From: Flavobacteriaceae bacterium Ap0902
GTDB taxonomy: Bacteria; Bacteroidota; Bacteroidia; Flavobacteriales; Weeksellaceae
Assembly (NCBI GenBank): GCA_009835005.1
Contig: WTFG01000011.1
Coordinates: forward strand, 1 to 64,000
DNA: 64,000 nucleotides
Reading direction: 5' to 3'
Below, in pieces: positions 1 to 64,000 of the stretch. Both the position numbers and the translations under genes were made by a program. Below the pieces are notes generated by a model that saw only the letters and a list, made by a program, of their open reading frames with translations, had not been told where the DNA came from and ran no database searches. Position 1 is the stretch's first letter. Each line of letters starts with the position of its first letter.

Positions 1-69
1 ACAGTTTTGCTGCCCAAAGGTAAAGCTTGTGAAAGCTAACATGAATAAAAACAATAAAGAATTTTTCAT
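1..69 (-). CDS. Exported protein, N-terminal fragment cut by window edge
   Basis: Only the first 23 codons lie in the window, so this gene is too short to appear as a full reading frame. Read on the minus strand from the ATG at 69, they give MKNSLLFLFMLAFTSF followed by TFGQQNC: a short basic N-terminus, a hydrophobic core and a likely signal peptidase I site after FG or GQ. This is a typical Bacteroidota Sec signal peptide, so the product is exported. A promoter-like element lies 32 bases upstream of the start, which suggests a separate transcription unit from the glycan locus that ends just before it. Function cannot be told from this fragment. Confidence 0.7.
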   Translation of the reverse strand, partial: MKNSLLFLFMLAFTSFTFGQQNC

Positions 70-100
70 AATTTAGTAAGATTAATTATTTATGTCTATG

Positions 101-134
101 CAAAGATACTTAATTTTTAGAACTATTATTCAAA
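101..134 (-). promoter_or_regulatory. Bacteroidota-type promoter for the exported protein at the left edge
   Basis: On the minus strand TATCTTTG (101-108) is a full match to the -7 consensus TAnnTTTG, and TTTG (131-134) lies 22 bases upstream as a -33 element. The start codon follows 31 bases after the -7 element. Confidence 0.6.
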
Positions 135-181
135 TATACTTATAATATTGTATGTTAAAATATAGAATTTTTAATATAATA

Positions 182-1312
182 CTAGCCTAATAAAAGTTCG
201 AGATATAATTTTTCTATCGCAGCTGCGTAAATATCTGCTGTGTATTTTGTAGTAGCTTCTTCATGTCCTTTCACTCCTAATTTTTCTCTAAGCTCTGGTT
301 TTTCGATAAGTATTTTGAGCTTATCTGTTAATTCTTCTAGGTTATTTAATTCAAATAGGACCCCATTGATTCCGTCATCTATTAAATATGGAATACCTCC
401 GACATTGGAAGCAATAACTGGTAATTTATGAAACCACGCCTCTGTAATAACAAGCCCAAAGCTTTCTGAAGAGGATGCAAGAATGAAAATATCAAATAAT
501 TCATAAAAAGGGTTAACATTATGTTGATACCCTGTAAAAAGGACCTTACTTTCAATATTTAGACTTTTGGCTAGCTTTTTATATTCATTGATTAGAATTC
601 CATCACCTACTAGAATTAAATAAACATTCAATCCTTGATCTATCAATTTACGCATTGTTACAATAAGATTAGAAAAACCTTTGATATGATTATCCATTCG
701 TCCAACACTTCCTAAAACTATTGTTTCGTTAGGAATAGAGAATTTATGACGAAGGTCATTCTTTATAATCTTATCTTGATTAATTTCTGGAATTGTGGCA
801 CCATTCATAATTAATGAAACCTTTTCTTTTTTTATTTTTGCTGTATTGATTAGGTAATCAGTCACTGCAGGAGACACGCCAATCACCTTGTCCGCTGTCC
901 TGCTAAGGAGTGAAAGAAGCTTAGTGGCTCGCCATGATCTTGTGACAGGATAGGAAGTTTCTTCTAGAATTATTTTAGGAACGCGGCATATTGTTCCTCC
1001 TATCGCAGCCATGGATATACCTTCATATACTGTTCCATGTATAATGTCAGGCTTAAAGTCTTTAATCGTATCAATTACTTTTTTATGAATATTCCAATCA
1101 AAAGGATGTTTCATTTGGCCCACTTCTACAATATCATATCCTTGTTTTTTGAATTCTATGAGCTTAGGGCCAATGGCTTCTGTACATATAATTTTTTGAT
1201 CAAAATTTTCCTTAGGGAGTTTATTGAATAAAATAAGTTTTCTTTGTTCTACGCCACCACTTCTAATGATTTGGTGCGTATGTAATACACGGATTTTATT
1301 AGTGGAACTCAT
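182..1312 (-). CDS. GT4-family glycosyltransferase (last gene of glycan locus)
   Basis: A retaining GT-B fold glycosyltransferase of family GT4, expected to add a sugar from a nucleotide-sugar donor to the lipid-linked glycan on the cytoplasmic face of the membrane. At 376 residues it has the usual family length. The N-terminal acceptor domain has the glycine-rich turn HQIIRSGGVEQ near residue 15. The C-terminal donor domain has GSVGRMDNHIKGF near 200 and the E-x7-E signature ESFGLVITEAW near 285, followed by a VIASNVGG-IPYLI segment typical of the family. No signal peptide or membrane helix is seen. It is the most distal gene of the minus-strand glycan locus, 18 bases after the upstream GT4. 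Donor and acceptor cannot be assigned. Confidence 0.88.
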   Translation of the reverse strand: MSSTNKIRVLHTHQIIRSGGVEQRKLILFNKLPKENFDQKIICTEAIGPKLIEFKKQGYDIVEVGQMKHPFDWNIHKKVIDTIKDFKPDIIHGTVYEGISMAAIGGTICRVPKIILEETSYPVTRSWRATKLLSLLSRTADKVIGVSPAVTDYLINTAKIKKEKVSLIMNGATIPEINQDKIIKNDLRHKFSIPNETIVLGSVGRMDNHIKGFSNLIVTMRKLIDQGLNVYLILVGDGILINEYKKLAKSLNIESKVLFTGYQHNVNPFYELFDIFILASSSESFGLVITEAWFHKLPVIASNVGGIPYLIDDGINGVLFELNNLEELTDKLKILIEKPELREKLGVKGHEEATTKYTADIYAAAIEKLYLELLLG

Positions 1313-1330
1313 ATAACCTTTTTTTTGAAG

Positions 1331-2500
1331 TTATGAGTTTACTTTTTTTGCGATAAGTTGATTTTCGTAAAAATTCTTTAAAGCCTTGATGATAGAATCT
1401 CTTTCGAAGTTTTGTGCAATGAATGTTCTTGTGTTTTTTTTAAGGAAACGATAAAGTTCTATATCCTCCTGAATCAGGAGCATGGCGTTCTCTAATGATC
1501 CTACATCCTTTACTGGTATGATAAGACCATTGATTTTATTTTCTATAATTTCATTGTTTCCGTTAATGTCCGATACGATTGACGGCAATTGCATTGCTCC
1601 TGCCTGTAATACTACATTAGGAAAGCCCTCTCTATAACTTGGGAATGTAAGAACTTCACTAATACTTAAGTAAGGTCTAACATCTTTTTGCCATCCTAGA
1701 TCTATAATATTTTTATTTTGATTAATTTCTTTTAAAACCTCCTTATTTAATGGGTCTAGTTTATTTTCTTTGGATCCGATAAGTAATAATTTACATCTAT
1801 GATTCAAGCCTTTGAAAGCTGTTACTAATTCTTCTATGCCTTTATCTTTTACTATTCGTCCAACATAAATGAATACAAAATCATCTTCTGAAATTCCTAA
1901 TTTAGATCTAAGTTCAATTTTATATTCTTGATCATATAATGCAGGGTCAAAATAACTCGTATCTATACCATTAGAGCTACCAGTTCCAATAATATAGAGT
2001 TTTTTTTCTTTGGTGAATTTTTCTTTTAAAATTATATCCTTTAGCCCGTTGGAATTGGGTAATACATTGGTTGCGCAGGCATAGGTAATCTTTTCTACAG
2101 TTTTTAATAATAATTTTCTAAAACCTTTCGTTTCTAGAAGCGGAAGTCCGGCGACTGTATGTAATCTTATAGGAACTCCTGTGATCCAAGCAGCTATCAT
2201 GCCAGTGGTTCCTGCCTTTGGAGTGTGCGTATGGACAATAGTTGGTTTAACTTTTCTGAAATACTTAATTAACTTAATCAGAGAAGATAAATCTTTGAAT
2301 GGGGTGATAGACCGTGTTAATTCTAAAGGAAAATAATTGACATTTTCTCTTCTAGCAATTTTCTCTAAATAACCTTTGTCAGATGCACTTATCGCTGTTA
2401 CCTCAAAATACTGTGACATATATTTTAATTGTCCTTCTAGGAGCTTATCTAGGGACAAAGGAACTGTTGTAATGCGTATTAATTTAGGTTTTTTAGACAT
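1331..2500 (-). CDS. GT4-family glycosyltransferase (Gln in place of second motif Glu)
   Basis: A GT4 glycosyltransferase of 389 residues. The N-terminal half contains the THTPKAGTTGMIAAW segment (about 94-108) found in Bacteroidota capsule and O-antigen GT4 enzymes that resemble PglA/WbnH-type transferases. The C-terminal half has YVGRIVKDKGIEELV near 212 and then REGFPNVVLQAGAM near 290. The second glutamate of the E-x7-E motif is Gln here, a substitution that recurs in this subfamily, so it is not by itself a sign of inactivity. SDINGNNEII follows. The gene lies 18 bases upstream of the last GT4 and 153 bases downstream of a membrane protein gene. Sugar specificity is unknown. Confidence 0.87.
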   Translation of the reverse strand: MSKKPKLIRITTVPLSLDKLLEGQLKYMSQYFEVTAISASDKGYLEKIARRENVNYFPLELTRSITPFKDLSSLIKLIKYFRKVKPTIVHTHTPKAGTTGMIAAWITGVPIRLHTVAGLPLLETKGFRKLLLKTVEKITYACATNVLPNSNGLKDIILKEKFTKEKKLYIIGTGSSNGIDTSYFDPALYDQEYKIELRSKLGISEDDFVFIYVGRIVKDKGIEELVTAFKGLNHRCKLLLIGSKENKLDPLNKEVLKEINQNKNIIDLGWQKDVRPYLSISEVLTFPSYREGFPNVVLQAGAMQLPSIVSDINGNNEIIENKINGLIIPVKDVGSLENAMLLIQEDIELYRFLKKNTRTFIAQNFERDSIIKALKNFYENQLIAKKVNS

Positions 2501-2653
2501 AATTGATTTGGTAATCCCTATGATTTAATAGTTTTAAAAATTATATTATTGAGTATTCCTATATTCATAAAGTATCTAAACTTTTTCTTCTCAGCGTTCA
2601 TCTTTTAAAATTAGTCTTATTAATTAAGGCTCCCTCAATATAGTTAAATTAAT

Positions 2654-3877
2654 TTAAAAAATCTTTTGTTTCTGCTTATTTGGTTTGTTTAATATATTCT
2701 GGTAATAAAATTCAAACTTTTTAAACTTTGTGGTATTATATAAACCCGCAACTGCAAAAATTATAAAGCCTGGAAGAAACATGTTTCTCTCGCGAATTAT
2801 GATACCTAGATTTCCCAATATAGGAGCGAAGGCTAATGCGCCAATGAGCCAATACAAGAAACTGGATAAAATTATAAAATGGCTAGATTTAAACACTCTG
2901 ATTGGTTTATTACGTAAGAAAATTGCTGTTAATAGAATCCAGGCTACATTTTCAATAGAGGCTAAAAGCCCTAACGCATTTGGAGCATCAAAAAATAAGG
3001 GTCTATATAGAAAGGTGAATACTTGTAAAGGATAGGGGAGGTTCCCAATATCTACGGATGAACCAGCTGACCTGCTTAATGCTCCTGATTTACTCTCACT
3101 AAATTGGCTGAAAGATTCTACAGATGCATCATCAATTTTGGCAAATTCTAAAACATTATTTAATAGGGGTAGAAATAATATAAATGCAACAATTGTGATA
3201 AGAATTTTTTGCACCAGATACATTTTGCTTTTGAGAATAAAAGAGGTCGCAAATCCTGCGAGCAAGAAAAGTAATATATGAGGTCTGATTGGATATGCTA
3301 TCGCTATGATGAAAAGTAGCATCCACCATCTTTTCTTTAGATTATTTATGGCATAGAAAAATGCACATGCACAGAAAAAAAGTAGAGTATCTTTACCAAC
3401 GCCACCAGACCAGAAATGGAAATTGGGTAGAAATAGTATCGTAGGGAAGATAGAAACCCCTAAAAACTTTATGTGCTTCACGTATTGGATCAATGGAAAT
3501 AATTCTTTTAAAGTCACTATCATCAAGAGAATTCCCCAATAGCCGAGAAGACCAAATAGCATAGTCCCAGTAAAAAAATCTAAATTTAGTATATTGGATG
3601 GCAGGTAGCATATTAAGTAAACATAATCAGAGGCAGAAGTATTTCCCAAAAGAATTTTAGTCCATAATTCTTCAAAATAAATTTCTTTGGCGATTTTCCA
3701 ATATCCTTGCGCATCACCTCCATTGGTTCTTATGTATAAATAGAATACAAAAGACATAATCATATGATATACATATAATTGATCCAATAGAACAAAATCC
3801 TTGGTATTTAAAGTTTTATATCTATCTTTTAAAAAATAACCAAAGGTTAATAATAATATAACAATGATATAATCCAT
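2654..3877 (-). CDS. Multispanning membrane protein, candidate Wzy-type glycan polymerase
   Basis: A 407-residue integral membrane protein with roughly ten hydrophobic segments across its length and a larger hydrophilic loop around residues 250-290. The start MDYIIVILLLTFGYFLKDRY puts the first helix at the very N-terminus. Basic or aromatic stretches between helices (AYPIRPHILLF near 193; RERNMFLPG near 365) resemble the arginine-bearing loops of O-antigen or capsule polymerases. I recognise no family-specific motif. Its place among glycosyltransferases, the absence of any other obvious polymerase, and its topology make Wzy the best guess; an EpsG-like or acyltransferase role is possible. 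It has spacers of about 155 bases on both sides, unlike the packed genes nearby. Confidence 0.5.
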   Translation of the reverse strand: MDYIIVILLLTFGYFLKDRYKTLNTKDFVLLDQLYVYHMIMSFVFYLYIRTNGGDAQGYWKIAKEIYFEELWTKILLGNTSASDYVYLICYLPSNILNLDFFTGTMLFGLLGYWGILLMIVTLKELFPLIQYVKHIKFLGVSIFPTILFLPNFHFWSGGVGKDTLLFFCACAFFYAINNLKKRWWMLLFIIAIAYPIRPHILLFLLAGFATSFILKSKMYLVQKILITIVAFILFLPLLNNVLEFAKIDDASVESFSQFSESKSGALSRSAGSSVDIGNLPYPLQVFTFLYRPLFFDAPNALGLLASIENVAWILLTAIFLRNKPIRVFKSSHFIILSSFLYWLIGALAFAPILGNLGIIIRERNMFLPGFIIFAVAGLYNTTKFKKFEFYYQNILNKPNKQKQKIF

Positions 3878-4033
3878 TGATTACTTTTTTAGTACTTTGT
3901 TTAATGGGAATTATTAATTTATAATAGAACGCTAATATACGATTTTGTAATGTCTGCTATCAATTAAATCTTAGGATTGCCTTATGCCCGGCACCTTATA
4001 ACTTATTCAAAGTTGCGGTTTTCGATACTGCTC

Positions 4034-5263
4034 TTATATTTTTTCTACTTGTTCTAAATAGGCGTATTCTTTTAGCATAATTTGACTTACAAATTTATAT
4101 TTATCTTTTAACTCATAATAGTTGGCAAAGGCGAATTCAATCGTTTTTGCCAAATCATGCTCGTTAGATGGTTCAAAGGTTAATGAAAGTCTTTGTTTTT
4201 CATTTATTTCCATTACACTGGGGTGACTTCCGTTTATTACAATCCTATTAGACAAAAGTGCGTCTATATATTTGATATGAATAACGAGTTTAGAAAACTC
4301 ATTCTTAGTATCAGGGCACACAATAACATCTGCCATGGCTTGAAAGTAGGGAAGCAACTTATAGGGTGTTCTACCTGTAAAGATTATATTATCAATATTA
4401 TTTTCTTGTACATATTTTTCACAATTGGGTCTTTCGTAGCCATCACCTACTAATACCAATGTGATGTTTTCTAAGTCTTCCTTTACTAGTTCAAAAGCCT
4501 TGATTAAAACCATTACGCCTCCAGTTAGTTTAAATGCTCCTGTGAAAAGAATTATTCTTGAATCTTTTGGTATGCCATACTCATTCATAACTGGTGTAGC
4601 ATCGTCCTTTCTCAATGTGTTTGGTTTAGCATTTGGAGGTACAAGATTATTGAGGATCACGTAATTACGATCCTCTAATTGAGGATATAATTGGATAAAA
4701 TAACTACGCATGGATTCTGTAACAAAAATATTCTTGCTTGAATTTGTTAAAACTTTTTTGTCTAAACTATAAGCAGCGTTTTTCTTTAACCTTAAAACCA
4801 ATTTTTTTAATGGACTTGAATTGTTTTTAATCTGGAAGTCAAATTCTAAAGTGCTTACTCCATGAATATCGTTGATGTAACTATGAATTAATTTATTTTG
4901 TTTTAACCAATAACCCATAGAGTTGTCAAGATATTCAAAAGTATAAATTGTCTTATTCGTAAGGTCTGGTAATAGTTGTTGGAAATGTTTTTTAAGTTTT
5001 GAGAAGAAAGTATTTACAACTTTATAATTAAATTTTGATAATAGAAATTGAAACTTACGCTTTTCTTGAGGTGTAAACTTGTAATTGATAGATACATGCT
5101 GTATATCTGGATGAAATTTAGAAAGGTCCTGAGCATTGGATATAAATTTAACTGAATGGTCCTTCATTGCTAGAGAATTTAAAATGCTTAAAATTCGTAT
5201 AGTTCCACCACCTTCTTTGGTGAAATCATTCATGGATAAAAATATATATTCCTTTTTTGTCAT
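4034..5263 (-). CDS. GT4-like glycosyltransferase with atypical donor motif
   Basis: A 409-residue cytoplasmic GT-B protein. The N-terminal part (MNDFTKEGGGTIRILSILNSL) matches the glycine-rich acceptor loop of GT4 enzymes. The C-terminal domain has ILFTGAFKLTGGVMVLIKAFELV near 238 and LVLVGDGYERP near 270, followed by an NIIFTGR-type segment, as in GT4. The usual E-x7-E signature is replaced by a degenerate stretch, NEFSKLVIHIKYIDALLSN (about 323-341), so catalysis could differ from its neighbours. A possible internal promoter lies about 45 bases upstream of the start, and long spacers flank the gene. Donor sugar is unknown. Confidence 0.75.
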   Translation of the reverse strand: MTKKEYIFLSMNDFTKEGGGTIRILSILNSLAMKDHSVKFISNAQDLSKFHPDIQHVSINYKFTPQEKRKFQFLLSKFNYKVVNTFFSKLKKHFQQLLPDLTNKTIYTFEYLDNSMGYWLKQNKLIHSYINDIHGVSTLEFDFQIKNNSSPLKKLVLRLKKNAAYSLDKKVLTNSSKNIFVTESMRSYFIQLYPQLEDRNYVILNNLVPPNAKPNTLRKDDATPVMNEYGIPKDSRIILFTGAFKLTGGVMVLIKAFELVKEDLENITLVLVGDGYERPNCEKYVQENNIDNIIFTGRTPYKLLPYFQAMADVIVCPDTKNEFSKLVIHIKYIDALLSNRIVINGSHPSVMEINEKQRLSLTFEPSNEHDLAKTIEFAFANYYELKDKYKFVSQIMLKEYAYLEQVEKI

Positions 5264-5306
5264 AGAATCTATGTATACGATATAATAGGTAAAAAGATGT
5301 AGTGTA

Positions 5307-5314
5307 CAAATATA
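5307..5314 (-). promoter_or_regulatory. Possible internal promoter -7 element in the glycan locus
   Basis: TATATTTG on the minus strand matches TAnnTTTG exactly, in the 98-base spacer upstream of the GT4 gene that starts at 5263. No clear -33 TTG is seen at the usual spacing, and the region is very AT-rich, so chance is a real possibility. Confidence 0.3.
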
Positions 5315-5361
5315 GTATATGTTTTTATCTAGTTTTCTAATTTATATGAATCAATTAAATT

Positions 5362-6552
5362 TTACTCTTTGAGTTGATTTAGTGCTTTCAAATATGAATG
5401 GGCGGCGGCTTCTAATGAGAAGATAGGTATTGCTTCTTGTCTTATTTCATTTCTTCTGATGTCTTTATGGCTATTTATAAAGTTTGTGATTTCCAGAGGC
5501 TGGGGAGGGGTGTCATGTTTATATAAGAGGGTTCCAGGTATTTTATCCAAAATTTCCTTTGAATCTCCAATCCCATTACTCGCGATAGTAGGAATGCCCA
5601 TCAATAAATACTCTCCTAATTTAATGGGGGCAACACCTATCATGCTTTTTTGGGGCTCCCTTATCGCAAAAGCAATGTCGCCAGCATTCATATAAGCAGG
5701 AACTTCTTTGAAAGGAACCTTTCTAATGCTGAAGTGTGGCTTCAAATTATTTGGAATCAATGGAGTCACTTTTTCTGGTGATCCTGTTAAAAATAAAAAA
5801 TGGCTAGAGGGGTTAGTTTTTAGGAAATGTTGGAATGTATCAAGCATAATCTTCCAGCCATATTGTGGACCAAAGGAACCAGCATATAGAAATACAACAT
5901 CATCTTTATTAACACCGATTTCTCTTCTTTTTTCAATTCTTAAGTTCTCGTTGGGCGTAAAATGAGAGATGTCTCTGCCATTTTGTACTACAAAAAATTT
6001 AGATTTATTTTCTGGGTTGTAATTTTTTAAATGATACTCAATAGATTGTTTAGACCTTGTGATTATATAATCGGAATTTTTAATTGCTTTTTTCTCTATA
6101 GATCTAAGAAATTTATGCATTACACTTCCTCTTTTTAAACCAGCAAAATCTATTCTTTCTTCTATAGGTAATCCATCTGCATCAAAGACGATGGGTAGGT
6201 TTAAGTTCAATTTATGAACCATATAGGCAGGAAAAGTGCTTCTAGGCATCAATATATCAATATTCCATTTTTCAATACATTGTTTGATATTTTTATCCCC
6301 CAGGAGTAAAGTTATTAAACTACCAATTGATGCCACCGGTTTTCGATTAATTGGTGCAGATTTATATGGAATGTTATTTTTATAAGATGCCTGCTCTTGG
6401 TCCGTTGTTTCTTTTGCCCATGTATATTGTAAATAATGAAATTTGTATGTTGGGTTTATCTTCTCTACAGCATTGAATATAGGCATAAATAGTCCTTCCG
6501 CATAACTAGTTTGTGGACCATCCCAAGTGATAAATAGTATGTTTTTTTTCAA
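5362..6552 (-). CDS. GT4-family glycosyltransferase
   Basis: A 396-residue GT-B glycosyltransferase. The N-terminus (ILFITWDGPQTSYAEGLFMP) is an acceptor-domain beta strand and loop. The linker carries SDYIITRSKQSIEYHL near 160, seen in many GT4 enzymes. The C-terminal domain has FLYAGSFGPQYGW near 225, FLFLTGSPEKV near 254 and then APIKLGEYLLMGIPTIAS near 314, where the KLGEY variant of the E-x7-E region contacts the donor nucleotide in related enzymes. No membrane segment is seen. It sits 17 bases after the preceding GT4 in transcription order, so the two are probably co-translated. Substrate is unknown. Confidence 0.82.
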   Translation of the reverse strand: MKKNILFITWDGPQTSYAEGLFMPIFNAVEKINPTYKFHYLQYTWAKETTDQEQASYKNNIPYKSAPINRKPVASIGSLITLLLGDKNIKQCIEKWNIDILMPRSTFPAYMVHKLNLNLPIVFDADGLPIEERIDFAGLKRGSVMHKFLRSIEKKAIKNSDYIITRSKQSIEYHLKNYNPENKSKFFVVQNGRDISHFTPNENLRIEKRREIGVNKDDVVFLYAGSFGPQYGWKIMLDTFQHFLKTNPSSHFLFLTGSPEKVTPLIPNNLKPHFSIRKVPFKEVPAYMNAGDIAFAIREPQKSMIGVAPIKLGEYLLMGIPTIASNGIGDSKEILDKIPGTLLYKHDTPPQPLEITNFINSHKDIRRNEIRQEAIPIFSLEAAAHSYLKALNQLKE

Positions 6553-6569
6553 AATGAAGTTATTAAGGT

Positions 6570-7646
6570 TTAGCCTTTTTTTACTTGATAGATTTTATAT
6601 AATTCTTGAATATGTTGTTTTAGAGAATAATTAGTAAGAACTTTCTTGTGTGCCTTTTGTCGAATTTCATTCCTTTTTATATCATCCAAGTTAAGTATGG
6701 TTTTAATCTGATTTTTTAAACTATCCGTATCATTCACGGGAATTATAAATCCTGAGTTGCCGTGTTCTATCATCTCTGATGCGGATCCACTATCTGTTGA
6801 TATAGATATAGTTTTCGCATACATTGCTTCACACAGTGCATTAGAAAACCCTTCTGTAAAAGAGTTGAGTATGAAAATATCTGCTGCGTGTAGTTTGTTC
6901 ATTGGAGATGCTTCAAATCCATGTAGAACTATACGGTCTGATAGATTATAATCATTTATTAATTCTTCTAACCTACCTCTTTGTTCTCCTTCGCCATAAA
7001 TATGGTAGTATAAATTATAACCTTCTTGGATGAGTTGAGCAATGACTTTTATAACCTCAGGGATGTTTTTAACAGCAGTTAATCTAGAAACACTGATGAT
7101 ATGAGTAGCATTGCTTGGTTTGTAAGAAAATAATTTATCTTCAATCGGATTGAAAATAATCGGATTATTCACCTGGTATAATTTATTGTGCGGTACCGCA
7201 TTATTTTCATATAGTACTTTTAATACTGGCTTAGAATTGCCTATAACCGCTTTGGCAAATTTATATATTTGGGTGAAGATAACTCTAGCCTTTAAACTTT
7301 GATTAGGAATTCCAATCTCTTCTGCTATTATAGTTTCAACTCCTGCGAGTTTGCCTGCTATAACACCATGGTAATTAGCCTCTGCACCAGATGTGTGTAA
7401 TACGTTTGGCTTTTCTTTTTTCAGGAATTTATATAATTTATAAGTAGTTTTGATGGAATAGATAGAGGGATTAGCATGCAAATTGACGACTCTTTTCCCT
7501 TGCTTTTTAATTTCATCTGCAGCATAGCCCGTATTATTCAAGCAGGTGAAAATCCATTCATTATCATCCTGAACATGGCTTACATTTACCAAACGTTTTT
7601 CTAGTCCTCCAAAATCTAAGAAAGTAGATAGCCTAATTATCTTCAT
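6570..7646 (-). CDS. GT4-family glycosyltransferase
   Basis: A 358-residue GT4 enzyme. It begins MKIIRLSTFLDFGGLEKRLVN, with the double-glycine acceptor-domain loop. Later landmarks are HTSGAEANYHGVIAGKLAGV near 84-103, IISVSRLTAVKNIPEVI near 180, YHIYGEGEQRGRLEELI near 213, and the complete E-x7-E motif in FTEGFSNALCEAM near 262, followed by ISTDSGSASEMI. Its start overlaps the end of the ATP-grasp gene by 14 bases, so translation is probably coupled. This makes it the best candidate to transfer the sugar made by the upstream NeuB, HAD and ATP-grasp cassette, although known nonulosonate transferases are usually not GT4. That link is inference. Confidence 0.85.
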   Translation of the reverse strand: MKIIRLSTFLDFGGLEKRLVNVSHVQDDNEWIFTCLNNTGYAADEIKKQGKRVVNLHANPSIYSIKTTYKLYKFLKKEKPNVLHTSGAEANYHGVIAGKLAGVETIIAEEIGIPNQSLKARVIFTQIYKFAKAVIGNSKPVLKVLYENNAVPHNKLYQVNNPIIFNPIEDKLFSYKPSNATHIISVSRLTAVKNIPEVIKVIAQLIQEGYNLYYHIYGEGEQRGRLEELINDYNLSDRIVLHGFEASPMNKLHAADIFILNSFTEGFSNALCEAMYAKTISISTDSGSASEMIEHGNSGFIIPVNDTDSLKNQIKTILNLDDIKRNEIRQKAHKKVLTNYSLKQHIQELYKIYQVKKG

Positions 7647-8685
7647 TCGTCCTCTTCACAAAGTTGTCTATTGCATTTGCATATTCTTCTTCCAGAATAG
7701 ATTTTTCTTCTATTTTATTCCATCGGTTATTTTCCCAAACAGAGTAAAAGTTTGATTGTGTTAAACCAATTGGCCCAAATGCTGTACCTTGAAACTCAAA
7801 TAAATAGCAATTCTTGCTATCATCAATACCTACATCAATTGAAACGAATGGTGTTTTAAGTTTTTCTATGATTGATTTAGAGAAGTTAAGAACCTCTACA
7901 GGCGCTTCTTCAAAAGAAAACTTACCACTTCCACTCGCTCTAAAATCATTTTCTCTAGTCTCTCTCTTAAAAGTATAATATTTATTACCAAATTGTAGTA
8001 CCTTATAGTCACATTTTAAATCTGGTATGAATTCTTGATATATAACAGGTATTCTTTTTTGAAAATAATCTGTAAAATTAATTTCTAACAGGTTTTCTCT
8101 AGGGTTTAAATTTTGATCTTTATTAAAGCTATTTCTTTTATTTACCTGAAAGGCAATCTTCTCTTTAAGTGATTGTTTTTTAAGTCTTTTTTGAATTTGA
8201 ATTAGTTCATTCTCTGATTTTATTAGATGAACACCACTAGATAACGCACCTTTATTTTCTTTTAAGACAAATGGAAAAGTTAGTTTATCATTCACCAACT
8301 CATCAATATCTCCATAATATTTCCCTTTCACTCTTTCTATACCCAACATTTTTTTCATATACTCTTGGAAACCTTTATTCTCTAGAGCGTATAATTGATT
8401 AAATTTAGGGAAAATTTTGATATCTGGTCTCTGATGTGTTATAAATAGAATAGTATCCTGTATATAGCGTAAATAATTTTCATTATATACAGAGGAGTAG
8501 AATAAAACTGCGTTATAGGGAATATCATCAAGACTATCTACTAATTTATCAAATGAAATTATATTAGTTTCCCACCCTAGTTTCTTAAACTGATTTTCTA
8601 TTATTTTGGTGTCTAGTCCCATCCAGATACGTCCAGCCATAAACTGTTGATAGACTGGTGCAATTATAATATGTTTACTTTTCAT
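7633..8685 (-). CDS. ATP-grasp domain protein of unknown substrate in NeuB cassette
   Basis: A 350-residue soluble protein with ATP-grasp features. The pre-ATP-grasp region runs over about residues 1-100 and has MAGRIWMGLDTKIIENQFKK near 16-35. The nucleotide-binding segment FPFVLKENKGALSSGVHLIK (about 138-157) corresponds to the Lys-bearing strand and glycine loop. A C-terminal acidic metal site is seen in VSIDVGIDDSKNCYLFEFQG near 285-304. Such enzymes join a carboxylate to an amine or thiol through an acyl phosphate. Between a KdsC-like phosphatase and a glycosyltransferase it may attach an amino or carboxylic acid to a sugar, or work on a nonulosonate carboxylate. Overlap with the downstream gene suggests coupled translation. 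I recognise no characterised orthologue; fold confidence is fair, function unknown. Confidence 0.65.
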   Translation of the reverse strand: MKSKHIIIAPVYQQFMAGRIWMGLDTKIIENQFKKLGWETNIISFDKLVDSLDDIPYNAVLFYSSVYNENYLRYIQDTILFITHQRPDIKIFPKFNQLYALENKGFQEYMKKMLGIERVKGKYYGDIDELVNDKLTFPFVLKENKGALSSGVHLIKSENELIQIQKRLKKQSLKEKIAFQVNKRNSFNKDQNLNPRENLLEINFTDYFQKRIPVIYQEFIPDLKCDYKVLQFGNKYYTFKRETRENDFRASGSGKFSFEEAPVEVLNFSKSIIEKLKTPFVSIDVGIDDSKNCYLFEFQGTAFGPIGLTQSNFYSVWENNRWNKIEEKSILEEEYANAIDNFVKRTNEDN

Positions 8686-8738
8686 TGTTCTTGGTTTTAA
8701 CGCATTGGGATTCGGTAATACTCGTTCATTATCAACAA

Positions 8739-9251
8739 TTATTGCTCAAAATCTCCAATTTTGTTTAAGGTTTCTTCTAGTATATTATTTTCTGATAGTA
8801 TATACTCTATAAAAGTACGAAAAGCACCTTCACCACCATTCGTATCTAACACCTTAGTCACTATACTTTTGATGTAAGATGGGGCGTTCTGTGGACATGC
8901 ACTAAAGCCAACTTTTTGTAATAAGCCAATATCATTTATATCATCTCCTATATAAGCACATTCCTCTATGTTGATGCTCAATTCTTTGCAAAGGCGATCT
9001 GCTAATTTTATTTTATCCTTTACGCCTTGATATACGTATTCTATCTTTAATTTTTCTGCACGTTTGGCTACCATAGGCGTTGTTTCTCCTGTGAAAATTG
9101 CTACTGGTATATTGTTGAGTCTCGCAAATAGAACTCCCGCGCTATCGTAAGTATGAAATTTTTTAATATAATCACCCTCTGGCGTATAATACATACTTCC
9201 GTCTGTCCATACACCATCTATATCTGTGATAATTAATTTAGGCAAAATCAT
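8739..9251 (-). CDS. KdsC-like HAD phosphatase (C0 type), probable nonulosonate-phosphate phosphatase
   Basis: A 170-residue capless HAD phosphatase. The catalytic DxD is in LIITDIDGVWTDG (Asp10 and Asp12), motif II is IFTGE near 53, the lysine is in QGVKDK near 75, and motif IV is YIGDDINDIGLL near 101-112. The C-terminal GGEGAFRTFIEYIL resembles the KdsC tail that reaches a neighbouring active site in the tetramer. Size and lack of a cap match KDO-8-P and KDN-9-P phosphatases. Its ATG overlaps the stop of the NeuB-like gene by four bases. Context argues for dephosphorylating the product of that synthase rather than general KDO synthesis, although a KDO role cannot be excluded because kdsB lies elsewhere in the window. 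Confidence 0.82.
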   Translation of the reverse strand: MILPKLIITDIDGVWTDGSMYYTPEGDYIKKFHTYDSAGVLFARLNNIPVAIFTGETTPMVAKRAEKLKIEYVYQGVKDKIKLADRLCKELSINIEECAYIGDDINDIGLLQKVGFSACPQNAPSYIKSIVTKVLDTNGGEGAFRTFIEYILSENNILEETLNKIGDFEQ

Positions 9252-10297
9252 TTGATAGAATTTGGCATAATTAATTCATTTTTAGGAATATCTTGCGTTA
9301 AGATTTTGCCAATAACTTGATCCTTTTCTGCCCATTTGTAACCATCCCCAGGGCTAAGTAAATGAATGTCATCTTTTGTGATTACCTCACCTGACTTCAT
9401 AGCTTTGTTGGTGGCTATAGATCGCTCTAGTTTAAGCTTTGCAGATGTAACATCATCCTCTATGAAAATATCTTTTTCACCCATCCATCTCTCTGCTATT
9501 CGGATATCTCTAACCATCCGCTTAACGCCATCTGGTCCTAGAGATCCTTTTTGATCGGTTCCTTTCATATTTCTATCTATAGTGATATGTTTTTCTATGA
9601 TAGAGGCGCCCATACCCACAGCAACCACAGGAGCACTAATGCCAATGGTATGATCTGAGAATCCAATGGTATAATCCTTATAATTCTCTAGGAGATATGG
9701 GATAGTGTTAAGGTTTAGATTATCTGGCTTTGTAGGATATTCGGAAACACAATGTAGTATGGAAATATCAGAATGTTGTTTGGTTATAATACCCAGGGCA
9801 TCATCCAGCTCTTTTTTACCTCCCATACCAGTAGAGAGAATGATTGGCAGTTTAGTTTCTGCTAAAGCCTCAAGTAAGGGTAAATTGGTTAGATCCCTAC
9901 TAGCCACCTTTAATTTATCTGGAGTAAAGTATTTAAGTAAACTTAGACAACCGATAGCACATAGCGTCTCAACGAATTCTAATCCTAGGGATTTAGCATG
10001 TTTATACACCTCGAAATGTTCCTCATCAGAGAGCTCTAAAAACCTTCTATGTTCGCCGTATGTCTTGCCAAAAGAGTTAGGGCCGATGTAAGGTTTTTTG
10101 TTTTGACTTTCCGTCAACTCTTCTTTCAAGTCTCTCTTGGTTAATTTGACTGCATCAATTGGCTGCAAGTTTAGATTGAATAAATTCTCTTCTATAGGCC
10201 TGGACACGAGTTCAGTAATCAATTTAGCGATGTCCACTGAACCATTATGATTTTGACCAATTTCGCCTATAATATATACGTGATTGTTATTTTTCAT
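9248..10297 (-). CDS. neuB: NeuB-family synthase (nonulosonic acid or KDN-9-phosphate synthase-like) with SAF domain
   Basis: A 349-residue PEP-condensing enzyme of the sialic acid synthase family. It would join PEP to a ManNAc-like or mannose-6-phosphate-like sugar to give a nine-carbon acid. Visible motifs are IGEIGQNHNGS near 10-20, KLTKRD near 51, KVASRDLTNLPLLE near 129 (usually KIPS.E.TN), STGMG near 155, HCVSEYP near 181, IGFSDHT near 211, and EKHITIDRNMKGTDQKGSLG near 235 holding metal and substrate residues. The C-terminal 60 residues (ERSIATNKAMKSGEVITKDD onward) are an antifreeze-like SAF domain. Between about residues 57 and 90 it has a longer loop than canonical NeuB. It overlaps the upstream cytidylyltransferase gene by 11 bases and the phosphatase by 4. 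The exact product is not determinable. Confidence 0.85.
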   Translation of the reverse strand: MKNNNHVYIIGEIGQNHNGSVDIAKLITELVSRPIEENLFNLNLQPIDAVKLTKRDLKEELTESQNKKPYIGPNSFGKTYGEHRRFLELSDEEHFEVYKHAKSLGLEFVETLCAIGCLSLLKYFTPDKLKVASRDLTNLPLLEALAETKLPIILSTGMGGKKELDDALGIITKQHSDISILHCVSEYPTKPDNLNLNTIPYLLENYKDYTIGFSDHTIGISAPVVAVGMGASIIEKHITIDRNMKGTDQKGSLGPDGVKRMVRDIRIAERWMGEKDIFIEDDVTSAKLKLERSIATNKAMKSGEVITKDDIHLLSPGDGYKWAEKDQVIGKILTQDIPKNELIMPNSIK

Positions 10298-11054
10298 TTT
10301 TTTTAATTTGATCCTGCATTATATTAATCAGATCTGGATGATAATTCAACTCATGTAAAACTTGAGATGTTTCAAAATTCAATCCGAATTTTTCATAAGT
10401 AATTTTGAACAATTCCTGTTGAATTTTAAAATCTGCTGAGGTATCTGTTGTGAGTCTGATTTTTTCACTATCAGGAATGTAGTAGGGGTTTAACCACTTT
10501 ATGTTAAATATTTCCTTGTGACTATATAGGTAGTTGGTTACATGCTCGTGATAATTCATATCTTTTGTCAACTGGTTAACTTTTTCTAAGGCTTGGGTTT
10601 TTACCAACTCTCCCCATAATCCATAGTGAGTGAGGATGTTTGGTTTGTTGCGGATATGATAGGCTATGTAGTCATATTCCAGGTTGGTTTGGCCCATTGA
10701 GAATAGTCTTTTCAAGTCATTGATATCCATAAATACATTGTCAGAGCAGACGCGAACAATGTTATGAACTTCATGATTTTTGGCTGATCCAATAAAGCGA
10801 CCTAAGACATCGTGTTCACTACCTCTATATACGTGAACATTGGTTTTATTGGCGATCTCTGCAATTACGTCATTCTCTGGATTCGTAGAGGTCGCTATAA
10901 TGATATCATTTTTTGGAATCACGTGTTTAATTCTTTCTACTAATATTTCTAAAATACCCATTCCATTATGGAAGTCAAGAATAGTTTTTTTAGGAAGGCG
11001 GGTAGAGGATACCCTTGCTTGGAGAATTACCTTGCAGGTTCTAGAATTATTCAT
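10287..11054 (-). CDS. SpsF-like cytidylyltransferase (nucleotide-sugar activation)
   Basis: A 255-residue protein of the SpsF/COG1861 branch of the CMP-sugar synthetase fold. The N-terminal nucleotide-binding loop is VILQARVSSTRLPKKTILDF (about 9-28), a variant of the QARxxSTRLPGK motif. IIIATSTNPENDVIAEIA near 50 and VHVYRGSEHDVLGRF near 74 are also family landmarks, as is the acidic VRVCSDNVFMDI near 99. Placed directly before a NeuB-like synthase and overlapping it, it most likely makes the CMP-activated form of the acid sugar, the role NeuA plays in other pathways. SpsF proteins are often annotated as glycosyltransferases, which is the main alternative. A 197-base spacer separates it from the upstream GT2 gene, so it may head a module. 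Confidence 0.75.
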   Translation of the reverse strand: MNNSRTCKVILQARVSSTRLPKKTILDFHNGMGILEILVERIKHVIPKNDIIIATSTNPENDVIAEIANKTNVHVYRGSEHDVLGRFIGSAKNHEVHNIVRVCSDNVFMDINDLKRLFSMGQTNLEYDYIAYHIRNKPNILTHYGLWGELVKTQALEKVNQLTKDMNYHEHVTNYLYSHKEIFNIKWLNPYYIPDSEKIRLTTDTSADFKIQQELFKITYEKFGLNFETSQVLHELNYHPDLINIMQDQIKKNEK

Positions 11055-11251
11055 AAATGATTTTACTATCTTAAACGCCTATCAATACGGTTATTTAAAC
11101 TTAAATATCTAATTTATTAATGAATTATTACATTATGCAATTTAAACAATTATTATAACATTTTTAATATGATACACATTTATTCAAGATTGGAATAGAT
11201 CGTATTAATTAACATTGAAACATCCTTCAATTAAGTTTAGCAGGAAAATTA
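11055..11251. other. AT-rich spacer between glycan-locus modules
   Basis: This 197-base stretch has no reading frame, tRNA or hairpin with a T-tract that I can support, and no full TAnnTTTG on the minus strand. It separates the GT2 genes from the cytidylyltransferase/NeuB cassette. Confidence 0.6.
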
Positions 11252-12172
11252 TTATTTGATCTTTATTAAGTTATAAAAGAGAATAATAATTAATATAATC
11301 TTATCTTTTAATGGTATTTTAAGTTCTCTTATCTTCTGGAAAGGAACCTTTTTAGACTTTGAATGTTTGAAGTTATAATAGATTAAATTTCTCTTGACGG
11401 TCTCTATTTTATTAAATAATGCATCTGTTTTATAGATTGAATAGAGTTCTTTGACAATTTTTAAAGTCGCGTTCTCTGCTTGTATCGCCGTATGCGAGGA
11501 GTGCACACCATTATAACTACGTCTATATATGCCACAGTAAAAGTTTTGGAATATTCCTTGGCCATTTTTTATAATTGTATAGAAGAGGCTTATGTCTCGA
11601 AAGTTTTTTAATTCTTTGAATTTTAGGATTAGTTCTTCGTCATTTCTAAAAACAACGGTCATTGTTTTTGTGAGCCAGTGTTTTAAAAAAATATCTTCAT
11701 TGATTTTTATACATTCCTTATTCTTAACATATTTATATTCATACTCATCCAGTATAGTTTTTCCGTCATAATCTAAAACTTTATAATTGCAACAAGAAAG
11801 GTTGTATTGTGGATTAGATTCTAGAAAATCTATTTGTTTTTGAAGTTTTAATGGATTTGTCCAGTAATCATCACCTTCGCACATTGCGATATATTTGCCT
11901 TGTGCTCTGGGGAAATTATACGCTAGAGTTGGTTTGATGCCTTTTGAATACTGGTTCTCTGTTTGGAAGATAGGTTTTATACGACAAGGGTATTTTTCTT
12001 GATACTCTCTTATTATTCTAGCAGTATTATCTGTAGAAGCATCTTCGTGGATAAGTATTTCATATTCAAAATTGGTTTCTTGCATTAGAAACCCATCAAT
12101 ACATTGTTTGATGTAAGGACCATGATTGTATGCTAAACAGCATATACTTACAAGAGGTTTCCGTTTTGACAT
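11252..12172 (-). CDS. GT2-family glycosyltransferase
   Basis: A 306-residue GT-A fold family 2 glycosyltransferase. The N-terminus VSICCLAYNHGPYIKQCIDG is the nucleotide-binding start, EILIHEDASTDNTARII near 39-55 contains the first acidic motif, and YIAMCEGDDYWTNP near 93-106 holds the metal-binding DxD equivalent. The C-terminal third is basic and ends in a hydrophobic segment (DKIILIIILFYNLIKIK), which may associate with the membrane. The length is usual for capsule GT2 enzymes. The gene has spacers of 125 and 197 bases on its two sides, a pattern of independently acquired cassette genes. Donor and acceptor are unknown. Confidence 0.85.
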   Translation of the reverse strand: MSKRKPLVSICCLAYNHGPYIKQCIDGFLMQETNFEYEILIHEDASTDNTARIIREYQEKYPCRIKPIFQTENQYSKGIKPTLAYNFPRAQGKYIAMCEGDDYWTNPLKLQKQIDFLESNPQYNLSCCNYKVLDYDGKTILDEYEYKYVKNKECIKINEDIFLKHWLTKTMTVVFRNDEELILKFKELKNFRDISLFYTIIKNGQGIFQNFYCGIYRRSYNGVHSSHTAIQAENATLKIVKELYSIYKTDALFNKIETVKRNLIYYNFKHSKSKKVPFQKIRELKIPLKDKIILIIILFYNLIKIK

Positions 12173-12297
12173 AAAATTTTTATAAAATAAAATATATACT
12201 TTAATATATACTTTGATTTAAGTACTTCTCTGTATAATGTAGATTATTCATTCTACCTGCAGAATACAATTATAAATAGAAACTTTTCACCTTTTTA

Positions 12298-13194
12298 CTA
12301 AGATAAAAGTTTCCAAGTAACTTTATAAATCAATTTACTAATCTTTGATTTGTTATTTAGACCTATTTTATCATATACTATCAATAAATTTAGTTTAATA
12401 ATTTTTTTCCAATAGTATAAACTTCTTTTATCACTTTTGTCATAATATTTATCAATAAATAGCAATAGTTCTCTGCATTGGCGTTCTTCCATATAGGTGT
12501 GTCCTTTTCTGGCTACAGAATCAGAGTGGATACGATAATTCACAGTTTCTATAGGGGCATATTCTATTTTATAACCAGAACGAGTTAATTTTAACCATAT
12601 AGTGATGTCCTCAAATTGTTTAAAATCTTCGTCGTACCCACCAACATCCTTGATTACCACTGTATTAATAAATACGGAAGGGGCAATAACATCATTACGA
12701 ACTTTTAAATGATTGTATTGTTGTTCTGCGGATTTATGAAAGAAGTGCTTGTCACTAGGGCTATTTGCAATATAGTTTTCCTCTACAAGAATGTCTTGAT
12801 AATATCTGCTAACGGTTTGTAAAACTCGAACCTCTGGATGTTGATGAACCCAATGAATGTTTGATTCAATACAATTGGCTATGAGTGAATCGTCACCAGC
12901 AATCATTTTGAACCATTCTCCACTAGATGCTCTAAGTCCTCTATTACAATTAGCTGGGATTCCTGTGTTTTTTTTAACAGTAATTAATTCTGACCTTTTA
13001 AACCTGTTTTTGTTTTCATATAGCCAATTTTCACAAATAGCAATCGTATCATCTGTGGAACCATCATCAGATATAATTAATTCAATGTTTTTATAGGTTT
13101 GATTTTTAGCACTTTCTAAAGTTTCTAAAATAAATTTAGATGAGTTATATGTTATAATTATGATAGAAACCAGTGGGTTTGCTAGGTTGTTCAT
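12298..13194 (-). CDS. GT2-family glycosyltransferase
   Basis: A 298-residue GT2 enzyme. VSIIIITYNSSKFILETLES opens the Rossmann-like nucleotide-binding half, IELIISDDGSTDDTIAI near 36-52 carries the DD motif, and GEWFKMIAGDDSLIAN near 90-105 carries the metal-binding acidic pair. DVGGYDEDFKQFEDITIWLKL near 182-202 is the ED acceptor-site motif of the family, matching GG-D-x-x-x-EDxxLW in related proteins. No transmembrane segment is evident. A 21-base perfect palindrome lies just upstream of its start. It is probably a transferase building the repeat unit of the glycan; specificity is unknown. Confidence 0.86.
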   Translation of the reverse strand: MNNLANPLVSIIIITYNSSKFILETLESAKNQTYKNIELIISDDGSTDDTIAICENWLYENKNRFKRSELITVKKNTGIPANCNRGLRASSGEWFKMIAGDDSLIANCIESNIHWVHQHPEVRVLQTVSRYYQDILVEENYIANSPSDKHFFHKSAEQQYNHLKVRNDVIAPSVFINTVVIKDVGGYDEDFKQFEDITIWLKLTRSGYKIEYAPIETVNYRIHSDSVARKGHTYMEERQCRELLLFIDKYYDKSDKRSLYYWKKIIKLNLLIVYDKIGLNNKSKISKLIYKVTWKLLS

Positions 13195-13214
13195 GGTAAG
13201 TTGTTAGATGGTTC

Positions 13215-13235
13215 TTTACATTAATTTAATGTAAA
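13215..13235. repeat. 21-base perfect palindrome upstream of a GT2 gene
   Basis: Ten-base arms TTTACATTAA and TTAATGTAAA flank a single central T. It is 20 bases upstream of the GT2 start at 13194, in a 196-base spacer. There is no adjacent T-tract, so it resembles a dimeric operator more than a terminator, but AT-rich DNA yields such palindromes by chance. Confidence 0.4.
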
Positions 13236-13390
13236 ACTAATTAAAATAATATTGTTCTGTCATTTTAAATAGCCAGTGGCCTGTGTTTGGTATAACTTTT
13301 AAGGTTTAAGTGAGCGTTTGTAATATACAATTATAATTTTATTACATTCTGAATAATTAGGGTGTGAATTTCAAATTATAGATAGATCTT

Positions 13391-14041
13391 TTAGTCAATG
13401 TTTTTTTTTAATTTTATTATTTTACCGTCCACTCCATGAACAATGGCATTGTCTGGAATATTTTTTCTTACGATGCTCCCTGCAGTTATAGATACATTTT
13501 TACCTATTTTAACGTTTGGATAAATAATAACTCCAGTCCCAATAAAGGTGAAGTCTCCGATTTCTACATGTCCTGCAATGTTTACGGATGGACAAATCTC
13601 ACAAAATTCTCCAATCACAGAGTCGTGTCCTATAATGGCTTTTGAATTGATAAAGGTTCCTTTTTTCACCAAAACATTATTGGATACATTAGCCTGGTAG
13701 GATATGGTTACTCCATCTTCTAAAATGCAATTGAAATGACCTATAATGCAATCGTCTGATATAATGTTAATAGGATTACCGCCTAATTCCTTGAATTGAT
13801 GGTAGAGTTTATGTCTTACCTCTGGAAATCCGACGCCTAGAATAAAATCTTTGGTTTTTTCAGTAAAATATTTCTGGGCTTCGTCATGATTTTTCAATAC
13901 AGGAAATTGACCGTATAAAAGATTGTCTTTGTGTGGATTTATATCGTCATAAAATGCTAAATCATCTAATTTATCTTGTCTTAATAGAATATCTAATAAT
14001 TCAATAGCTAATCCTTTGGCACCTATTACAAGCATAATCAA
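13391..14041 (-). CDS. NeuD/PglD-type sugar O- or N-acetyltransferase (left-handed beta-helix)
   Basis: A 216-residue acyltransferase of the NeuD/PglD type. An N-terminal small Rossmann domain binds the nucleotide-sugar (MLVIGAKGLAIELLDILL near 3-20), and the C-terminal half is built of hexapeptide repeats. Examples are INSKAIIGHDSVIGEF near 130-145 with the catalytic His in IGHDS, NIAGHVEIGDFTFIGTGVII near 155-174, and NVKIGKNVSITAGSIVRKNIP near 176-196. It would transfer acetyl from acetyl-CoA to an amino or hydroxyl group of a sugar. A second enzyme of the same class lies in the bacillosamine module, so this one probably serves another residue, possibly the nonulosonate or a 4-amino sugar. 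Spacers of 196 and 106 bases isolate it. Confidence 0.85.
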   Translation of the reverse strand: MIMLVIGAKGLAIELLDILLRQDKLDDLAFYDDINPHKDNLLYGQFPVLKNHDEAQKYFTEKTKDFILGVGFPEVRHKLYHQFKELGGNPINIISDDCIIGHFNCILEDGVTISYQANVSNNVLVKKGTFINSKAIIGHDSVIGEFCEICPSVNIAGHVEIGDFTFIGTGVIIYPNVKIGKNVSITAGSIVRKNIPDNAIVHGVDGKIIKLKKNID

Positions 14042-14147
14042 TTATTTTATAAGATTAAATATACGTAAATTTATAGGCTTTTAGATTAAATTAACATATC
14101 CAGCATCTAAGTCTTTTAAAATTTTATCTAAAACGGATAACTATAAA

Positions 14148-15242
14148 TTAAGGCTTCATTATATTTAAGAGATTAGCAAGAATTCTATTAGCTGTTTTGC
14201 CATCCCACAATGGAATTGATTGTGCATTTTTCCATTGATTTCCTTTTATTTTTGAAATATATTCTTGTATGAGATTATAATTATGACCTGCTAATTCGTT
14301 AGTACCTAGGGTAATGGTTTCTGGTCTTTCTGTGTTTTCGCGCAAAGTTATGCAAGGTATATTTAAAATAGAAGTTTCCTCTGTGATACCGCCAGAATCT
14401 GTGAGGACACCGAGTGCATTTTTAACGAGATAATTAAATTCTAAATATCCGAGGGGCTCACTTATTATTAAATTTTTGATGTTGTTTTCATCCAGATTGA
14501 ATTTCTTTTTGGTACGTGGGTGAATTGGAAAAACAATGGGGTAGGGGGATGCTTCCTGACAAATATGTTTAACCAATCTCATTAAGTCCTGAGCCTCGTC
14601 CACATTGGATGGTCTGTGTAATGTTAGAATAAAATAGGATTGAGGTTTTAAATTGTTCAAATCAAATAAACCTGGTTTCTTTAATTTATCAATAGAAGAA
14701 AGAAGCGTGTCAATCATAATATTCCCCACAAAGAATATTTGATTTTCCTTTTTACCGATATGCTTTAATAGTTCTGAAGCCTCTGGTGTAGTGGTGAAAA
14801 AATAATCTGAAATACTGTCAGTAACCATTCTATTAATTTCCTCTGGCATAGATAAATCATAGGAGCGTATGCCGGCTTCTATATGGGCTACTTTTATGTT
14901 TAATTTTTTAGCGGCAATTGTACATGCTAGGGTAGAGGTCACATCACCTACTACAATGACTAAATCTGGCGGATATTTTAATAATTCCTTCTCAAAACCC
15001 ATCATGATCTGCGCTGTAATTTTTGCTTGTGAACCAGAACCTGCGTTTAAATTCACATCCGGGTGTGGAATCTCTAAATCCTTGAAAAATTGAGCACTCA
15101 TTCTATCATCATAGTGTTGTCCTGTATGGACAAGCCTGTATTGAATATGGAGAGAATAATTTTTGCTCTGCTGAATTTCTTTAATAAGGGGTGCGATTTT
15201 AACAAAATTCGGTCTAGCACCAGCAACGATGGTAAGTTTCAT
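14148..15242 (-). CDS. wecB: UDP-N-acetylglucosamine 2-epimerase, non-hydrolysing type
   Basis: A 364-residue GT-B fold epimerase that interconverts UDP-GlcNAc and UDP-ManNAc (or a related 2-acetamido sugar). Hallmarks are IVAGARPNFVKIAPLIKEI at the N-terminus, LVHTGQHYDDRMS near 37-49, VVGDVTSTLACTIAA near 96, KVAHIEAGIRSYDLSMPEEI near 116-135, TLHRPSNVD near 212, and the C-terminal LTDSGGITEETSILNIPCIT near 285-304 with RENTERPET following. The full length and intact motifs support activity. No dedicated WecC for UDP-ManNAcA is next to it, so the product may stay ManNAc or be a 6-deoxy derivative. It ends 5 bases before the next gene upstream in the locus, giving tight linkage with the WecF-like transferase. 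Confidence 0.9.
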   Translation of the reverse strand: MKLTIVAGARPNFVKIAPLIKEIQQSKNYSLHIQYRLVHTGQHYDDRMSAQFFKDLEIPHPDVNLNAGSGSQAKITAQIMMGFEKELLKYPPDLVIVVGDVTSTLACTIAAKKLNIKVAHIEAGIRSYDLSMPEEINRMVTDSISDYFFTTTPEASELLKHIGKKENQIFFVGNIMIDTLLSSIDKLKKPGLFDLNNLKPQSYFILTLHRPSNVDEAQDLMRLVKHICQEASPYPIVFPIHPRTKKKFNLDENNIKNLIISEPLGYLEFNYLVKNALGVLTDSGGITEETSILNIPCITLRENTERPETITLGTNELAGHNYNLIQEYISKIKGNQWKNAQSIPLWDGKTANRILANLLNIMKP

Positions 15243-15247
15243 AGGAC

Positions 15248-16369
15248 CTAAATGTTTGACATTAGTTCTTGAATTTGATTTATGTTATGACTTAATGACC
15301 AAAGCTCTTGTATTCTTTGCTTATTTTCATTAATCTGTAAAGAAGTAGAATTATAGTTTAATAAGTTTGGGTTTTTAATTAAACTTTCAATGGTTTGTAT
15401 ATGAAAGCCTTCCTGTCTTAAAAACGTATAATTGATGCTTCTTTCATATAAGAAAACATTTAATCCAAATATGAGAGCTTTAATAATAGTTGATAGAGCC
15501 TGTTGACGCATACTCCCAATAATTAAGTTTTTACATTCCAATAATTTATTATCAAAGTCTGTAGAAGGTAAGAGTTTATCTAATATTTCAATATTTTCTA
15601 CTTTGAAATGTATGGATAAATAACGAGTGAGATAATTTTTATATTTCATGTCACCATAATTCAAAGGAATTATCAATTTTTGATTAGATAATATATCTTT
15701 TAAATTATAGAATACATCTAGATGGTTGTTTGAGGGAGTAGCGCTGTTGCCAATCATAACTTTATTACCATTTGTTTTTAAACTAGAGAAATGCTCTAAT
15801 ACGGCTTCATTGATGTATCCGTAATTCCATTGAATATATTTAGGCTTAAAGTTAGGGTAATGATCTTGTATCAGTTTATAATCTAAAAAAATAGGTGGTG
15901 CAAAATATTCAATATTTTGAATCGCTTTGTAGTTTTTTTGTCGCCTAAATTTCTTTAAAGAATTGGCAATTCTAGTTGGTAATAGTTTATGATGAAATTT
16001 ATATATTAGTTTTTTTGTCTTTGGTAATAATATGTCAAATCCTGATAAAGTATTAATTAACCAATAATAATCTCCACCCCAGCCAATCCATAACGTAGAC
16101 CTGTCAAAGTTTTTATGATTCAGAATATCATAAAATTTTGGATTTAAAAATTCAATACATAATAAATCATAGGTGTTTATTTCATCTATTACCTTATCCG
16201 ATTTAAAATCTAAATTGTAGATATTTCGACATGGGAATTTACAATATTCAATATCACCCTCCTTTGGTAAAATCCAATAATCATTTTGAACATTGTTAAC
16301 ACTATCAAATATGATTTTACCTAATGGGACAAATTTATCATCATTTGCAATATGTAAGATTTTTTTCAA
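15248..16369 (-). CDS. WecF-like glycosyltransferase (GT56, Fuc4NAc-transferase family)
   Basis: A 373-residue protein resembling TDP-Fuc4NAc:lipid II transferase (GT56). It opens with MKKILHIANDDKFVPLGKII, and LCIEFLNPKFYDIL near 70 and LWIGWGGDYYWLI near 90-102 correspond to the conserved WGGD region of WecF. The C-terminal half has VMIGNSATPSNNHLDVFYNL near 205-224, IPLNYGDMKY near 235, IIGSMRQQALSTII near 287, and ALIFGLNVFLYE near 302, all typical of the family. In enterobacterial common antigen WecF adds Fuc4NAc to a ManNAcA-GlcNAc lipid; here the adjacent RmlB and WecB make a similar HexNAc or dTDP-sugar chemistry plausible. No WecD or WecE is adjacent, so the donor is uncertain. Confidence 0.72.
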   Translation of the reverse strand: MKKILHIANDDKFVPLGKIIFDSVNNVQNDYWILPKEGDIEYCKFPCRNIYNLDFKSDKVIDEINTYDLLCIEFLNPKFYDILNHKNFDRSTLWIGWGGDYYWLINTLSGFDILLPKTKKLIYKFHHKLLPTRIANSLKKFRRQKNYKAIQNIEYFAPPIFLDYKLIQDHYPNFKPKYIQWNYGYINEAVLEHFSSLKTNGNKVMIGNSATPSNNHLDVFYNLKDILSNQKLIIPLNYGDMKYKNYLTRYLSIHFKVENIEILDKLLPSTDFDNKLLECKNLIIGSMRQQALSTIIKALIFGLNVFLYERSINYTFLRQEGFHIQTIESLIKNPNLLNYNSTSLQINENKQRIQELWSLSHNINQIQELMSNI

Positions 16370-16410
16370 TATTCTCTTTGTAAGATTAATTAAGGGGGGT
16401 AAAGCTATAG

Positions 16411-17463
16411 TTAATCTTGGTATTGTTCTTTATAATAATTCTGATAATCACCACTGGTTACATGTTTTAACCAGGCTGGATTATTTAAATACCAGTCAAT
16501 AGTTTCTGCAAGACCTTCTTCAAAAGTTACAGAAGGTGACCAGCCTAATTCCTGATTGATTTTGGTAGCATCTATAGCATAGCGTAAATCATGCCCAGGT
16601 CTATCTTTGACATAAGTGATTAATTTCTCTGAGGTCCCAGGTTCTCTATTTAGTTTATCATCCATTTGACGACAAAGTTCTTTCACCAAATCAATATTTT
16701 GCCATTCATTAAAACCACCAATATTATAGGTCTCTGCATTTTTGCCTTCATGAAAAATTAAATCTATTGCTCTAGCATGATCTATTACATAGAGCCAATC
16801 TCTGGTATATTTGCCATCCCCATAAACTGGTAAGGGGTTTTCATTGATGATATTATGAATAAAAAGAGGTATTAATTTCTCTGGAAAATGATTAGGTCCA
16901 TAATTATTGGAACAATTAGAGATTACATAGGGTAAACCATAAGTCTCTCCATAAGCCCGCACAAAATGATCAGATGATGCCTTCGATGCAGAGTAGGGAG
17001 AGTTTGGGTCATAAGCCGTTTCTTCTGTGAATAGACCAGTTTCTCCCAAAGTTCCATAAACCTCATCGGTACTAATATGATAAAAACGTTTATCATTATA
17101 ATCATCTGACCATAATTCTTTTGCAGCATTTAATAGTGTCATCGTACCTAGAATATTGGTTTTAGCAAAAGCTAAAGGGTCTTTAATCGATCTGTCTACA
17201 TGTGACTCTGCTGCTAAATGTACCACACCATCAAATTGATATTTCTCAAATAATTCATCTATAAATTGAGCATCTGTAATATCACCTTTTACAAATTTAT
17301 AATTATCCTTATTCTCTATGTCCTTCAGGTTTTCTAGATTTCCAGCATAAGTCAAGGCATCTAGATTGATAATCCTATAATTAGGATATTGATTTACAAA
17401 CCTTCTCACAACATGAGATCCTATAAAACCTGCGCCTCCAGTGATTAAAATTGTTTTGGACAT
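16411..17463 (-). CDS. rmlB: dTDP-glucose 4,6-dehydratase
   Basis: A 350-residue extended SDR enzyme that converts dTDP-glucose to dTDP-4-keto-6-deoxyglucose. The NAD-binding loop is TGGAGFIGSHVV (about 7-18), followed by HLAAESHVDRSI near 82-93, the catalytic STDEVYG near 130, YSASKASSDHFVRAYGETYG near 159-178 with Tyr and Lys, NCSNNYGPNHFPEKLIP near 188-204, and YGDGKYTRDWLYV near 219. All are diagnostic for RmlB. RmlA, RmlC and RmlD are not in the window, so the precursor and later steps must be encoded elsewhere or the product diverts to another deoxy or amino sugar. A 41-base gap separates it from the downstream transferase and 21 bases from the upstream membrane protein. Confidence 0.93.
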   Translation of the reverse strand: MSKTILITGGAGFIGSHVVRRFVNQYPNYRIINLDALTYAGNLENLKDIENKDNYKFVKGDITDAQFIDELFEKYQFDGVVHLAAESHVDRSIKDPLAFAKTNILGTMTLLNAAKELWSDDYNDKRFYHISTDEVYGTLGETGLFTEETAYDPNSPYSASKASSDHFVRAYGETYGLPYVISNCSNNYGPNHFPEKLIPLFIHNIINENPLPVYGDGKYTRDWLYVIDHARAIDLIFHEGKNAETYNIGGFNEWQNIDLVKELCRQMDDKLNREPGTSEKLITYVKDRPGHDLRYAIDATKINQELGWSPSVTFEEGLAETIDWYLNNPAWLKHVTSGDYQNYYKEQYQD

Positions 17464-17484
17464 GATGATAAATATTTAATTGAT

Positions 17485-19149
17485 TTAATTTGCAACCCAA
17501 ATATCGTAAAATCGGGTTGATTTAACTAATCGGTAATGATTTTGATTTAAAAATAAATTTTTCGCATTTTCTATTTCTGTAGAAAAAAGACCTTGCTTGG
17601 TATCCATAAAGATTGGTTTTCTATCCTTTAGGTTTATTCTATCAAAAATACTAGCTGGTTTTGCTAGAGAATTCCCGATGAGCCAAATTTCCTTATCGGC
17701 AGGTTTCATCTGGGTCAAATAATAAAATAATGGTTTATGCCCGTAGATAAATAATTCTGTTGAGTCATCCACTTTAAATCGCATTAAATCAAGCGTTGTT
17801 AATTCTATTTCTTGCGCTCTATCTTGGGTTGTGTACATTCCGTTGTAATTATTTACATGGACGGGGTAGGTTGCTTTTAATCGTATAAGTGGGTTTTGCC
17901 CGACACCATAAATAAAGACAAAGTATAGAAATAGAGAATATAAACCAATATAGACCCCCAATGAAATACTCAATTTTCTAATATTGGATTGGGTAGCATG
18001 ACTTAAATTGCCTAATGCAATCGGAATAATTAAAATAAATAAAAAAGATGATTTAAGAAATATGCCTGTATTGGAACCTGCAACTTGTACTAAAATGAAC
18101 AAGAAAGATAAGATGAGAATCCACTGGCTCAATTTTGATAATGATGATTTATAGAGGATAATTAGAACCAATGAGGGGACAACATACTTAATAGAATTAT
18201 TATAATTAAAAGTAAAAGGATATATTGATAACAGAACTAATCCGAGTCCTAACCCAATATATAGGATCCATTGTTTCCTGAATCTAATTTTGAGCTTTAA
18301 ATATTCGACTGAAAAGAACAAAATAGATGTCGTAATTAAGTATAATAGAAAATAAAAGAAGTCTAGCATATAGACTTTAATTACACGGGTGATGCTATAT
18401 TCTAAACCAGAAACTTTAAAAACAGTTTTGGGATTGAAAAGATTATCTAAATATACTTGTGCAATGTCATAATATACCATTATCAAATAGATAAAGGTAG
18501 AAGAGATTATTACAGAGATGTAGTATGTGGTAGTGAGCGTAATGATTTTCTTGTTGGTTATGGTGTGTAATTGAAGAAATTTACTAACAAATAAACCCAA
18601 TGGAATCATCAATATTAATAATAAATTGGGAAGTCTAATTAAAATAGAGAGGCTAGTAATTACACCCACAATTATGAAGTTTCTGTTGGATAGTATGTTC
18701 CTTGTAGAAGATAAGAAATATAGGATTAATAATAATATAAAGGATGTTGCTAAATCATAATTAAAGATAAGCGGGAAGCAGCGTATATTGAACAACAGGC
18801 CTATGAGTAGGAGTATAGGGAGTGTGTGGTTTTGTGGGAATAGTTTTTTAAGAATCTGAAAGCTCAAGATGAGGTTTCCATACAGAAAGATTAATGCAAG
18901 TAATTTGATATTGTATATCTCAAGGGAAGGAAATAATTTAAGGAATGAGCCTCCAATCAATTCGGTTAAGAAGATTATGGAATCCGTTGTACCTTCTTGG
19001 AGTCTTTCAAAAAAGAATTGATAAATGGTTAAATTAAAGCCTGTATCTCCCAGGTCACCGTCTTGCCATATAAATATGGACGGTATTAAAAAAATAAAAA
19101 CCCAAACCAATCCTTGAAGAGTATTCTTAGACTTAGCTTGGGTCAACAT
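17485..19149 (-). CDS. Large multispanning membrane protein, possible GT-C fold glycosyltransferase
   Basis: A 554-residue protein with about eleven hydrophobic helices spread over residues 10-430 and a soluble C-terminal region of about 120 residues. The first extracytoplasmic loop contains DGDLGDTGFNLTIYQFFFE (about 30-48), an acidic loop at the position where GT-C enzymes such as PMT/ArnT carry catalytic acidic residues. The C-terminal part (TTLDLMRFKVDDSTELFIYGHKP) resembles the periplasmic tail of membrane-bound mannosyltransferase-like proteins. I take it for a polyprenyl-phosphate-sugar-dependent transferase or a second polymerase candidate; a flippase is less likely because of the long soluble tail. 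No family can be named with certainty. Confidence 0.5.
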   Translation of the reverse strand: MLTQAKSKNTLQGLVWVFIFLIPSIFIWQDGDLGDTGFNLTIYQFFFERLQEGTTDSIIFLTELIGGSFLKLFPSLEIYNIKLLALIFLYGNLILSFQILKKLFPQNHTLPILLLIGLLFNIRCFPLIFNYDLATSFILLLILYFLSSTRNILSNRNFIIVGVITSLSILIRLPNLLLILMIPLGLFVSKFLQLHTITNKKIITLTTTYYISVIISSTFIYLIMVYYDIAQVYLDNLFNPKTVFKVSGLEYSITRVIKVYMLDFFYFLLYLITTSILFFSVEYLKLKIRFRKQWILYIGLGLGLVLLSIYPFTFNYNNSIKYVVPSLVLIILYKSSLSKLSQWILILSFLFILVQVAGSNTGIFLKSSFLFILIIPIALGNLSHATQSNIRKLSISLGVYIGLYSLFLYFVFIYGVGQNPLIRLKATYPVHVNNYNGMYTTQDRAQEIELTTLDLMRFKVDDSTELFIYGHKPLFYYLTQMKPADKEIWLIGNSLAKPASIFDRINLKDRKPIFMDTKQGLFSTEIENAKNLFLNQNHYRLVKSTRFYDIWVAN

Positions 19150-19171
19150 AGATTCAATTTCTATAACAAAA

Positions 19172-20458
19172 TTATAAACTCGCGTCTATTAAGTCCTTAG
19201 ATAAGAAGCTTTTGACATCATAAACTACTGCATTTTCTGATTTAAGCTTTTCTAAATCAATGTCTTTAAACTCTATATGAGAAACAGCTAATACCACCGC
19301 ATCATATTTTTCATTAGGTAGTTCTTGGACTGTTTGAATATGATATTCCTTTTCAACCTCTTTTGGATTAGCCCAAGGATCATAAACCGTGACATTGGTG
19401 CTATATGATTTTAATGATTGAATGACATCTATTACCTTGGTATTGCGTACATCTGGGCAATTTTCTTTGAAGGTAAATCCGAGTACTAATATTTTTGAAT
19501 CCTTAATTTTTATGTCTTTGTGCAACATTAATTTAATTACTTCAGAAGCTACATATTCTCCCATGCCATCGTTCATACGCCTTCCAGCCAATATGATTTC
19601 TGGGTGATAACCAAACTCTTGTGCTTTTTGCGCTAAATAATAAGGATCCACACCAATACAATGTCCACCCACTAAGCCTGGTGTAAATGGTAAGAAATTC
19701 CATTTAGTTCCCGCTGCTTCTAGGACATCTTTGGTGTTAATGTCCATTAAATTAAAAATTTTAGATAATTCATTGACAAATGCAATATTGATGTCTCTTT
19801 GTGAATTTTCTATCACTTTGGCTGCTTCTGCGACTTTAATGGTAGGTGCTAAATGCGTACCAGCAGTAATCACAGATTTATATAAATCATCTATTATCTT
19901 ACCAATTTCTGGAGTAGAACCAGAAGTTACTTTTAAAATCTTCTCTACTGTATGCTCTTTATCACCTGGATTGATTCTTTCTGGTGAATAGCCTACATAA
20001 AAATCTTCATTAAATGTTAGCCCACTAAATTTCTCTAAAATCGGTATACATTTTTCTTCTGTAGCACCAGGATAAACGGTAGATTCATAAATCACAATAT
20101 CTCCATTCTTTAGCACCTTCCCAACTGTCTCACTCGCCTTGATAAGAGGGGTTAAAACTGGTCTATTGTTTCTATCTACTGGCGTAGGAACCGTGATAAT
20201 ATAAACATTAGAATCCATGATGTCCTTGGAGTCGTGACTATTATATAAGCCTACATCTTCGGAACTTGGGTTTTCACTTACAAGAACAGACTGCAATAGT
20301 TCATCTGTCACTTCTAGCGTGTCATCATGCCCATTATTTAATTCTTTTACTCTTTGCTCATTGATGTCAAAGCCAACAACGGGATATTTCTCTGCGAATA
20401 ATCGCGCTAGGGGTAAGCCAACATACCCAAGACCTATTACAGTTATTTTATGCCTCAT
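19172..20458 (-). CDS. tviB: UDP-N-acetylhexosamine 6-dehydrogenase (TviB/WbpO type)
   Basis: A 428-residue nucleotide-sugar dehydrogenase that oxidises UDP-GalNAc or UDP-GlcNAc to the uronic acid with two NAD+. The start is placed at the ATG giving MRHKITVIGLGYVGLPLARL; an upstream in-frame start would add 14 residues and run into the preceding gene. Landmarks are ITVPTPVDRNNRPVLTPLI near 84-102, YESTVYPGATEEKC near 122, YSPERINPGDKEHTV near 153, KVAEAAKVIENSQRDINIAF near 200, and GLVGGHCIGVDPYYLA near 255-270 with the catalytic Cys. The ENSQRDINIA and NPGDKEH wording fits the TviB/WbpO branch rather than UDP-glucose dehydrogenase. Paired with the neighbouring 4-epimerase it would yield UDP-GalNAcA. 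Confidence 0.88.
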   Translation of the reverse strand: MRHKITVIGLGYVGLPLARLFAEKYPVVGFDINEQRVKELNNGHDDTLEVTDELLQSVLVSENPSSEDVGLYNSHDSKDIMDSNVYIITVPTPVDRNNRPVLTPLIKASETVGKVLKNGDIVIYESTVYPGATEEKCIPILEKFSGLTFNEDFYVGYSPERINPGDKEHTVEKILKVTSGSTPEIGKIIDDLYKSVITAGTHLAPTIKVAEAAKVIENSQRDINIAFVNELSKIFNLMDINTKDVLEAAGTKWNFLPFTPGLVGGHCIGVDPYYLAQKAQEFGYHPEIILAGRRMNDGMGEYVASEVIKLMLHKDIKIKDSKILVLGFTFKENCPDVRNTKVIDVIQSLKSYSTNVTVYDPWANPKEVEKEYHIQTVQELPNEKYDAVVLAVSHIEFKDIDLEKLKSENAVVYDVKSFLSKDLIDASL

Positions 20459-20469
20459 TATATTTAATT

Positions 20470-21444
20470 CTAATTTTTGTTTAAATTTTCCCAATACCAT
20501 TCAACAGCCTCTTTCAGCCCGTCTCTAAACTCGTGTGATGGTTGATATCCTAAATTTTGTCTTGCTTTTTCAATCGATGCTAATGAATGAGGTACATCGC
20601 CTTTCCTAGTAGGACCGTGTAAAATCTCAATATCCTTGATAGCTGGATCAAATGCTGATAGATATTCTTTCAATATTTCGGTCATATCTTTGATCGTAGT
20701 TCTGTCTCCCACGGCTGTATTATAAACTTGGTTCAAAGCCCCATGATTGTCTGTTTCTATAGCCAACAAATTCATTTGAACTACATTATCTATATAGGTA
20801 AAATCTCTAGAGAAAGTTCCATCTCCATTAATGGTAGGAGATTCATGATTCATCAATTGAATCACAAATTTTGGAATCACCGCCGCATAAGCCCCATTAG
20901 GGTCTTGACGCCTACCAAACACATTAAAATATCTAAGACCAATTGTATCTAAGCCATAAGTTTTATGAAAAACATCTGCATAGATTTCATTTACTAATTT
21001 AGTTACCGCATAAGGGGAAAGAGGCTTTCCGATATTATCTTCTACTTTGGGTAATGCTTTTGAATCTCCATAAGTGGATGAACTTGCTGCATACACAAAG
21101 CGCTTAACCCCATTGTCTCTAGCAGCTACTAGCATGTTTAGGAAGCCACCAACATTCACATCATTACTGGTAATAGGATCGTTGATGGATCTTGGGACAG
21201 AACCTAAAGCGGCTTCATGTAAAATAAAATCTATTCCATTACATGCTTTTTGGCAAGTTTCTAAATCTCTTATGTCTCCTTCGATAAATGAAAACCTAGG
21301 ATTAGAAAGAAATGGATCAATATTTTTTTGATAGCCAGTAACAAAATTGTCGAGTGCTGTGACTTTATAATTCAACTCTAATAATCTCTCTACGAGATTG
21401 GAGCCTATAAAACCTGCTGCACCTGTTACTAAAACATGTTTCAT
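20470..21444 (-). CDS. wbpP: UDP-N-acetylglucosamine / uronate 4-epimerase (WbpP/TviC type)
   Basis: A 324-residue extended SDR epimerase. TGAAGFIGSNLVERLLELNY (about 7-26) is the NAD-binding start; LHEAALGSVPRSINDPITSN near 75-94 is the loop that marks the WbpP/TviC branch acting on N-acetylated substrates; AASSSTYGDSKALPK near 119 has the catalytic Ser; and PYAVTKLVNEIYA near 144 has the Tyr and Lys. YFNVFGRRQDPNGAYAAVIP near 171-190 binds the UDP. The gene ends 11 bases before the dehydrogenase and starts 6 bases after the Wzc stop, so the three are one transcription unit. The pair matches the two-step route from UDP-GlcNAc to UDP-GalNAcA used in Vi antigen and O-antigen synthesis. Confidence 0.88.
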   Translation of the reverse strand: MKHVLVTGAAGFIGSNLVERLLELNYKVTALDNFVTGYQKNIDPFLSNPRFSFIEGDIRDLETCQKACNGIDFILHEAALGSVPRSINDPITSNDVNVGGFLNMLVAARDNGVKRFVYAASSSTYGDSKALPKVEDNIGKPLSPYAVTKLVNEIYADVFHKTYGLDTIGLRYFNVFGRRQDPNGAYAAVIPKFVIQLMNHESPTINGDGTFSRDFTYIDNVVQMNLLAIETDNHGALNQVYNTAVGDRTTIKDMTEILKEYLSAFDPAIKDIEILHGPTRKGDVPHSLASIEKARQNLGYQPSHEFRDGLKEAVEWYWENLNKN

Positions 21445-21450
21445 CTTGTT

Positions 21451-23853
21451 TTATTTTCTCTTGAATAGCTTTGAAAACATGTCGAAATAACTGTTTTTCT
21501 TAGCATTTTGCCCATATCCATACCCGTATCCGTAATTATATTTATAACCATAAGCATACCCAGATTGCGAGGAAGATATATCATTAATAACAAAACATAG
21601 TTTTTTTAGTCTATTATTCTGTTCTGCCTCTAAAGGTACCTGTAATACATTTTTAGGCGTGTATTCGGATCTAGTGACATATAATGTCAAATCTGCATAA
21701 TGACTAATATGGTAGGTGTCAGATACCAATACAAGTGGTGCAGAGTCTATTACTATATAGTCATATTCTAACCTCAATTTTTCTATCAAATCTCCGAATC
21801 TTTCACTCATCAGAATTTCTGTTGGATTTGGTGGGATACTACCAGAAAACATAATATGCATATCCGGATTGGACTTTGATGGGTGTATGAATTGATGATG
21901 ATCTAGAACCTCATTATTATATAAATATTCTGTTAACCCGTCAATATTCTTATTTATATCTTCATATCTATGTAGCTGCGGGTTTCTAATATCTGAGCCA
22001 ATCAATATGGTTTTTTTGTTCCTAACATGACCCAATGTATGGGCGTAGTTCATAGATATAAAGGTCTTTCCTTCCCCTTTGACAGATGATGTCACCAGGG
22101 TAACTATACCCTTCTTATCTTGTTTAGACTTTTTAGCAATAAAGGCTACATTGGTTCTCATAATACGAAATGCTTCTGATAATGGACCTAAATCATTGCT
22201 AACAGTGTCAAATTTATCAATCATATTCGTGGCTCTCGGGATTTCACCTACGATGGCATGGCTTCCTACTAAATCTTCTAAATCTTCTCTTGCTTCTATT
22301 TTGTTTTTAAGCAATTCTTTTGTGTAAATTCCTGCAAGCGGTATTAGAAGACCCAGTGCTAAGGCACCAAAATAATATCTAGACTTTATTGGGCTCACAG
22401 GTCCCACGCTCGATGCTGGGTCTATGATTTTAATTTTATCTTCTGTTATAGCGCCGGATATTGCCGCTTCTTCCCTTTTTTCTAGTAATAATAAATATAA
22501 ACTTTCTTTAATCTGTTGTTGTCTGTCAATATCCCTAGATATTCTTTCTAACCTTGGTGCTTTCCTTTTGAATCCAGATGCCGAGGATAGCTGAGAACTT
22601 AAATTATCTCTCGTGCCTCGCAGCACTTGTTGCTGTTTAGTAATGTTTGTTAAGATATTAGATTTGGCAGAAGATATATTTTGCTCTAAATTCTGAACCA
22701 TTGGGTGATCACTCGTAGCACCATTAGCAATCATATTATTTCTTTCCGTAACTAATTGATTATATGTGTTTACAGCGCTGTTTGTTCCGCCTCCAGAGTT
22801 TGTGATATCACTTGGTAGTACTTCACTTATAGGTTGAGAGTCTACGTAATTCTTGTAAGTGTCAACTAAGCTTATCTGTGTATCTAATTCTAGTAATTCA
22901 GATTCAACTTGGTTTTTTTTGCCTATACTACTACCAATTTCAGCCTCTAGATTGGCGATATCATTACCCTGTTGAAAATCTTCTTTTTGTCCTTCGACAC
23001 CAGAAAGCTCATTGTTCAATATGGCAATACGTTCTTCTATAAATTCACCTGTTTTTTCAAACTCTAAACTCTTATCATTTTTTGCATCGACATTGTATAC
23101 TCGAACTAGTTCTGTAATGATATCTTCTGACTTAGAAGTATTAGAACTATTTAATTTAACTTGTAATACAGAGGCATAGTTGTTTGACATCTCTACAACA
23201 ATTCTATTTTGAAGATTTTTAGCTAAGTCGTCTTTTCTTAGCACTTTTACTAAAAAGTCACCAGTTTTAGAGTTATTCAAAGGATTACTATAAAAAACAA
23301 AAGATTGATTATTAATTTTAAACGGTTTGTTGATTGCAGTTTTTAAGACTTTTTCATTGTGGGTCACATTGATATTGGGCAAATCAAAATCCACCTTAAA
23401 TTGTGTGGGTTTAATAGCGGTATCAGGAACCAAGGATTTTAACAATATGGGAAGCTCATTTATATAAATTTCTGTATCTATGACTTTTCCGACCTTGATA
23501 TATTCATTAGATAAATCTAAATTGTCAATCACTTTTTGGATTAATCTACGAGATTTCATAATCTCTATTTCATTTTCTATTCCTCCATTCATGCCTCCTT
23601 GCACAGCAACATCACTCAATAGAACATTAGCCCCAGCACCTTTTTGGGAATCTTTAATTAATACTTTAATATTCGATTGATAGATTGGGGTTAAATATCT
23701 AGTATATAGCCAAGCAAGAAATAGAAAAAATAAAATGCTTAATAAAAAGATAGGCCACTTCCTTAGATACACGGCTAAACTCCTTCTTAATTTGGCCGTT
23801 CTCTGATAAGCCGGTTCTTCTGTAAAGGGATTAGGTATATTATTTTGATTCAT
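21451..23853 (-). CDS. wzc: Wzc-type polysaccharide co-polymerase and tyrosine kinase
   Basis: An 800-residue inner membrane chain-length regulator fused to a BY-kinase. I place the start at the ATG giving MNQNNIPNPFTEEPAYQ; the longer frame would overlap wza. It has a first membrane helix near 35-55 (WPIFLLSILFFLFLAWLY), a long periplasmic coiled-coil region, a second helix near 490 (YYFGALALGLLIPLAGIY), then the kinase: Walker A in SSVKGEGKTFISMNYAH near 590, Walker A-prime in KTILIGSDIRNPQLHRY, and Walker B in YIVIDSAPLVLVSD. The C-terminal tail is rich in alternating Gly and Tyr (GYAYGYKYNYGYGYGYG), the autophosphorylated cluster of the family. It follows wza by 4 bases; together they control length and export of the polymer. 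Confidence 0.93.
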   Translation of the reverse strand: MNQNNIPNPFTEEPAYQRTAKLRRSLAVYLRKWPIFLLSILFFLFLAWLYTRYLTPIYQSNIKVLIKDSQKGAGANVLLSDVAVQGGMNGGIENEIEIMKSRRLIQKVIDNLDLSNEYIKVGKVIDTEIYINELPILLKSLVPDTAIKPTQFKVDFDLPNINVTHNEKVLKTAINKPFKINNQSFVFYSNPLNNSKTGDFLVKVLRKDDLAKNLQNRIVVEMSNNYASVLQVKLNSSNTSKSEDIITELVRVYNVDAKNDKSLEFEKTGEFIEERIAILNNELSGVEGQKEDFQQGNDIANLEAEIGSSIGKKNQVESELLELDTQISLVDTYKNYVDSQPISEVLPSDITNSGGGTNSAVNTYNQLVTERNNMIANGATSDHPMVQNLEQNISSAKSNILTNITKQQQVLRGTRDNLSSQLSSASGFKRKAPRLERISRDIDRQQQIKESLYLLLLEKREEAAISGAITEDKIKIIDPASSVGPVSPIKSRYYFGALALGLLIPLAGIYTKELLKNKIEAREDLEDLVGSHAIVGEIPRATNMIDKFDTVSNDLGPLSEAFRIMRTNVAFIAKKSKQDKKGIVTLVTSSVKGEGKTFISMNYAHTLGHVRNKKTILIGSDIRNPQLHRYEDINKNIDGLTEYLYNNEVLDHHQFIHPSKSNPDMHIMFSGSIPPNPTEILMSERFGDLIEKLRLEYDYIVIDSAPLVLVSDTYHISHYADLTLYVTRSEYTPKNVLQVPLEAEQNNRLKKLCFVINDISSSQSGYAYGYKYNYGYGYGYGQNAKKNSYFDMFSKLFKRK

Positions 23854-23857
23854 AGGA

Positions 23858-24610
23858 TTATCTAAATAGAGTAATAATTGCTGTAATAAAACCAATAACG
23901 GTCAAAGTTGATGTTAAAGGGCGAGTATTAAATTCTGTTGCTCTTGATTTCGTTGGTAGTGCATATAGAATATCATTTTGTTTTAAATAGTAATATTCAC
24001 TATTCATAATGTTTGCGTCATGTAGGTTTACATAATCATGTTTTCTTTTACCATTTTCACTTCTAATGATTAAAACAGAGTCTCTAATGGCATAGAAAGA
24101 CATACCTCCAGAGTTAGCAATAGCTTCAAAAATGTTTAATCTTTCTGATGCTGATTTAACGACACCTTGAGAGTTGAACTCTCCCAACATCGTAACCTCA
24201 AAGTTCACAATTCTGATATTAACCATAGGATCTTTAATATAATTGGATATCCTATTTTTTAAATCCTCTGCTAATTCTTTTCTAGTTTTTCCCGCTACCT
24301 GAATACTTCCCAACATTGGGTACTCAATATAGCCTTCACTGTCTACAAGGTAAGAAGTCGAACTCAGTTCTGATGTTCCTTGTCTAATCCCTGTGGTATT
24401 GTTTCCTCCTAAATTGAAAGGTTTGGCAAGGTCTTCATCATATGCGCTAACCATTATGGTCAATACATCACCTACTTGAATTTCTGGACTTTGATAGTTT
24501 TCTTTAGAAAAATCTATATTGTCAATATTTTGCAGGTATAATACATCTTGTTGTGTTCTGCAAGAAAATAATAGGCTTGTTAGTATAAAAATAAGCAGTA
24601 ATTTTTTCAT
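23858..24610 (-). CDS. wza: Wza-type polysaccharide export lipoprotein
   Basis: A 250-residue outer-membrane-directed lipoprotein. The signal peptide MKKLLLIFILTSLLFSC ends in a lipobox with Cys17. The mature part has a Poly_export domain (DVLTIMVSAYDEDLAKPFN near 48-66; YIEYPMLGSIQVAGKTRKEL near 94-113; YIKDPMVNIRIVNFEVTMLG near 124-143) followed by SLBB-like sequence (LNIFEAIANSGGMSFYAIRD near 158-177). The last residues (LTVIGFITAIITLF) form a C-terminal hydrophobic helix, as in Bacteroidota Wza proteins, instead of the amphipathic helix of E. coli Wza. At this length it lacks extra SLBB repeats. It forms the outer-membrane export channel and works with the Wzc encoded immediately downstream. 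Confidence 0.92.
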   Translation of the reverse strand: MKKLLLIFILTSLLFSCRTQQDVLYLQNIDNIDFSKENYQSPEIQVGDVLTIMVSAYDEDLAKPFNLGGNNTTGIRQGTSELSSTSYLVDSEGYIEYPMLGSIQVAGKTRKELAEDLKNRISNYIKDPMVNIRIVNFEVTMLGEFNSQGVVKSASERLNIFEAIANSGGMSFYAIRDSVLIIRSENGKRKHDYVNLHDANIMNSEYYYLKQNDILYALPTKSRATEFNTRPLTSTLTVIGFITAIITLFR

Positions 24611-24650
24611 AATATATAATTGATTGCAAAACTAAACAAATTTTTCAATT

Positions 24651-26594
24651 TTAATCTAAGGATTCAAATTCAGAATTTTGACTTTTATATTCAGGAACTA
24701 TATTTTTTATCATTTGTACTAACTCTAATTTACTTTTTCTTAATGTAGCTCGTGCAATATCCTTGGTACAAATATCCATTTGCGCAAACGGTACTATATC
24801 ATCTTTGGCACGCATAATTTTTTCGTGATATGTAGGAAGGGTTTTGGTTTTATCACTTAGAAGTTCTTCGTAAAGCTTTTCACCAGGTCTCAAGCCTGTG
24901 ATTTTAATATCAATTTCCTGATTTGGCTCAAAACCACTAAGCTTAATCATTTTTTTAGCTAAATCTATGATTTTTACAGGTTCTCCCATGTCAAAGACAT
25001 AAATTTCACCACCTTTTCCCATAGTTCCAGCTTGTAATACGAGTTCGCAAGCTTCTGGGATTGTCATAAAATAACGGGTAATATCTTGATGGGTTACGGT
25101 AACTGGGCCGCCTTCTTCTATTTGCTTTCTAAATAAGGGTATCACAGAGCCATTTGATCCTAAAACGTTACCGAAGCGAGTGGTTATAAATTTTGTTGTA
25201 TTTCCTTCTCTGTTCTGAAGAGATTGAACATACAATTCTGCTACTCTTTTGGATGCACCCATTACGTTGGTAGGGTTTACAGCTTTATCAGTAGAAACCA
25301 TCACAAATCGATTAATGCCATATTCGCTAGATAAGTCTGCAATTACCCGAGATCCCAAAATATTTACAAAAATTGCCTCATGTGGATTTTCTTCTATAAT
25401 CGGTACATGTTTGTATGCCGCCGCATGGTATACCATAGAGAAGTTATACTTCTTAAATAACGGCTCGACTCTATATTTATTGCTGACATTGGCCAAATGA
25501 AAAACGAAATTAATATCTGGATAGTTCTTACTCAACTCTAATTTAACATCATTTAAAGGGGTTTCTGCTTGGTCTAAAACAACGATGAGATTGGGTTTAA
25601 ATTGCGCTACTTTTCTAACGATTTCGCTTCCTATAGAGCCAGCACCACCAGTAACCAATACATTTTTACCAAAATGACGTTTTCTAATTTCGTCATTCTC
25701 TATGGTAATCTCTTCTCTATATAATAAATCTTCTATCTCTAAAGATCTTACTTCTTTTTTCTCTTGAGCGGTTTCCTCAGAAAATGATTTGAGCGGAGAA
25801 TGATATAATTTTATTTTGTGTTGAATCAGGTCATTGATAATGGGTTGATTATCATCTTTACGCATTTCTTCATCTGGAAATAAAATACCATCTAGTTTTT
25901 TTTCGCGGGATTCATTCTCTAATATTTTATGAATAGGATATATTTTTTTATCCAATAGTCTCGTACCATTTTTAACATTAGATGGAGAAACGAAACCCAA
26001 AAGATTGTATCCATTTTTCAAAGATTCATTTAAGTATACTCCTATAGCCACAGATGCATCTGAAGTGCCAAAGACCATTACATTCTTAATTAAATCCTCA
26101 TCTTTGAATTTCAAAAACATGATAAAGGCTAGTTTCACATAGAACCTAAATAGAGAAAGGAATAGAAAACATAACAGCGTGAAAAATATGATGGGCGGAT
26201 CAAAAAATAATTTTCTGGGTTCGATACCTTGAGACATATCAAACCAATACATACCATAGCTAAGTGCAAGCATGATCACTAAAGAGGTAAATGTAGATAA
26301 GGAAATCTTCAATATATCTCTAATAGAGGAATGCCTCACTACCCCAAAGGACACACGATAAAACCATAAAGACAAGGAAGTTATAGCAATAATGAGCCCG
26401 AAGGTTGAAAAGGTATTAAGTGAACCAAAATCATGAATCCCCCAAATATCCATTAAAAAATAAGTGAGGAGGAGAGAAAAAATAACGATACAGACATCTA
26501 TGACAAATATAGACCATCTAGGTAAATGATTTATGCTATGTAACCTACTAGCAATATCTGCAAGTATGCCGCTATTTTTAAAGTTAATTTTCAT
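24651..26594 (-). CDS. pglF: Membrane-bound UDP-GlcNAc 4,6-dehydratase (PglF/CapD family)
   Basis: A 647-residue polysaccharide biosynthesis dehydratase. It has four N-terminal membrane helices (about 27-150), a first Rossmann-like domain with NVMVFGTSDASVAIGVYLNE near 170-189, and a catalytic SDR domain with VLVTGGAGSIGSEIVRKVAQ near 308. The active site reads STDKAVNPTNVMGASKRVAEL near 429, where Met replaces the usual Tyr, as in PglF/FlaA1-type dehydratases. TRFGNVLGSNGSVIPLFRKQ near 470 and GLRPGEKLYEEL near 570 are also typical. It forms UDP-2-acetamido-4-keto-2,6-dideoxyglucose, the first step to UDP-bacillosamine. Its ATG overlaps the stop of the aminotransferase gene by one base (TAATG), so translation is coupled. 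Confidence 0.9.
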   Translation of the reverse strand: MKINFKNSGILADIASRLHSINHLPRWSIFVIDVCIVIFSLLLTYFLMDIWGIHDFGSLNTFSTFGLIIAITSLSLWFYRVSFGVVRHSSIRDILKISLSTFTSLVIMLALSYGMYWFDMSQGIEPRKLFFDPPIIFFTLLCFLFLSLFRFYVKLAFIMFLKFKDEDLIKNVMVFGTSDASVAIGVYLNESLKNGYNLLGFVSPSNVKNGTRLLDKKIYPIHKILENESREKKLDGILFPDEEMRKDDNQPIINDLIQHKIKLYHSPLKSFSEETAQEKKEVRSLEIEDLLYREEITIENDEIRKRHFGKNVLVTGGAGSIGSEIVRKVAQFKPNLIVVLDQAETPLNDVKLELSKNYPDINFVFHLANVSNKYRVEPLFKKYNFSMVYHAAAYKHVPIIEENPHEAIFVNILGSRVIADLSSEYGINRFVMVSTDKAVNPTNVMGASKRVAELYVQSLQNREGNTTKFITTRFGNVLGSNGSVIPLFRKQIEEGGPVTVTHQDITRYFMTIPEACELVLQAGTMGKGGEIYVFDMGEPVKIIDLAKKMIKLSGFEPNQEIDIKITGLRPGEKLYEELLSDKTKTLPTYHEKIMRAKDDIVPFAQMDICTKDIARATLRKSKLELVQMIKNIVPEYKSQNSEFESLD

Positions 26595-27727
26595 TAGGAT
26601 AGTTCTTCTTCGAACGCTTCTTTAATTCTACTTAATTCATTGTCTGTTAAAGCAGATCCAGAAGGTAGACATAACCCCCTGTTAAATAAATCCTCTGCTA
26701 CATTACTCCCAAAATATCTAGTATCTTTAAAAACAGGCTGTAAATGCATGGGTTTCCATAACGGTCTTGTTTCTATATTATACTTTTCTCCTAAATTCAC
26801 CCTAAGTTTTTCTCTTAGTTCAAATCCATTGTTGTCCTGAAAGGTAATGGTGCTCAACCAAAAATTAGAGAAAAATTTATCATTAGGCTCTTTCAGCAAT
26901 TGAATATTTTCTGTGTTCTTAAAAATTTCTTTGTAAAAACGATTAATAGATCTTCTTTTTTCTACCCTGTCTTCTAGAACTTCCATTTGTCCGCAACCGA
27001 TTCCAGCAGATACATTACTCAATCTGTAATTATAACCAATATGACTATGTTGATAGTGCGGAGCGTCATCTCTAGCCTGGGTCGCAAGAAAAATCGCTTT
27101 TTGTTTCTGATTTAAATCAGAAGTCACTATCGCTCCGCCACCTGAGGTTGTAATAATTTTATTTCCATTAAAACTCAAAATAGAAAGGTCTCCTAAGGTT
27201 CCACATTTCTGTCCAGCATATTTACTGCCAAGAGCTTCTGCACTATCTTCTATAATAGGAATTTTATATTGAGTAGAAAGCGATTGAATGGCCTCATGTT
27301 GATATGGCATTCCATATAAATGAACCGCTATAATAGCTTTAGGTTTCTTGTTTCTCTTTATTCCATCTTTAATAGCATCTTCCAATGCATTAGGGTCTAT
27401 ATTCCAGGTTTCTAATTCGCTATCTACAAATACTGGATTGGCACCTAGATAAACAATGGGGTTGGCAGATGCACTAAAGGTCATGCTTTGACAAATTACT
27501 TCATCATCCCTTTCTACCCCGCAGAGAATTAAAGCTAGATGCAATGCAGCAGTACCAGAGCTTAATGCGGCTACATGCTTGTTTTTACCTAAAAAAGATT
27601 GAATTTTATCTTCAAATAAATTGACGTTGGGCCCTAGTGGAGCTATCCAATTTTTTTCAAAAGCATCTTCAATGTACTTCTTTTCTGTACCACCCATGTG
27701 GGGTGTAGATAGCCAAATCTTTTCCAT
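26594..27727 (-). CDS. pglE: PglE-type UDP-4-keto sugar aminotransferase
   Basis: A 377-residue DegT/DnrJ/EryC1 PLP-dependent aminotransferase that adds a 4-amino group to the keto sugar made by the dehydratase. It starts MEKIWLSTPHMGGTEKKYIE, the PglE/WeeJ-type N-terminus. Further motifs are ALSSGTAALHLALILCGVER near 54, QSMTFSASANPIVYLGANPV near 80, PIIEDSAEALGSKYAG near 152 with the Asp that contacts the pyridine nitrogen, and LSILSFNGNKIITTSGGGAI near 176 with the PLP lysine. GYNYRLSNVSAGIGCGQ near 224 follows. One base separates it from the acetyltransferase gene upstream. It is the second enzyme of the bacillosamine route; WecE-like activity is a less likely alternative. Confidence 0.88.
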   Translation of the reverse strand: MEKIWLSTPHMGGTEKKYIEDAFEKNWIAPLGPNVNLFEDKIQSFLGKNKHVAALSSGTAALHLALILCGVERDDEVICQSMTFSASANPIVYLGANPVFVDSELETWNIDPNALEDAIKDGIKRNKKPKAIIAVHLYGMPYQHEAIQSLSTQYKIPIIEDSAEALGSKYAGQKCGTLGDLSILSFNGNKIITTSGGGAIVTSDLNQKQKAIFLATQARDDAPHYQHSHIGYNYRLSNVSAGIGCGQMEVLEDRVEKRRSINRFYKEIFKNTENIQLLKEPNDKFFSNFWLSTITFQDNNGFELREKLRVNLGEKYNIETRPLWKPMHLQPVFKDTRYFGSNVAEDLFNRGLCLPSGSALTDNELSRIKEAFEEELS

Positions 27728-28324
27728 TTATTTATTGAATTTAATTATTTTAGCAGGGATGCCCACAGCGGTGGCACCATCTGGAATGTCATTTATAACT
27801 ACAGTACCTGCTCCTATGGTAGCAAAATTACCAATTTTTATTCCTTGTATCACAGTCGCTCCAATGCCAATATGGCTTCCTGTACCAACTTTAACATTTC
27901 CTGCCAAAGAAACGTTAGGTGAGATATGAGCGAAATCATGAATTTCACAATCATGATCAATGCTGCAAGATGTGTTTAGTATAACATGTTCTCCAATTTG
28001 GGTATCTGCATTGCAACTGACATTAGCCATAATCACCGTGCCCGGGCTCAGAGAGACAGTTTTGGATAAAACAGCGGTTGGGTGAATCGCTTGGCCAAAG
28101 TTAATATACCTAGAGGCAACTTTTCTTCTAATTAGATTGTTCCCAATAGCTATAATCAATTGATCTTGATGCATATCATAGTCTTTGGTTAAAAACACAG
28201 GATGGTTATAAAAGTAATTACCTTTTTGAGCATCATCTACAAAGACAATCTTTTCTTGTGAGCTATTACATTTAATAATATCACAAATTACTTTTCCGTG
28301 TCCGCTTGCGCCATAGATGATCAT
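27728..28324 (-). CDS. pglD: PglD-type sugar N-acetyltransferase
   Basis: A 198-residue acyltransferase. The N-terminal segment MIIYGASGHGKVICDIIKC is the PglD/NeuD UDP-sugar-binding motif. The C-terminal left-handed beta-helix has the catalytic-His repeat NTSCSIDHDCEIHDFAHISP near 118-137, then NVSLAGNVKVGTGSHIGIGA near 138-157 and IGNFATIGAGTVVINDIPDG near 166-185. It acetylates the 4-amino group of UDP-4-amino-sugar with acetyl-CoA to give UDP-di-N-acetylbacillosamine. Its start codon overlaps the stop of the sugar transferase gene (ATGA), and it ends one base before the aminotransferase, so PglC, D, E and F types form a coupled unit. Confidence 0.9.
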   Translation of the reverse strand: MIIYGASGHGKVICDIIKCNSSQEKIVFVDDAQKGNYFYNHPVFLTKDYDMHQDQLIIAIGNNLIRRKVASRYINFGQAIHPTAVLSKTVSLSPGTVIMANVSCNADTQIGEHVILNTSCSIDHDCEIHDFAHISPNVSLAGNVKVGTGSHIGIGATVIQGIKIGNFATIGAGTVVINDIPDGATAVGIPAKIIKFNK

Positions 28325-28926
28325 GAGGTGCCTTTAAATCTTTCCATAGTTACAGAGGTGTCAGATGAAATTCCTTCTGATACAAAAACTTTTTTGATAG
28401 TCATAATTAGTATTTTAATATCTAGCAAAAAGTTTATATTTTCTACATACCAAACATCATAATCAAATTTTTGTTTCCAACTAATCGCATTTCTTCCATT
28501 GACTTGTGCCCATCCCGTAATTCCAGGTCTCACCCAATGCCTTTTTCTTTGGTGAGCATTATATAATGGTAAATATTCTGGTAATAAAGGACGTGGACCG
28601 ATGAGACTCATATCCCCTTTAATCACATTAATCAACTGTGGAATCTCATCCAATGAGGTTTTCCGCACGAACTGCCCAACTTTTGTTATGCGTTGAGCAT
28701 CTGGTAATAAGTTCCCTTGATGATCTTTCTTATCATTCATGGTTTTGAACTTAATAATCTTGAATAATTTTTCATTTTTCCCAGGTCTTGTTTGGAAAAA
28801 GAATGGTTTACCTTGATTCTTGAAATATAGTAATATGGTAATAAGCAAAAAGATAGGAAGTAGCATGAGAAAACCTATCGTGCTTAAAATAAAATCAAAC
28901 AATCGTTTAAAGAAAGCGTTATACAA
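28321..28926 (-). CDS. pglC: Undecaprenyl-phosphate sugar phosphotransferase (PglC type, initiating enzyme)
   Basis: A 201-residue monotopic phosphoglycosyl transferase that moves a sugar-1-phosphate from UDP-sugar to undecaprenyl phosphate and so starts glycan assembly. The N-terminal re-entrant helix is FFKRLFDFILSTIGFLMLLPIF near 5-26 (KRxFD start), followed by FFFQTRPGKNEKLFKIIKFK near 42-61, the catalytic Asp-Glu in TSLDEIPQLINVIKGDMSLI near 94-113, GPRPLLPEYL, and RPGITGWAQVNGRN near 137-150. The short length, without an N-terminal CoA-binding-like domain, matches PglC rather than WcaJ or WbaP. The di-N-acetylbacillosamine genes behind it suggest that sugar as substrate. It is the first gene of the locus. 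Confidence 0.92.
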   Translation of the reverse strand: MYNAFFKRLFDFILSTIGFLMLLPIFLLITILLYFKNQGKPFFFQTRPGKNEKLFKIIKFKTMNDKKDHQGNLLPDAQRITKVGQFVRKTSLDEIPQLINVIKGDMSLIGPRPLLPEYLPLYNAHQRKRHWVRPGITGWAQVNGRNAISWKQKFDYDVWYVENINFLLDIKILIMTIKKVFVSEGISSDTSVTMERFKGTS

Positions 28927-28953
28927 CTTAAATGATTTAGTTTATATTAAATG

Positions 28954-28961
28954 CAAATTTG
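28954..28961 (-). promoter_or_regulatory. Possible promoter of the glycan locus (near-consensus -7)
   Basis: The minus strand reads CAAATTTG 27 bases upstream of the pglC start, seven of eight positions of TAnnTTTG. No convincing -33 element is seen. It is the best candidate between the rplY terminator and pglC. Confidence 0.3.
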
Positions 28962-29020
28962 AGGAAAATAATTGTGAAATCTATTATTTGTATGCTATTT
29001 AAATGTAAATATTAAACAAG

Positions 29021-29048
29021 AAAAAGCCGACTCTATGAAATCGGCTTT
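29021..29048 (-). terminator. Intrinsic terminator after rplY
   Basis: An 8-bp stem (AAAGCCGA / TCGGCTTT) with a 10-base loop, followed on the minus strand by a run of T. It lies 26 bases after the rplY stop and separates prs-rplY from the glycan locus. Confidence 0.8.
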
Positions 29049-29073
29049 AAATTTATCTCTACGTTGAAAGGAT

Positions 29074-29724
29074 TTATTCGTTATCCTCCTCGTTATTTAA
29101 TTCTTCTCCACCACCTTGTTCAGTAGCTACAATTTCATCTGCATCTTCCTCATCATCATCAACTGTTGTAACAATTGCTTTACGTGCAGTTTTAATCATA
29201 CATACTACAGCATTGTCTGGGTGAATTAATGCATAATCGTCATTTCGCAAATCTTTGATGTAGACTTTGTTACCAATCTTCAAAGGAGTAATGTCAATTT
29301 CTATTGTATCTGGTAATTTAGATGGGATTGCTTTTACACGTAATTTTCTCATATTGAAACGTAAAACCCCACCAGATTGAATACCTTTGGCTCTACCTGT
29401 AAGAATTACAGGAATGTTCATAGTTATTGGTTTGTCTTCTGAATATGCATAGAAATCCGCATGAATAATTGTATCTGTTACAGGATGAAATTGAATATCC
29501 TGCAAAATACATTTGATGGCCTCTCCATCTTCCAGCTCTAGTACTACAGTGTGTGCCTCGGAAGTGTAAACCAAATCTTTGAACTCTCTAACATCTGCAG
29601 AGAAATGGATTGGTTCATTGCCACCGTAAACAACACAAGGTACTTGATCAGCATTACGTAAGGCTTTAGTGCTGTTTTTGCCTACGCTTTCTCTTTTTTT
29701 ACCTTGAATCGTTAATGATTTCAT
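29074..29724 (-). CDS. rplY: 50S ribosomal protein L25/general stress protein Ctc
   Basis: A 216-residue two-domain L25 protein that binds 5S rRNA in the large subunit. The N-terminal L25 domain has SLTIQGKKRESVGKNSTKAL near 3-22, VPCVVYGGNEPIHFSADVRE near 28-47, and LEDGEAIKCILQDIQFHPVT near 62-81. The C-terminal TL5/CTC domain has HADFYAYSEDKPITMNIPVI near 88-107 and GVLRFNMRKLRVKAIPSKLP near 118-137. The last 30 residues are strongly acidic (DDDEEDADEI and GGEELNNEEDNE), common in Bacteroidota L25. It lies 16 bases downstream of prs, the same pairing seen in many Bacteroidota, and ends before a clear terminator. Confidence 0.95.
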   Translation of the reverse strand: MKSLTIQGKKRESVGKNSTKALRNADQVPCVVYGGNEPIHFSADVREFKDLVYTSEAHTVVLELEDGEAIKCILQDIQFHPVTDTIIHADFYAYSEDKPITMNIPVILTGRAKGIQSGGVLRFNMRKLRVKAIPSKLPDTIEIDITPLKIGNKVYIKDLRNDDYALIHPDNAVVCMIKTARKAIVTTVDDDEEDADEIVATEQGGGEELNNEEDNE

Positions 29725-29740
29725 TATTAAATATTTAAAA

Positions 29741-30676
29741 TTAAATTACAAATTTATTACTTATCGATTCTTTGTTATGAACCAGGTGCATAACTTCAGC
29801 GAAAAGTGGCGCGCAAGATACAACTTTTATTTTAGAAACATCATTTCTTTTTAAAGGAATTGTATCTGTCACGATTAGTTGCTCCAAAGCAGAGTTGGCT
29901 ATACGGTCATAAGCATTACCAGATAAAACCGCATGGGTTGCCATGGCACGCACTGATCTAGCACCTTTTTCTATCATTAAATCTGCTGCTTTGGTAATGG
30001 TTCCAGCCGTGTCCACCATATCATCTATTAAAACGACATTTCTATCTTTCACCTCACCAATCAACATCATATTCTCTACACTATTTGCTTTTTTTCTCTC
30101 CTTATAGCAAATCACAATATCCGTATGCATGTATTTGGCATAAGCATTGGCTCTTTTCGCACCTCCCATATCTGGGGATGCCATCGTTAGATTATCAAGG
30201 TTAGAACGCTTTAAGTGTTCTACTAAAATAGTAGAAGCATAGATATGATCTACGGGGATTTCAAAAAAACCTTGAATTTGATCTGCATGTAAATCCATGG
30301 TCATAACTCTTGTGGCTCCAGCAGCACTTAGAAGGTTCGCTACTAATTTAGCTCCTATCGGTACGCGTGGTTTGTCTTTTCTATCTTGTCTGGCATAGCC
30401 AAAATAAGGAATAACTACGGTGATGTTCTTAGCAGATGCTCTTTTAGCAGCATCACACATGAGTAACATTTCCATTAAATTAATATCTGGAGTAAAGGTA
30501 GAACCTATTAAAAAAACACGTGAACCTCTTACAGATTGCTCAAAGGATGGCTGGTATTCTCCATCGCTAAATTCTTGAAATTCTATCTTACCTAGTTTTT
30601 GTCCATAATGTTTGGCAATTTTTTCGGCTAGTACTTTGCTTTGTCTTGTAGAAAATAATAATGCAGGTTGTTCCAT
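29741..30676 (-). CDS. prs: Ribose-phosphate pyrophosphokinase (PRPP synthetase)
   Basis: A 311-residue PRPP synthetase: ribose 5-phosphate plus ATP gives PRPP for purine, pyrimidine, NAD, His and Trp synthesis. I chose the ATG giving MEQPALLFSTRQ; an in-frame TTG 18 bases upstream is possible but lies nearer the promoter and outside the usual family length. Motifs are FSDGEYQPSFEQSVRGSRVF near 37-56, VIPYFGYARQDRKDKPRVPI near 90-109, MTMDLHADQIQGFFEIPVDH near 128-147, and the PRPP loop VVLIDDMVDTAGTITKAADL near 214-233. It is transcribed divergently from rpe, which supplies the same pentose phosphate pool, and precedes rplY. Confidence 0.95.
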   Translation of the reverse strand: MEQPALLFSTRQSKVLAEKIAKHYGQKLGKIEFQEFSDGEYQPSFEQSVRGSRVFLIGSTFTPDINLMEMLLMCDAAKRASAKNITVVIPYFGYARQDRKDKPRVPIGAKLVANLLSAAGATRVMTMDLHADQIQGFFEIPVDHIYASTILVEHLKRSNLDNLTMASPDMGGAKRANAYAKYMHTDIVICYKERKKANSVENMMLIGEVKDRNVVLIDDMVDTAGTITKAADLMIEKGARSVRAMATHAVLSGNAYDRIANSALEQLIVTDTIPLKRNDVSKIKVVSCAPLFAEVMHLVHNKESISNKFVI

Positions 30677-30691
30677 GAAGTGAGTTTGATG

Positions 30692-30720
30692 CAAAAATAA
30701 ATTAATTGTCCAGTAATCAA
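30692..30720 (-). promoter_or_regulatory. Promoter of prs-rplY
   Basis: On the minus strand, TATTTTTG (30692-30699) matches TAnnTTTG, and TTG (30718-30720) lies 18 bases upstream, a good -33/-7 pair. The prs ATG is 15 bases downstream of the -7 element, which argues against the longer TTG start of prs. Confidence 0.65.
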
Positions 30721-30761
30721 TAATTTTTTTTAAAACATTTAATTAACAGTTTATCATTTCC

Positions 30762-30769
30762 TATTTTTG
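30762..30769 (+). promoter_or_regulatory. Promoter -7 element of rpe
   Basis: TATTTTTG matches the -7 consensus exactly and ends 17 bases before the rpe ATG. No clear -33 TTG is visible. It is divergent from the prs promoter, 62 bases away. Confidence 0.5.
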
Positions 30770-30786
30770 AAAAAATTAAAATAGAT

Positions 30787-31434
30787 ATGCCCATTGTAGC
30801 TCCATCGGTTTTAGCAGCTGATTTTTTAAATTTAGAAAAAGATTTACAACTCATAAATCAAAGTGAAGCGGAGTGGTTCCACTTAGATATTATGGATGGT
30901 GTTTTTGTCCCAAATATCTCTTATGGAATGCCTGTAATGAAAGCCATAAAAAAGGTGGCAAAAAAAACGCTTGATGTTCATTTAATGATTGTTCAACCAG
31001 AGAGATATATCAAAGAGTTTGCAGCTTTGGGCGCAGATATTTTGACTGTGCATTATGAGGTTTCACCGCATTTACATAGAACACTACAAGAGATTAAAAA
31101 CGCTGGGATGAAGCGAGGTGTTTCTCTCAATCCTCATACTCCGATGAGTGTTTTAGAGAACATTATCACCGATGTTGATGTTTTACTCATTATGAGTGTT
31201 AATCCTGGTTTTGGAGGACAAAAATTTATAGAAAATACCTATGATAAAATCAAAGCAGCCAAAGAATTAATAGAAAGAAAGGGTGCCGATACTATTATAG
31301 AAATAGATGGTGGTGTGAGCCCTGCAAATGCTTCTAAATTAGTGGCGGCAGGAGCAGATGCTCTGGTGGCAGGTAGCGCTGTGTTTGGTGCAGAAAACCC
31401 TTTAGAGGTAATTAGGCAGTTAAAAAATAGTTAG
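30787..31434 (+). CDS. rpe: Ribulose-phosphate 3-epimerase
   Basis: A 215-residue TIM-barrel epimerase of the pentose phosphate pathway (D-ribulose 5-phosphate to D-xylulose 5-phosphate). It begins IVAPSVLAADFLNLEKDL, and has WFHLDIMDGVFVPNISYGMP near 31-50 with metal-binding His and Asp, LDVHLMIVQPERYI near 62-75, GVSLNPHTPMSVLE near 111, LLIMSVNPGFGGQKFIENTY near 132-151 with the phosphate loop, and IIEIDGGVSPANA near 168-180 with the catalytic Asp. The length is standard. Its stop is 3 bases before the next gene, so a small hypothetical gene is co-transcribed. Confidence 0.95.
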   Translation: MPIVAPSVLAADFLNLEKDLQLINQSEAEWFHLDIMDGVFVPNISYGMPVMKAIKKVAKKTLDVHLMIVQPERYIKEFAALGADILTVHYEVSPHLHRTLQEIKNAGMKRGVSLNPHTPMSVLENIITDVDVLLIMSVNPGFGGQKFIENTYDKIKAAKELIERKGADTIIEIDGGVSPANASKLVAAGADALVAGSAVFGAENPLEVIRQLKNS

Positions 31435-31437
31435 AGA

Positions 31438-31788
31438 ATGACAGAGAAGGAGAAGTGGGAGCAAATAGAATTGTTTTTTAAAGAAAACTTTACAGATGGA
31501 GAAAAGCCAGACATAGACAATATGCTTTTTTTGATTGGTGTGCAGGAATTAGGTCAGGGTATGCGTAGGTTTAGAAAAGATGACAAGGTAAACTTAATGC
31601 ATATTGCAGTATGTAGGCTATTAGAACCTTACGGCTACTATAGATTTGATGGTAGAGATGCAGATGGTTGGCCTCATTTTGAGCTATTGCAAGAATTACC
31701 TGTTCTAAAACCCAATGAACAAAGTGTACTCATGCGCAAAGCTATTGTCCAGTATTTTGAAGATCAAGGTTTAATTAAAACATCGTAA
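31438..31788 (+). CDS. Conserved Bacteroidota hypothetical protein
   Basis: A 116-residue soluble protein with no signal peptide or membrane segment. I do not recognise its function. It has DGEKPDIDNMLFLIGVQELG near 20-39 and RKDDKVNLMHIAVCRLLEPY near 46-65, then GYYRFDGRDADGWPHFELL near 66-84. The composition is charged, with predicted helices at both ends. It follows rpe by 3 bases and ends tail-to-tail with the Nudix gene, overlapping it by 14 bases. I believe similar proteins occur in other Bacteroidota, but that is memory rather than a search. Confidence 0.7.
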   Translation: MTEKEKWEQIELFFKENFTDGEKPDIDNMLFLIGVQELGQGMRRFRKDDKVNLMHIAVCRLLEPYGYYRFDGRDADGWPHFELLQELPVLKPNEQSVLMRKAIVQYFEDQGLIKTS

Positions 31789-32197
31789 TTAATTTTTGCA
31801 TTACGATTTTATCCACAGGTAAATTGACATCTTCTACGGTGAGTTTATCAAGTGGTTTCCAAATTAATTTTTCTATTCGGGTTTCTCTAATTTCTATTTC
31901 CAATGGATTTTTAACTTGTATCGTATAATAGATAGTGAGAATTTGTTCATTACTTCTAAATTTAGATCGGACAAAGGTTTCCTGTGTATAGAAATGTTCA
32001 GCTTTCTGAAGTTCTAAATTTAATTCTTCCTTGAGTTCACGTTGCAAAGCCTCTATAAGTCCCTCTCCGTATTCCACGCCGCCGCCTGGGAATTTATAAA
32101 GGATTTCATCTACATAAGGTTCTTTTAATATGAGTAATTTTCCATCGTGAATCCATAAAGCATATACCCTTACGTTAAAGCGATTTATTTCTTCCAT
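31775..32197 (-). CDS. Nudix hydrolase
   Basis: A 140-residue Nudix pyrophosphohydrolase. The Nudix box GGGVEYGEGLIEALQRELKEEL (about residues 38-59, first 20 shown as GGGVEYGEGLIEALQRELKE) fits G-x5-E-x7-RE-U-x-EE-x-G-U apart from the last glycine, which is Asn here (ELNLEL). It hydrolyses a nucleoside diphosphate linked to some other group; substrate is unknown. FPGGG preceding the box is usual. Its start overlaps the 3 prime end of mnmD by 13 bases on the same strand, so the two are co-transcribed and probably translationally coupled. It converges with the hypothetical gene after rpe. Confidence 0.88.
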   Translation of the reverse strand: MEEINRFNVRVYALWIHDGKLLILKEPYVDEILYKFPGGGVEYGEGLIEALQRELKEELNLELQKAEHFYTQETFVRSKFRSNEQILTIYYTIQVKNPLEIEIRETRIEKLIWKPLDKLTVEDVNLPVDKIVMQKLITMF

Positions 32198-32877
32198 GCA
32201 TTAATCATTTCTCTTTTGCCAGGAGGTCCTGCTAATTTTTCTACCTCGAAACCAATGTTTAACAAGGCTCTTTTGGTTTGTCTATTGCTAGCATATGTAG
32301 TGAGGAGTCCCCCCATTCTTAGACTAGCATAAGCCTTTTCAAAAACTTGTTCTGTCCATAATTCTGGTTGAACACGCTTTCCAAAAGCATCAAAATAGAC
32401 CACATCATAATGATTTTGTTGTAGTTCTATAGATTTGAAATCGCCAAATATTTTGTTTAAATTAAAATATGCAGAAATCTCTACCGATTCATCCCATGGG
32501 CTATCATGGATTTTTTTAAACACTTTGGTAAGTAGACTTTCCTCATTCTTATCTAAAAAAGAATTCATGGTTTGGGGGATGGGCAAGCGATTGATTTCAT
32601 CTGGTGAAACAGGGAACTTCTCTATGCTATCATATCGCGTCCTCATTTTCATTTCTTCTGCTTTGGCTTGTGTCAAAAGAGCATTCAACCCAGTCCCAAA
32701 GCCATATTCCAATACCTTAATTTCTGACTGCTGGGTGAATCTATCCCAACCATTTTTGATAAAAACATGCAAGGCTTCTTGCAAAGCCCCGTGTTTGGAA
32801 TGATAGCTTTCTTCCCATGCTGGTATGTATAAGGTGGGGCTCCCATCAGCTGTTATTTTGATTTCTCTTTTGAGCAT
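32185..32877 (-). CDS. mnmD: tRNA 5-methylaminomethyl-2-thiouridine methyltransferase (MnmD)
   Basis: A 230-residue SAM-dependent methyltransferase equal to the N-terminal half of E. coli MnmC. It methylates the wobble uridine of tRNAs for Lys, Glu and Gln. Motif I is VLEYGFGTGLNALLTQ near 55-70. VVYFDAFGKRVQPELWTEQV near 159-178 is the DAF-P motif of the family. ASLRMGGLLTTYASNRQTKR near 186-205 and KLAGPPGKREMINAW near 214-228 complete it, with the conserved GPPGKREM end. The FAD oxidoreductase half (MnmC1) is missing, as in most Bacteroidota. It begins 105 bases upstream of divergent ilvE. Confidence 0.92.
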   Translation of the reverse strand: MLKREIKITADGSPTLYIPAWEESYHSKHGALQEALHVFIKNGWDRFTQQSEIKVLEYGFGTGLNALLTQAKAEEMKMRTRYDSIEKFPVSPDEINRLPIPQTMNSFLDKNEESLLTKVFKKIHDSPWDESVEISAYFNLNKIFGDFKSIELQQNHYDVVYFDAFGKRVQPELWTEQVFEKAYASLRMGGLLTTYASNRQTKRALLNIGFEVEKLAGPPGKREMINAWKK

Positions 32878-32936
32878 TTTTTGTTAAAGAATGTTTAAAA
32901 CTTAAAATATAATTTTAACAATACCATAAAATTAAG

Positions 32937-32944
32937 TAAATTTG
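32937..32944 (+). promoter_or_regulatory. Promoter -7 element of ilvE-thiolase operon
   Basis: TAAATTTG matches TAnnTTTG exactly, 38 bases before the ilvE ATG. A -33 element is not clear. Confidence 0.5.
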
Positions 32945-32982
32945 AGACACTTCATATTATAATTATTTAAAATTATTAGTTC

Positions 32983-34062
32983 ATGATAAAAATAGAGAAA
33001 ATAAAAGAAAGCAGATACAAACCAGAATTTGCTAGTATCACAAGTTTTGGGAATACTTTTGCAGATCACATGTTAATTTGTGAGTATAAAGATGGCGCTT
33101 GGGGCGATGCTAAAATCATGCCCTTTCAAGATTTATCATTTTCTCCCGCCATGCAAGCCATACATTATGGACAAGCTTGTTTTGAGGGAATGAAGGCTTA
33201 TAAGGATAAAGATGATAATGTGTTTATGTTCCGTCCAGAGAAGAACTTCGTTAGGATCAATGCATCTGCACAACGTTTGGCAATGCCAGAGATTCCAGAA
33301 GAGGTGTTTATGGATGGTCTTAAAGCACTTATAGATGTGGATAGAAAATGGGTTCCAAACAAGCATGGTATGTCTTTGTATTTGAGACCTTTTATTTTTG
33401 CCACAGAACCTATGATTACGGCTAGAGCATCAGAGGAGTTTATGTTTGCGATTATTACTGCCGTAGCACCAGATTATTATGCAAAGCCGTTGAAAGTTAA
33501 AATTGCAGATAAATTCTCTAGAGCAGCTAATGGCGGAGTTGGGTTTGCAAAAGCAGCAGGGAATTATGCCGCATCTTTCTACCCAACTAAACTGGCTAGA
33601 GAAGAAGGGTTTGACCAAGTTATATGGACAGATGCAGCTACGCATGAATTTATAGAAGAAGCTGGAACCATGAATGTATTTGTTCGTATAGAGGATAAAT
33701 TAATCACAGCTCCAATTTCTGAGAGAATATTAAATGGTGTTACTAGAAACAGCATTATAGAACTTGCTAAGAAAAATGGTTGGGAAGTGGAAGAACGCAG
33801 AATTGCTGTTAGAGAATTAGTAGATGCCTTTAAAGAAGGAAAGCTAAAAGAAGTTTTTGGATGTGGTACTGCGGTAGTACAAAATAGTTTCTCTGGGATT
33901 GGCTACAAAGATCAACTATTAGAATTAGAAGACCTTGGGGAAGAGTCTTGGGGTAAAAAATTAAAGAAACAATTAGTAGACCTTCAAAATAACTTGAGTG
34001 AAGATCCATTTGGATGGAGAGTAAAGGTTGAAGAAGGTTTTGCCAATAAATTTATTAAATAA
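32983..34062 (+). CDS. ilvE: Branched-chain amino acid aminotransferase
   Basis: A 359-residue class IV PLP aminotransferase of the longer BCAT type, catalysing the last step of Leu, Ile and Val synthesis or the first step of their breakdown. Landmarks are IHYGQACFEGMKAYKDKDDN near 60-79, FRPEKNFVRINASAQRLAMP, MSLYLRPFIFATEP near 129-142, GGVGFAKAAGNYAASFYPTK near 185-204 with the PLP lysine, and FIEEAGTMNVFVRIEDKLIT near 223-242. GVTRNSIIELAKKNGWEVEE and VFGCGTAVV follow, as expected. Full length and intact. Three bases separate it from a thiolase gene, which may link branched-chain degradation with acetyl-CoA chemistry. Confidence 0.93.
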   Translation: MIKIEKIKESRYKPEFASITSFGNTFADHMLICEYKDGAWGDAKIMPFQDLSFSPAMQAIHYGQACFEGMKAYKDKDDNVFMFRPEKNFVRINASAQRLAMPEIPEEVFMDGLKALIDVDRKWVPNKHGMSLYLRPFIFATEPMITARASEEFMFAIITAVAPDYYAKPLKVKIADKFSRAANGGVGFAKAAGNYAASFYPTKLAREEGFDQVIWTDAATHEFIEEAGTMNVFVRIEDKLITAPISERILNGVTRNSIIELAKKNGWEVEERRIAVRELVDAFKEGKLKEVFGCGTAVVQNSFSGIGYKDQLLELEDLGEESWGKKLKKQLVDLQNNLSEDPFGWRVKVEEGFANKFIK

Positions 34063-34065
34063 AAA

Positions 34066-35244
34066 ATGAAAGAAGTATATATAGTATCGGCTGTTAGAAC
34101 ACCAATGGGAAGATTTTTGGGTTCCTTATCTACTGTGCCTGCCACAATGTTAGGTGCTACAGCTATCAAGGGTGCCTTGGATAAAATTGATTTATCTGCA
34201 GAAGAAGTAGAAGAAGTTTTTATGGGGAATGTGCTACAGGCTGGTCTTGGTCAAGCACCGGCACGGCAAGCGGCACTAGATGCTGGAATACCAGTCAAGG
34301 TGCCTTGTACTACGATTAATAAAGTATGTTCTTCTGGTTTAAAAGCAGTTATGTTAGGTGCACAAGCTATCCAAAATGGAGATGCAGAAGTCATCGTTGC
34401 AGGAGGTATGGAAAACATGTCTATGGTTCCCTTTTATCAACCCTCTGCTAGAACTGGGAAGAAGTATGGAGATGCGGTTTTAATTGATGGTTTATCCTAT
34501 GATGGTTTGCTAGATCCTTATGACAAGGAAGCCATGGGTGTTTTTGCAGATTTATGTGCCAAGGAATATAAAATATCTAGAGAAGAACAAGATGCGTTTG
34601 CTATCCAATCCTATAAACGTTCTACTACTGCGTGGGCAGAAGGAAGATTTAACGAGGAGATAGTACCAGTAGAAGTTCCACAAAGAAGAGGAGAACCCGT
34701 TGTTGTGAGTGAGGATGAGGAATTTAAAAATGTAAAAATAGAAAAGGTTCCTCAATTGCGTCCTGCATTTACTAAAGATGGTACTGTAACAGCAGCAAAC
34801 GCTTCTACCATGAATGATGGCGCTTCTGCTGTCGTTCTTATGAGTAAGGAAAAAGTAGAACAATTAGGATTAACACCGTTGGCTAAAATTGTTTCTTTTG
34901 CAGACGCTGCATTAGAGCCTAAATGGTTTACGATTGCGCCATCTAAGGCTTTGCCTAAAGCTGTAGAAAAAGCTGACTTAAAAATTTCTGATTTGGATTA
35001 TGTAGAGCTTAATGAAGCTTTTTCTGTAGTGGGAGTCGTGAATATCAAAGAAATGGGATTAGACCCAGAGAAAGTTAATGTCAATGGTGGAGCTGTATCA
35101 TTAGGGCATCCTTTAGGTAACTCTGGATCTAGAATTTTAGTTACTTTAATCAATGTATTAAAGCAGAATGCTGGTAAATACGGAGGTATTGGTATTTGTA
35201 ATGGTGGAGGTGGTGCCTCTGCTATGGTCATAGAAAATGTGTAA
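34066..35244 (+). CDS. Acetyl-CoA C-acetyltransferase (thiolase)
   Basis: A 392-residue thiolase that reversibly condenses two acetyl-CoA or cleaves 3-ketoacyl-CoA. The nucleophilic cysteine is in TINKVCSSGLKAVMLGAQAI near 85-104. GGMENMSMVPFYQPSARTGK is near 115-134. The C-terminal part has ELNEAFSVVGVV near 322, NGGAVSLGHPLGNSGSRILV near 345-364 with the catalytic His, and GICNGGGGASAMVIE near 376-390 with the second Cys. This is the biosynthetic (type II) size. It follows ilvE in a two-gene operon ending at a clear hairpin terminator. PhaA, AtoB or a branched-chain pathway role cannot be separated by sequence alone. Confidence 0.93.
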   Translation: MKEVYIVSAVRTPMGRFLGSLSTVPATMLGATAIKGALDKIDLSAEEVEEVFMGNVLQAGLGQAPARQAALDAGIPVKVPCTTINKVCSSGLKAVMLGAQAIQNGDAEVIVAGGMENMSMVPFYQPSARTGKKYGDAVLIDGLSYDGLLDPYDKEAMGVFADLCAKEYKISREEQDAFAIQSYKRSTTAWAEGRFNEEIVPVEVPQRRGEPVVVSEDEEFKNVKIEKVPQLRPAFTKDGTVTAANASTMNDGASAVVLMSKEKVEQLGLTPLAKIVSFADAALEPKWFTIAPSKALPKAVEKADLKISDLDYVELNEAFSVVGVVNIKEMGLDPEKVNVNGGAVSLGHPLGNSGSRILVTLINVLKQNAGKYGGIGICNGGGGASAMVIENV

Positions 35245-35270
35245 TAAAACATAATTTATAATCACCTCAC

Positions 35271-35305
35271 AGCCATTCTTATTTAAGTATAAGGATGGCT
35301 TTTTA
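35271..35305 (+). terminator. Intrinsic terminator after thiolase gene
   Basis: A stem of AGCCAT/ATGGCT extended inward by CTTAT/ATAAG with one mismatch, then TTTTT. It lies 26 bases after the thiolase stop. Confidence 0.8.
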
Positions 35306-35324
35306 GTCCAAATACATTTATCCA

Positions 35325-35332
35325 TATCTTTG
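35325..35332 (+). promoter_or_regulatory. Promoter -7 element of coiled-coil/MscS operon
   Basis: TATCTTTG matches TAnnTTTG, 18 bases before the ATG of the coiled-coil gene and 20 bases after the preceding terminator. Confidence 0.55.
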
Positions 35333-35350
35333 TGAATTAAATTGAATGAA

Positions 35351-35641
35351 ATGACAAAAGAAGAATTTAAAATTTGTTCTAAAGACGCCCTCAATGATAT
35401 CACCAATAGAATAGATGAACTTAGGCAGAGATCCAATAGAATAGATGAGGATATAGAAAGAGAATATCATGATAAGATCAATCAAATGCTTGTTCTACGA
35501 GATGAATTAGATCAATTAATAGATAAGGTAGATGATGAGTCTAAAGAAACAACTTGGGAGGATGTAAAGAAAGAGTTTAATTTTGGCTTGGAATATCTAG
35601 AAAAAGGTTTTGATAAGTTAATTCATATATTATCTAATTGA
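35351..35641 (+). CDS. Small coiled-coil protein coupled to an MscS channel
   Basis: A 96-residue charged protein predicted to be almost entirely helical, with heptad-like spacing in DALNDITNRIDELRQRSNRI (about 12-31) and DKINQMLVLRDELDQLIDKV (about 41-60). No signal peptide, membrane segment or cysteine motif is present apart from one Cys near residue 9. I start it at ATG 35351; an in-frame TTG nine bases earlier is less likely. Its TGA stop shares one base with the ATG of the MscS gene, so translation is coupled and the two may act together, for example as a cytoplasmic partner of the channel. That role is inference; I do not recognise the family. Confidence 0.75.
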   Translation: MTKEEFKICSKDALNDITNRIDELRQRSNRIDEDIEREYHDKINQMLVLRDELDQLIDKVDDESKETTWEDVKKEFNFGLEYLEKGFDKLIHILSN

Positions 35642-36591
35642 TGCTATATATCACGAAATTCGTCATTCATTGCGTTTTATTGATTACGCTACAAGATTCT
35701 GATTTAGAAAAAGATGTAGAGAAGGTATCAGAGGGTTTTCAATCCTCTTGGGATAGAATGTGGAGTAGAATCTTCAATTGGAAAGAGCAATTTATAGAAC
35801 ATCTTCCAGAGCTTGTTTTGTCTATTCTAGTATTTTCTATATGTTATATTATCTCTGTTTATGTAAAAAAATGGATTAAGAAACCGCTCGCTAGAGTTAT
35901 TAAGAGAGCTTCTATTCGGGCTTTGGTTACCAACGTAGCCTCTGGTATTATTGTGTTAATAGGCTTATTAATTTCTGTAAGTCTTTTAAATTTAAGTGAT
36001 TTGCTCACAGGTATTTTAGCCGCTGGGGGTATCGCAGGTTTGGCGGTAGCATTAGCTTTTCAAGGGACGCTCTCTAATACATTTTCTGGTATTTTCTTAT
36101 CCTTGAATGACATCATGAATGTTGGCGATTGGGTTGTGACCAATGGCTATGAAGGAACAATAGAAGAAATCACATTGAGGAATACCAAGATTAGAGAAGC
36201 AGATAACAACATTGCCATTATTCCCAACAAGACAATTGTAGAAAGTCCTTTCAAAAATTATGCTTTAACCCCAAGGATTAGAACCAGTATTAAATGTGGT
36301 GTACACTATGAATCTGATTTGAGATTTGTCAAAAAAATATCGATAGAAGCTATATCCGCTAGATTCCCGCAATTAGATTATGAACATATAGAGTTTCATT
36401 GGTTAGAGTTTGCGGATAGTTCTATTAATTTTCAGATTAGATTTTGGATAGAGGCTAGAGCCAATCTCACTATCCTAGAAGCTAAATCAGAGGCAATTAT
36501 GATTATCAAAGAAACGTTTGACAAACATCAAATCAATATTCCATTCCCAATCAGAACATTGGAATGGGCAGATAAACCAAAGGACACATAA
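35641..36591 (+). CDS. MscS-family small-conductance mechanosensitive channel
   Basis: A 316-residue MscS channel that releases solutes on hypo-osmotic shock. Three or four membrane segments are seen: a weak N-terminal one near 1-18, LPELVLSILVFSICYIISVY near 55-74, ALVTNVASGIIVLIGLLISV near 97-116, and the pore helix LTGILAAGGIAGLAVALAFQ near 127-146 rich in Gly and Ala. The beta domain follows with FSGIFLSLNDIMNVGDWV near 154-171 and GTIEEITLRNTKIREADNNI near 177-196, where the family often has T-x-L-R-T. IPNKTIVESPFKNYA near 199-213 is typical. I start at the ATG overlapping the upstream stop codon rather than a TTG one codon earlier. It is followed by a hairpin terminator. Confidence 0.93.
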   Translation: MLYITKFVIHCVLLITLQDSDLEKDVEKVSEGFQSSWDRMWSRIFNWKEQFIEHLPELVLSILVFSICYIISVYVKKWIKKPLARVIKRASIRALVTNVASGIIVLIGLLISVSLLNLSDLLTGILAAGGIAGLAVALAFQGTLSNTFSGIFLSLNDIMNVGDWVVTNGYEGTIEEITLRNTKIREADNNIAIIPNKTIVESPFKNYALTPRIRTSIKCGVHYESDLRFVKKISIEAISARFPQLDYEHIEFHWLEFADSSINFQIRFWIEARANLTILEAKSEAIMIIKETFDKHQINIPFPIRTLEWADKPKDT

Positions 36592-36626
36592 CATTTTATA
36601 ATTCATTTTAAATACTAAATAGTTGT

Positions 36627-36661
36627 AACCTAGAAAGATATTTTGTTTTTCTAGGTTTTTT
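36627..36661 (+). terminator. Intrinsic terminator after MscS gene
   Basis: A 10-bp stem AACCTAGAAA / TTTCTAGGTT with an 11-base loop, followed by TTTTTT. It lies 35 bases after the MscS stop. Confidence 0.82.
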
Positions 36662-36680
36662 ATGAAAAATTTAAAAATAA

Positions 36681-37110
36681 ACTAACGTGAATAATGGGTA
36701 AGAAAATACAGAGTTGTCCAAAAGTTATGGTAGCTATTAGCTATGATGGTATTTTTAAAGACCAATGCTTTAGATTCATGTAGAGGTATTTTCTTTATTG
36801 ATTCTACTCCTATAAAGGTATGTCATATAAAACGAGAAAAACAACATCGTGTAATGAGAGGTTTAGCTGCAAAAGGTAAATCTATTTTGCGATGGTTCTT
36901 TGGTTTTAAGTTGCTGTTAATGATGAACTCGAAAACATATGCTCAATTGAACATACAAGACACCGCTCTGCAACAGACTTTTTAATAAATCTTGTAAGTG
37001 GAATTTGCGCTTATCATTTCCTATCTAAAAAACCAAGTTTAAAGACTCTACCTTTCAAATGAAAATAACCAACTACTTCCTGCGGTCGCTTAAACACTAT
37101 TCACGTTAAT
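36681..37110 (+). mobile_element. Internally deleted IS982-family insertion sequence remnant
   Basis: About 430 bp bounded by imperfect inverted repeats. The left end (36681-36702) and the reverse complement of the right end (37110 to 37089) agree at 18 of 22 positions, around a shared core TAACGTGAATA. Inside lies a broken IS982 transposase. A complete IS982 element is about 1 kb, so more than half has been lost. I see no convincing target duplication. The right inverted repeat ends on the first base of the rsmD stop codon complement, so the insertion abuts rsmD and has not disrupted its coding sequence. The element sits just after the MscS terminator. Confidence 0.72.
36743..37062 (+). pseudogene. 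IS982-family transposase, truncated and internally deleted
   Basis: Two pieces in different frames. The first encodes FFIDSTPIKVCHIKREKQHR and then GLAAKGKSILRWFFGFKL, the catalytic DST-KVCH and GWFFGFK-like signatures of IS982 DDE transposases. Near 36916 the homology jumps in another frame to VNDELENICSIEHTRHRSAT, DFLINLVSGICAYHFLSKKP and a stop at 37062, the family C-terminus. The roughly 120 residues normally between these blocks, including later catalytic acidic residues, are missing, as is the N-terminal region. The deletion has also shifted the frame, so a shorter open frame read straight through ends in unrelated residues. It cannot make active transposase. Confidence 0.78.
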
Positions 37111-37673
37111 TATTCTTCCTCACTATCATCTTCTATCTCAAAGAAAGAGAAGTGGATATTACCATATTTCTTATGTTCAACGTAGAAAGGATGACCTTCA
37201 AAGTTTTGATCTTTGGGGTGTTCTAATATTAATAAACCTCCCTCATCCAAGAATTGATTTTCTATGATTAAATCAATTAATTTAATATAATCTTGCGTAG
37301 GTAGGTCAAAAGGAGGGTCTGCGAAAATTATATCATATTGGTCATGATGCGTTTTACCTAAATAAGCAAATGCATCTTCACGAAAAACCTCTAATTGTCC
37401 AAAGCCTAACGTCTCTGCAGTTTCTGTAATAAATGTAGTACACTTGGTGAATTGGTCTACGCTATGCACTTTCTCTGCTCCTCTGGATGCGAATTCAAAA
37501 GAAACACCGCCAATCCCAGCAAATAAATCTAGCACATTGACCTCATTTAAATAAAATCTATGATTTAGAATATTAAATAAAGCTTCTTTAGCGAAGTCCG
37601 TCGTGGGCCGTGTAGGTAAATCTTTGGGTGCATTCAACCGTTTTCCTTTCCATCTTCCAGATATAATTCTCAT
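37110..37673 (-). CDS. rsmD: 16S rRNA (guanine966-N2)-methyltransferase RsmD
   Basis: A 187-residue SAM-dependent methyltransferase that modifies G966 of 16S rRNA. It begins MRIISGRWKGKRLNAPKDLP, the conserved RIIxGxxKGxxL start, followed by RPTTDFAKEALFNIL near 22-36. The SAM motif is VLDLFAGIGGVSFEFASRGA near 46-65, and the catalytic motif is IIFADPPFDLP near 115-125 (DPPF). The length is normal. The C-terminal six residues are acidic. The gene is intact although an IS remnant touches its stop codon. Its ATG overlaps the DUF3822 stop by 4 bases, and the pair is a common Bacteroidota arrangement. Confidence 0.93.
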   Translation of the reverse strand: MRIISGRWKGKRLNAPKDLPTRPTTDFAKEALFNILNHRFYLNEVNVLDLFAGIGGVSFEFASRGAEKVHSVDQFTKCTTFITETAETLGFGQLEVFREDAFAYLGKTHHDQYDIIFADPPFDLPTQDYIKLIDLIIENQFLDEGGLLILEHPKDQNFEGHPFYVEHKKYGNIHFSFFEIEDDSEEE

Positions 37674-38425
37674 AAAATAGGTTGTAAATTTTCTATTAAA
37701 GTAAAATATTGCATTCTTTCTAAGTCATCTGTAGCTGGAATCACATGGCGTATGAAATTCATCATCATCTTCAAAGTGGCACTATCATCTGTGATTCCGA
37801 AATAGTAGAGTTCTACTGTATTGGGGTCTATCTTTAACTGCTTCATGATATTAAGCAAGTGATAAATAATATCTTCTTTGGTCTGATATTCAAAGATATT
37901 ATAGAGATTGAATGCTTGATTTTTGAAAACAACGATTTCGAATTGCTTTTGGTGAACATTTAAGAATACTTGTTCTTTTTCGCCCACATCATGGATGTAA
38001 TTTAAAAAAAAAATTCCAGCATGCCTGATTTCGGCGGTATTGAATTTGGATTTGGTGAAATCCATCAATCTTTCTGGAACAACACACAGCAGCATGGCGT
38101 TGTATGATCTATGAAGTTCCTCTTCTAGTATAAGATCTTCCTCATCTATTTCTGTATTAAATCCTAGCCATTTTTCACTATCATGGTCTTCCTCAAAATA
38201 AGGTTTAGGCACAAGAATGAATTTTTCTGCTAAATAAGTAATACGAACTTGGTCATAGGATTGCTTTAAATACAGGTTTTGATCATAAATTTGATTCAAA
38301 TTATCCGCTAGATTTAAATTTGAATCAAACGCGATGAATTCATTTTCTATAATATCCTTGTTCTTTGTCACTAAAAAAGAAAGCCCACCCTTTTCTAAAA
38401 GGATGGACATATAATTAGAAGTCAT
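37670..38425 (-). CDS. DUF3822 family protein
   Basis: A 251-residue soluble protein I recognise as DUF3822, a Bacteroidota family with a predicted actin-like ATPase fold of unknown role. Visible are the N-terminal strand pattern SILLEKGGLSFLVTKNKDII near 7-26, VRITYLAEKFILVPKPYFEE near 61-80, YNAMLLCVVPERLMDF near 108-123, FLNVHQKQFEIVVFKNQAFN near 154-173, and VELYYFGITDDSATLKMMMN near 204-223. No signal peptide or membrane segment. Its position next to rsmD, with start/stop overlap, suggests shared expression, but I know of no demonstrated functional link. Confidence 0.78.
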   Translation of the reverse strand: MTSNYMSILLEKGGLSFLVTKNKDIIENEFIAFDSNLNLADNLNQIYDQNLYLKQSYDQVRITYLAEKFILVPKPYFEEDHDSEKWLGFNTEIDEEDLILEEELHRSYNAMLLCVVPERLMDFTKSKFNTAEIRHAGIFFLNYIHDVGEKEQVFLNVHQKQFEIVVFKNQAFNLYNIFEYQTKEDIIYHLLNIMKQLKIDPNTVELYYFGITDDSATLKMMMNFIRHVIPATDDLERMQYFTLIENLQPIL

Positions 38426-38431
38426 GAATTT

Positions 38432-39118
38432 TTAATTATTTAAATTTCTTCTATCCGCTAAAGCTCTATCTATATCAGATGACCAATTTCCTTCTAGTGA
38501 TGGACGTTTATCACTACCCACTTGTACTACATCATCTTTAACAGGAGAAGTCTCATCTGTCATTTCGCGCGCTATATAATCGTTATCCAAACCAGCAAGC
38601 ACATCTCTTTTGTCCACCCAAGCCTTGAAAAAGTGATCTCGTTGAATATTGGTACTATCATTCCCCACAATGCGATCATTATAAGAAGCCCATAATTGAA
38701 TTGGAATATTTTCTCCATCTACATTTATATATCCAAAATTATCCATAGAACGTCTTCCAAATATAGAATCTTTTACAGAAGTAGGAGAGACAATGGTATC
38801 CACTATCGTGAAACTTTTCATTACATCAATATTCGTTCTTTCATCACGCACATACCCAGAAGAATCTGTTCTATTGATAATTAAAATTTGACCATTATTT
38901 ATAAAATGCTTTAAAGAATCTAAGTTATCTGTATATTGACCGTGATAACCTTTATATAGACGTTCTGCGCTAGCTACATCTTCTAATTGTTCTACAGCAT
39001 TTGTATATCTAACAATTTTTTCATCGTTGAATTCAACCAAGCCCTGTACAGACCTAAAGATAAAGTAAGACAATACGATTGCCAAAACCAATAAAACTAT
39101 TTTCAGAATGTTTTTCAT
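38432..39118 (-). CDS. Membrane-anchored hypothetical protein, Bacteroidota-conserved
   Basis: A 228-residue protein with one N-terminal hydrophobic helix (ILKIVLLVLAIVLSYFIFRS, about 4-23) and a hydrophilic remainder, so it is anchored in the inner membrane with its bulk probably in the periplasm. A helix with TNAVEQLEDVASAERLYKGY near 39-58 resembles the start of pilin-like or LTXXQ-like domains; GQYTDNLDSLKHFINNGQIL near 61-80 follows. I do not recognise a defined domain. The C-terminal 60 residues are low in hydrophobic residues and may be disordered. Six bases separate it from the DUF3822 gene, and a good -7 element precedes it, so it heads the three-gene unit with rsmD. Confidence 0.7.
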   Translation of the reverse strand: MKNILKIVLLVLAIVLSYFIFRSVQGLVEFNDEKIVRYTNAVEQLEDVASAERLYKGYHGQYTDNLDSLKHFINNGQILIINRTDSSGYVRDERTNIDVMKSFTIVDTIVSPTSVKDSIFGRRSMDNFGYINVDGENIPIQLWASYNDRIVGNDSTNIQRDHFFKAWVDKRDVLAGLDNDYIAREMTDETSPVKDDVVQVGSDKRPSLEGNWSSDIDRALADRRNLNN

Positions 39119-39134
39119 GAATCTTAAATTTGTT

Positions 39135-39142
39135 CAAATATA
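39135..39142 (-). promoter_or_regulatory. Promoter -7 element of the hypothetical-DUF3822-rsmD unit
   Basis: TATATTTG on the minus strand matches TAnnTTTG, 16 bases upstream of the ATG at 39118. Confidence 0.5.
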
Positions 39143-39214
39143 AATCATTTTAAAAAAAATAATGAAATTTTCTTTTAAAAAAACTTTAATATTGTTTATT
39201 AATTCCACGAATAT

Positions 39215-39961
39215 ATGAATTTAAATGTAATCGCAGTAATCCCAGCAAGATTTCAGGCATCCCGTTTTCCAGGTAAACTTCTCATGGATCTCCACGGAAA
39301 GAGTGTGATTCTTTCTACCTATCAAGCGGCGGTAAATACAGGATTATTCCAAGAGGTTATAGTAGCGGCAGATGACGAAAGAATTTATAATGAGATTGTT
39401 GAGCACGGTGGCCAAGCGGTGATGACATCATCCAATCATCAATCTGGTAGTGATAGAATCGCAGAGGTTATAGAAAATATGCCTGTGGATATAGTACTTA
39501 ATATCCAAGGAGATGAACCCTTTTTAAATAAAGAAGATTTACAGAAATTGATTTATATCTTTGAAAAGGATTTAGAGAATCAAGTACATGTGGCTACTTT
39601 GGTAGAGGAATTAATACCAAAAGAGGAGGTATTTAATCCCAATAATGTCAAAGTTGTTCTTAATAATATCCAACAAGCGCTTTATTTTTCTAGAGCACCG
39701 ATACCATATAATAGGGATGAAAATAAAGAGACAACCTATTATAAACATATTGGTATTTATGCTTTTAGAAAAGAGGTCTTAATGACGTTCACGAAACTTC
39801 CGCAAGGAACCTTAGAACAAATAGAAAAATTGGAGCAATTGCGCTATTTAGAAAATGGTTATACTATTAAGGTAGCGCGAGCCTCTGGCAAAACCATTGG
39901 GATAGATACGCAAGCGGATTTGGACAGGGCTAGAGAGCTCATTAAACAAATGGAACAATAG
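39215..39961 (+). CDS. kdsB: 3-deoxy-manno-octulosonate cytidylyltransferase (CMP-KDO synthetase)
   Basis: A 248-residue enzyme that activates KDO as CMP-KDO for the LPS inner core. The N-terminal nucleotide loop is VIAVIPARFQASRFPGKLLM (about 5-24). VIVAADDERIYNEIVEHGGQ near 47-66 and VMTSSNHQSGSDRIAEVIEN near 68-87 have the conserved SGTDR-like motif. VLNIQGDEPFLNKEDLQKLI near 92-111 has the metal-binding Asp. ALYFSRAPIPYNRD near 152, YYKHIGIYAFRKEVL near 172 and LEQIEKLEQLRYLENGYTIK near 197-216 complete the family pattern. It shows that the organism makes KDO-containing LPS. It starts a plus-strand run that continues through rbfA. Confidence 0.95.
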   Translation: MNLNVIAVIPARFQASRFPGKLLMDLHGKSVILSTYQAAVNTGLFQEVIVAADDERIYNEIVEHGGQAVMTSSNHQSGSDRIAEVIENMPVDIVLNIQGDEPFLNKEDLQKLIYIFEKDLENQVHVATLVEELIPKEEVFNPNNVKVVLNNIQQALYFSRAPIPYNRDENKETTYYKHIGIYAFRKEVLMTFTKLPQGTLEQIEKLEQLRYLENGYTIKVARASGKTIGIDTQADLDRARELIKQMEQ

Positions 39962-40001
39962 TTGAAATTGTCTGTTCTAAACCATGATAATACCCACTTA
40001 A

Positions 40002-40667
40002 ATGAATAAACTAATTTATATATCTTTCTGCATCCTATTATCCATAGGGGTTTATGCCCAAACAGCAGATGAAATTGTGCAAAAACATTTTGAAGTCACG
40101 GGTGGACAAGATAACTGGAAGGCGTTGAGCAGCATCCAAATTAAGGGAGAGGTTGCCGTGGGAGTAGGCGAAGTGGTGCCTATTGTTATTGAACATAAAA
40201 GACCTTATTTTAAACGCGTGAGTTATGTAATATATGACAAAGAAATTTTAAATGAGGGCTTTGATGGTAAGCAAGCCTATACCTATGATGAATCTGATGG
40301 TGGTTTTAAAATGCTGCCAGGATATACACCAGATGCCTTTGAAACAGATCTATTAAATTATGATAGAAAAGGGTTTAAACTTTCGCTCATAGGGAAAGAA
40401 AAGGTGAATGGGACGGATGCCTATAAGGTTAAACTCATCAAAAACACGATAGAGGATTTTTACTGGTTTGATGCCGAAACTTATAACCTAATCAAAGAAG
40501 AAAATCAAATAGAAACCATTTATTATAGTAATTTCCGTAGGTTTGGCAAACTTATATTTGCTACAAGAATGGAGAACTTACCTGTGGGCGGCAAGGAGTA
40601 CGTGGTGCTTTTTACAGATGTGCAACCCAACGCTTCTATTCCAGATAAACGCTTTAAATTCAACTAA
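40002..40667 (+). CDS. Secreted LolA/LolB-like lipoprotein-fold protein
   Basis: A 221-residue exported protein. The signal peptide MNKLIYISFCILLSIGVYAQ ends at a probable AQ site. The mature part begins TADEIVQKHFEVTGGQDNWK, the ADEIVxKHxxAxGG opening of Bacteroidota LolA-like outer membrane lipoprotein-sorting proteins. Alternating beta strands follow (SIQIKGEVAVGVGEVVPIVI, TYDESDGGFKMLPGYTPDAF, DAYKVKLIKNTIEDFYWFDA), consistent with the half-barrel fold that shields lipid. No lipobox Cys is seen, so it is periplasmic and soluble. Its role in carrying lipids or lipoproteins is by family only. It sits 40 bases after kdsB and 2 bases before a DUF3820 gene. Confidence 0.72.
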   Translation: MNKLIYISFCILLSIGVYAQTADEIVQKHFEVTGGQDNWKALSSIQIKGEVAVGVGEVVPIVIEHKRPYFKRVSYVIYDKEILNEGFDGKQAYTYDESDGGFKMLPGYTPDAFETDLLNYDRKGFKLSLIGKEKVNGTDAYKVKLIKNTIEDFYWFDAETYNLIKEENQIETIYYSNFRRFGKLIFATRMENLPVGGKEYVVLFTDVQPNASIPDKRFKFN

Positions 40668-40669
40668 AT

Positions 40670-40885
40670 TTGAATCCAGAAATTTTAAAAGAGACTATTA
40701 CCACACCCATGCCTTTTGGTAAATATCAGCATGTGAAGATAGCTGACTTGCCCATTTCTTATTTGGAATGGTTTGCTTCTAAGGGCTTTCCCAAAGGGAA
40801 ATTAGGCATGTTGATGGCGACGGTGTATGAAATTAAATCCAATGGATTGGATGAGATATTACATACCTTAAAAAGAATCAATTAG
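40670..40885 (+). CDS. DUF3820 family protein (TTG start)
   Basis: A 71-residue protein of the DUF3820 family, unknown function. The family core is MPFGKYQHVKIADLPISYLE (about 14-33) followed by WFASKGFPKGKLGMLMATVY. The TTG at 40670 is chosen because the preceding residues NPEILKETITTP resemble the usual N-terminus of the family, whereas starting at the internal ATG would remove it. It starts 2 bases after the LolA-like stop, which also suits the TTG. In Pseudomonas a homologue was named a quorum-regulated virulence factor; no such role can be inferred here. Only 23 bases separate it from rbfA, and a promoter-like element fills that gap. Confidence 0.78.
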   Translation: MNPEILKETITTPMPFGKYQHVKIADLPISYLEWFASKGFPKGKLGMLMATVYEIKSNGLDEILHTLKRIN

Positions 40886-40896
40886 AACCATTTCCT

Positions 40897-40904
40897 TATC
40901 TTTG
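40897..40904 (+). promoter_or_regulatory. Promoter -7 element directly before rbfA
   Basis: TATCTTTG matches TAnnTTTG and ends 4 bases before the rbfA ATG. If used, transcription would start at or within a base or two of the start codon, giving leaderless mRNA. Confidence 0.4.
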
Positions 40905-40908
40905 AGCC

Positions 40909-41268
40909 ATGGAAAGTAAAAGATTACAAAGAGTAAATCAATTAATGCAACAAGAGTTAGCAGAAATCTTTAGAAAAGAGGCTGTTAAAATTAAAACAGG
41001 AATGTTGATTTCTGTGACAGAAGTAAGAACTACCCCAGATTTGTCTATAGCCAAAGTATATTTAAGTGTTTTCCCAACCTTATATAGAGATGAGGTTTTT
41101 AAATATATAGATTCTAATCAATGGTATTTTAGAAAAGAATTGGGAAGCAAAATCGGAAAACAAATGAGGATTGTTCCAGAATTGCATTATTTTGCAGATG
41201 ATAGCTTGGACAAAGTAGATGAAATAGATCGTGCTTTAAAAGGCAAAGGTGAAAACCCAACACTTTAA
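40909..41268 (+). CDS. rbfA: 30S ribosome-binding factor A
   Basis: A 119-residue KH-fold ribosome assembly factor that helps mature the 16S rRNA 5 prime end and cold adaptation. It begins SKRLQRVNQLMQQELAEIFR, then GMLISVTEVRTTPDLSIAKV near 41-60, the VT-V-xx-DLxxAKVY core, YLSVFPT, and WYFRKELGSKIGKQMRIVPE near 83-102 with the RxLxxxlxxxxRxxPxL pattern, ending LHYFADDSLDKVDEIDRAL. It is complete. The next gene, a LolC/E-like permease, starts on the base after its stop codon; the rbfA and permease pairing is usual in Bacteroidota. Confidence 0.93.
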   Translation: MESKRLQRVNQLMQQELAEIFRKEAVKIKTGMLISVTEVRTTPDLSIAKVYLSVFPTLYRDEVFKYIDSNQWYFRKELGSKIGKQMRIVPELHYFADDSLDKVDEIDRALKGKGENPTL

Positions 41269-42468
41269 ATGAAACTTTTCCCGCTTAAACTTGCCCAGAG
41301 ATATGTTTTCTCTGGTAAAAATGCTATAGAGGTAAATGTCATTTCTTGGATTGCCTTTTTGGCACTCGGATTTGTTACAGCTTGTCTCGTGGTGATTTTA
41401 TCTGTTTTTGCAGGGTTAGAAAATTTAAATCTGCAATTTTATAGCAATATCAATCCAGAATTAAAGATTTTACCTGCCAAGGGTAAGAGTTTTATGATGG
41501 ATGCAGAAATGACTCATGCTTTGCAGGAACTACAAGATCAGGGGACAATTCAAGTTTATAGTCCAGTAATAGAGGAAAAAGCCTTCATTAGTTATCACCA
41601 GAGAAATCATATCGTTCATATAAAAGGAGTAGGGGAAAACTTCAATCAAATATTCCATCTAGATACAATGGTGAAGATTGGGAACGCTCTCAGTCCAGAA
41701 TACCCAGAAGAAATCATCATAGGTTCTGGTATTTCTGCCAGGCTCAATTTATATGTAGACCCGCAGGATCCTGTGGGATTATTTGTCCCGAAACCAGGAG
41801 AAGGTTTGATTTCCAATCAAGAAGATGCCTTTAACCATATCAACGCTTATAGCACAGGTATATTTTTTATTAATGATAAATATGAGCAATATGTATTTGC
41901 TTCGCTGGCTTTAACGCAAAAATTACTCAATTTTAGTTCTGACGAAGTCTCTGCGATAGAAATCAATGTAAGCCCAGGGAACATTAACGGAGTGAAGAGT
42001 GAATTGCAAAAGCAATTAGGAGATGAATATGTTATAAAGACCAGACAAGAATTAGATGCGGCATTTTTGAAAATGATGAATACAGAAAACTTGATTATCT
42101 ATTTAATCTTCATTTTAATATTGATTATTGCTAGTTTTAATCTTGCAGGTTCTGTGGCTATTATTATTTTAGACAAAAGAAAAGATTCCAAGACTTTGCG
42201 CAGCATGGGAATGAGCGAAAGTCAATTAAGACAGACTCATTTTACCACAGGCATGTTGATTACCGTATACGCTTTAATCTTTGGGATGGTAGTAGGTGGG
42301 TTGATTGCGCTATTGCAACAGCAAATGGGTTTGGTGGTGGTGAGTCCCACGATTCCTTTTCCTGTGAAATTCACTATGTTAAATTTTATATTAATTGTGT
42401 TGAGTGTGTTATCCATTGGTACCATCGTATCATGGTTTGTGAGTAGAAATGTGAAATTTAATCATTAA
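41269..42468 (+). CDS. LolC/E-type ABC transporter permease (FtsX/MacB superfamily)
   Basis: A 399-residue inner membrane permease likely to release lipoproteins from the membrane to LolA. It has one N-terminal membrane helix (VISWIAFLALGFVTACLVVI, about 25-44), a periplasmic MacB-like domain (residues about 55-265), then three C-terminal helices near 274-300 (IIYLIFILILIIASFNLAG), 322-346 and 365-390, with the FtsX signature DKRKDSKTLRSMGMSESQLR near 302-321 between them. RYVFSGKNAIEVNVIS near the start is the LolC/E R-Y-xxxK motif. The matching LolD ATPase is not next to it. It starts immediately after the rbfA stop codon. Confidence 0.85.
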   Translation: MKLFPLKLAQRYVFSGKNAIEVNVISWIAFLALGFVTACLVVILSVFAGLENLNLQFYSNINPELKILPAKGKSFMMDAEMTHALQELQDQGTIQVYSPVIEEKAFISYHQRNHIVHIKGVGENFNQIFHLDTMVKIGNALSPEYPEEIIIGSGISARLNLYVDPQDPVGLFVPKPGEGLISNQEDAFNHINAYSTGIFFINDKYEQYVFASLALTQKLLNFSSDEVSAIEINVSPGNINGVKSELQKQLGDEYVIKTRQELDAAFLKMMNTENLIIYLIFILILIIASFNLAGSVAIIILDKRKDSKTLRSMGMSESQLRQTHFTTGMLITVYALIFGMVVGGLIALLQQQMGLVVVSPTIPFPVKFTMLNFILIVLSVLSIGTIVSWFVSRNVKFNH

Positions 42469-42472
42469 AAAA

Positions 42473-43003
42473 ATGGCATTACCAGATAAACTCTTGTCTG
42501 AAACCACGCATAAAGCATTTGAGAAATGTTCTGTTTGCGGAGAGGATTTACAAGGTCAATTATATTTTTTAGAAAAAGCTTATCATAGAAATTTAGGAGA
42601 TGACCAGCATTCCGTAATTTTTGAATATGCGATATGTGAGGTCTGCAAACGGGATATGGTTCAACATGTATCCAAGGAATCTATGCAGAGAATGCAGGTT
42701 TTCATGATGGAACATCAAGCAGAAGTGCAGGGTATGATGGCTCATGATATGGGATTAGAACAATGCACCTTCACTGGGAAACCGCTAGAAGAAACAGAAG
42801 AATATCACGTGGTAGCTGTCATTAGAGATGGTGAATTACAGATGACACCTGTGATTTTCGGGGATGAGGTGATGCGTACTTATCAGGAATTATTGTCGGA
42901 GGAAACCAAAGGTTTTTTTGATGATTTCTATGATAAATTCATTGATATTCCACCAGCTCTGGCCAAAATTTTAGGAAAGAAGGTTAAGCCCGTATTACTA
43001 TAA
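42473..43003 (+). CDS. Conserved hypothetical protein with two CxxC zinc-ribbon-like pairs
   Basis: A 176-residue cytoplasmic protein. CSVCGEDLQGQLYFLEKAYH near 19-38 and CEVCKRDMVQHV near 57-68 give a four-cysteine set that probably binds zinc. Met-rich helices follow (MQRMQVFMMEHQAEVQGMMA near 72-91), then CTFTGKPLEETEEYHVVAVI near 98-117. I do not recognise a named family; related proteins occur in other Bacteroidota as far as I recall. It is 4 bases after the permease gene and directly precedes a LOG-family gene. A nucleic-acid or protein binding role is possible but unproven. Confidence 0.7.
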   Translation: MALPDKLLSETTHKAFEKCSVCGEDLQGQLYFLEKAYHRNLGDDQHSVIFEYAICEVCKRDMVQHVSKESMQRMQVFMMEHQAEVQGMMAHDMGLEQCTFTGKPLEETEEYHVVAVIRDGELQMTPVIFGDEVMRTYQELLSEETKGFFDDFYDKFIDIPPALAKILGKKVKPVLL

Positions 43004-43006
43004 TTG

Positions 43007-44161
43007 ATGAAAATGAAGAAAGGTATTTTAATAGGTAGTTTCAAAGCCTGGCAAGATTATACAGCGGTAAATCATGACCTGAGTGATGTGGTGGTTCAGG
43101 ACATTAATTTTAAAAATAAAAAAATACAATGGGTAGAATATATTTTTAATAATACGATTTTCCTCAACTGTAAATTCAAGAAAGGTCAGGCGATAGAACT
43201 AATTTCATTAGGTGCGTTTGTATATCCAAAATTTGAGGGTCTACCCTATAATCCATACAGAACCAATCTTTATACCCCAGATGAATTATTAGAAGGTTAT
43301 AGTGTGTCAGAAGATAATTCTGTGGATTTAAAAATTTATAACCGCTTTAAAGAAAGCAGGTACACGCCTCCTTTGAATGAGGCCATGGCACAACGGCTTC
43401 ATGATTTTAATATAGATGAGGCTCTCAAACGATTGGTACATTACAATTTAAAAGGAATGACCAACAAGAAGTGTGTAGGTTTTATGGGCGGTCATTCCGC
43501 CCAAAGGAGTTCAGAAGCGTATTATAATGCGGCCCGCACAGCCAAATTACTGGCAGAACATGGGTATTATATTGTATCGGGGGGTGGCCCAGGAATCATG
43601 GAGGCTGCCAATCTGGGAGCTTACATGGCTGGTAAATCGCAAAATGAATTGGATAAAGCCATTCAAATTTTATCTGATTTAAACTTTGATACTTCCATTG
43701 TAAATGCCAAAGATTATCTAGCGACCAATTATGTGACCAATGCTCAAAAAGTATTAGAACTTTATCCAGATGGAAAACATAATTTGGCCATTCCTACTTG
43801 GTTCTATGGGCATGAACCTTCTAATGTATTTGCTTCTCATATTGCGAAATATTTTTCTAATTCGCTTAGAGAAGATATTTTATTGGCTATTTGTCTGTAT
43901 GGGGTGGTGTTTGCGCCTGGTAGTGCGGGTACAACACAAGAAATTTTCCAAGAGGCTGCACAAAATCATTATGGTACTTTTGGTTACTATAGCCCCATGG
44001 TTTTTTTGGGTAAAAAGAGATATGTAGAAGATACTTCTCTATATTCTGTACTGCATCAATTGGCCTTGGGACAACCCTATAAAGACTTATTGTATTTGAC
44101 AGATGCCCCAGAACTTGTATTAGAGTTCATCCAAAATCATCCACCCGTTGCTGTCATTTAG
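43007..44161 (+). CDS. LOG-family Rossmann-fold nucleotide-binding protein
   Basis: A 384-residue protein related to lysine-decarboxylase-like (LOG/PpnN) enzymes, which split nucleoside monophosphates at the base-ribose bond. The core has CVGFMGGHSAQRSSEAYYNA near 156-175, GYYIVSGGGPGIMEAANLGA near 183-202 (the GGGxGIMxA motif) and VVFAPGSAGTTQEIFQEAAQ near 300-319, a variant of PGGxGTxxE with SA in place of GG at positions 2-3. An N-terminal 140-residue extension and a long insert between the motifs set it apart from short LOG proteins. I start at ATG 43007; a TTG one codon earlier directly follows the previous stop. Substrate is unknown. Confidence 0.78.
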   Translation: MKMKKGILIGSFKAWQDYTAVNHDLSDVVVQDINFKNKKIQWVEYIFNNTIFLNCKFKKGQAIELISLGAFVYPKFEGLPYNPYRTNLYTPDELLEGYSVSEDNSVDLKIYNRFKESRYTPPLNEAMAQRLHDFNIDEALKRLVHYNLKGMTNKKCVGFMGGHSAQRSSEAYYNAARTAKLLAEHGYYIVSGGGPGIMEAANLGAYMAGKSQNELDKAIQILSDLNFDTSIVNAKDYLATNYVTNAQKVLELYPDGKHNLAIPTWFYGHEPSNVFASHIAKYFSNSLREDILLAICLYGVVFAPGSAGTTQEIFQEAAQNHYGTFGYYSPMVFLGKKRYVEDTSLYSVLHQLALGQPYKDLLYLTDAPELVLEFIQNHPPVAVI

Positions 44162-44315
44162 TTAGGTTTTATCATTTAAACTAACTTGCTATACATTTAA
44201 TAACTAGACTTGTGTTCTAGAAATGAACTGATTTTACCATACATTTAACAAGTTTAGTTATACTAAAATCAATTAAAACTTTGTTTTTTATTAAATTGCA
44301 CAAAATTTAAAATTT
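44162..44315. other. Structured spacer before ftsX
   Basis: This 154-base gap holds a direct repeat ATACATTTAA (44191-44200 and 44239-44248), a 5-bp hairpin CTAGA/TCTAG (44204-44220), and outer inverted arms AAACTAACTTG (44178-44188) and CAAGTTTAGTT (44249-44259) with one mismatch. It ends with a near-consensus -7, AAACTTTG (44276-44283). Taken together it may be a weak terminator and the ftsX promoter region. Confidence 0.35.
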
Positions 44316-45212
44316 ATGTCAAAGGCTGCAGAAAAAATGAATAAAAGCCGGCTGCGTTCATCCAACATTACGGTGGTTGTGAGTATTGCACTGGTGCTCT
44401 TTCTATTAGGATTATTTGGGCTGATTGTAGTCAATTCCAATGACTATGCAAAACACCTCAAAAATCAATTCCAGATAGAGGCTTATTTCCAAGAAGCCCT
44501 AGATAAGAAGGATATTGAAAAAGAGGAAGCAACACAATTGGCATTTGTAGATTCTTTAAGAGCCAAGGACTTCATTAAATCTGTTCGTTATATTGATAAA
44601 AAACAAGCCTTAAATCTGGCCAAAGCACAATTAGGTCTCAAAGATACTGATTTAGAGTTATTTGAGGATGGTATATTTCCACCCTCTGTCTTGATGACGA
44701 TAAAACCAGAATATGTTGACTCTGCCAGAATAGACAGTATTACACACGTTGTTTCTAATTATGAAATCATAGAAAGTGTCAATAATACCTCTGCGCTAGC
44801 CAGTATTTATGAAAGAATAGATTCTATTATTTATTGGCTCGTAGGTTTGGCGGTGGTATTTTTAATCATCTCTATTATATTAATTAACAATTCCATTAGG
44901 CTCAAAATATTTTCTAAAAGATTCATTATCAAAACTATGCAGTTGGTAGGGGCCAAGCGGAGATTTATCGTAAAACCCTTTATTTTTCAGAGCTTTTGGT
45001 TGGGTCTTTTAGGTGCGGTGATTGCTATTATGGCTCTTGCAGGATTGTGGTATTTTGCGGCGCCTAAGCTTAATTTAGGTTTATGGAATGAAAACTTTCA
45101 GTGGCTGATTATAGGTTTATTAATTATTGGCGTATTGATTTCTGTGCTTAGTACATTTTGGGCTACATGGAAATATTTAAGTTTAAAAACAGATCAATTA
45201 TATTACTCATGA
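44316..45212 (+). CDS. ftsX: Cell division protein FtsX
   Basis: A 298-residue permease-like protein of the FtsEX complex, which activates peptidoglycan hydrolases at the septum. It has an N-terminal basic cytoplasmic tail, helix 1 (TVVVSIALVLFLLGLFGLIV, about 19-38), an extracellular domain near 45-165 including FQIEAYFQEALDK, and three C-terminal helices near 172-192 (YWLVGLAVVFLIISIILINN), 222-245 and 262-282. NNSIRLKIFSKRFIIKTMQL VGAKRRFIVKPF between helices is the FtsX signature. FtsE is not adjacent, as is usual in Bacteroidota. Its TGA overlaps the ATG of the DUF3098 gene (ATGA), and the order ftsX-DUF3098-uppP-truB is conserved. Confidence 0.92.
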   Translation: MSKAAEKMNKSRLRSSNITVVVSIALVLFLLGLFGLIVVNSNDYAKHLKNQFQIEAYFQEALDKKDIEKEEATQLAFVDSLRAKDFIKSVRYIDKKQALNLAKAQLGLKDTDLELFEDGIFPPSVLMTIKPEYVDSARIDSITHVVSNYEIIESVNNTSALASIYERIDSIIYWLVGLAVVFLIISIILINNSIRLKIFSKRFIIKTMQLVGAKRRFIVKPFIFQSFWLGLLGAVIAIMALAGLWYFAAPKLNLGLWNENFQWLIIGLLIIGVLISVLSTFWATWKYLSLKTDQLYYS

Positions 45213-45481
45213 GGATAAAACAAGACAATCACTTTCTATTCGGGAAGAGAAATTATATTTTCATGGCGATTGGTTTGGCATTCATTGCTATTGGCTTTTT
45301 GCTAATGACAGGTCCAGATGCTAATACAAGACCTGATGGAACCTTTGACCCCAATTATTGGAATGATGAAATCTTTTCTTGGACTAGGATTAGGTTAGCA
45401 CCTTTTTTAGTATTACTTGGATTTGGTGTAGAAGTTTATGCTATTTTAACTAATCCAAGAGACAAAACTGTTGCTGAATGA
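45209..45481 (+). CDS. DUF3098 family small membrane protein
   Basis: A 90-residue protein with two membrane helices (YIFMAIGLAFIAIGFLLMTG near 16-35 and RLAPFLVLLGFGVEVYAILT near 62-81) and a short periplasmic loop with FDPNYWNDEIFSWTRIRLAP. This is DUF3098, found between ftsX and uppP in Bacteroidota; role unknown, possibly linked with envelope division. The start is ATG 45209, overlapping the ftsX stop; a start 51 bases earlier inside ftsX is rejected because the added residues are FtsX coding sequence in another frame. Its stop overlaps the uppP start by 4 bases. Confidence 0.85.
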   Translation: MRIKQDNHFLFGKRNYIFMAIGLAFIAIGFLLMTGPDANTRPDGTFDPNYWNDEIFSWTRIRLAPFLVLLGFGVEVYAILTNPRDKTVAE

Positions 45482-46272
45482 ATGATTTTTTAGATGCGAT
45501 AATCTTGGGGATTGTACAAGGTTTAACAGAGTTTTTACCTGTATCTTCTAGCGGGCATATAGAAATTGCAGAAGCTATTCTAAAGGTAGATCAAAAAGAA
45601 AGTATGATGATGACTATCGTGCTGCACTTCGCTACAGCGCTTAGTACGGTGGTGGTATATTATAAAGATATACTTCAAATTTTCAAAGGATTATTTGAGT
45701 TTAAGAACAATGAAGAATCTCGCTTTGCTTTAAAAATTATACTTTCTATGATTCCGGCAGCGTTGGTAGGTGTATTTTTAGAGGATTGGTTAGAAACCTT
45801 ATTTGATGGGCAATTGATGCTCGTTGGATTTATGCTATTAATAACGGCAGGACTCTTGTACTTTGCGGATATGGCCAAGAATACCAATAAATCTGTAAGT
45901 TTCAAGGATGCTGTAATTATAGGAATGGCACAAGCTATTGCTATTATGCCAGGCATTTCAAGGTCAGGAGCTACTATTTCTACTTCTGTATTGTTAGGAG
46001 ATGATAGGAGTAAAGCAGCTAGGTTTTCATTTTTGATGGTAATTCCATTAATTTTTGGTGCCATTGCAAAGAAAATTTTAGATGCTGGGGGAATTCCAGA
46101 ATATGCTAACGGGGGCGCATTACTAGCAGGGTTTATCGCGGCCTTTATAGCAGGTATCATTGCTTGTAAATGGATGATTGCCTTGGTGAAGAAAGCCAAA
46201 TTAAAATACTTCGCTGTCTATTGTTTAATTGTAGGACTCATAGCCATTGGTTACACCATGTTTTATGTTTAA
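45478..46272 (+). CDS. uppP: Undecaprenyl-diphosphatase (BacA/UppP)
   Basis: A 264-residue integral membrane phosphatase that recycles undecaprenyl diphosphate to the monophosphate, the carrier needed for peptidoglycan and for the glycan locus in this window. The first active-site motif is IVQGLTEFLPVSSSGHIEIA near 12-31, and the second is AIAIMPGISRSGATISTSVL near 153-172. About eight helices run through the sequence. The length matches the family. Start and stop are both packed: ATGA overlap with DUF3098 and a 9-base gap to truB, so the four genes are co-transcribed. Confidence 0.95.
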   Translation: MNDFLDAIILGIVQGLTEFLPVSSSGHIEIAEAILKVDQKESMMMTIVLHFATALSTVVVYYKDILQIFKGLFEFKNNEESRFALKIILSMIPAALVGVFLEDWLETLFDGQLMLVGFMLLITAGLLYFADMAKNTNKSVSFKDAVIIGMAQAIAIMPGISRSGATISTSVLLGDDRSKAARFSFLMVIPLIFGAIAKKILDAGGIPEYANGGALLAGFIAAFIAGIIACKWMIALVKKAKLKYFAVYCLIVGLIAIGYTMFYV

Positions 46273-46281
46273 AAGGCTTCC

Positions 46282-46974
46282 ATGACATTAGAAAAATTAA
46301 GAGAAGGTAAAATATTTGTGATAGATAAACCTTTGGATTGGACGTCCTTTGATGTGGTGAATAAAATCCGATGGAACATTAGAAAAACTTTTAAAGTAAG
46401 GAAGTTCAAAGTTGGTCATGCGGGGACATTAGACCCTAAGGCCACAGGTGTACTTGTTATTTGCGTAGGTAAGTTCACCAAGAAAATCAATGAACTTCAA
46501 TATGATGATAAAATTTATACAGGGACTTTTAAACTTGGTGCTACCACAGAATCTTTTGACACAGAAAAACCAGAGAATGAATTTTTCCCTACAAACCATC
46601 TCACAGAAGATTTAATACACCAAACCATTAAGCAATTTATGGGGGAAATAAATCAATTTCCGCCCATTCATTCCGCTATTAAACAAGACGGTAAACGCTT
46701 GTATGAAATGGCAAGAGCAGGTGAGGAAATCCAACTAACGGCTAGAAGAGTCACCATTCATGAATTTGAAATCACTAGAATAGAGCTTCCGTTTGTGGAT
46801 TTTAGAGTTAAATGTAGCAAAGGAACTTACATAAGATCATTGGCCAACGATTTTGGCAAAGCATTAGGCTCTGGTGGGTATTTGACTTCTCTTAGAAGAA
46901 CACATTCCGGTGAGTTCTCTATAGAAATGGCAGATAATTCACCTTTGGATCAATCCTATTTTCTGGGAGATTAA
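46282..46974 (+). CDS. truB: tRNA pseudouridine(55) synthase TruB
   Basis: A 230-residue pseudouridine synthase that modifies U55 in the T loop of all tRNAs. DKPLDWTSFDVVNKIRWNIR near 12-31 is motif I, and KVGHAGTLDPKATGVLVICV near 43-62 contains the catalytic Asp. YTGTFKLGATTESFDTE near 81 and QFPPIHSAIKQDGKRLYEMA near 122-141 follow, then CSKGTYIRSLANDFGKALGS near 180-199. It lacks the C-terminal PUA-like extension of E. coli TruB, a normal feature of the shorter Bacteroidota form. It is the last gene of the ftsX-uppP unit; no hairpin terminator is evident in the 92 bases that follow. Confidence 0.94.
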   Translation: MTLEKLREGKIFVIDKPLDWTSFDVVNKIRWNIRKTFKVRKFKVGHAGTLDPKATGVLVICVGKFTKKINELQYDDKIYTGTFKLGATTESFDTEKPENEFFPTNHLTEDLIHQTIKQFMGEINQFPPIHSAIKQDGKRLYEMARAGEEIQLTARRVTIHEFEITRIELPFVDFRVKCSKGTYIRSLANDFGKALGSGGYLTSLRRTHSGEFSIEMADNSPLDQSYFLGD

Positions 46975-47041
46975 GCTCGCCCAAAATATTAAATTAGGTT
47001 AAAATTTTATAAAAAGTTAGATGACTGAAACTTATTTATCT

Positions 47042-47049
47042 TAACTTTG
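47042..47049 (+). promoter_or_regulatory. Promoter -7 element of the TroABCD-type operon
   Basis: TAACTTTG matches TAnnTTTG, 17 bases before the start codon. I could not identify a metal-repressor palindrome around it by eye. Confidence 0.5.
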
Positions 47050-47066
47050 TGTCATAAAATTGGATT

Positions 47067-48023
47067 ATGAAGTTAGTTTTAAAGATAAGTTTAATAGGAG
47101 CGTTGATTTTTAATTTATGGTCTTGTTCTAATGAAGCTAAAGTTGAACACGAAGCATTGCAGATTGTTTGTACTACCAATATTGTAGCAGATTTGGTTCA
47201 GAATATTGGTAAAGATTCTATAGATGTTATCAGTTTAATGGGAGCTGGAGTAGATCCCCATTTATACAAAGCAAGCGAAGGTGATGTCAATAGAATTACC
47301 AATGCAGATGTAGTCTTTTTTAATGGACTGCATCTAGAGGGCAAAATGGCAGAAATATTTGAAAGGTTACCAAGTATGGGCAAGGCTTCTTATGCCGTTA
47401 GCGATGGAATACCAGAAGAAAATTATATTTCCTCAGAAAATTTTAGTGGTAATTATGATCCACATATTTGGTTTTCTGTAGATAATTGGATCTATGCCGC
47501 AGAATATGTCTCTAAAAAATTAATAGAAAATGATCCAGATAGTCAGGCGTATTATGAGGAAAACCTAAGAAGCTACAAGAATAAACTAGAGAAAACTAGA
47601 AAATCTATTAAAGATCAAATAAGTTTACTACCAAAAGACAATAGAATATTGGTAACAGCACATGATGCTTTTTCCTATTTTGGCAAAGATTTTGACTTTC
47701 AAGTTGTTGGCTTGCAGGGCATATCTACGGCTTCAGAGGCTGGCACTAGAGACGTGCTGGATATGGCCAACTTCATCGTAGAGAAGAAAATCCCAGCTAT
47801 TTTTGTAGAAAGTTCTGTTCCTAAGCAAACCATTTTAGCCCTGCAAAGCGCTGTGCAATCCAAAGGAGAGGATGTAAAACTGGGAGGTACTTTATATTCT
47901 GATGCCTTGGGTAATTCTGGAACACCAGAAGGCACTTATATTGGGATGTTTCAGGCAAATGTAAGTACCATTGTGAATGCGCTAAAAACAAATTTAGAAG
48001 ATGAATCCAGCGATACAGATTGA
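47067..48023 (+). CDS. troA: TroA/ZnuA-like Mn/Zn-binding lipoprotein of an ABC transporter
   Basis: A 318-residue cluster A-I solute-binding protein. The signal peptide has a lipobox ending LWSC with Cys20, so in this Gram-negative it is a lipid-anchored periplasmic protein. Metal ligands expected by family are His in GVDPHLYKAS near 66, His in YDPHIWFSVDNW near 132, His in VTAHDAFSYFGKDF near 197, and Asp in TLYSDALG near 280. The sequence LQGISTASEAGTRD near 219 and FVESSVPKQTILAL near 250 closely follow Treponema TroA. A His-rich loop, common in ZnuA, is absent, which favours manganese or a broad metal range. It overlaps the ATPase gene by 23 bases. Confidence 0.88.
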   Translation: MKLVLKISLIGALIFNLWSCSNEAKVEHEALQIVCTTNIVADLVQNIGKDSIDVISLMGAGVDPHLYKASEGDVNRITNADVVFFNGLHLEGKMAEIFERLPSMGKASYAVSDGIPEENYISSENFSGNYDPHIWFSVDNWIYAAEYVSKKLIENDPDSQAYYEENLRSYKNKLEKTRKSIKDQISLLPKDNRILVTAHDAFSYFGKDFDFQVVGLQGISTASEAGTRDVLDMANFIVEKKIPAIFVESSVPKQTILALQSAVQSKGEDVKLGGTLYSDALGNSGTPEGTYIGMFQANVSTIVNALKTNLEDESSDTD

Positions 48024-48744
48024 TGATTTAACGGTTTCCTATCACCAAAAACCAGTTTTGTGGGATATTGACTTGGTGGTTCCGCAAGGAATCTTAATGG
48101 CTATTGTTGGACCCAATGGCGCGGGTAAATCTACCTTGATTAAATCCATTCTAGGGATAGTTCCACCTTTGGCCGGAACCGTTACTGTTCTAGGTAAGTC
48201 TTACAAAGAAAACAAAAAGAAGATTGCCTATGTCCCACAAAGAGGGAGCGTGGACTGGGATTTTCCCGTTACGGTTTTGGATGTGGTCATGATGGGAACT
48301 TATGGAAGTTTAGGCTGGTTTAGCCGTGCGGGAAAAAAAGAAAAAGAGGCATCTATAGAGGCGTTGAAGAAAGTGAGCATGCTAGATTATAAAGACAGGC
48401 AAATTAGTCAATTATCTGGTGGGCAACAACAACGTGTCTTTTTAGCAAGAGCCTTGGTACAGGAAGCAGAAGTTTATTTAATGGATGAACCTTTTCAAGG
48501 GGTGGATGCTACCACAGAATTAGCGATTATTAAATTATTAAAGACTTTAAAACAAGAAGGAAAAACTGTTGTAGTGGTGCATCATGATTTGGATACGGTT
48601 CCAGAATACTTTGATTGGGTGACGCTTTTAAACATCAAAGTATTGGCAAGTGGAGAAGTCAATGAAACTTTTACGACAGAAAATTTACAAAAAGCCTACG
48701 GAGCCAAACATTCATTTGAATATTTATTAGGAAGACATGATTGA
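48001..48744 (+). CDS. troB: Mn/Zn ABC transporter ATP-binding protein
   Basis: A 247-residue ABC ATPase that powers metal uptake. Walker A is AIVGPNGAGKSTLIKSILGI near 33-52, the Q-loop is in AYVPQRGSVDWDFPVTVLDV near 77-96, with the VDWDFPVTV segment typical of Mn/Zn/Fe chelate importers of the TroB/MntB/SitB type, the signature is ISQLSGGQQQRVFLARALVQ near 138-157, Walker B is VYLMDEPFQGVD near 162, and the H-loop is VVVVHHDLDTV near 192. All are intact. The gene overlaps its neighbours on both sides (23 and 8 bases), so the four subunits are translated as one unit. Confidence 0.93.
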   Translation: MNPAIQIDDLTVSYHQKPVLWDIDLVVPQGILMAIVGPNGAGKSTLIKSILGIVPPLAGTVTVLGKSYKENKKKIAYVPQRGSVDWDFPVTVLDVVMMGTYGSLGWFSRAGKKEKEASIEALKKVSMLDYKDRQISQLSGGQQQRVFLARALVQEAEVYLMDEPFQGVDATTELAIIKLLKTLKQEGKTVVVVHHDLDTVPEYFDWVTLLNIKVLASGEVNETFTTENLQKAYGAKHSFEYLLGRHD

Positions 48745-49624
48745 TTTTATTCATGAATCTACTTTTTGGATTATTGTATTAGGGAGTGGTCTGCTAGGGG
48801 CTACCAGTGGAATATTAGGAAGTTTTGCGGTTCTCAAAAATCAAAGTTTATTAGGAGATGCCATTTCACACGCTGCTTTGCCAGGGATTGTTTTAGCTTT
48901 TCTTTTTACAGGAATCAAGAGTAGCAGTGTCTTAATGATGGGTGCAATTTTGTGTGGTCTCTTAGGTGCTTTTTTGGTAAATGATATAGTTAAATATACC
49001 AAGTTGAAAACAGATGCTGCCTTAGGAGTGATTTTATCTGTATTTTTTGGGGTGGGGATGATGCTTCTTACTTATGTGCAAGGTTTAGATAATTCGAATC
49101 AGGCTGGTTTGGATAGGTATTTATTTGGACAGGCTGCCACTTTGCTAAAAGAAGATTTATATCTGATGTTAGCATTTTTAATTCCTTCCATAGCTGTTAT
49201 ATATTTACTTTGGAAAGAATTTAAAGTTACGCTATTTGATGGTGATTATGCGGAAACGCTGGGGATTTCTAGCAGACTTGTGAATTCAATCATCATGTTA
49301 TTAATCGTGATTAATATTGTGATGGGCTTGCAAACGGTGGGTGTGGTTTTGATGAGTTCCTTGTTACTTTCTCCTGCGGCAGCTGCCAGACAATGGACAA
49401 ATTCTTTAAAAAAGATGCTTTTAATAGCGGCTATTATAGGGCTAATTTCTGGTGTTTCTGGCGCATGGATTAGTGCTACGCAGTCTAATTTACCTACGGG
49501 GCCAGTGATCACCCTTGTAGCGTCTGTATTTGTTGTGGTATCTTTATTATTCTCGCCGCATCGTGGTATTATAGCTATGCACATAGAAAATCAACGCAAG
49601 AAAAAAGAAATTTTAAATGATTAG
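48737..49624 (+). CDS. troC: Mn/Zn ABC transporter permease (first of two)
   Basis: A 295-residue ABC-3 family permease with about eight helices. The N-terminal segment STFWIIVLGSGLLGATSGIL near 7-26 is followed by the conserved GSFAVLKNQSLLGDAISHAA LPG segment near 27-49, matching the LRRMALIGDAISHA motif of the family. DAALGVILSVFFGVGMMLLT near 95-114 and TLGISSRLVNSIIMLLIVIN near 172-191 are typical, as is the later AWISATQSNLPTGPVITLVA near 250. It ends in a short basic tail with RGIIAMHIENQRKKKE. It overlaps the next permease gene by 8 bases. The pair of permeases matches TroC/TroD. Confidence 0.92.
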   Translation: MIDFIHESTFWIIVLGSGLLGATSGILGSFAVLKNQSLLGDAISHAALPGIVLAFLFTGIKSSSVLMMGAILCGLLGAFLVNDIVKYTKLKTDAALGVILSVFFGVGMMLLTYVQGLDNSNQAGLDRYLFGQAATLLKEDLYLMLAFLIPSIAVIYLLWKEFKVTLFDGDYAETLGISSRLVNSIIMLLIVINIVMGLQTVGVVLMSSLLLSPAAAARQWTNSLKKMLLIAAIIGLISGVSGAWISATQSNLPTGPVITLVASVFVVVSLLFSPHRGIIAMHIENQRKKKEILND

Positions 49625-50723
49625 TGCTCAAATAGAAATACAACTTATAGCCGTTCTGGTTTCGGTAGCGTGTGCATTATTAGGTGTTTTTCTGGTATTA
49701 AGAAAAATGGCTTTAATTTCAGATGCCATTAGCCATTCTATCCTGCCAGGGATTGTGATTGGATTTTTCATCACACAAGATTTGAACTCCCCCTTACTCA
49801 TTATCTTAGCGGCAGCAGCTGGAATGTTAACCGTGTTATTAGTAGAATGGGTACAGCAGACTAATTTAGTCAAAGAAGATACCGCTATTGGAATTGTTTT
49901 TCCAGCTTTGTTTGCGATAGGAATTATCATGATTGCCAAAAATGCAGGTGACGTGCATTTAGATGTGGATGCCGTTTTGTTAGGGGAATTAGCTTTTGCA
50001 CCATTTAATAGATGGATGGTAAATGGTACCGATCTAGGGCCCAAAGCTGCTTGGGTAATGGGTGTTATTTTACTGATTGTAGGATTGATTATCAAATTAT
50101 TTTATAAGGAATTAAAAGTGAGTAGTTTTGATGCAGGACTTGCTAGCAGTCTCGGGTTTTCACCATTGGTAATTCATTATGGACTAATGTTCTTATCCTC
50201 TGTCACTATTGTGGGCGCTTTTGATGCCGTAGGAGCTGTGTTAGTAGTTGGTTTTATGATTGTACCAGCATCCATAGCTTATCTATGGACCAATAGACTA
50301 AATGTCATGATTTGGCTTGCCGTTTTGGTTGGTGCTTCATCCTCTATATTGGGCTACTGGGTAGCTCATTGGCTAGATGCTTCTATTGCTGGTAGCATTA
50401 TGGCAGTGATGGGTGTATTCTTTGCTATAGCTTATTTGTTTTCTCCAGAACATGGTAGAATTATTCAAAAAATAAGAAGAAATCAAAGAAGAGAAGAAAT
50501 TTCACTCTTGACTTTATTAATTCATGTCCAAAGTCATGAATCCCTTTCAGAAAGGAGCATAGAACATTTACAGGAACATATTAATTGGTCTGAAGTCAAA
50601 GCCAATAAAATCCTGAAAATTGCTAAACAAAAGAAATTGATAGAAATCAAAAACGGCGTGATTCATATCACACTGGATGGAATATCGTTTAATAAAGCTA
50701 AAACAGAAAGTTATTTAGTCTAA
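49617..50723 (+). CDS. troD: Mn/Zn ABC transporter permease with C-terminal winged-helix-like domain
   Basis: A 368-residue ABC-3 permease. The membrane part, about residues 1-285, has VFLVLRKMALISDAISHSIL near 24-43, EDTAIGIVFPALFAIGIIMI near 84-103 and GAFDAVGAVLVVGFMIVPAS near 200-219. After the FSPEHGRIIQKIRRNQRREE junction near 274-293 it carries about 75 extra cytoplasmic residues: LTLLIHVQSHESLSERSIEH, then WSEVKANKILKIAKQKKLIE and IKNGVIHITLDGISFNKAKT. This has the helix-turn-helix then wing layout of MarR/DtxR-type domains. T. pallidum TroD is also longer than TroC. The tail might sense metal or regulate the channel; that is inference. It converges with the Bax1-I gene (4-base overlap). 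Confidence 0.88.
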   Translation: MISAQIEIQLIAVLVSVACALLGVFLVLRKMALISDAISHSILPGIVIGFFITQDLNSPLLIILAAAAGMLTVLLVEWVQQTNLVKEDTAIGIVFPALFAIGIIMIAKNAGDVHLDVDAVLLGELAFAPFNRWMVNGTDLGPKAAWVMGVILLIVGLIIKLFYKELKVSSFDAGLASSLGFSPLVIHYGLMFLSSVTIVGAFDAVGAVLVVGFMIVPASIAYLWTNRLNVMIWLAVLVGASSSILGYWVAHWLDASIAGSIMAVMGVFFAIAYLFSPEHGRIIQKIRRNQRREEISLLTLLIHVQSHESLSERSIEHLQEHINWSEVKANKILKIAKQKKLIEIKNGVIHITLDGISFNKAKTESYLV

Positions 50724-51409
50724 TCTCTAGACATAAAGATGCGTAGGATATACCAGAACATAGTCATCAATGCTGCAAATAATCCTACCGCTGCACCCAC
50801 ATATTGATCTGGTTGATAATGATTTTTGAGTTGAGAGGTTTGATATAATATAGAACCTGCTGCTAGCAAAATCATACCTACAGAAAACCACAAACCAAGA
50901 TTAAACCCGAATAACAGACCAGCCACAATTAAACCAATAGCTACAAAGAACCCTATGGTTAAAATAGATCGTAGAAAAGAAAAGTCCTTTTTGCTAAACA
51001 TGGCTACGGCAGATAAACCTATAAATAAAAATGCTGTGAGAGATGCTGCTTGATTTAATACGGCTGGGCTGCTATAATTTACAGCAAAATACAGAATGGG
51101 TACAAAGATAATTGCTTCTGCTAATACATATATAAAGAGCCCAGCATATTGGGCAGATTTATCCAATTTATAGGATAAGTTAGTGGCAAAAGTGGATGCA
51201 ACCCAGAAACCACCTAAAAGTGCTAACCAAAGATAACCCTCTGTTAGGGAAAGCATGAAGTTTACCAAAGGGTCTATTTGCAATAATACATATTCTACTG
51301 CAACAAATAATAGTACGGCAAGCGCCACATGCATATACGTTTTCCGATAGAATACCACACGACTTTCTTCTGTAGTAGTTGCTTCTAAAAATAAATTTTG
51401 TTGATTCAT
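50720..51409 (-). CDS. Bax inhibitor-1/YccA family membrane protein
   Basis: A 229-residue membrane protein with seven hydrophobic helices, fitting the UPF0005/TMBIM family of pH-sensitive calcium-leak proteins. The N-terminal tail of about 25 residues is hydrophilic (RVVFYRKTYMHVALAVLLFV enters helix 1). Later helices include YLWLALLGGFWVASTFATNL near 60-79, FSVGMILLAAGSILYQTSQL near 172-191, then YQPDQYVGAAVGLFAALMTM near 195-214, the D-x-x-x-GAAVGLF end of the family. The cellular role in Bacteroidota is unknown. It is 13 bases downstream of a small lipoprotein gene on the same strand and ends against the Tro permease. Confidence 0.88.
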   Translation of the reverse strand: MNQQNLFLEATTTEESRVVFYRKTYMHVALAVLLFVAVEYVLLQIDPLVNFMLSLTEGYLWLALLGGFWVASTFATNLSYKLDKSAQYAGLFIYVLAEAIIFVPILYFAVNYSSPAVLNQAASLTAFLFIGLSAVAMFSKKDFSFLRSILTIGFFVAIGLIVAGLLFGFNLGLWFSVGMILLAAGSILYQTSQLKNHYQPDQYVGAAVGLFAALMTMFWYILRIFMSRD

Positions 51410-51422
51410 ATACGTTTGTTAT

Positions 51423-51827
51423 TTATTTTAAAGTTGTTTTTGACTTAAAATTTACTTCTTTCAAATACTTCATACCCTCTTTTTCAAACATAATACCATT
51501 TGGTAGATCAGAGCCTTGTATCACATGATTCTGAATCGTACTTGTTTGGTGAATCATATTTACATTTACTTTATTCCCATGGATAGCACTGGATGGGATA
51601 GATTGTCTAATGCCAAATAATACAATTTCTGTTGGCGAGATTCCTGTATCTTGATATTCAAAGCTTACTACATATCCCCTGTCCTGCTGGGTTGAATAAC
51701 TTTTGTACGTAGGGTTAATTATTTCTGGTAGTATTAATTGGTTATCACCTTTTGTTGTGCTGCAGGATCCTATTGTGCATACCAGAATTAAAATAAATAG
51801 AGGCATCAAAGTTTTAAAAAAATTCAT
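51423..51827 (-). CDS. Small lipoprotein of unknown function
   Basis: A 134-residue lipoprotein. The signal peptide MNFFKTLMPLFILILVCTIG is followed by SCSTTKG, a lipobox with Cys22. The mature protein (about 112 residues) is rich in Ser, Thr and Asn with beta-like segments (DRGYVVSFEYQDTGISPTEI, VLFGIRQSIPSSAIHGNKVN). I do not recognise a domain. It probably faces the periplasm, on the inner or outer membrane. It shares a very short divergent intergenic region (30 bases between start codons) with an S41 peptidase lipoprotein, and is followed by the Bax1-I gene after 13 bases. Confidence 0.75.
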   Translation of the reverse strand: MNFFKTLMPLFILILVCTIGSCSTTKGDNQLILPEIINPTYKSYSTQQDRGYVVSFEYQDTGISPTEIVLFGIRQSIPSSAIHGNKVNVNMIHQTSTIQNHVIQGSDLPNGIMFEKEGMKYLKEVNFKSKTTLK

Positions 51828-51857
51828 AGCTTTATTTTGGATAAAAATATAAAAATT

Positions 51858-53333
51858 ATGAATAAGTTGAATGGGCTTTTAATATTAATTTGCTCTCTGA
51901 TTCTATTGGGGTGCAATGATGATGATATAAATGAATATGAGGGAGATGAACTCTACATCACCGTAAATGATTTTATATGGAAAGGATTAAACTCTTGGTA
52001 TTTTTGGAATACAGAAATACCTGCGTTGGCAGATGATGCTTTCGCTTCTAATCAGGCGTATGTTGATTTTCTAAAATCGCAAAATCCAGAAAATTTATTT
52101 TATGGACTATTGAATGATTATCCCAACATAGATAGGTTTTCTTGGATGGTAGATGACGTAGATCAATTATTAATGCAATTCTCTGGCATTACAGTCACTT
52201 CTGGAATGGATTATACACTGGTTTATTTGAATGAAGAAATGGGGACTGTGATAGGAATGGTTAATTATGTAGTTCCAAATTCTCCAGCTCACTTGCAGGG
52301 AATAGAACGGGGAGATTTAATTCTTGGAGTTAATAGCCAGCCTTTGACTGTGAATAATTATACCATGCTTGCCAGCAATTCATTTACTATGACCATTGGT
52401 AGAAATCCTGTTCTAAGCAATGGAGAAATTTTTATAGAAAATCAAATAGAGGTAGCTGTTGATGCCAATGAAATTGCAGAGAATCCTGTTCATTTTCATC
52501 AGATCATAGAAGAAGGAAATCATCGCATTGGGTATTTGGTATATAACGGATATAGGGCGAATTACAATGATGAATTAAACGCCGTTTTTGCTGATTTTAA
52601 AACCGCTGGTGTTTCAGATTTAATTTTAGATTTACGCTATAATAGTGGAGGTGCATTAAATTCTGCCGTAGGTCTAGCTCAGATGATAACAGGACAATTC
52701 ACCAATTCACCTTTTGTTATATCAGAATATAATGAGAAGCATACAAGGTTTAATGAGGTTTATAACTTCTCCGAGGAGCTACCCATTTATGATTTTATAG
52801 AGGGGCAAAATGTGGATGTAGGAACGGAATCTATCAATTCTTTGGGTTTAAACCGTATCTATGTTCTTACTTCTAATGGCACAGCCTCTGCTAGTGAATT
52901 AACGATTCTTGGGCTTAAAGATTATATTGAAGTAATACAAATAGGTGGTAGAACAAGAGGTAAGTTTATGGGTTCTATCACGCTATTTGATGATGAAGCG
53001 AGTGATTTCAGAGACTACAACAATAGGAATAGGAATCATGCTTATGCTATGCAACCTCTTGTCTTTGCTTATTACAATGCCAGTCATGAAAATCATAATC
53101 AGGGATTAAACCCTTTGTATGAATACAACTTTGCAGATTATATTGGCATGGGAGCCTTTGGCCAAACGACAGATCCTGCCTATGCCCAAGCGCTAAGTTT
53201 AATCACTGGATACAATTACAAGGAATCTTATCATAAAGCTTCAAACTTTTCCACAAGATTTTTAGGAACCTCAAAAACTTTACAAAGGTTTGGTTCTGAG
53301 CTGTATATAGAGCCACAAACAATGTTAAGATAA
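51858..53333 (+). CDS. S41-family (C-terminal processing) peptidase lipoprotein
   Basis: A 491-residue secreted peptidase. I start at the ATG giving MNKLNGLLILICSLILLGC, a signal peptide with lipobox Cys19; a TTG 21 bases upstream adds residues ahead of the signal. The mature protein opens with DDDINEYEGDELYITVNDFI, and WKGLNSWYFW is typical of Bacteroidota S41 lipoproteins. A PDZ domain spans about 105-190 (VPNSPAHLQGIERGDLILGV). The S41 core has SDLILDLRYNSGGALNSAVG near 255-274 and the nucleophile in LTSNGTASASELTILGLKDY near 335-354, with a Lys in GGRTRGKFMGS near 363. The order S then K about 25 residues later matches the Ser-Lys dyad. Substrate unknown. Confidence 0.88.
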   Translation: MNKLNGLLILICSLILLGCNDDDINEYEGDELYITVNDFIWKGLNSWYFWNTEIPALADDAFASNQAYVDFLKSQNPENLFYGLLNDYPNIDRFSWMVDDVDQLLMQFSGITVTSGMDYTLVYLNEEMGTVIGMVNYVVPNSPAHLQGIERGDLILGVNSQPLTVNNYTMLASNSFTMTIGRNPVLSNGEIFIENQIEVAVDANEIAENPVHFHQIIEEGNHRIGYLVYNGYRANYNDELNAVFADFKTAGVSDLILDLRYNSGGALNSAVGLAQMITGQFTNSPFVISEYNEKHTRFNEVYNFSEELPIYDFIEGQNVDVGTESINSLGLNRIYVLTSNGTASASELTILGLKDYIEVIQIGGRTRGKFMGSITLFDDEASDFRDYNNRNRNHAYAMQPLVFAYYNASHENHNQGLNPLYEYNFADYIGMGAFGQTTDPAYAQALSLITGYNYKESYHKASNFSTRFLGTSKTLQRFGSELYIEPQTMLR

Positions 53334-53395
53334 TATTAAAACTATAATTAGTTGTTAAAATATCCATAAGTTATCTAACTTTTTTGGCTATAGTT

Positions 53396-53425
53396 TTGGT
53401 ATTCCAAAAATCTGTTCTATATTTG
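53396..53425 (+). promoter_or_regulatory. Promoter of initiator tRNA gene
   Basis: TTG (53396-53398) and TATATTTG (53418-53425) are spaced by 19 bases, a full -33/-7 pair; the mature tRNA begins 10 bases after the -7 element. Confidence 0.7.
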
Positions 53426-53435
53426 CAGTCTAAAT

Positions 53436-53508
53436 CGCGGGATGGAGAAGTCGGTATCTCGTCGGGCTCATAACCCGAAGGTCGCTGGTTCGAGTCCAGC
53501 TCCCGCTA
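53436..53508 (+). tRNA. Initiator tRNA-Met (anticodon CAT)
   Basis: A 73-base tRNA that folds into a full cloverleaf: acceptor CGCGGGA with TCCCGCT, D stem GAG/CTC, anticodon stem TCGGG/CCCGA with loop CTCATAA, variable AGGTC, and T stem GCTGG/CCAGC with loop TTCGAGT. The anticodon CAT is at 53469-53471. Initiator hallmarks are the unpaired first acceptor position (C1 opposite T72) and three consecutive G:C pairs in the anticodon stem. The discriminator is A and the CCA tail is not encoded. A good promoter and terminator show it is a single-gene unit. Confidence 0.95.
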
Positions 53509-53514
53509 CTAAGT

Positions 53515-53548
53515 AAGCCTTAATACAAATTGTATTGAGGCTTTTTTT
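53515..53548 (+). terminator. Intrinsic terminator after initiator tRNA
   Basis: A long stem AAGCCTTAATACAA / TTGTATTGAGGCTT (one mismatch) with a tiny loop, followed by seven T. It runs straight into the first copy of the 131-bp repeat. Confidence 0.85.
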
Positions 53549-53679
53549 GTAGCCGTCTCAAAACCTTAAAAACTGGTCATTCTGAACTTGATTAAGAATC
53601 TTATTAAATTGATAACCAGTTTATTATGAGACTATGAAATAAATTTAGGGTGACAAAAGTGGTGTTTTGAGACGGCTAC
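53549..53679 (+). repeat. 131-bp palindromic repeat, copy 1 (terminator-like/MITE-like)
   Basis: Perfect 16-base terminal inverted repeats (GTAGCCGTCTCAAAAC and its complement) enclose a second inverted pair (AAACTGGT/ACCAGTTT). It is followed by TTTTTTT. By hand alignment it matches the complement of the copy at 61187-61317 at 107 of 131 positions without gaps. It lies after the tRNA terminator. It contains the segment GGTCATTCTGAACTTGATTA, which resembles short repeats I know from other Bacteroidota. No coding capacity. Confidence 0.85.
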
Positions 53680-53931
53680 TTTTTTTATGTCTAAATTTAT
53701 AATCATTGTATCAGGATCATTGCATAAATAGAATGATTCAAAAATAAGTATAACCACCTGTAATACTTATGTTTATGATGAATCAAATATAGGTTAATTT
53801 AACTTATGAGGTACTTATGATAAAAAGCATTTAAATCTATAACGTAATTTTTGCCAAGTTGCTTATCTCTAAAAAAAAACAGGCTAGAAGGCTCTTTATT
53901 TTGAAATAAGTAAACCTTAAAAATACATATT
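53680..53931. other. AT-rich spacer without recognised features
   Basis: 252 bases between the repeat and the peroxidase pseudogene. Seven T at the left end belong to the repeat. I see no reading frame, tRNA or clear promoter. TAAAAAGCATTTAAA-like AT tracts occur, without a hairpin and T-tract pair. Confidence 0.5.
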
Positions 53932-54446
53932 ATGCAAAGAAGTTATTTAATCTCGCTTGTTATGTTTGTGTTATTTTCTTGTGAAAAAACATAGGAGGGA
54001 AACCAATTGTCACGGTAAAAGAAACGACGACAGAGAAATCTGAATTACTTGCATCAGCTCAGGCTATTTTTCAACTCATTTGATCTATAGAAAAAGAAGG
54101 TATCCCTGATAATAAAGTTGCGTTGGGTCAAATGCTGTATTTTGATAACCGTTCGTCTAAGAATGAAATAATTAGTTGTAATTCTTGTCACAACCTAGAC
54201 ACGTATGGTGTGGATAATTTACCTTTTTCACTTGGGGATACCAAGGAGTTAGGAGGTAGAAACTTTGAAAAAACCTATCCTTATTTTCATGATGGTTCTG
54301 TAGCTACTTTAGAGGACGCAGTAGTAATTATGTCTAAACTGCAAGTTAATCAAGAATTATCTCAAGAAGATACATAGGCAATCGTAACATTTTTGAAATC
54401 ACTTACTGCAGACGTGGATGGTCAGTATAAACAGCCTATGGAATAA
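53932..54446 (+). pseudogene. Di-haem cytochrome c peroxidase, decayed and internally deleted
   Basis: Fragments of a periplasmic cytochrome c peroxidase. The first frame gives MQRSYLISLVMFVLFSCEKT, a lipoprotein signal, then TAG. After a frame change come SIEKEGIPDNKVALGQMLYF and ISCNSCHNLDTYGVDN, with the first haem site CNSCH. The sequence then jumps from LPFSLGDTKELGG to RNFEKTYPYFHDGSVATLED, the C-terminal region of the family, so about 200 residues with the second haem site are lost. Further in-frame stops lie after QAIFQLI and after LSQEDT, and the end AIVTFLKSLTADVDGQY precedes the terminal TAA. At least three stops, a frameshift and a large deletion make function impossible. Confidence 0.85.
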
Positions 54447-54643
54447 GGGGTAATATATTATATATCAATATGTTTTATATTAGGGTTTACGTAGTAACAA
54501 ACCCTTCTTTACTCTGATTCTTTTTTCAATGTTCATTTGATTGGTAAACTTTTACTTTTTTAGTGCATGTTGACTAGTAGATCTACGATATATTTATAGG
54601 TATAAATATTGCTACTATAGCTATAATTTTTAAAATTAATATT

Positions 54644-55033
54644 ATGAATTTTCATACACGTAAATGGATTAAACCAGAAGATTTAAACCCAAACCGTTCC
54701 TTATTTGGTGGTAGACTACTACAATGGATAGATGAGGAGGCTGCATTATATAGTATCATCCAATTAGAGAATCCTAGGTGTGTGACAGCCTATATGTCAG
54801 AGATTAAGTTTGTGAGTTCTGCTAGTGAAGGCGATATTATAGAAATTGGGATTAAACCTGTGAAATTCGGAACTACCTCTCTTACCTTGAAATGTGAGGT
54901 GCGAAACAAAATGACCCATAAAACCATCATTACGATAGATCAAATTATTATGGTGAGTCTTGGTGAAGATGGAAAACCACAAGCACATGGTAAAACACAA
55001 GTTGAATATGTAAAGGATAGACTATACAAGTAA
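54644..55033 (+). CDS. Acyl-CoA thioesterase, hotdog fold (YciA/BFIT type)
   Basis: A 129-residue single hotdog-domain thioesterase that hydrolyses acyl-CoA to free acid and CoA. WIKPEDLNPNRSLFGGRLLQ near 8-27 is the N-x-xGxLFGGxLL catalytic segment, WIDEEAALYSIIQ carries the acidic residue, and IKFVSSASEGDIIEIGIKPV near 53-72 plus GTTSLTLKCEVRN follow the family. The chain-length preference is unknown. It has a 197-base upstream spacer in which only a near-consensus -7 is seen, and a strong terminator 40 bases downstream, so it is a single-gene unit between the peroxidase pseudogene and sdhCAB. Confidence 0.85.
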   Translation: MNFHTRKWIKPEDLNPNRSLFGGRLLQWIDEEAALYSIIQLENPRCVTAYMSEIKFVSSASEGDIIEIGIKPVKFGTTSLTLKCEVRNKMTHKTIITIDQIIMVSLGEDGKPQAHGKTQVEYVKDRLYK

Positions 55034-55072
55034 AAGCATTTTTATTTATAATAATTAAATTTATGTTATTAA

Positions 55073-55114
55073 TGCCTTATGTCATAACCTTGTACTGATA
55101 TAAGGCAATTTTTT
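55073..55114 (+). terminator. Intrinsic terminator after thioesterase gene
   Basis: An 8-bp perfect stem TGCCTTAT / ATAAGGCA (extendable to 12 bp with one mismatch) with an internal loop, then TTTTTT after one A. Confidence 0.75.
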
Positions 55115-55119
55115 AAACG

Positions 55120-55127
55120 TATCTTTA
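55120..55127 (+). promoter_or_regulatory. Possible sdhCAB promoter (-7 with one mismatch)
   Basis: TATCTTTA matches TAnnTTTG except for the last base, 43 bases before the sdhC ATG and just after the preceding terminator. No clear -33. Confidence 0.35.
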
Positions 55128-55170
55128 CAGTTGATTGAAGCAATGTTTTAACTTCAAAATCCTATAAGAT

Positions 55171-55836
55171 ATGTGGTATGTTAAGAACACCTTGACTAGA
55201 AAGAATCTAATGGCTCTCACTGGGCTTTTTCTTTCGTTTTTTCTCATCATTCATTTAGCGGGGAATTTTCAATTATTACTTCCAAAAGAGGAAGCACAAT
55301 TACAGTATAATTGGTACAGTCATTTTTTAGCAGGTAACCCGTTAGTGAAGATTATTTCTTATGTACTGTATGCATCTATCATCCTGCATGTAGTAGTTTC
55401 TATTTATTTAACCATTAAAGCAAGAAAAGCCAGAGGTGCTCGCTTAGCTAGAGACAGAAGAGGCAGAGCCAGCAAATGGTACACCAGAAATATGATGTTT
55501 TTAGGAACGATAGTTTTAGTTTTCTTAATTATTCACTTCAAGGATTTTTGGTATATCTATAAATTTGGTGAGGTTCCTTTAGATACAGGAGGTAACAAGG
55601 ATTTGTATACCCTTGTGGTCAATGCATTTTCAGAACTTTGGTATGTAATTGTGTATATCATTGGTATTATAGCATTAGGATATCACTTATTACACGGTGT
55701 ATTTAGTGCGCATCGTACATTAGGTCTCTATAATCCATTTTATTCACAACTTGTTAGATATATCGGAGTTGCTTTCGCCATTATTATGACCATAGGATAT
55801 ATCATTATTCCTATTTATGTTTATTTAAATCAATAA
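55171..55836 (+). CDS. sdhC: Succinate dehydrogenase cytochrome b subunit
   Basis: A 221-residue five-helix cytochrome b membrane anchor of type B succinate:quinone oxidoreductase, the single-subunit form that replaces SdhC and SdhD. Helices are seen at LMALTGLFLSFFLIIHLAGN (about 13-32), ISYVLYASIILHVVVSIYLT near 62-81, MMFLGTIVLVFLIIHFKDFW near 107-126, VIVYIIGIIALGYHLLHGVF near 157-176, and VRYIGVAFAIIMTIGYIIIP near 192-211. Haem-ligand histidines fall in IIHLAG, ILHVVV, IIHFKD and YHLLHG, fitting two haems. It carries electrons to menaquinone. It is first in sdhCAB, 3 bases before sdhA. Confidence 0.92.
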   Translation: MWYVKNTLTRKNLMALTGLFLSFFLIIHLAGNFQLLLPKEEAQLQYNWYSHFLAGNPLVKIISYVLYASIILHVVVSIYLTIKARKARGARLARDRRGRASKWYTRNMMFLGTIVLVFLIIHFKDFWYIYKFGEVPLDTGGNKDLYTLVVNAFSELWYVIVYIIGIIALGYHLLHGVFSAHRTLGLYNPFYSQLVRYIGVAFAIIMTIGYIIIPIYVYLNQ

Positions 55837-55839
55837 ATT

Positions 55840-57762
55840 ATGCATACGCCACTAGATAGTAAAATACCAACAGGACCATTAGAAGAAAAATGGAGCAATT
55901 ATAAAAAAATAGCCAAACTGGTAAGTCCTAACAATAGAAAGAAACTAGAAGTTATAGTGGTAGGAACTGGCTTAGCCGGCGCCTCTGCTGCTGCATCGCT
56001 GGCAGAAATGGGATATAACGTCAAAAGTTTCTGTTTTCAAGATTCTGCTAGACGTGCCCACTCCGTGGCAGCACAAGGCGGTGTTAATGCTGCTAAGAAT
56101 TATCAAAATGACGGGGACAGCATTTATAGAATGTTCTATGATACATTAAAGGGTGGAGACTTTAGATCAAGAGAAGCCAACACTTATCGTTTGGCAGAAT
56201 GTTCTGCTAGTTTGATAGATCAAGCCGTGGCACAAGGAGTTCCTTTTGGTAGAGAATATGGAGGATACCTCAGAAATCGTTCTTTTGGTGGTGTTCAAGT
56301 ATCTAGAACCTTCTATGCCAGAGGTCAAACAGGACAACAATTATTATTGGGTTCTTACCAAGCATTAATGCGTCAAGTACATACAGGTAAGGTTAAACTC
56401 TATGCTAGGCATGAGATGTTAGATCTTGTCTTAATAGATGGTAAGGCAAGGGGTATTATCGCTAGAAATTTGGATACTGGAGAAATTGAAAGACATGGGT
56501 CTCATGCAGTTGTACTTGCAACAGGTGGTTTTGGTAAAATTTATTACCTATCTACATTGGCTATGGGTTGTAATGCTTCTGCAATTTGGCGCGCCCATAA
56601 AAAAGGTGCTTTAATGGCCAATCCAAGTTGGACTCAAATCCATCCCACCTCTTTGCCGCAAAGTGGTGAATACCAATCTAAGCTGACTTTAATGTCTGAG
56701 TCGTTAAGAAATGACGGTAGAATTTGGGTTCCAAAAGATCCAGAAGAAAAGCGTTTACCAAATGAAATTCCAGAAGAGGAGCGCGATTATTATTTAGAAC
56801 GTAAATACCCTTCCTTCGGTAACTTGGCACCTAGAGATATTGCTTCACGATCTGCAAAAGAACAGATTGATGCAGGAAAAGGAGTTGGTCCGCTTAAAAA
56901 TGCGGTTTATTTAGACTTTTCTAGAGCAATCAAGGAATATGGTCAGGATATCATAGCAGAACGTTATGGCAACCTTTTCACTATGTATAAGAAAATTACA
57001 GGTGTAGATGCGTACAAAGAGCCTATGAAAATTTCTCCAGCAGCGCATTTCTCTATGGGTGGTTTATGGGTAGACTATGAATTAATGACTACTATCCCTG
57101 GATTATTTTCTATAGGTGAATCTAATTTCTCTGATCACGGGGCTAATAGGTTAGGTGCAAATTCGCTATTGCAGGCGTGTGTAGATGGATACTTTATTCT
57201 ACCCTATACCATACAGAACTTCTTGGCAGATGAAATTCGGGTTCCAAAAATGGATGTCAACCATCCTGCCTTTGAAGAATCAGAAAAAGCCGTGCGCAAG
57301 CAATTAGATAAATTTATTAATATAAAAGGAAACACCACTGCAGAGGAGTTCAATAGAATGCTAGGTAAAGAATTATATGACAATTGTGGTTTATCCAGAT
57401 CCAGAGAAGGTCTACAGCAATCCATCAAAAATATTCAAAGATTGCGAAAAGAATTCGCAGAGAACTTGATTGTTCCTGGTGGTGCAGATGAGGTAAACAG
57501 CGAATTAGAAAAGGCAGGGAGAGTAGCAGATTATCTAGAATTAGCAGAACTTATGTGTATTGATGCATTGCATAGAGAAGAGTCTTGTGGTGCGCATTTT
57601 AGAGTAGAATATCAAACACCAGATGGTGAAGCGATGAGAAATGATGAGGAATTCTCTTATACTGCAGCATGGGAATGGACCAATGATCCATCCAATCCCA
57701 TTTTAAATAAAGAAAATTTAGTTTTTGAATATGTAACCCCTTCAGTAAGAAGTTATAAATAA
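55840..57762 (+). CDS. sdhA: Succinate dehydrogenase/fumarate reductase flavoprotein subunit
   Basis: A 640-residue flavoprotein that oxidises succinate to fumarate in the TCA cycle with covalently bound FAD. The dinucleotide motif is [20 protein letters not shown] near 38-57, and [20 protein letters not shown] near 69-88 holds the FAD-linking histidine. [19 protein letters not shown] near 165-183 and [10 protein letters not shown]-like sequence near 265 follow, with [16 protein letters not shown] near 403 and [20 protein letters not shown] near 427-446. The C-terminal part has [20 protein letters not shown] near 586-605. The length and wording fit the type B enzymes of Bacteroidota and Epsilonproteobacteria. 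It precedes sdhB by 6 bases. Confidence 0.95.
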
Positions 57763-57768
57763 TCGATT

Positions 57769-58530
57769 ATGAAAATTAATTTAAAAATTTGGCGACAAAA
57801 AAACAGCCAGACTAAAGGTGGTTTTGTTGATTATACATTGGATAATGTAAATAAGGATATGTCTTTTTTGGAAATGTTGGATGTTTTAAACCTAAAGCTT
57901 ACCAAAAAGGGAGAACGTCCCGTTGAATTTGACCATGATTGTAGAGAGGGAATTTGTGGACAATGTGGAATGATAATCAATGGTATCGCTCATGGTCCAT
58001 TAAAGAATACCACCACTTGCCAATTGCATATGCGTTCATTCAAAGATGGGGATACCATTTATATAGAACCTTTTGAAGCCGCAGCTTTTCCTATAATTAG
58101 GGATTTAAAAGTGGATAGATCTTCTTTAGATCATATTATCCAAGCAGGGGGGTATGTTTCTGTAAATACTGGTCAAGCACCAGAGGCCAATAGTATTCCC
58201 ACTTCTCATGATGAAGCAGAAGCAGCCTTTGATGCAGCGGCTTGTATAGGTTGTGGAGCGTGTGTAGTTACTTGTAAGAATTATAGCGCTGCATTATTCA
58301 CAAGTGCTAAGATTTCACATTTGGAATTATTACCCCAAGGTAGGAAAGAAACAAGCACAAGAGTGGTGAACATGGTGAATCAAATGGAAATAGAAGGATT
58401 CGGTCATTGTACAAACACAGAGGCCTGTCAAGTGGAATGTCCACAAGATATTTCTGTTTTAAACATCGCTAGAATGAACTTTGAATATAATAAAGCCAAG
58501 ATTTTACAGAGGAAATCATCTTCTAAATAA
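57769..58530 (+). CDS. sdhB: Succinate dehydrogenase iron-sulfur subunit
   Basis: A 253-residue protein with three Fe-S clusters that moves electrons from FAD to the haems. The [2Fe-2S] site is [20 protein letters not shown] near 54-73 with a fourth Cys in [11 protein letters not shown] near 84. The [4Fe-4S] site is [15 protein letters not shown] near 153-167, and the [3Fe-4S] site is spread over [20 protein letters not shown] near 206-225, with the last Cys followed by Pro. All ligands appear intact. It ends the sdhCAB operon, followed by a hairpin with a T-tract. Confidence 0.95.
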
Positions 58531-58553
58531 ATATTTTTCATAAAACTTATTTT

Positions 58554-58607
58554 AAAATGTTTTAGCTCATGAATTTTCTCATTGGATTCTGTGTTAAAAC
58601 ATTTTTT
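58554..58607 (+). terminator. Probable terminator after sdhB
   Basis: An 11-bp perfect stem AAAATGTTTTA / TAAAACATTTT with a 30-base loop, ending in TTTTTT. The long loop and AT-rich stem lower its expected strength. Confidence 0.55.
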
Positions 58608-58658
58608 GCAAAAAGCGTGAATTAAGATTAAGGTAATAATCGGTAGTATTATTTTCTG

Positions 58659-58666
58659 TATTTTTG
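58659..58666 (+). promoter_or_regulatory. Promoter -7 element of DASS transporter gene
   Basis: TATTTTTG matches TAnnTTTG, 40 bases before the ATG at 58707. No clear -33 TTG was found. Confidence 0.5.
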
Positions 58667-58706
58667 GACATGTCAAATTTTTATATTTTATAAATATCCC
58701 AGGCGA

Positions 58707-60170
58707 ATGGCAGATTCTAGAAGAGCAGCAGAAAGATTAGTCAATAGAATGCAGCGCATTGTAGATGCACAGCAAAGAATTATTTACTTCTTGCTGAGTA
58801 TTATCGGCGCTTTCATGGTCACATTCTATATCACTACGTTAGAAGATGAATTTAGTTTAATACAACAATATGTATTTTTTATTCTAATATTCGCCGTTGC
58901 GCTTTGGGTGACAGAAGCAATTCCACCCTTTGCTGTAGGTATTCTCATCGTGGGATTACTCATATTCCTCATTGGGCAAGTAGAGACCAATGTACCAGGA
59001 GATGTTGGATATATTGATGTTACCAAATTCGTTGGGACTTGGTCTAATTCTGTGATTTGGTTGATGCTTGGTGGTTTTTTTCTCGCCCTTGCACTACGGA
59101 AAACGGGGTTAGATAAAGACTTATTTCATTTAACCATGTCCAAAGTAGGCAATAAACCCACACATATTTTGATGGGAATGATGGGAGCCACAGCCATGGC
59201 TTCTATGGTAATGTCTAATACAGCGACCACGGCTATGATGATAGCTTCTATCGTTCCATTTATTAATAAATTAGGCAAAGATCATGGACTTTCTAAATCT
59301 CTTTTGGTTGGGATTCCATCTGCTGCTGCTATCGGTGGAATGGGTACCATTATTGGTTCTCCTCCCAATGCAATCGCTGTAGAAGCCATTAATTCCATTT
59401 CAAAATCTCAAAATTTGGGAATCAGCATTGGATTTTTAGAGTGGATGATCTTGGGTGTACCCGTAGCCGTAATATTGGTATTTTTCTTTTGGTGGATATT
59501 GAATAATAAGTTCAAACTAAACACTATGGATATTCAAGAAGTAGAAAAACCAAAAGTAGAAATTTCTACTTTAGAAGAAAAATTTCAGAAACGAATGGTC
59601 TTGTCCATATTGGTTATCACAGTTCTGCTATGGTTAACAGGGAGATGGCATGGCATACCCTCTGCTGCCGTATCTGGAATTCCTATCATCATTTTCCCCA
59701 TGATTGGTATTATTTCTGGTGAAAATGTTCGGGAGATTCCTTGGGATACGCTTATGTTAGTGGCTGGCGGCTTATCTCTTGGATTAGCAATTCAAGAAAG
59801 TGGCTTGGCAGAATTCTTTGTGGCCAAACTTTCCAATTTCACTTTCAATGAATATATCTTTATGGTTCTTTTTTCTTTAGCTACTGTGTTGTTTTCTAAC
59901 ATTATGAGTAATACGGCTACAGCCACCATTCTGATTCCCGTAGCCAGCATATTACCTGGTGTAAACCCTGCATACATGGCCATGATTATTGGGTTGAGTG
60001 CTTCTTGCGCATTATTCTTACCTGTATCCACACCGCCCAATGCTATTGCCTTTAGTACTGGGTTGTTAAAGCAATCAGACTTTAGGTTAGGTGGAATCAC
60101 CGTAGGGCTGCTAGGGCCAATTTTGGCTATCCTGTGGGTGGTCTTATTATATTTGATAGGATATTTTTAA
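58707..60170 (+). CDS. SLC13/DASS-family sodium-coupled anion (dicarboxylate) transporter
   Basis: A 487-residue symporter with about eleven to twelve helices. The family Ser-Asn-Thr motifs that bind substrate and sodium are both present: MASMVMSNTATTAMMIASIV near 166-185 and LFSNIMSNTATATILIPVAS near 392-411. Each has a partner loop, GTIIGSPPNAIAVEAINSIS near 212-231 and LPVSTPPNAIAFSTGLLKQS near 433-452. The N-terminal 25 residues are hydrophilic and predicted helical. Likely substrates are succinate, fumarate, malate or citrate; placement after sdhCAB fits dicarboxylate uptake, although sulfate or another anion cannot be excluded. It has its own -7 element. Confidence 0.9.
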   Translation: MADSRRAAERLVNRMQRIVDAQQRIIYFLLSIIGAFMVTFYITTLEDEFSLIQQYVFFILIFAVALWVTEAIPPFAVGILIVGLLIFLIGQVETNVPGDVGYIDVTKFVGTWSNSVIWLMLGGFFLALALRKTGLDKDLFHLTMSKVGNKPTHILMGMMGATAMASMVMSNTATTAMMIASIVPFINKLGKDHGLSKSLLVGIPSAAAIGGMGTIIGSPPNAIAVEAINSISKSQNLGISIGFLEWMILGVPVAVILVFFFWWILNNKFKLNTMDIQEVEKPKVEISTLEEKFQKRMVLSILVITVLLWLTGRWHGIPSAAVSGIPIIIFPMIGIISGENVREIPWDTLMLVAGGLSLGLAIQESGLAEFFVAKLSNFTFNEYIFMVLFSLATVLFSNIMSNTATATILIPVASILPGVNPAYMAMIIGLSASCALFLPVSTPPNAIAFSTGLLKQSDFRLGGITVGLLGPILAILWVVLLYLIGYF

Positions 60171-60224
60171 TGAATTAAATAAGGAATATTGGATACAGAT
60201 AATATTCATTTTTAACGCTATAAC

Positions 60225-61172
60225 ATGTTTTATAAATATTTTTTCCTGTTCCATGTGTGGTTATTTATAGGTAGTTTATCTGCGCAGTCCTTGGAGTCAA
60301 AATATCCAGATATAATATATGATGCATATTATTCTGGATTAAATCCAAAATTTGATTCATTTTATGGTGGAGTTAGTTCTCAATATCCTATATCCGTAGA
60401 CCCAGAGAGATTACTAGAAGATAATGATGCGTGGTTTATTAGTTTACCAAAAGGGAGTTTTATCGTTTATCAATACACCAATAACGCAATTTTTAACGCC
60501 CCAGATCAGGATGATATTATAATTATAGAAAATGGTTGTTGCAGATTAGAGCGAAAATCTAAAAACCCAGAGAGAGCCAAAGTTTATGTTAGTGGTGATG
60601 GCGTAAATTATAGTTTTCTTGGTATCGTAGATGATTGTGAGAAATCTACTTTAGATTTAGAAACGATTTCATTTGATGAGGTAGTACGCTTTATTAAAAT
60701 AGAAGGATTAGATTATAAATGCAATCCAGAGGGATTTGATTTAAAGAATGCTTATGCATTACCAGGGGCTAATATAGATTTGTATATGGGGATCAATCAT
60801 GCCAATGAATTCTTTAATAACCAAATAGAAAATAGAATTTTAATTTTAGATCATGTTTATTTCTCTAATGATAGTTATGCAATTTCTCATGAAGGGCAGA
60901 GAGATTTAAACATTATTATACAAAATTTAAATAAGCATCCAGATGTTAATATCCATCTCGTGGGACATACAGACAACAATGCATCAGAGTCTTATAACCT
61001 TCATTTGTCCATTAAACGAGCGAACGCTGTTCAAGCCTATTTATTAAATAATGGAATTGATCCTCAGAGAGTTTCTATTGAGGGCAGAGGAGAGACAGAA
61101 CCATTAAAACCGAACACCACAGAATCTGGCAGAGCCATCAATAGGCGTGTAGAATTAAGACGATTGAACTAA
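60225..61172 (+). CDS. OmpA-family outer membrane protein with N-terminal beta domain
   Basis: A 315-residue exported protein. The signal peptide MFYKYFFLFHVWLFIGSLSAQ ends after SAQ. Residues about 25-195 are a beta-rich domain with four Cys (ENGCCRLERKSK near 104, DDCEKS near 136, YKCNPEGF near 164). It resembles the sandwich domains placed before OmpA modules in Bacteroidota, but I cannot name it. The C-terminal OmpA domain, about 205-315, has ILDHVYFSNDSYAISHEGQR near 208-227, NIHLVGHTDNNASESYNLHL near 244-263, and LSIKRANAVQAYLLNNGIDP near 263-282, followed by GRGETEPLKPN and INRRVELR. It binds peptidoglycan. Missing lipobox means it is not a lipoprotein. Confidence 0.85.
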   Translation: MFYKYFFLFHVWLFIGSLSAQSLESKYPDIIYDAYYSGLNPKFDSFYGGVSSQYPISVDPERLLEDNDAWFISLPKGSFIVYQYTNNAIFNAPDQDDIIIIENGCCRLERKSKNPERAKVYVSGDGVNYSFLGIVDDCEKSTLDLETISFDEVVRFIKIEGLDYKCNPEGFDLKNAYALPGANIDLYMGINHANEFFNNQIENRILILDHVYFSNDSYAISHEGQRDLNIIIQNLNKHPDVNIHLVGHTDNNASESYNLHLSIKRANAVQAYLLNNGIDPQRVSIEGRGETEPLKPNTTESGRAINRRVELRRLN

Positions 61173-61186
61173 TTCAATCAAAAAAA

Positions 61187-61317
61187 GTAGCTGTCTCAAA
61201 GCATCGATTTTGTCACTCTGAATTTATTTAAGGGTTTCATAATAAAATGGTTATTAGAATGATACGATTCTTAATCGAGATTAGAATGACCAATTTTTAA
61301 GGTTTTGAGACTACTAC
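61187..61317 (-). repeat. 131-bp palindromic repeat, copy 2 (opposite orientation to copy 1)
   Basis: Same length as copy 1 and matching its sequence at 107 of 131 positions when read on the minus strand. Terminal arms are GTAGTAGTCTCAAAAC and GCTTTGAGACAGCTAC, less perfect than in copy 1. On the minus strand it is followed by TTTTTTT (61180-61186). It starts 20 bases after the dsbD stop in the direction of dsbD transcription and may terminate that transcript. Confidence 0.85.
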
Positions 61318-61336
61318 TTTAGAGCATTTATAACTT

Positions 61337-63424
61337 CTATTTATTTTTATCAAAGTTATTAATCCCCCTGTCTAACCAATCCAGATACGTTTCAATATCC
61401 AGTTCAGTACCCATAGGTTCATTAAATCTATTTAAATCTTCATCTACAATGATATATAAAGGCTGAGAATTAGAATTAAAATTTTCTATTTGATAGGCAG
61501 ACCATTTATCTCCAATGGTACGTAAGTTTCTACCTTTGGCTTCAGAATATACTTGTTCTGCTGCTGGCAAATCAATTCTTCTATCCACGTATAGAGAAGC
61601 CAAAACAACTTCATTTCTCAATTTATCTTGCACTCTAGGATCAGACCAGACATTGTCCTCTACTTTTCTACAGTTTGCACATGCATCTCCCGTGAAATCA
61701 ATCAATACAGGCTTTCCAACTTCTTGAGCAAAAGCAAAAGCCTCTTCTATATCATGAAATGCAGGAATCTGATGTGGCCCGTAATGCGCATTTTCTGGCA
61801 ATTCAGAATTATTGGTTAATGCTGAACCAGAACCCATAAATCCCATTGGTGATTCCGCATAATTCTTTGGAGGGGTTAACCCACTTAACAATTTTAAAGG
61901 AGCACCCCAAAGTCCAGGCAAGATATAAAATACCACCATCAAGGTTAGAATCCCAAATAATAACCTAGGCCATCCAATTCTTTCTGTATTAGAATCATGG
62001 GATAGTCTGTATATATTTAATAGATATAATGCCATTGCCAAGAATATTGCTAGCCAAATGGCCAAGAACAGTTCTCTTTCTAGCCAATGGGCTTGCCATA
62101 CTAAATCTGCATTAGAAAGGAATTTTAAAGCAAAGGCAAGTTCAATAAAACCTAAAGAGACTTTCACCGTGTTTAACCAACCACCAGAACTTGGTAGAGA
62201 ATTAAGCCAACTTGGGAAGATTGCAAAAAGCGTAAAAGGCAAAGCTAATGCTAATGCAAACCCGAACATCCCTATGGCAGGTCCTAGCAATGCCCCAGAA
62301 CTTGCAGAGTCTACTAACAACGTTCCGATAATTGGCCCTGTACAAGAAAAAGAAACAAGAACCAATGTTAAGGCCATAAAGAAGACACCAATATATCCAC
62401 CCTTATCTGCGCTTTTATCTGCTTTATTAATCCATTTAGAAGGCAAAGTAATTTCAAATGCCCCAAAGAAAGAAACAGCAAAGATGACAAATAGGATGAA
62501 GAAGGCAATATTTACCCACGGATTCGTCGCAAATTCATTTAACGCCCCAGCTCCAAAAATAGCAGTAATAATTAAGCCCAATCCCACATAGATTACTATA
62601 ATAGACAGCCCATAAATCACGGCCTTGGTAATTCCTTTACTTCTGGATTTACTTTGTTTTGTAAATAAACTCACCGTCAATGGAATCATCGGGAAGATAC
62701 ATGGCATGAGCAATGCAGCAAAACCACCTAGTAACCCGAAGATAAAGATTTCCCAAAAACTTCTATTAGCATTGGGCGCTGCAGCCTTTTTAGTTTTAGG
62801 CTCATCTTTATTTTCTACAATTGTTTGATCTTCATTCTCAATATTCGCAGAATCCTCTTTAGAAGCATTTTCTAATGAATCAGTTACAACCGGTAGAGTC
62901 TCATTAAAATCATCTTCTGTACTCTCGTCTGCTGAGAGATCATCTTTGTCATTGATTATACCAGAAGGATTAAGTTCAAAAGTAAATGTTTTATATTCCG
63001 GTGGTAGACATTGCTGATCATCACACACTTGATACATGATTTCTCCTTCTACTTTTGTCGCTTCTGATGCGGTATATTTTTGAACAAAGGTTACCGTCTT
63101 CCCAAAGTATAATTCTCTTTCGCTAATCAATTCATTGAAAACATTCAGTAATTTACCACGTTCCTCGATAGCACCAACCTTCTTTGCTTTTGGGTTTTCT
63201 TTCCATGTAAACTCTGTAGGCAAACCTATACCACCCTCTTTTTGCGTAATAGAATACATATGCCAGCCATCCTCTAATTGAGCCGTCATTCTAAGTTCAA
63301 ACTCATTATCACCAACTTCTACTGTTTCAGTATCCCAATCAACAGGGTCTAGAATTTGGGAAAAAGATATGAGATGAATTAAAACTAATAAAAACGTAAA
63401 TTTTAATTTTCTGCTATGAGCCAT
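61337..63424 (-). CDS. dsbD: Thiol:disulfide interchange protein DsbD
   Basis: A 695-residue membrane reductant carrier that passes electrons from cytoplasmic thioredoxin to periplasmic proteins. A signal peptide (KFTFLLVLIHLISFSQ, about 8-23) precedes an N-terminal periplasmic domain with the Cys pair in YQVCDDQQCLPPEY near 130. A low-complexity acidic linker is near 165-215. The central part has eight helices with ALLMPCIFPMIPLTVSLFTK near 237-256 and VLVSFSCTGPIIGTLLVDSA near 355-374, which hold the two membrane Cys. The C-terminal thioredoxin domain has VLIDFTGDACANCRKVEDNV near 574-593 with the CANC active site. Its start overlaps the tilS end by 22 bases. Confidence 0.93.
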   Translation of the reverse strand: MAHSRKLKFTFLLVLIHLISFSQILDPVDWDTETVEVGDNEFELRMTAQLEDGWHMYSITQKEGGIGLPTEFTWKENPKAKKVGAIEERGKLLNVFNELISERELYFGKTVTFVQKYTASEATKVEGEIMYQVCDDQQCLPPEYKTFTFELNPSGIINDKDDLSADESTEDDFNETLPVVTDSLENASKEDSANIENEDQTIVENKDEPKTKKAAAPNANRSFWEIFIFGLLGGFAALLMPCIFPMIPLTVSLFTKQSKSRSKGITKAVIYGLSIIVIYVGLGLIITAIFGAGALNEFATNPWVNIAFFILFVIFAVSFFGAFEITLPSKWINKADKSADKGGYIGVFFMALTLVLVSFSCTGPIIGTLLVDSASSGALLGPAIGMFGFALALALPFTLFAIFPSWLNSLPSSGGWLNTVKVSLGFIELAFALKFLSNADLVWQAHWLERELFLAIWLAIFLAMALYLLNIYRLSHDSNTERIGWPRLLFGILTLMVVFYILPGLWGAPLKLLSGLTPPKNYAESPMGFMGSGSALTNNSELPENAHYGPHQIPAFHDIEEAFAFAQEVGKPVLIDFTGDACANCRKVEDNVWSDPRVQDKLRNEVVLASLYVDRRIDLPAAEQVYSEAKGRNLRTIGDKWSAYQIENFNSNSQPLYIIVDEDLNRFNEPMGTELDIETYLDWLDRGINNFDKNK

Positions 63425-64000
63425 TTTGTTGTTTTATTCGTTGGGAGAAATCTACTATCCTGTCGGTATCCTACTATCCATAAGACTTCATCATCGGTAT
63501 CGCATAAAAGCCAAGCGTTTTCCTTCTCTATTTTAGATAGTTTTAGATCTTTAAAATATTTTGAAACTTTTTTAGACTTTCCTTGCATCCCTTTAGGATA
63601 GAATATGTCTCCAATTTTTTGATGGCGTAAAGATAAGGGAAATTTAATTTTATTAAAATCAAAAACCACTTTTGTCTTTGGGTTCATCTGGGATACATAA
63701 AGCCTTATATATATAGGTAGACCTTCTGTATTTAGAGCGTTAATTTTATAACAAGTCTGTGGTTGCTGATTTATAGGTACAAGCAATAAATGTTCTCTGT
63801 CTTTAATTAATCTATAAGATTCAGATTTAATCTCCGCGCTATTATTTCCAGAAATCAATTTTTTCACTTCCTCTGGATGGTTGAATCCGTAAGACGAGAA
63901 TAAATGGTAAAAAGCCTTTTGATACATTGGCTTCTCTAATTGATTCATATAGAAGTAAATTATTCCATTTTTAGAATAGGAGACCTTTGTTCTTAAATCG
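63403..64000 (-). CDS. tilS: tRNA(Ile)-lysidine synthase, C-terminal part (continues beyond right edge)
   Basis: The reading frame is open to the window edge, so this is the C-terminal end of a longer gene; the ATG at 63948 is internal because coding sequence (DLRTKVSYSKNGIIYFY) continues upstream of it without a stop. TilS makes lysidine at the wobble base of tRNA-Ile. The TilS C-terminal domains are visible: MYQKAFYHLFSSYGFNHPEE near the edge, then FPLSLRHQKIGDIFYPKGMQ and SKKVSKYFKDLKLSKIEKEN, and WLLCDTDDEVLWIVGYRQDS, followed by RFLPTNKTT. These match the FPLxLRxxxxGDxFxPxGM and KKLSDYFxDxK blocks. The PP-loop ATP domain lies outside. Confidence 0.88.
   Translation of the reverse strand, partial: DLRTKVSYSKNGIIYFYMNQLEKPMYQKAFYHLFSSYGFNHPEEVKKLISGNNSAEIKSESYRLIKDREHLLLVPINQQPQTCYKINALNTEGLPIYIRLYVSQMNPKTKVVFDFNKIKFPLSLRHQKIGDIFYPKGMQGKSKKVSKYFKDLKLSKIEKENAWLLCDTDDEVLWIVGYRQDSRFLPTNKTTKWLIAEN

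Follow-up and report, generated by a model that had tools for sequence, protein, structure and literature searches.

In a 64,000-nucleotide stretch of the genome of Flavobacteriaceae bacterium Ap0902 (hereafter the window), a polysaccharide locus encodes a 350-residue protein, here called AG. With modest confidence, we consider AG to be a carboxylate-amine ligase of the RimK-like ATP-grasp type, which would attach an amino acid or another small amine as a side group to one sugar of a capsule or O-antigen repeat unit. This level of confidence applies to the general ligase claim, whichever way round the amide is formed.

AG gene and its polysaccharide locus

The preliminary description of this DNA had placed an ATP-grasp gene in a surface-glycan locus. 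The gene is real, being an intact open reading frame on the minus strand at exactly the coordinates given there, and it lies among polysaccharide genes. The locus is long and on the minus strand, extends from glycosyltransferases starting at position 182 to a PglC-type initiating transferase ending at 28926, and is adjoined by the gene for ribosomal protein L25. The features referred to below are as follows.

2654..3877, minus strand: candidate polymerase (possibly Wzy), long and hydrophobic, related to proteins of close-clade loci and of AG-free sister loci
5362..6552, minus strand: GT4_d glycosyltransferase of the conserved cassette; weak Pfam GT4 matches below the cut-off
6570..7646, minus strand: GT4_e glycosyltransferase, the stable partner of AG; Pfam Glycos_transf_1, 7.2e-33
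7633..8685, minus strand: AG, ATP-grasp protein of 350 aa; open reading frame with ATG start and translation
8739..9251, minus strand: HAD phosphatase of the KDN-9-phosphatase type; NCBIfam NF058599, 240 bits (cut-off 180); not a conserved AG partner
9248..10297, minus strand: NeuB-type synthase; Pfam NeuB, 1.6e-63; not a conserved AG partner
10287..11054, minus strand: cytidylyltransferase, which we take to be of the SpsF type; Pfam CTP_transf_3, 1.9e-19; not a conserved AG partner
19172..21444, minus strand: TviB/TviC-type pair; NCBIfam best hits, both below their cut-offs (TviB 549.6 bits against 592, TviC 387.5 against 760)

The 3′ end of AG overlaps the start of GT4_e by 14 bp. The HAD phosphatase gene lies 53 bp upstream of the AG start and is followed by the genes for the NeuB-type synthase and the cytidylyltransferase. 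The locus also carries PglF/DegT/PglD/PglC-type genes for a 4-amino sugar and a NeuD-type acetyltransferase. The TviB/TviC-type pair is predicted to yield UDP-GalNAcA, a possible uronic-acid acceptor. A Pfam search to E 1 gave no match for the candidate polymerase, whose function as such is a guess. A second hydrophobic-looking protein inside the locus (554 residues; 17485–19149, minus strand) also has no Pfam match.

Assignment of AG to the ATP-grasp enzymes

Searched alone against Pfam and NCBIfam, AG reached no family cut-off, in agreement with the earlier remark that it matches no known sugar-ligase family. It scored 21.8 bits against Pfam ATP-grasp_4 (PF13535; gathering cut-off 27), 16.2 bits against Pfam RimK (cut-off 21) and 12.4 bits against the curated rimK_fam model TIGR00768 (cut-off 143.4). 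Filing AG as RimK itself was rejected, as it falls so far under the last of these values. A profile built from 21 relatives, however, matched the solved structures of ArgX (3vpb, 3.9e-10), RimK (5zct, 9.4e-9) and LysX (3.6e-8), with E-values for these enzymes spanning 2e-7 to 4e-10.

The structural model of AG, predicted from seven sequences, is of moderate quality (pTM 0.73, mean pLDDT 71.8). Its pLDDT falls below 50 at residues 146–150, 182–211 and 250–253, the first of these stretches being the ATP loop, which is thus modelled with low confidence. The best Foldseek hits of the model are whole-chain matches to ArgX, LysX and RimK. In VIA-align, RimK superposes with a Z of 19.3 (rmsd 4.0 over 271 residues), and RimK and ArgX together lie at Z 18–19, while glutathione synthetase, D-Ala ligases, synapsins and inositol kinases come out about 3 units lower. 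Combined, profile and predicted fold place AG firmly among the ATP-grasp enzymes, a call that stays below threshold for the single sequence. Its nearest solved relatives, as judged from profile and model, are the amino-acid ligases ArgX and LysX together with RimK, which is also the outcome of the comparison with known amino-acid ligases proposed in the preliminary description. No confident match to an enzyme of central metabolism was found.

The lysine-bearing strand and glycine loop singled out earlier, FPFVLKENKGALSSGVHLIK, correspond to AG residues 137–156. In the family alignment, K142, G146, Q217, A250, S251, G252, D284 and E297 are unvarying in all 61 members, and K104 is kept in 60 of the 61 rows, the remaining row having a gap. 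K104 and K142 are the two ATP-binding lysines, and D284 and E297, located on the last strands, are the acidic residues that coordinate the metal. An acidic metal site had been described near residues 285–304; the site itself is present as D284/E297, and the range given for it was inexact.

In ATP-grasp enzymes, the canonical third metal ligand is an asparagine (E-x-N). The corresponding position 299 of AG, which the profile alignment pairs with the asparagine of the ArgX motif E-L-N, is occupied in the 61 rows by serine (39), glutamine (21, including Q299 of AG) or threonine (1) and never by asparagine. We read E-x-[SQ] in place of E-x-N as a variant site, in which the fold and the other ligands are retained. 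The essential residues are therefore not lost, since both lysines and the Asp/Glu pair are intact, though the third metal ligand differs.

Distribution of the family

Eight further close homologues of AG (44–59% identity) were found in seven genomes, the hosts including Flavobacterium enshiense, F. suncheonense, a Flavobacterium MAG, an Aequorivita MAG and Profundicola chukchiensis (G018). Together with the AG of the window they form a set of nine with a tree support of 100/100; the 263-residue L047 was omitted from this tree only. These eight homologues, together with the invariant residues in the family alignment, indicate that AG is more than a product of chance.

With an E-value limit of 0.001, AG matched 23 of the 296 genomes sampled from the window's bacterial family; for the order, the figure was 9 of 296. 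When a profile was run against a broader set of 395 Bacteroidota genomes, the AG family was recovered at 1e-17 or better in 34, the window's included. The other 145 of the 179 genomes matched there scored 1.7e-11 or weaker and, among the matches listed, gave mostly short, generic-ATP-grasp-like stretches. A search of phages returned no relatives and one of plasmids a single E. coli match. Among 5426 E. coli genomes, five carry a distant relative, in two versions that are 71% identical in DNA. The close clade shares 18–20% identity with the distant members paired with opine-type dehydrogenases (see below). Compared with the group formed by E. coli and L049, it gives a profile-profile probability of 99.1 at an identity of only about 20%, supporting the view that the two belong together. 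Duplicate loci (L031 of L059, L032 of L058 and L115 of L030) were removed before counting. Most members whose neighbourhoods were viewed sit among polysaccharide genes; the distant members L042 and L108 have no recognised glycan gene within four genes.

P. chukchiensis possesses two copies of AG, which lie on opposite strands and are separated by about 12 kb (L058 9998–12109 and L059 9992–12090). Between them (L058 1834–8151) lie genes for a DegT aminotransferase, an ATP-grasp_4 protein, a MaoC hydratase and two HpcH-type lyases, a set that may serve to make and transfer an unusual acyl group. In L111, L123, L132 and L133, AG genes occur in tandem, side by side.

AG lies in a variable gene position before GT4_e

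GT4_e is located directly downstream of AG in eight of the nine close-clade genes, with an overlap of 14 or 4 bp in six of these. The exception is L063, where a MBOAT gene and one other gene intervene; in L058, the GT4_e gene beside AG is frameshifted. In eight of the nine, GT4_d is encoded on the same strand, no more than 4 kb from AG. Relatives of GT4_e at 1e-50 or better were present in 20 of the 292 genomes of the family sample, 16 of which have no AG match. Because of these 16 genomes, GT4_e is, as judged from gene distribution, not dependent on AG.

From the 16 AG-free genomes, the seven loci with the closest GT4_e (40–45%) were retrieved. Here, the gene before GT4_e encodes a pyruvyl transferase in two loci (L189 and L192), a GT2 glycosyltransferase in four (L188, L190, L193 and L194) and a protein without Pfam match in L191. 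GT4_d occurs in all seven. GT4_a is missing only from L191, and six loci encode a protein related to the candidate polymerase, the L189 stretch ending before that position. We read the AG position as a slot for decorating enzymes on a backbone that the loci share, which supports the decoration context suggested in the preliminary description. In the GT4_e tree, from which the frameshifted L058 gene was omitted, the AG group (8) and the no-AG group (7) are split with a support of 100/100. This tree is rooted at its midpoint and its outgroup branches are very long, which limits what it can say about a joint gain or loss of GT4_e and AG.

Genes adjoining AG in the wider family

The E. coli relatives of AG adjoin a dehydrogenase of the AlaDH/PNT type, annotated as N5-(carboxyethyl)ornithine synthase or alanine dehydrogenase. 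Its distribution coincides fully with that of AG, both being present in the same 5 of 5426 genomes. A dehydrogenase of this type also stands beside AG in L048 and L050, and an octopine-dehydrogenase-like enzyme in L049. The AlaDH-like proteins beside AG score far under the cut-off for alanine dehydrogenase. Among 246 genomes of the window's bacterial family, the L048-type dehydrogenase (1e-60 or better) is confined to the two genomes with the corresponding AG. Annotation and family membership suggest an opine-type activity for these paired dehydrogenases. A nucleotide-sugar dehydrogenase is present in four of the five opine-paired loci, which represent three lineages. In the close clade, the 9 kb to either side of AG yielded no opine-type dehydrogenase, and therefore the opine link holds at the level of the AG family only.

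Other neighbours of distant AG genes are asparagine-synthase-type amidotransferases, ATPgrasp_ST proteins and PGA_cap proteins. For comparison, 40 Wzx-anchored control loci, one per genome, were hand-picked among the matches listed in AG-free genomes, those with an AG match at 1e-17 or better being excluded. At least one of the neighbour classes, opine-type dehydrogenases included, occurs within 9 kb in 16 of 28 AG lineages, or in 27 of the 56 loci, compared with 5 of 40 controls (Fisher p 1.4e-4 for the lineages). This difference is supportive only, as the classes were picked after viewing the AG loci, the search seeds came from these loci and the controls were not genus-matched. Taken singly, PGA_cap (8/28 lineages vs 1/40 controls) and ATPgrasp_ST (4/28 vs 0/40) stand out. 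Asparagine synthase shows no enrichment within 9 kb (5/28 vs 4/40), and the two opine enzymes (2/28 and 1/28 vs 0/40) are too few to judge. Within the close clade, L063 alone has a neighbour from these classes, an asparagine-synthase-type gene. PGA_cap-domain proteins lie next to or near AG in L043, L110, L121, L128 and L131.

Proposed reaction and nature of the acceptor

RimK is the ribosomal protein S6 glutamate ligase, and LysX and ArgX are LysW amino-acid ligases. All three phosphorylate a carboxylate, which is then attacked by the amine of an amino acid. Transferred to AG, this chemistry would link an amino acid to a repeat-unit sugar through an amide bond. ATP and Mg would be held between the two ATP-grasp lobes by K104, K142, D284 and E297, the carboxylate would be phosphorylated to an acyl phosphate, and attack of the amine on this acyl phosphate would give the amide. 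We take the activated carboxylate to belong to a hexuronic acid, for example GalNAcA, and the amine to be supplied by an ordinary amino acid, with the side group being added in the same assembly pathway in which GT4_e acts. For AG, we infer the amide chemistry, the acceptor, the donor and the timing before or after sugar transfer. Much of the role put forward in the preliminary description, decoration by an amino-acid ligase, is retained: the ATP-grasp residues, the glycan locus, the amino-acid-ligase folds and the decoration slot agree with it. The link to NeuB that it implied is not (see below).

By analogy with the known ligases, the sugar carboxyl is somewhat more likely as the acceptor than an amino sugar, owing to the likeness to RimK and LysX and to the nucleotide-sugar dehydrogenases in the opine-paired loci. 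In the window, the likely uronic acid acceptor may come from the TviB/TviC-like pair. A TviB ortholog with 73% identity or more is present in seven of the eight close-clade genomes, the window's included. The TviB/TviC pair was rejected as a fixed acceptor supply, since in G067 and G131 TviB and AG lie far apart, and the only TviB relative in one MAG shares 27% identity. Across the wider family, a nucleotide-sugar dehydrogenase occurs near AG in 10 of 28 lineages against 5 of 40 controls (p 0.036), which is too weak to serve as proof of the acceptor.

The opposite direction, in which AG joins the carboxyl group of an amino acid to the free amine of an amino sugar of the bacillosamine or Fuc4N type, was the proposal of the preliminary description and falls within the general ligase claim. 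We regard it as rather unlikely in this specific form. The window does encode the 4-amino-sugar enzymes and the NeuD-type acetyltransferase, and a hexapeptide acyltransferase gene closely precedes AG in at least two loci of the close clade (L033 and L060). The enzymes with the nearest folds work the other way round, joining an amino-acid amine to a carboxylate, and four of the five opine-paired loci are equipped with a nucleotide-sugar dehydrogenase. On the other side, amino sugars with N-linked amino acids do occur in bacterial polysaccharides, according to the accessible portion of PMC10609480.

It is improbable that AG is an ATP-grasp kinase or a small-metabolite amide ligase unrelated to glycans. 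This would accommodate the inositol kinases among its structural neighbours (Z about 15.9), the replaced asparagine ligand and the setting of L042 and L108, but fits poorly with the polysaccharide genes around most viewed members and with a slot that is shared with a pyruvyl transferase or a glycosyltransferase.

The HAD/NeuB/SpsF trio (8739–11054) probably makes a KDN-like sugar and would thus be a CMP-KDN module, because the HAD phosphatase, at 240 bits, exceeds the threshold of 180 set for KDN-9-phosphatases. KDN itself lacks an amino group that could be acylated. NeuB is missing from four of the seven other close-clade genomes (G018, G067, G131 and G890, the last being a MAG and possibly incomplete), and for this reason it was rejected as a family-wide partner of AG. 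F. enshiense has both AG and the trio, with a NeuB of about 70–71% identity, but there the trio forms a separate operon beyond Wzc (L101 12440–15472), about 21 kb from AG. NeuB lies within 9 kb in only 3 of 56 AG loci; by lineage, this is 3 of 28, compared with none of the 40 controls (p 0.065). That AG acts on the nonulosonate of the trio, for instance by amidating the carboxyl group of KDN, is thus highly improbable, despite the 53 bp that separate the two in the window.

Relation to known systems

The amide-forming decoration ligase proposed here resembles RimK, LysX and ArgX in its predicted fold (Z 17–19), its two ATP-binding lysines and its Asp and Glu metal ligands. It differs from them in sequence (12–15% identity), in the glutamine or serine that the AG family has in place of asparagine, and in its glycan gene context.

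That ATP-grasp enzymes ligate amino acids to glycans is an old idea; such ligation was predicted earlier for teichuronopeptides, O-antigen and surface polymers, as far as the available parts of PMC4431377 and PMC2824669 report. In the accessible portion of PMC10609480, amide-linked amino acids on uronic acids and amino sugars are antigenic polysaccharide decorations, and the amides of uronic acids in bacterial polysaccharides involve Ala, Lys, Ser, Thr, Glu and N-epsilon-(1-carboxyethyl)lysine. The reference list of the same paper names an amino sugar with N-linked alanopine, an opine, which points against a carboxyl linkage. Excerpts of PMC11167607 and PMC12118408 mention ATP-grasp genes that may or may not belong to the AG family; the authors of PMC11167607 doubt a surface role for theirs. 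The open-access literature, as available in part, yielded no paper that assigns such a decoration ligase to an AG-like ATP-grasp family, and no description of an E-x-[SQ] family, of the slot exchange or of the opine-dehydrogenase pairing.

What seems to be new here is the delimited E-x-[SQ] family, the exchange of its slot with pyruvyl transferases and glycosyltransferases, and its pairing with opine-type dehydrogenases. As a tentative and still doubtful generalisation, this undescribed family (signature ASG and E-x-[SQ]; present across Bacteroidota and in rare E. coli loci) may comprise the missing ligases of amino acids, among them opines produced by a paired dehydrogenase, onto the uronic acids of capsules and O-antigens, its slot being exchanged with pyruvyl transferases and side-chain glycosyltransferases. 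The family would then allow amino-acid decorations to be predicted from genome sequence, and the residue signature, together with the opine-type dehydrogenase paired with some members, would make the ligase step testable.

Three further systems bear comparison. VimA is, to our knowledge, not an ATP-grasp enzyme. The VimA/WbpS pathway of Porphyromonas gingivalis resembles the proposed one in producing a Bacteroidota surface sugar that bears an amino acid as well as a uronic acid in amidated form, namely a 2-N-seryl, 3-N-acetylglucuronamide linking sugar (PMC13086638, available in part). The polysaccharide pyruvyl transferase (PF04230) is likewise a decorating enzyme and holds the same slot before GT4_e in two sister loci; however, it has no BLAST similarity to AG. 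Its chemistry also differs from ATP-grasp ligation. Finally, the sugar-transfer-associated ATPgrasp_ST (PF14397) is an ATP-grasp protein of polysaccharide loci that adjoins several distant AG members, whereas AG itself gave no Pfam match to it up to E 1. In four Bacteroidota loci (L117, L120, L123 and L125), BLAST places at least two ATP-grasp genes, of the AG and ATPgrasp_ST types, at or near AG, an arrangement that suggests a stepwise, peptide-like decoration.
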